Below are positions 1-12,183 of a DNA stretch of 12,183 nucleotides, piece by piece (position 1 is the first letter of the stretch; each line of letters begins with the position of its first letter). The notes under the pieces were generated by a model. That model was not told the DNA's origin. It saw only the letters and a list, made by a program, of their open reading frames with translations, and did no database searches. A program made the position numbers and the translations under genes. This DNA comes from Rickettsiales bacterium (GTDB lineage Bacteria > Pseudomonadota > Alphaproteobacteria > Rs-D84): the NCBI GenBank assembly GCA_031278055.1, contig JAITLD010000002.1:1-12183 (forward strand), given 5' to 3'.

Positions 1-126
1 ATTCCCGCCTACGCGGGAATGACAAAAACCTGGCGTTTTTTGTAAAAAAGTGTATGGAACAAAACTTAGCAGAGTTTTTTTTGACAAACAACAAAGTTGG
101 TTGTCTTTCCCTCGCAGGCGGGAATA
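1..126. repeat. Dispersed GCGGGAAT palindrome, two copies, one degenerate
   Basis: Positions 1-20 are a perfect inverted repeat (ATTCCCGC, 4-base loop, GCGGGAAT) followed by GACAAAAA. A second, imperfect copy lies at 107-125 in the order TTCCC, spacer, GGCGGGAA. Between them are T-rich tracts and an imperfect hairpin at 83-105 (GACAAACAAC, AAA, GTTGGTTGTC). Palindromes of this ATTCCCGC/GCGGGAAT type are common dispersed intergenic repeats in proteobacteria. I see no gene here. The left copy runs off the window edge, so the full element cannot be delimited. Confidence 0.6.
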
Positions 127-130
127 GGGC

Positions 131-190
131 TTGAGAGTTCAGAGTTAAGAAAGATTAATAATTTGAGAACTCATAACTCTGAATTCTTAA
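131..190. repeat. Gene-less inverted pair of GAGTTNN heptamer arrays
   Basis: Two heptamers, GAGTTCA and GAGTTAA (135-148), face three inverted heptamers at 166-186 (minus-strand reading GAATTCA, GAGTTAT, GAGTTCT), about 17 bases apart. The innermost 14 positions pair 12 of 14 in register. The same heptamer family bounds the four-helix-bundle gene at 5853-6295, but here nothing is encoded between the arms. It lies about 20 bases past the end of the minus-strand operon, so the transcript could fold into a 3' hairpin. No U-run follows it, so I do not call it a terminator. Confidence 0.75.
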
Positions 191-211
191 TGTAAATTGT
201 CGTGGGCCAAA

Positions 212-796
212 TCATTCTATGCAACAGTTTACGGATTTTTTCACCCATGCGCCAAGACTGGAAAGCAGACCGCTTTTTCTCGTTTCCGTTTTTTCAGGAA
301 CATCCGACGACGACGCCTTTTCGCCAATCCATTCGCGTAAATGATTGTCGATAGCCTCGTCTTTCCGCACTTTCGACAAATCAATCAGATTCATGTTGAT
401 TCCCCAAAATAGCGAATACAATTCATACGCCTTGCCGAACAAATCGTATGCGTCCGGCTTTTTCCCCGCGCCAAGCGCCTTGGTCCCGACTTCCATCAAC
501 CGCATGGACGCCGCCAACAGATGTTTTGATATGCACCAAACTTCCCCCGTTTCCGCAGTGGATTTTTTTACAATCCTTTCCATCAATTCTTTGCGCATTT
601 CCCGCACCGCGTTTATCAAATCATAAAATCCAGGCTTGCCCGTTTTTCCGCCGGAAAAGAAAAAATGCTCTTCCAATGAAATCAAGTTCATCAGCGCAAT
701 CGACAAATCCTGATCCGACGACAAATCCAGCGGATTCGCCTTTTTCGCCGCGTCCGTCTTTGCAATCAATTCTTCAAGCGTCAATTTTTTTGCCAT
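212..796 (-). CDS. Conserved-looking helical hypothetical protein
   Basis: A 194-residue soluble protein of unknown function, the last gene of the minus-strand block. It has no signal peptide or membrane segment. Residues 25-75 (core DLSIALMNLISLEEHFFF, then GKTGKPG and an EMRKELMERI helix) and 90-150 look all-helical. The C-terminal 40 residues are polar and probably flexible, ending KKSVNCCIE. The ATG at 796 is preceded by AAGGA at about the usual spacing, the same ribosome site as the upstream gene, and the gap between the two genes is 12 bases. Co-expression with the membrane protein upstream is likely. I have an impression of similar helical proteins, also next to CxxC membrane proteins, in candidate-phyla (Patescibacteria) genomes, but cannot confirm it. 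No function is claimed. Confidence 0.8.
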   Translation of the reverse strand: MAKKLTLEELIAKTDAAKKANPLDLSSDQDLSIALMNLISLEEHFFFSGGKTGKPGFYDLINAVREMRKELMERIVKKSTAETGEVWCISKHLLAASMRLMEVGTKALGAGKKPDAYDLFGKAYELYSLFWGINMNLIDLSKVRKDEAIDNHLREWIGEKASSSDVPEKTETRKSGLLSSLGAWVKKSVNCCIE

Positions 797-808
797 ACCG
801 ATTCCTTT

Positions 809-1300
809 TTAATATACTATCAGCGCGAATATTCCCGATATAGCCAGCAAAACGGCCATAGGAACAATCACTTTCTGAAACTTAAAGCGCGATTTTCCGC
901 CATTGGCCGCAATCGATTTGTTCAGCTGAATCTCTGTAATCCAAACAGCGGCAGTGCCAACGACCGCGCCGACCAAAAATCTGTCGAATATCCACAGCCA
1001 GCGAACATAATCGACGAAATAATACACTCCGAATAACAGCGCGTAATAAACCGCAAATACCGCCGTATACCACCACCCGCTCGTTATGTTTCGCCTTTTC
1101 AACCATCTTAAAGTCCAAAATACCAAAAGCAAGGTGAGCGCGCCGGCCCACACGCCAGTAATCACATCGTCAACTCCCAACAAACGCGCGGCCTCCAATC
1201 CCGCGGCAATGCCGACGGTGCAAACGGCGCACGGGGCAATCGCATGAACGGCGGATGTGAAAAGCCCTGAAACGAGAGACAAAAAGTAAATCTTTTTCAT
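809..1300 (-). CDS. Polytopic membrane protein with N-terminal CxxC
   Basis: A 163-residue integral membrane protein of unknown function. Residues 1-20 form a signal-like hydrophobic start ending SAVHA. The next segment carries the motif PCAVCTVGIAAGLEAARLLG, a CxxC at about residues 24-27 that would sit near the outer face of the inner membrane. Further hydrophobic helices lie at about 47-66, 75-97, 103-122 and 143-162. The CxxC suggests a thiol or metal role, but no thioredoxin or DsbB/DsbD signature is complete. Start ATG 1300 has AAAGGAA just upstream and begins 11 bases after the rsmH stop. The next gene follows after 12 bases, so this is an operon member. The paired CxxC membrane protein and helical hypothetical may be a small functional unit. 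This is inference. Confidence 0.82.
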   Translation of the reverse strand: MKKIYFLSLVSGLFTSAVHAIAPCAVCTVGIAAGLEAARLLGVDDVITGVWAGALTLLLVFWTLRWLKRRNITSGWWYTAVFAVYYALLFGVYYFVDYVRWLWIFDRFLVGAVVGTAAVWITEIQLNKSIAANGGKSRFKFQKVIVPMAVLLAISGIFALIVY

Positions 1301-1311
1301 TTTTATTCCTT

Positions 1312-2430
1312 TTATGCGATATTACTAATTTTCCGAACGGCGCGCAAGTGAGAACTTCGCGCCCGGGGATTTTTTTCCATCTCCACCGCGTCCGGACGGA
1401 AAGTTTTAAGAGAAATAAAATCGCCCCCCCCTTCCTTCTTCGCGGCATTCGATATTTCTTCGCAAGAAACCGGCGACGGTATATGCGGGTCGCCGACACG
1501 CGCCGTCCATTCGCGGAAAATATTTTTGACCAAACGATCCTCTATCGAATGAAATGTCACGCAGGCACAAATGCCGCCGGACGGAAGCAGGGCGGGGACT
1601 TCGTTCAACGCGCGCTCGATTTCCCCCAATTCGTCATTCACGGCAATGCGCAATGCCTGAAACACAGGCGCGACATCTTTCGGATTGGAAATCAAATCTT
1701 TTAATTGAAAAGTTGTTCGGGGAAGAGCGGATTTTATTTTACGCGCAAGTCCCGTCGCGTTTTTCATATCGCCGTAATCGCGCAGAATTTCGGCGATTTG
1801 TCCCATGGATAATTGTTCTATCAATTCGGCGGCCGATCCCCCCCCTCGGCCGCTTCGCGGCCACTCCCCCCCAATTGGGGGGGAGATGTCAGACGGGGCA
1901 GCTTTGCGACCACTTCCCCCAATTGGGGGGGATATGTCAGACGGGGTAGCTTTGCGACCTCCTCCCCCAATTGGGGGGGAGATGTCAGACGGGGTAGCTT
2001 TGCGACCACTCCCCCCAATTGGGTGGGAGATGTCAGATGGGGCAGACATTCTCATATCCAGCGGTGCGTCAAAACGCCATGAAAATCCCCTATCCGGCGT
2101 GTCGATTTGCATGGATGAAATGCCGAGGTCAAAAACTATATCTGTGATATGGGGCATAGGACATGAAACATGAGATACGAAATATGAGATATGGGAAAAA
2201 GGGGCGTTTATAAAAATAAAATCATCGCCGTATTGTTTTCTCAATTCTTCGGCAAACGGGGTGACAGACGGGTCGCGGTCGAACGCAATAACTTTCGCGC
2301 CGCGTCCCAAAAACGCACGCGAATATCCGCCCGCGCCGAATGTGGCGTCAATAACTACTCTGCCCCTCACATCGCCAAAGGTTTCCAAAACTTTATCCAA
2401 TAAAACCGGAATATGCTCACTCAATTTCAA
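1312..2430 (-). CDS. rsmH: 16S rRNA m4C1402 methyltransferase RsmH with repeat insertion
   Basis: RsmH (MraW) N4-methylates C1402 of 16S rRNA using S-adenosylmethionine. Recognisable features in order are EHIPVLLDKVLE at the N-terminus, the SAM loop DATFGAGGYSRAFL (28-41), DLGISSMQID (101-110), RGFSWR...PLDMRM (114-128), FHSIEDRLVKNIF and the C-terminal NPRARSSHLRAVRKI. The protein is 372 residues against about 310 usual. The excess is a repeat-encoded stretch at about residues 129-198, between DMRM and SAAELI, which are separated by only a few residues in typical RsmH. The start is TTG at 2430: an in-frame TAA lies just upstream, GGGGA precedes it, and no ATG occurs before EHIPVL. It overlaps the dnaE end by 14 bases, so translation is probably coupled. 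Placement behind dnaE instead of in the dcw cluster (mraZ-rsmH-ftsL) is unusual. Confidence 0.95.
   Translation of the reverse strand: MKLSEHIPVLLDKVLETFGDVRGRVVIDATFGAGGYSRAFLGRGAKVIAFDRDPSVTPFAEELRKQYGDDFIFINAPFSHISYFVSHVSCPMPHITDIVFDLGISSMQIDTPDRGFSWRFDAPLDMRMSAPSDISHPIGGSGRKATPSDISPPIGGGGRKATPSDISPPIGGSGRKAAPSDISPPIGGEWPRSGRGGGSAAELIEQLSMGQIAEILRDYGDMKNATGLARKIKSALPRTTFQLKDLISNPKDVAPVFQALRIAVNDELGEIERALNEVPALLPSGGICACVTFHSIEDRLVKNIFREWTARVGDPHIPSPVSCEEISNAAKKEGGGDFISLKTFRPDAVEMEKNPRARSSHLRAVRKISNIA
1837..2054 (-). repeat. Four 48-bp tandem repeats inside rsmH
   Basis: Repeat units begin at 1861, 1910, 1958 and 2006 (plus-strand coordinates), spaced 49, 48 and 48 bases. Each contains the palindrome CCCCCAATTGGGGG followed by a segment such as ATGTCAGACGGGG and GCTTTGCGACC. 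A fifth degenerate half-unit with the hairpin GGCCGCTTCGCGGCC sits at about 1845-1863. In the RsmH frame each unit encodes a 16-residue repeat of the form PSDISPPIGGSGRKAT. Two plus-strand frames and two minus-strand frames remain open across nearly all of the array, so a unit could be tolerated in several frames and both orientations. Units differ by few substitutions, which suggests recent expansion. Confidence 0.93.
2149..2197. repeat. Degenerate period-7 tract (ATGARAY type) inside rsmH
   Basis: Seven consecutive heptamers on the plus strand: ATGGGGC, ATAGGAC, ATGAAAC, ATGAGAT, ACGAAAT, ATGAGAT, ATGGGAA. In RsmH they encode a pseudo-repeat, SHISYFV then SHVSCPM, at about residues 79-92, replacing a variable loop before the DLGISS motif without changing length much. 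Seven bases times three gives a seven-residue period, so the reading frame survives. Confidence 0.7.
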
Positions 2431-5400
2431 CTTTTATCCCCAGGCCCGACAGACGGACCATCGTATCCGCCGTCATCCTGACAGTGCGCGGAAGCGCCAG
2501 AACCGCCTCTTTTCCGCCATCTATTATCTTCATCGTTATCCTGGATTGTCCGTTCGGCAAAGCGTCGATAATTTTTTTCAGGTCGGACAGCTTCGTCCTG
2601 TCGACGACCGTCAGCGCCAGTTTCCTCGCCACGCCGGCCGCCCATTCGGAAATCGGAAAGACTGCGTCCACAAACAGCGATACGCTGTTGTCTTCGCGCA
2701 CCGCCGTCCGTCCGGCAAGAACAACCGCGCCGTGTTCGCTGAGCGTGCTTTCCAAATCAAAAACCGTATCGCCAAACGCAACCGAATCAATGTTCGCGTT
2801 GCCGTCGGTTGCTTTGATTACCATCATCGGCTTGCCAGTTTTAGTCGTGCGCCTGTTGTATCCTGTGACATTCACAGCCAAACGAACCGATTTCCTATCG
2901 ACTTGATTCGCAAGCTCGGAGCATTTTAGCAATCTTTCCGATTCAATCAGTTTTTTATACGGGTCAAGCGGCGAAGATTGCAAAGCAAAGCCAAGCGCCT
3001 CGGTTTCGTTCGCCAGCACTTCGTTGAATCCCCACGCGGACGACACCGCCAATCGCTTTGCCAGGCTGTCATCCGTCGTGTCGTCCGCCGTGGTGTTGTC
3101 GAACAAAGATAAAGTCTGTCCGCCGTTCTTTTGGGCGGCGGCATATATCAATATTGTATCGGCATTGTAATAAAGTTTCGCTCGGTCCGGACAAAACGAA
3201 TCCAAAACACCCGCCTTGATGAAGTTTTCGAGAATCCGCTTGTTTATTACTCCGCCGGTCCGCTTCGCGAAATCGGTCAAGTTCCTGAATTTTCCGCCGT
3301 CGTTTCTTATTTGTATAATTTGTCCGGTGGCGGCCGCGCCCACCCCCTTTATCGCCGCCAATCCGAACACAATCTTTCCATTCTTTACGGAAAACAAAGA
3401 TTCCGATTCGTTTATGTCGGGCGGCATGACATCGATGCCGAAATTATTCCGCGCGTCCCTGACATCCTCGGCAATATAATCCGTGTCGTTCAATCTTGAC
3501 GACATATCGGCTGCTATAAATTCCGCCGAATAATTTGCTTTTAACCACGCGCATTGATTCGCGACAAGCGCATAGCACAAGGCATGCGCCTTGTTGAACG
3601 CATATTCCGCGAATTTCTCGAACTGGTTAAACAATTCGCCCGCCTGCTGTTCGGTCAAAGTATCGTTCCTTTCACATCCCTCTATAAATTTAACGCGCAT
3701 TTCCTCCATAATCGATTTTATCTTCTTTCCCATCGCCTTGCGCAAAGTGTCCGATTCGCCGCGCGTGAATCCCGCAAGGGTTCGGGATAACTGCATTACC
3801 TGTTCCTGATAAACCAAAATCCCATACGTTTCCTTTAATATATCTTCGGCCAAAGGATGAGGATAGGATACCTTTTCGTCCCCGTGCATGCGGGCGATAT
3901 AGTTGGGAATGAACGCCGCGGGCCCCGGACGATTCAAGGCGTTCAGGGCGACTATATTTGCGAAATACGTAGGCCTCATCGATTGGAGATACCGCTGGAC
4001 ATGCGGGGCATCAAATTGGAACACTCCCAGCGTCCATCCGCGCTGCCAAATCGTCGAGTATGTTTTATCGTCATCCAGCGGGATTAGTTCCGGATTGATA
4101 TCAACGCCGTGATTCTCGCGAATCATTTTTATCGCGCGTTTTAATATTGTTAGCGTTTCCAAAAGCAAGAAATCAAATTTCATCAATCCGCTGGATTCCA
4201 GATAATGCCCGTCAAATTGCGCGGACGGCAAATTGTTTGACGGGTCGCGATAAATCGGCGCTATTTCAATCGTCGGACGATCGCCGATAACAAAACCGCA
4301 GGCATGCTGGCCTATGTTGCGATATAACCCCTCAATCGCGCAGGCGATTTCCACGACTTTCGTCATTTCCGGATCATCGACCAGCTCGTGCTTTATAGCA
4401 TAGTCGTTCAATGCGGCGGATAAATTTTTCGCGTCCGACGGAATTAATTTCGAAAATCTGTCGGATTTTGAATAGGGCATTCCATAAACGCGGCCGACAT
4501 CGCGAATCGCGCCGCGCGCCTGCAAGCTGCCGAAAGTAATTATGCGACAAATATGGTCGGCCCCGTATTTTTTCTGAATATAATCGATGATTTTATCGAT
4601 TTCCGCCGGCTCGAAATCAATATCAAAGTCAGGCATAGACACGCGGTCGGGATTTAAAAAGCGTTCGAACAAAAGCCCCCATTTCAACGGGTCGGCCTTG
4701 GTAATCCCAAGCGACCACGAGACAACCGACCCTGCGCCGCTTCCGCGCCCGGGGCCGACCCAGATATTATGACCCTCGGCCCATTTGATATAGTCGGCGA
4801 CTATCAGAAAATACCCGGGAAACCCCATTCTGATTATCGTTTCCAATTCGAAATCCGCCTGATCGAAATATTTTTTGGAATCAGTTATCTTGTTTTCCTC
4901 AATGCGTTTTTCAAGCCCCGCCATTGTCTCGGCCCGCAATATTTGGCATTCCTCGTCGAAATTATCGGCGAATTTGGGTAATAGGGGCTTTTCGCGAACG
5001 TTCACCATGAACGCGCACCGCCGCGCGATTACGGCGGTATTTTCAATCGCCTCCGGCAAGTCGGAAAAAAGTTCGGCCATCTCGTCCGGACTTTTGAAAT
5101 ATTGTTCCACATTCGCGCGCGGACGATTGTCGGAAATGATTTTAGTCTGGCCCAGAATGCAGTGCAACGCGTCCGTGGCCTCGTAATTCTCGGGCCCGGC
5201 AAAGCAGACGTCGTTTGTGGCGACAATCGGAATATTTTTATCGCGCGCGAGATTCAAGAATTCCCGCTCGGTATTAATCTGTTCGTCCAAACCGAATCTG
5301 GACAGCTCCATATAAAATCTATCGCCAAAAATCGATAAAAATCTGTCTGCAAGGTCCGCGGCAAGGCGTTCCTGTTTTTCCAAAACAACGCGGCCAATCG

Positions 5401-5854
5401 GACCGTTGTGCCCACCGGATAGGCAAATCAGCCCGCCCGAATGCGCCGCCAGTTCGTCCAGCGAGACATGCGCGCCCAAATGCCATTCGTCGGGGCGCAT
5501 GTACATTATTTCCGACAATTTGCACAAATTCAAATATCCGTCGTGATTCTGCACCAGCAATACAATTTGCGACATTTGTTCCGTCCGCAGAATCTTCGGG
5601 TCGATATTGTGATGATTCAAAGTAAGCGACACTCCTATAATCGGCTGGATTCCCGCGCCCGGGGCCTTGTCCGATAATTCGGCCGCCGCGGTCATAAGGT
5701 TATTGTCCGTAATCGCGACCGCCGACATTCCGTAATTCTTGCAAAATGAGATAACATTCGGCCTGTCCGGTTCTTTTTTCGGCGCGGAAATCAGAATCGA
5801 CCCGAATCCGACGGAATATTGGGAGTGAACGCGAAGATGAACAAAAGATTTCAT
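2417..5854 (-). CDS. dnaE: DNA polymerase III subunit alpha
   Basis: The replicative polymerase catalytic subunit, 1145 residues (E. coli DnaE is 1160). The N-terminal PHP domain starts FVHLRVHSQYSV (4-15). The polymerase palm has GPGRGSGAGS (367-376) and PDFDIDF (408-414), giving catalytic Asp411 and Asp413. The third catalytic Asp is D561 in LMKFDFL. RIITFGSLQARGAIRDVGRV and the finger region follow, then a tandem helix-hairpin-helix region (IKGVGAAATGQI) and an OB fold near residues 980-1040. The start at 5854 fits the family N-terminus exactly. The ATG shares its bases with the upstream TGA stop (ATGA), and no Shine-Dalgarno sequence is visible, because the 35 bases upstream are heptamer repeat. 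Translation therefore probably depends on termination of the four-helix gene. The family FLGL after the third Asp reads FLLL here. Confidence 0.97.
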   Translation of the reverse strand: MKSFVHLRVHSQYSVGFGSILISAPKKEPDRPNVISFCKNYGMSAVAITDNNLMTAAAELSDKAPGAGIQPIIGVSLTLNHHNIDPKILRTEQMSQIVLLVQNHDGYLNLCKLSEIMYMRPDEWHLGAHVSLDELAAHSGGLICLSGGHNGPIGRVVLEKQERLAADLADRFLSIFGDRFYMELSRFGLDEQINTEREFLNLARDKNIPIVATNDVCFAGPENYEATDALHCILGQTKIISDNRPRANVEQYFKSPDEMAELFSDLPEAIENTAVIARRCAFMVNVREKPLLPKFADNFDEECQILRAETMAGLEKRIEENKITDSKKYFDQADFELETIIRMGFPGYFLIVADYIKWAEGHNIWVGPGRGSGAGSVVSWSLGITKADPLKWGLLFERFLNPDRVSMPDFDIDFEPAEIDKIIDYIQKKYGADHICRIITFGSLQARGAIRDVGRVYGMPYSKSDRFSKLIPSDAKNLSAALNDYAIKHELVDDPEMTKVVEIACAIEGLYRNIGQHACGFVIGDRPTIEIAPIYRDPSNNLPSAQFDGHYLESSGLMKFDFLLLETLTILKRAIKMIRENHGVDINPELIPLDDDKTYSTIWQRGWTLGVFQFDAPHVQRYLQSMRPTYFANIVALNALNRPGPAAFIPNYIARMHGDEKVSYPHPLAEDILKETYGILVYQEQVMQLSRTLAGFTRGESDTLRKAMGKKIKSIMEEMRVKFIEGCERNDTLTEQQAGELFNQFEKFAEYAFNKAHALCYALVANQCAWLKANYSAEFIAADMSSRLNDTDYIAEDVRDARNNFGIDVMPPDINESESLFSVKNGKIVFGLAAIKGVGAAATGQIIQIRNDGGKFRNLTDFAKRTGGVINKRILENFIKAGVLDSFCPDRAKLYYNADTILIYAAAQKNGGQTLSLFDNTTADDTTDDSLAKRLAVSSAWGFNEVLANETEALGFALQSSPLDPYKKLIESERLLKCSELANQVDRKSVRLAVNVTGYNRRTTKTGKPMMVIKATDGNANIDSVAFGDTVFDLESTLSEHGAVVLAGRTAVREDNSVSLFVDAVFPISEWAAGVARKLALTVVDRTKLSDLKKIIDALPNGQSRITMKIIDGGKEAVLALPRTVRMTADTMVRLSGLGIKVEIE

Positions 5855-6249
5855 GAGTTAAGAGTTACGAGTTCAGAGTTATGAGTTAATTTTTTAGCTG
5901 CTGCATTTTTTTTCGAAGTCTTTAATATTGATACAAGTATAGCAATTATCTCATCGCATTCATCAATAATTGTTTTAGAACTTTGTTCAGTCAGAAAATC
6001 AGTCAATTTTAATAGTTTCGGCCAATACAAAGTTTCACGCGCCTCTTTTAATGAAACTGAAAGCTTTGCAATAAAATCTTTATTGCTTTGGGCAGATATT
6101 GCCTCGTTTGCATTTGCCCCAATGCTTGTTCCAGAACGGAGAACTTGCCTAGATAAGACCCTTTCGCCTTTTTTTAACAGATATTTATAAAGGTTTGTAA
6201 CACGAACCGCGAAAAGAAAAGATTTTTTTGCAATAACGCTGTCTGTCAT
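5851..6249 (-). CDS. Four-helix-bundle protein, 23S rRNA intervening-sequence type
   Basis: A 132-residue member of the four-helix-bundle (S23/IVP) family. Family features seen: VTNLYKYLLKKGERVLSRQVLRSGTSIGANANEAISAQSNKDFIAKLSVSLKEARET in segments (VLSRQVLRSGTSIGANANEA; KDFIAKLSVSLKEARETLYW), then LTDFLTEQ and a final helix DECDEIIAILVSILKT. Members are known from intervening sequences inside 23S rRNA genes and as stand-alone genes; the molecular role is unsettled. The ATG at 6249 is preferred because GAAGG precedes it and the family N-terminus begins near VIAKKSFLFAVRVTNL; an upstream ATG at 6312 would lie inside secA and read through repeat. The last 13 residues (about LTHNSELVTLNS) are encoded by the heptamer array, and the TGA stop overlaps the dnaE ATG. 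The gene is visibly more AT-rich than secA and dnaE, which suggests transfer. Confidence 0.9.
   Translation of the reverse strand: MTDSVIAKKSFLFAVRVTNLYKYLLKKGERVLSRQVLRSGTSIGANANEAISAQSNKDFIAKLSVSLKEARETLYWPKLLKLTDFLTEQSSKTIIDECDEIIAILVSILKTSKKNAAAKKLTHNSELVTLNS
5855..5889. repeat. GAGTTNN heptamer array, dnaE side
   Basis: Five uninterrupted heptamers: GAGTTAA, GAGTTAC, GAGTTCA, GAGTTAT, GAGTTAA. On the minus strand they encode the C-terminus of the four-helix protein and occupy the place where the dnaE ribosome-binding site would be. Confidence 0.92.
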
Positions 6250-6260
6250 CTCACATGCCT

Positions 6261-6295
6261 TCAACTCGTAACTCTGAACTCTTAACCTTGAACTT
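6261..6295. repeat. Inverted heptamer array, secA side
   Basis: Read on the minus strand it is AAGTTCA, AGGTTAA, GAGTTCA, GAGTTAC, GAGTTGA. It contains the SecA stop codon and lies just upstream of the GAAGG ribosome site of the four-helix gene. Confidence 0.9.
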
Positions 6296-8777
6296 TTATA
6301 TTTACCCTGCACAGATACATCAAACTGTCGCGCTTGAATCCCAAAATCGCATTTCGAAATAATTCCAACGCCTCCTGCTTGTATTCATACAAGGGATTTT
6401 TCTGGGCATATCCGCGCAGGCCTATCCCCGTTTGCAAATAATCCATCAACGCCAGATGGCGCCGCCAGTTCGAATCCAGCGACTGCAAGGCGCATTGCCG
6501 CATTGCCGTCCGAAATAATTCATCACCGTATTCCTGGCGCCGCTGTTCGAATCGGGCGGACGCCAGACGCGTCAGAATCCCGAATGCCTTGCGTTCGTCG
6601 ATATTTTCGTCATGCCGCCAATTGTCCAAATCGGTTATGTCGATTCCGAATGTCATCTTCATCGCGTCGTTGATTCCCCGCGTGTTCCAATCTTCGCGCA
6701 TTGAATGCTCAGGTATATTCGCCTCGCAAACCTGCTCGATGATATCGCCGGTTATCTCTGAAAAGAAGCCTGTCAAATCCTCAGAATGCATTAATTCATC
6801 GCGCTGCCTGTAAACCACCTTTCGTTGGTCGTTCATGACGTCGTCGTATTTCAAAAGTTCCTTGCGCGATTCGAAATACCGCGCCTCGACCCGCTTTTGC
6901 GCCTTTTCAAGCGCGCGGGTGATCCACGGATGGGTGATTGCCTCGTTCGGTTTCAAACCCAAAGTCGTCAGCATTCCCTGCAAACGCTCGGCGCCAAAAA
7001 TCCGCATTAAATCATCGTCCAGAGAAAGAAAAAATTTTGAATCGCCGGGGTCGCCCTGACGCCCCGACCGGCCGCGCAGCTGGTTATCGATACGTCGCGA
7101 TTCATGCCGTTCCGTCCCGACAACATACAACCCGCCAGCGTCCAGAACCAACTTTTTCTGATTCTCTATGCGTTCGTATATTTCCTTTTTCTGTTTCTCA
7201 AAGTCATCGATTTTTAATTCTTCATCTTTAATTCTCAATTCGTCGATTAAAAATTCCGCATTTCCCCCCAGTTTTATATCCGTTCCGCGGCCCGCCATGT
7301 TCGTCGCGATGGTAAGGGCGCCCGGCGCGCCGGCCTGCGCGATTATGTGCGCCTCTTTCTCGTGATGTTTCGCATTCAAAACCGCAGGGGTTATCTTTAA
7401 TTCTTTTTCGACTATTCTCGCCAATTCCTCGGATTTTTCAATCGTGGTGGTCCCGACAAGCACCGGTTGCCCGCGCTCCATGCAATCGCGTATCTGCGCC
7501 AGAATCGCAACAAACTTTTCGTCCTTGTTCCGATAAATCTCGTCCTGATGGTCATTTCGAACAACCGGCCGATTCGTCGGAATCGCCACGACGCGCAATT
7601 TATAAATCTCGTCGAATTCGGCCGCCTCGGTCATCGCGGTTCCTGTCATTCCGGCCAATGTCGGATACAAACGAAACAGATTTTGATATGAAATCGATGA
7701 TACGGTCTGGTTTTCGGATTGGATTTCGACATGCTCTTTGGCCTCAATCGCCTGATGTAGCCCGCGCGACAGACGGCGGCCGGTCATGACGCGTCCGGTG
7801 AATTCATCGACCAGCAGAACCTCGCCGTCGCGCACCACATAATTGACATTTTTCTGATAAAGATGATGTGCCAAAAGCGATTGCTGAATATGCATTACCA
7901 ATTGCGAGTTTTCAGGCGCATAGAGGTTGTCCCCTTGTAAAATGCCGCTGTCCGAAAGGATTTTAGTAATATGCTCGACACCCGTATCGGTCAGAGTGAC
8001 ATGACGATCCTTTTCATCCTTTTTATAATCCTCCGAAGCAAGCTTTCGAATGGAGGCGTCGATTTTATTGTAAAGTTCGCTCGAATCTTCGGCCGGACCG
8101 GAAATAATCAGCGGAGTTCTCGCCTCGTCTATCAAAATACTGTCCACCTCGTCGACAATCGCGTAGAAAAACGGCCGCTGAACCAATTGGCCGGAATCAA
8201 ACTTCATATTGTCGCGCAAATAATCGAATCCGACCTCGCTGTTCGTGGCATAGGTAATATCGCAGGCATAAGCCGCGCGCCGCTGGTCGTCATCCATATC
8301 ATGCTGAATCACGCCGACGCTCATTCCCAAAAATTCGTAGATACACCCCATCCATTCGCTGTCGCGCAGGGCCAGGTAATCATTCACGGTAATCAAGTGC
8401 GCCCCTTTGCCATGCAAAGCCTTCAAATACAGGGCCAGCGTCGCGACCAGTGTTTTCCCTTCGCCCGTTTTCATCTCGCAAATCATGCCGTCATTCAAAA
8501 CCATTCCGCCCAAAAGCTGAACGTTGAAATGCCGCATGCCAAGCGCGCGGCTCGACGCCTCGCGCACGGCGGCAAAGACATCGGGCAATATGTCCGACTC
8601 GTTCGCGCCCGCCGCCAATTTATCGCGGAAAATGACGCTCTGGCCGCGCAATTCGCCATCTGTCATGGCATGATACCGCGGTTCTAAATCATTGATAATG
8701 GAAACTGTCTTGTCATACGATTTTATCAGACGGTCATTGGCGGAGCCAATCAGTTTTTTAAGCAATCCTGCAATCAT
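6282..8777 (-). CDS. secA: Protein translocase ATPase SecA, C-terminal tail missing
   Basis: The motor of the Sec pathway; it drives preproteins through SecYEG using ATP. It has 831 residues against about 900 for E. coli. Walker A MKTGEGKT lies at 102-109, DEVDSILIDEAR at 209-220, LAGMTGTAMTEAAEF near 375-388, TNMAGRGTDIKLGGN at 492-506, and RRIDNQLRGRSGRQGDPG at 561-578. The helical scaffold follows, ending LMYLCRVNIKVQG. The usual flexible linker and the zinc-binding CxCxSGxxxxxCHG tail are absent. The stop codon and final VQG codons lie in the heptamer array, so truncation by the insertion is plausible, although tail-less SecA also occurs naturally in some lineages. The ATG at 8777 has AAGGGA 8 bases upstream. 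Residues 511-524 (IDELRIKDEELKID) are encoded by a period-7 tract. Confidence 0.96.
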   Translation of the reverse strand: MIAGLLKKLIGSANDRLIKSYDKTVSIINDLEPRYHAMTDGELRGQSVIFRDKLAAGANESDILPDVFAAVREASSRALGMRHFNVQLLGGMVLNDGMICEMKTGEGKTLVATLALYLKALHGKGAHLITVNDYLALRDSEWMGCIYEFLGMSVGVIQHDMDDDQRRAAYACDITYATNSEVGFDYLRDNMKFDSGQLVQRPFFYAIVDEVDSILIDEARTPLIISGPAEDSSELYNKIDASIRKLASEDYKKDEKDRHVTLTDTGVEHITKILSDSGILQGDNLYAPENSQLVMHIQQSLLAHHLYQKNVNYVVRDGEVLLVDEFTGRVMTGRRLSRGLHQAIEAKEHVEIQSENQTVSSISYQNLFRLYPTLAGMTGTAMTEAAEFDEIYKLRVVAIPTNRPVVRNDHQDEIYRNKDEKFVAILAQIRDCMERGQPVLVGTTTIEKSEELARIVEKELKITPAVLNAKHHEKEAHIIAQAGAPGALTIATNMAGRGTDIKLGGNAEFLIDELRIKDEELKIDDFEKQKKEIYERIENQKKLVLDAGGLYVVGTERHESRRIDNQLRGRSGRQGDPGDSKFFLSLDDDLMRIFGAERLQGMLTTLGLKPNEAITHPWITRALEKAQKRVEARYFESRKELLKYDDVMNDQRKVVYRQRDELMHSEDLTGFFSEITGDIIEQVCEANIPEHSMREDWNTRGINDAMKMTFGIDITDLDNWRHDENIDERKAFGILTRLASARFEQRRQEYGDELFRTAMRQCALQSLDSNWRRHLALMDYLQTGIGLRGYAQKNPLYEYKQEALELFRNAILGFKRDSLMYLCRVNIKVQG
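7205..7246. repeat. Degenerate period-7 tract inside secA
   Basis: Plus-strand heptamers CATCGAT, TTTTAAT, TCTTCAT, CTTTAAT, TCTCAAT, TCGTCGA. On the coding strand they read as ATTRARA-like units and give the pseudo-repeat ELRIKDE, ELKIDDF in the variable connector after the MAGRGTD motif. Alphaproteobacterial SecA has a comparable-length connector here, so this may be replacement or drift, not extra length. Confidence 0.55.
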
Positions 8778-8923
8778 GAAAAATTCCCTTTTTTACTATT
8801 GAATTATTAATTGATATTTTTTCATTCGCGGATTATTTGGCAATGCGCGCGCCCCCGAATTGGATTTATAATTAATAATTAACGATTTATAATTATATAA
8901 TAGATTCCGCCTGAAATTACAAG
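8778..8923. other. AT-rich divergent secA/rnpB intergenic region
   Basis: This gap must contain the secA promoter, but I see no convincing -35/-10 pair on the minus strand. It holds a GC island (GCGCGCGCCCCC, about 8846-8856) and a period-7 AT tract at 8859-8900 (ATTGGAT, TTATAAT, TAATAAT, TAACGAT, TTATAAT, TATATAA). A similar shorter tract (ATTGAAT, TATTAAT, TGATATT) lies at about 8799-8819. The secA ribosome site AAGGGA is at the left edge. Confidence 0.5.
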
Positions 8924-8951
8924 TTGAAAAATGAAAATTATCGCCTATAAT
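8924..8951 (+). promoter_or_regulatory. Promoter of rnpB
   Basis: TTGAAA at 8924-8929, a 16-base spacer and a consensus TATAAT at 8946-8951. The predicted start is about 8957-8958, where the P1 helix of the RNase P RNA begins. Confidence 0.85.
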
Positions 8952-8956
8952 CCCAG

Positions 8957-9247
8957 CGCAGACGCTTGCGATGTAGCGGGGCGGAAACGCCTCGAGGAAA
9001 GTCCGGACTGCACAAGACAGGATAGCGGTTAACGGCCGCCGGGGGTGACCCTAGGATTAGAGCAACAGAAACGAACCACGGAAAGCGGTGGATGAAACGG
9101 GCAATCTCTATCCGCAGCAACCCCAAGTAGGTTCCCACAATGCCGGGTCTTGACGGCGGGAACGGGTAGGGGGCTTGACGCCCGCGGAAACGCGAAGCGC
9201 AGATTAATTACATCGCACGATAGAATCCGGCTTATAGAGCGTCTGCT
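8957..9247 (+). ncRNA. rnpB: RNase P RNA, class A, shortened specificity domain
   Basis: The catalytic RNA of RNase P, which removes tRNA 5' leaders. P1 pairs GCAGACGCT (8958-8966) with AGCGTCTGC (9238-9246). The P4 strand and conserved region I, GAGGAAAGTCCGGAC, is at 8994-9008. Its partner near the 3' end reads AGAATCCGGCTTAT, and the P4 pair A-U replaces the usual G-C on both strands, a compensatory change that supports function. ACAGAAACGAACC (9065-9077) and GCAGCAA...AAGTAGG (9114-9130) also match the family. Length is about 291 nt against about 377 in E. coli. Between GATGAAA and GCAGCAA there are only about 16 bases where E. coli has about 60, so P12-P14 and GGUAAGAGC are missing. Confidence 0.95.
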
Positions 9248-9250
9248 AAA

Positions 9251-9276
9251 AAATCCGCCGAAAGGCGGATTTTTTT
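9251..9276 (+). terminator. Intrinsic terminator of rnpB
   Basis: Perfect stem AAATCCGCC/GGCGGATTT with a GAAA tetraloop, continuing into a run of T. It begins four bases after the end of P1. Confidence 0.93.
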
Positions 9277-9314
9277 CAAAACGTCCGGCGCATGACGCAT
9301 GGAGATAACATAAA

Positions 9315-9335
9315 ATGCTGGATTTCATAATCTAA
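9315..9335 (+). other. Possible six-residue upstream peptide (MLDFII)
   Basis: ATG at 9315 is preceded by GGAGA (9301-9305) at reasonable spacing and encodes six residues before TAA at 9333-9335, four bases before the ATG at 9340. The frame differs from the main gene. It could couple or tune translation of the kinase gene, or be chance. Confidence 0.3.
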
Positions 9336-9339
9336 ATTT

Positions 9340-10296
9340 ATGTATATTAAAATAGAAAATAAACCTATGACAGAATTTAATCCTGACTTACAAAAAGCGA
9401 AACTGCTTCTAAAAAAATTGGCCGCGGACAAAATATTACCGTTCACACCGAGCGCGGTCGCACCATACGCGGAAGGCGGAGAAACCCTGTCATTACGCGT
9501 CAGCGTAAAGGATGGATCCGAATACGCGGTATTGTTTCCAAGGTCCTCTCGTTCGTTAAAATCAAAATCTGATGAAAAAAATATGCTTGATTTTATAAAT
9601 TCGTACGGCGTGGGCACGACAAGCGGGGTGGAAATCCCAACACTAATCCATGTAAATTGTAAAGAAATGCCATTCTTTTACATGAAAGGTTTTAAGGGAG
9701 AAGTATTATATCCATGGAATTACGATAATTTGTCGGATGAACAAAAGCGTCTTTTATCGGCTGACCTTGCGCGATTCCTTTATGCAATGCACTCCATTCC
9801 GGTCGCGGAAGCCGCAGGAATTTTGCCAGTGCGCGGCCTGCGCGCAAAAGATGATTTATTAAAACGGGGCAGACTGAAAGACATAGAATATTTATCTGAA
9901 ATTCTGCGGGCAAATATTCCGGACGGCGTATTGCAACAGCTTGATAAATCAATAGAAAGTTTTAATTATTCCAATGTTGTTTCGCACGGGGATTTACACG
10001 GCCGTAATCTGACCGTGGACAAATCAAAAACAAAAATACTAAACGGTATATTCGATTTCGGCATGGCGGCGGTCGACAATCGGGCTGTTGATTTTTATAA
10101 ATTATCGGTCATTCACAGAGAGTTGATGCGAAGAACCGTGGGGGAATATAATCCTTTATCGTCAGAACAAATCGAAGTCGCAGATGTGGATTTTATTTAT
10201 CTGGCTTTATTTGGCAGTCGAATAAAACAAGAGCCAATCGACGGCATTATAAAAGAATCGTTGAGAAACTTTTCGGATGATTGGGGTAATAACTAG
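9340..10296 (+). CDS. APH-family phosphotransferase
   Basis: A 318-residue kinase-like protein of the aminoglycoside phosphotransferase/choline kinase fold. The catalytic (Brenner) loop is VVSHGDLHGRN (about 213-223) and the metal-binding motif is GIFDFGMAAVDNRAVDF (about 236-252). The N-terminal lobe has YAVLFPRS and a conserved-looking Glu in SDEKNML. The substrate is unknown: candidates in this fold include aminoglycosides, choline, homoserine, fructosamine and sugars, and nothing here decides between them. It stands alone between the rnpB terminator and a convergent gene, with no antibiotic-resistance context. The start is uncertain: ATG 9340 and ATG 9367 both lack a good Shine-Dalgarno, and a seven-codon upstream reading frame at 9315 has a better one. 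Confidence 0.88.
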   Translation: MYIKIENKPMTEFNPDLQKAKLLLKKLAADKILPFTPSAVAPYAEGGETLSLRVSVKDGSEYAVLFPRSSRSLKSKSDEKNMLDFINSYGVGTTSGVEIPTLIHVNCKEMPFFYMKGFKGEVLYPWNYDNLSDEQKRLLSADLARFLYAMHSIPVAEAAGILPVRGLRAKDDLLKRGRLKDIEYLSEILRANIPDGVLQQLDKSIESFNYSNVVSHGDLHGRNLTVDKSKTKILNGIFDFGMAAVDNRAVDFYKLSVIHRELMRRTVGEYNPLSSEQIEVADVDFIYLALFGSRIKQEPIDGIIKESLRNFSDDWGNN

Positions 10297-10399
10297 AAAA
10301 AGAGATTCCGCGCCATAAAAAAATTTCGGCCAATCGCCGCCGCTCGATTGGAATAAAATTAATAAAGAGGAATATTTATGAAAGGCATAGGGCAAGTAT
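10297..10399 (+). other. Intergenic with a ribosome site and seven-codon frame
   Basis: After the kinase stop there is a CCAATCG/CGATTGG stem with an 8-base loop (about 10330-10351), then AGAGGAA and ATG at 10378. The ATG opens a seven-codon frame, MKGIGQV, that ends TAA at 10399-10401, directly on the terminator. This may be the leftover 5' end of a deleted gene, or a leader. Confidence 0.35.
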
Positions 10400-10425
10400 A
10401 AAATGGCGGCAAAGCCGCCATTTTT
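10399..10425. terminator. Bidirectional intrinsic terminator
   Basis: Perfect palindrome AAAATGGCGGC, loop AAA, GCCGCCATTTT, with T-runs on both outer sides. It serves the plus-strand side (kinase and the small frame) and the minus-strand outer-membrane gene, whose stop is about 33 bases away. Confidence 0.9.
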
Positions 10426-10457
10426 GTCCAATATAGTTAGTATTGTTTTGTTTTTTT

Positions 10458-11438
10458 TTAGAACTGCGCGTTCAAGCGAACACCCAATTCAGCCTTGACA
10501 TCCGTCGAGTTCTGCGAACCGTCTTGACCGTTATCAAACGTGTATTCTCCATACAGCGCAATCTGAACGGTGTCGGACAATTCATTGGCAACAGACAACG
10601 AAACGGCGAATTCGTTGAATCCGTCTTTCAAATCCTTGTTGTTGAAGCCTGGGATAACTTTCGATGTCAAAAGAGCAGAATCGGATTTTGCGCTGTCAAC
10701 GACATGATTTGAATGATGTTTCCATGCAAAGCCAAATCCCGACGTCCATTTCGGCGCAAAATCATAAGACCATTTCGTTCCGATATTCCAATCGGTATAG
10801 GCCTTGATTTTTGCAACTGCATCACCAACAAGCAAAGGATTGAATGTAGAGTCAACATTTATCTTACTATTATCATTCGCAAAAAAATGTCCGACTTCGG
10901 CAAACACAGAGCCAGTCAATTTATCCCACGTCTTTCCGGCGCGGAATCCGCCCCAAACGCCATATTGTCCTGTTCCGTAGTTATCAAAGGTAAATGAAGT
11001 AACAGTAAGGGAATGAAGTGTAGCTCTACCGGTCATTTTAGAAAGACCGCCGATGTGCGCGTCCGCATAGACATCAAGCACAAACGGCTGCGTTTCCGCC
11101 AAAATGCGATAGATTGCGCCCAGCCGTCCCTGATGCAATCCTTTACGGTTTATATCGCCGTCATAGGTGTATCCGAACGAGCCCTGAATGGCCAGTCTAT
11201 CGGTAATTCCATAACCCAAATCTTCGGCAAGCCGCCAGATTGGGAATTCAGTCGCGCCATCGTGATTTTTCAACTTTTGCGCGGGCGTGTCGTCGGCAAT
11301 TTTATACATCACCCCGACGCCTGTCTTGGAATAAACGTCGCCCGCTTTCGGCAGATACAACGGATTTTCCAAGTTCGCGGCGAATGCGGGCGTCGCAAGG
11401 ACGGCCAATGCAACCGCTGTTTTCATGGTCTTTTTCAT
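10458..11438 (-). CDS. Probable outer-membrane beta-barrel protein
   Basis: A 326-residue exported protein. A classic signal peptide, MKKTMKTAVALAVLATPAFA, precedes ANLENP, so cleavage after AFA (residue 20) is expected. The mature part has alternating hydrophobic/polar strands rich in aromatic and Gly residues (for example LAIQGSFGYTYDGD; QYGVWGGFRAGKTWD; WTSGFGFAWKHHSNH; VQIALYGEYTFDNG) and ends LGVRLNAQF with a terminal Phe, as in BAM-assembled barrels. No cysteine is seen in the mature region. I do not recognise a specific transporter or adhesin family. The ATG at 11438 has AAGGAG six bases upstream. The gene is monocistronic, with a promoter near 11558-11585 and the shared terminator at 10399-10425. 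Barrel fold is inference from pattern. Confidence 0.85.
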   Translation of the reverse strand: MKKTMKTAVALAVLATPAFAANLENPLYLPKAGDVYSKTGVGVMYKIADDTPAQKLKNHDGATEFPIWRLAEDLGYGITDRLAIQGSFGYTYDGDINRKGLHQGRLGAIYRILAETQPFVLDVYADAHIGGLSKMTGRATLHSLTVTSFTFDNYGTGQYGVWGGFRAGKTWDKLTGSVFAEVGHFFANDNSKINVDSTFNPLLVGDAVAKIKAYTDWNIGTKWSYDFAPKWTSGFGFAWKHHSNHVVDSAKSDSALLTSKVIPGFNNKDLKDGFNEFAVSLSVANELSDTVQIALYGEYTFDNGQDGSQNSTDVKAELGVRLNAQF

Positions 11439-11461
11439 CTTTCACTCCTTATAGTTATTGA

Positions 11462-11531
11462 TGAAACTCCGCCGCCCACTAAAATGGCCACAGCGGGGCC
11501 GCGCTCCACGCCGCCGGTTGAACCGCAACAA
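11462..11531 (-). other. GC-rich leader segment of the outer-membrane mRNA
   Basis: This block is much more GC-rich than the AT-rich DNA around it and lies inside the predicted 5' leader. It contains short complementary stretches (CGGTTCAACCG; GGCC facing GGCC around CCGCTGT) that could fold, placed before the AAGGAG site. It matches no riboswitch I recognise. One minus-strand frame stays open through it (GGVERGPAVAILVGGG) but has no start with a ribosome site. Confidence 0.4.
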
Positions 11532-11557
11532 CATGTTTCTCTGAGAACGGCAAATCG

Positions 11558-11585
11558 ACTATACAAAATTTGAGAATGGAATCAA
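11558..11585 (-). promoter_or_regulatory. Promoter of the outer-membrane gene
   Basis: On the minus strand, TTGATT (11580-11585), a 16-base spacer and TATAGT (11558-11563). The predicted start near 11551 gives a leader of roughly 110 nt. The -35 box lies 5 bases from the left end of the deleted IS element. Confidence 0.7.
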
Positions 11586-11590
11586 ATGAT

Positions 11591-11939
11591 TTTTTGGGTC
11601 ATGACTAGTTTAGATAGATAAATCTGCCCGTAAGGGTATGATTTAACTATGAAAAACAAGTATTTTTTTGGGTCTCATATTTCTATTAAGAAATTCAGAC
11701 ATTTTTTGCAATTATTTTACATGGATTTAACTACGAATCGAATAGAGGGCTTTTGGGGTTGGACGAGAAGCAGACTTGCAAAGTTCAAGGGGATAAAGTG
11801 GGATAATATAGAGTCGCATATAGCCGAAACAGTATGGCGTTTTAATCATAGACAAGATGATATTTATAAAATACTATTGAAAGAGTTCAGAACAGATAAG
11901 ATGGGTCTATAAAATCCGTTTCTGGTCTTGACCCAAAAA
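11591..11939 (+). mobile_element. Internally deleted IS1595-type element with intact ends
   Basis: Terminal inverted repeats of 18 bp, TTTTTGGGTCATGACTAG at 11591-11608 and its complement at 11922-11939, match at 16 of 18 positions. The 349-bp interior holds only a shortened transposase frame. No clear 8-bp target duplication is seen immediately outside the ends. With both ends retained it could be moved by a full-length relative elsewhere, as a MITE-like derivative. Confidence 0.85.
11649..11912 (+). pseudogene. IS1595-family transposase, internal deletion
   Basis: An 87-residue remnant. Residues 1-28 (MKNKYFFGSHISIKKFRHFLQLFYMDLT) resemble the N-terminus of IS1016/ISH4-like IS1595 transposases. 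Residues 30-87 (RIEGFWGWTRSRLAKFKGI; ETVWRFNHRQDDIYKILLKEF) are the family C-terminus with the final catalytic Glu in IEGFW and the RFNHR motif. The zinc ribbon and both catalytic Asp residues, which normally lie between, are missing. Full-length relatives have more than 200 residues. The frame is preserved across the junction near TTNRI, so it still reads as one protein but cannot be an active transposase. Confidence 0.85.
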
Positions 11940-11944
11940 TTAAC

Positions 11945-11972
11945 TTGCAAAAATGGCGGCAATCTGTATAAT
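11945..11972 (+). promoter_or_regulatory. Promoter of the tRNA pair
   Basis: TTGCAA at 11945-11950, a 16-base spacer and a consensus TATAAT at 11967-11972, 13 bases before the tRNA-Ala 5' end. It has the same spacing and -10 as the rnpB promoter. It lies just 5 bases outside the right end of the deleted IS element. Confidence 0.85.
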
Positions 11973-11985
11973 CCTGTCTGATTTC

Positions 11986-12061
11986 GGGGTCGTAGCTCAG
12001 CTGATAGAGCGCTGCGTTCGCATCGTAGAGGTCGTGGGTTTGAGTCCCATCGGCTCCACCA
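11986..12061 (+). tRNA. tRNA-Ala (anticodon CGC)
   Basis: 76 nt including encoded CCA. The acceptor GGGGTCG pairs with CGGCTCC and has the alanine identity pair G3-U70. The anticodon arm is CTGCG, loop TTCGCAT, CGTAG, so the anticodon is CGC, reading GCG. The D-loop is AGCTGATA (A at position 19) and the T-loop is TTTGAGT (U at position 56), a covarying replacement of the near-universal G19-C56 elbow pair. Confidence 0.95.
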
Positions 12062-12100
12062 AACAAATACCTTTCCGCGAGAGGGGTAAAATATAATTTC

Positions 12101-12176
12101 GGAAGCGTAGCTCAGTCGGTAGAGCAAGTGACTCTTAATCATTAGGTCCGGGGTTCGAATCCCCGCGCTTCCACCA
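12101..12176 (+). tRNA. tRNA-Lys (anticodon CUU)
   Basis: 76 nt including encoded CCA. The acceptor GGAAGCG pairs with CGCTTCC, the anticodon loop is CTCTTAA (anticodon CTT, reading AAG), and the T-arm is CGGGG, TTCGAAT, CCCCG. G19 and C56 are the normal bases. It is probably co-transcribed with tRNA-Ala, 39 bases upstream. The T-run starting at 12180 is cut by the window end. Confidence 0.96.
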
Positions 12177-12183
12177 AGCTTTT

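Follow-up and report, generated by a model that had tools for sequence, protein, structure and literature searches.

The window, the whole stretch of 12,183 nucleotides that was analyzed, carries on its minus strand secA, a PF05635 gene of 132 amino acids and dnaE, in that order. The small gene is framed by two arrays of heptamers in inverted orientation, and a second pair of such arrays lies near the start of the window. The features are as follows.

5851–6249, minus strand: four-helix-bundle (IVP/S23) gene of family PF05635/TIGR02436, 132 amino acids from its ATG (Pfam and TIGR02436 matches)
6263–6298, minus strand: 5′ arm in the sense of the gene, about five heptamers (AAGTTCA AGGTTAA GAGTTCA GAGTTAC GAGTT), holding the secA stop codon
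5855–5889, minus strand: 3′ arm in the sense of the gene (TTAACTC ATAACTC TGAACTC GTAACTC TTAACTC), the inverse of the 5′ arm, abutting dnaE
6282–8777, minus strand: secA, the upstream neighbor (Pfam)
2417–5854, minus strand: dnaE, the downstream neighbor (Pfam)
128–186, no strand assigned: gene-less inverted pair of GAGTTNN arrays (arms 128–146 and 168–186, 21-bp loop), the second member of the repeat family of the window

The arms paired over 32 nt (5856–5887 with 6263–6294, spacing 375 nt), with 27 of the 32 positions (84%) complementary, and Tandem Repeats Finder reported a period-7 array of 5.0 copies at 5855–5889 and a period-14 array at 6263–6298. These results confirmed the inverted GAGTTNN arrays around one gene that a first-pass annotation, made from the sequence alone, had described. 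Its placement of the element exactly between secA and dnaE was also upheld, the secA stop codon (6282–6284) lying within the upstream arm and the other arm abutting dnaE; the TGA of the PF05635 gene (5851–5853) overlaps the dnaE ATG (5852–5854). The element spans 5855–6298 (444 bp). Its open reading frame matched PF05635 with 81.9 bits and TIGR02436 with 95 bits, and was the only Pfam-matched frame between the arms, no transposase or reverse transcriptase being found inside the element. Neither PADLOC nor PHROGs contained a family for the protein at E ≤ 0.01.

The prevalence of this arrangement was examined in three sets of loci. When the host genome (G000) and 59 relatives were searched with the PF05635 profile, 19 of these 60 genomes, the host among them, had matches, and all 68 loci found in the family of the host (f1) were examined. 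A proteobacterial set comprised 29 loci, and for the tree-wide set one conserved motif was used to collect loci from named genomes spanning many phyla, the best 80 of 578 being kept. An arm score of at least 13 was obtained for 63 of the 68 f1 loci, the five below this value being L004, L022, L028, L195 and L205. Arm scores depend on the 220-bp flanks, the choice of gene edge and ungapped matching, and L028 scored 15.0 in one scoring and 10.5 in another. Despite their low scores, both L028 and L004 carry period-7 arrays, L028 on either side of the gene and L004 on the 3′ side, so the rule that arms accompany the gene is slightly stronger than the score implies.

For the arm-score and control tests, 139 of 140 loci were usable, one being dropped for a short flank. 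An arm score of at least 15 was reached by 86 of these 139 loci (the tree-wide part being the best 80 of 578), compared with 1 of 533 same-size control placements in the same loci; at the control placements, a score of at least 13 was reached 6 times in 533. A lag-7 score of at least 10 was found at 104 of the 139 loci (tree-wide part again the best 80 of 578) versus 48 of the 533 control placements, and lags other than 7 were not enriched. The placement control ruled out chance as the source of the arms. Matches between the arms of a locus exceeded the 99% level set with mismatched arm pairs in 25 of 31 loci of the near set, 15 of 29 proteobacterial loci and 41 of 79 tree-wide loci (from the best 80 of 578), the other 38 of these 79 not exceeding that level. 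Of the same 79 tree-wide loci from the best 80 of 578, 64 had a dominant period of 7 on one side or both (42 on both), and 15 had it on neither. Counts of mismatch, period and polarity refer only to the 135 of 176 loci with an arm score of at least 13; among these, the best period was 7 in 119 of the 135 arm pairs and the G-rich strand ran inward in 122. A plasmid search returned 16 records, 15 cyanobacterial and one from Gemmatirosa, and the four examined were all armed (scores 26, 26, 18.5 and 18.5). A single PF05635 gene between inverted arrays, each built of a short tandem unit that is 7 bp in nearly every case and has its G-rich strand inward, is thus an architecture that recurs across bacteria, and the association of period-7 arrays with this family elsewhere, on which the first-pass reading depended, holds in other genomes.

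The unit of the arrays differs between elements, and we compared its distribution with that of the proteins. Among the 1953 pairs of f1 elements, 23 shared both neighboring genes, 13 shared one and were set aside, and 1917 shared none. Elements at different sites had the same unit in 5 of 11 pairs with protein identity of at least 65%, in 6 of 152 pairs at 55–65% and in 13 of 1754 pairs below 55%. The corresponding values for elements at one site were 3 of 3, 1 of 6 and 0 of 14. Sharing of the unit tracks protein identity and not site, showing that the unit is passed on, and moves, together with the gene. Same-site pairs less than 55% identical have differing units, so unrelated elements have come to some junctions on more than one occasion. 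That the array belongs to the site was ruled out, as the unit goes with the protein lineage; for the same reason, copying of the unit from the target is disfavored, even if one unit, GTGAATG, resembles an empty nuoC–nuoD junction (L219).

Next, junctions with and without the element were compared. A secA match was present in 30 loci of the host and its relatives, with dnaE next to it in 17. These 17 junctions comprised three elements with different units (G000, G001 and G009), one gene-less remnant (G003), 11 bare junctions of 9–54 bp and two other spacers. The gene is therefore present at secA–dnaE in 3 of the 17 loci and is not a fixture shared by all close relatives. The remnant (L143), seen by eye, consists of short gene-less inverted arrays next to secA in a genome that is 82% complete and in which the gene was not found. 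Gene-less inverted arrays were likewise seen by eye behind secA in G008 and G017 (L146 and L150), where dnaE was not found next.

Across 81 genomes of the genus g42, a query joining the nuoC and nuoD flanks matched contiguously in 50, gave a split or partial match in 28 and had no match in three. Of 23 filled junctions examined, with the split genomes G253, G271, G272, G281 and G319 left out, 18 contained arms and gene, and five contained unrelated small frames without arrays. The units of the 18 elements were GTAGTGA in 10, GTGAATG in seven and another in one (L128). The two lineages were 59% identical to each other and 92% and 74% identical within themselves; the nuoC–nuoD junction has thus been occupied independently, in one genus, by two lineages with different units. 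In a well-matched pair of g42 genomes (filled locus L285, empty locus L228), the flanks were 99.6% identical and the insert split the site between AAGCAGT and AGGGCGACCC. Neither duplication nor loss of target sequence was found in this one pair, and its clean difference fits insertion and precise excision alike.

The junction between an acyl-CoA dehydrogenase gene and mmsB was empty in 29 loci. Among 23 distinct filled loci examined there, drawn from part of the genomes in which this junction is split, 17 were full, four were reduced (L296, with arms only, and L300, L302 and L309) and two had other inserts (L304 and L306). In L309, where each arm now consists of the 8-bp unit GGGCAGTA, the joint change of two arms is seen directly. 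The copy number of the arrays varies widely between species. The first-pass proposal of a mobile cassette that includes the arrays is borne out by the recurrence of the arrays at this gene family across bacteria, by the empty sites and by the tracking of unit with element lineage.

Arrays were also present away from the gene. In the host genome, a pattern of three GAGTTNN units had 160 matches with at most one mismatch and 111 + 118 matches with at most two, compared with 0 and 3 + 2, respectively, for the reversed pattern. No GAGTTNN array with at most one mismatch was found in the same-genus genomes G001–G004, which are 56–87% complete. G009, which carries an element with the unit GAGTTTA (L191), gave 25 matches versus 10 reversed, and G031 gave 12 versus 12. 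Within 215 kb of host sequence, largely from contigs picked for hits, 45 arrays formed 14 convergent pairs, 13 of them gene-less; eight host contigs outside the listed hits held one lag-7 array and no pairs. The gene-less pair at 128–146/168–186 and the genome-wide dispersal of arrays are absent from the first-pass annotation.

A detector blind to the unit was then run on sampled stretches of eight f1 genomes with the gene and nine genomes without it (eight from f1 and one from the same order). The sampled stretches of the genomes with the gene contained 190 solo lag-7 arrays in 565 kb (50–808 per Mb) and 32 gene-less inverted pairs; those of the genomes without it contained 17 solo arrays in 583 kb (0–200 per Mb) and no inverted pairs, meaning none with full arrays, because the detector missed the short G003 remnant in a sampled stretch. 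One genome without the gene (G019) had four solo arrays in 20 kb. In 30 of the 32 gene-less pairs the G-rich strand ran inward, which is the polarity of full elements. Solo arrays were matched to elements after exclusion of reference elements with a score under 12 (L004, L022, L028, L195 and L205). In G006, 54 of 71 solo arrays matched a resident element (other genomes, mean 4.2, best 19); in G009, 12 of 36 did, versus 12 for the best other genome, and in G008, 9 of 36 versus 8. Gene-less inverted pairs are thus dispersed in genomes that hold the gene, mostly with units of the resident elements in one genome, G006. In g42, GTAGGCA arrays were present in 11 of 12 genomes with an element at the mmsB site and in 8 of 12 with that site empty, the gene being scored at mmsB only. 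Another genome (G213), presumably akin to Xanthomonas judging from the published repeat, has a PF05635 locus (L140) with GGGAATC arms and gave 29 matches to GGGANTCGGGANTC and none to the reversed pattern.

The PF05635 gene itself is under strong purifying selection (dN/dS 0.06–0.09). Median dN/dS values in g42 were 0.07 (129 pairs), 0.06 (41 pairs) and 0.09 (nine pairs), with median dS of 0.5–0.8; L263 and L116, which are one locus, were both counted in these sets. Such values indicate that the protein is needed for something over long times. A function for the host, and not mobility, might account for this selection. The sole PDB match of the protein was 2rld, with five chains, and a PF05635-family protein of Xanthomonas campestris, Xcc0516, is described as five four-helix bundles in the title of reference 48 of PMC3936711. 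According to excerpts of PMC10053308, the Avd protein of DGRs has a fold homologous to PF05635 (Avd 4DWL, PF05635 2GSC).

Candidate partner enzymes were sought in the same genomes. Y1 transposase (PF01797) was present in 2 of the 19 genomes with the gene, in one case with a score under the cut-off, which ruled out a general role for a resident Y1 transposase in moving the element. Reverse transcriptase (PF00078) was present in 10 of the 19 genomes with the gene versus 15 of the 41 without it; it was ruled out as a requirement, a weak association still being possible. Neither enzyme was found in the host genome, which is 83% complete.

These results bear on whether the protein drives the spread of the arrays. 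We know of no enzymatic step assigned to the PF05635 fold, and of no catalytic motif in it. The gene might accordingly be a passenger, or be kept for its use to the host, and unrelated machinery might spread the arrays, much like MITEs whose transposon has been lost. The purifying selection on the gene, the presence of GTAGGCA arrays in genomes whose mmsB site is empty and the somewhat higher frequency of reverse transcriptase in genomes with the gene are all consistent with this account. It is nevertheless unlikely, since unit and protein lineage go together, solo arrays and inverted pairs track presence of the gene in f1, and the arms hold one gene family across phyla (in the best 80 of 578 loci, which were collected by that gene).

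An RNA-level element is slightly less probable still; in this account, the stem formed by the two arms in the transcript is cut by RNase III, removal from the mRNA gives tolerance, as for 23S rRNA intervening sequences, and pairing keeps the arms alike. The predicted RNA of the window did fold with the arms paired as a closing stem (z = −2.1), as any such inverted repeat would, and excerpts of PMC4990558 report heptamers, a 28-bp stem and RNase III cutting for the intervening sequence of Coxiella. Among 48 f1 elements with both neighbors found, the upstream gene was co-directional in 41, its stop codon lying within 15 bp of the arm in 29 of these 41; neighbors were called from open frames instead of curated genes, and many f1 and g42 genomes are incomplete. 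If transcript pairing were the force keeping the arms alike, an excess of G:U-type over A:C-type mismatches between them would be expected, and there was none over the 135 loci (108 versus 129). In f1 alone, G:U led A:C by 53 to 39 (p = 0.17), and in the tree-wide loci (best 80 of 578) the direction was the opposite, 45 versus 74 (p = 0.01). Intergenic arrays had neighbors in all orientations, with convergent genes flanking 28 of the 75, and the units of copies at one junction can differ wholly, a change that selection for pairing alone would slow. Cleavage of the transcript is possible, given the fold; the arms show no selection for it. The first-pass suggestion that the arms serve RNA pairing or excision was therefore not sustained, gene-less inverted pairs being dispersed in DNA as well.

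A regulatory role, with arrays next to start codons affecting translation or forming terminator hairpins, has been proposed for the Beggiatoaceae TAACTGA repeats in excerpts of PMC4679880. The arms do adjoin the codons of co-directional neighbors, with median distances of 0 bp to stop and 9.5 bp to start codons, and their inward strands are rich in stop codons (901 versus 569 ± 17 shuffled). This role is very improbable as an explanation of the arrays, since one junction can hold wholly different units, and close relatives differ in whether elements and gene-less pairs are present. The narrower idea of heptamers as stop-codon devices in all frames accounts for at best part of the pattern, AGT and CAG being more enriched than TAG on the inward strands. 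Slippage alone, by which simple heptamer arrays would arise anywhere and lie beside PF05635 genes by chance, is hardly credible: it could draw on the free variation of copy number between species, on the solo arrays common in some genomes and on the lag-7 arrays at control placements, but it yields direct and not matched inverted arrays, leaves the restriction to lag 7 and the scarcity of solo arrays in sampled genomes without the gene unaccounted for, and is already contradicted by the control in which inverted arms were all but confined to the gene (tree-wide part, best 80 of 578).

The element was compared with known systems. As described in excerpts of PMC4990558, the Coxiella 23S intervening sequence has (GACAGAT)3 before an S23/IVP frame, a 28-bp terminal stem and a length of 428–444 nt. 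The window element resembles it in its S23/IVP frame, its complementary termini, its heptamers and its size; it differs in lying between the protein genes secA and dnaE and not in a 23S rRNA gene, in having units that differ by lineage, and in the dispersal of gene-less copies. Because the Coxiella element, as excerpted, already has heptamers and stem, the window element is of the same stock, in line with the kinship to 23S intervening sequences named in the first-pass annotation. Two 23S motifs found no 23S-located copy in 310 loci, a weak test as the loci are short. The REPIN–RAYT system, as presented in excerpts of PMC3116915, has a gene beside a repeat, gene-less inverted doublets elsewhere and a repeat type specific to the gene. 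A gene beside its repeat and dispersed gene-less inverted pairs are found here too, with a four-helix bundle instead of the Y1 transposase and a tandem heptamer array instead of the REP palindrome. As to specificity, the unit tracks the protein lineage, and a strong match of solo arrays to resident elements was seen in G006 alone.

Avd of DGRs, homologous in fold by the excerpts cited above, belongs with a reverse transcriptase, and none was found in the host genome or inside the element. Unlike a DNA transposon or MITE, the element combines terminal inverted repeats with absence of a transposase and, in the one pair L285/L228, with absence of a target-site duplication. Dispersed heptamer repeats as such have been published. 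The GGGAATC arrays of Xanthomonas and Nostoc number 186 and 183 per genome, with 70 and 75 inverted pairs (excerpts of PMC4692102); this unit is that of the L140 arms in G213, and the term "four helix" does not occur in the main text of that paper. The TAACTGA arrays of Beggiatoaceae are dispersed near start codons and mostly direct, with one inverted set, and their authors saw no mechanism for the transfer of the repeat (excerpts of PMC4679880, in whose text neither "S23" nor "four helix" appears). Nothing on heptamer arrays was found by a term search of PMC11270868 or in excerpts of PMC5524665. Heptamer repeats and 23S intervening sequences were thus already known; a published link of these dispersed heptamer arrays to a PF05635 gene was not found in open-licence PMC papers, the literature covered (subscription papers and preprints lie outside it), and within it "undescribed", the word of the first-pass annotation, holds.

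Collectively, these observations suggest that the window locus is probably one copy of a compact, REPIN-like mobile DNA element driven by its PF05635 four-helix-bundle protein. In such an element, the arrays would act as ends and recognition sites. The protein may bind the heptamer arrays of its own element, probably in single-stranded or hairpin form while the DNA is replicated, and would be needed for their spread as full and gene-less copies, with cutting and copying performed by host enzymes or a factor acting in trans. Slippage of units within an arm, together with templating between the inverted arms, could keep the arms matched as the unit drifts. The system would then be like a RAYT with its REPINs, a non-catalytic protein replacing the RAYT. 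As a broader and more tentative proposal, which we hold to be somewhat short of an even chance, PF05635 proteins may drive, in a sequence-specific manner, a class of mobile DNA that occurs throughout bacteria and has no recognized nuclease. Each lineage would recognize its own evolving heptamer array and spread full elements and gene-less pairs, which would explain much of the heptamer content of Xanthomonas, Nostoc and others, and the 23S intervening sequences would be copies that landed in rRNA genes.

PF05635 genes are widespread and are annotated without function. If these parts belong to one system, the rRNA intervening sequences, the genomic heptamer repeats and the role of S23-type proteins would become a single question. 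The proposal, if true, would describe a mobile system whose transposase is replaced by a non-catalytic, probably pentameric protein, and its fast-changing recognition word would be well suited to the study of protein–DNA coevolution.

In genus g42, the nuoC-nuoD junction, which carries the element in some genomes and is empty in others, was filled in five further genomes (L271, L278, L287, L288, and L289) by unrelated small frames without arrays, and the junction is therefore a general insertion hot spot. At the right junctions of four loci (L284, L121, L128, and L102), the outer right end of the element and the target together form a small GCC-NNN-GGC-type hairpin, an observation made by eye at this one site.

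In Calothrix brevissima, the same PF05635 (S23) gene flanked by inverted arrays, with the unit GGGTGTA, was present on two plasmids of one strain (L171 and L172), adjoined by a phage-integrase-family gene.

Several further features were located elsewhere in the window:
1848–2045, 48-bp tandem repeat in rsmH
2149–2178, VSHVSCPMPH in rsmH, adjoining the ATGAGAT array
2170–2193, period-7 array of ATGAGAT units in rsmH
8864–8901, AT-rich period-7 array (ATTAATA) past the secA start

Inverted pairs of GAGTT arrays in the host enclose loops with a second array resembling the ATTAATA array, and the palindrome ATTCCCGCGCAGGCGGGAAT also lies within these loops.

The secA coding sequence contains an in-frame array (7203–7247) encoding the loop peptide DELRIKDEELKIDD, in a loop that is variable across relatives. 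In the relative G017 (L146), the same loop reads ELTTNNEQLTT, encoded by an array of the CAACTAA type, which is also the unit of that genome's own element (L029); in G005 (L148), the peptide is similar and the array is eroded. Genes seem to tolerate solo arrays in their interior.
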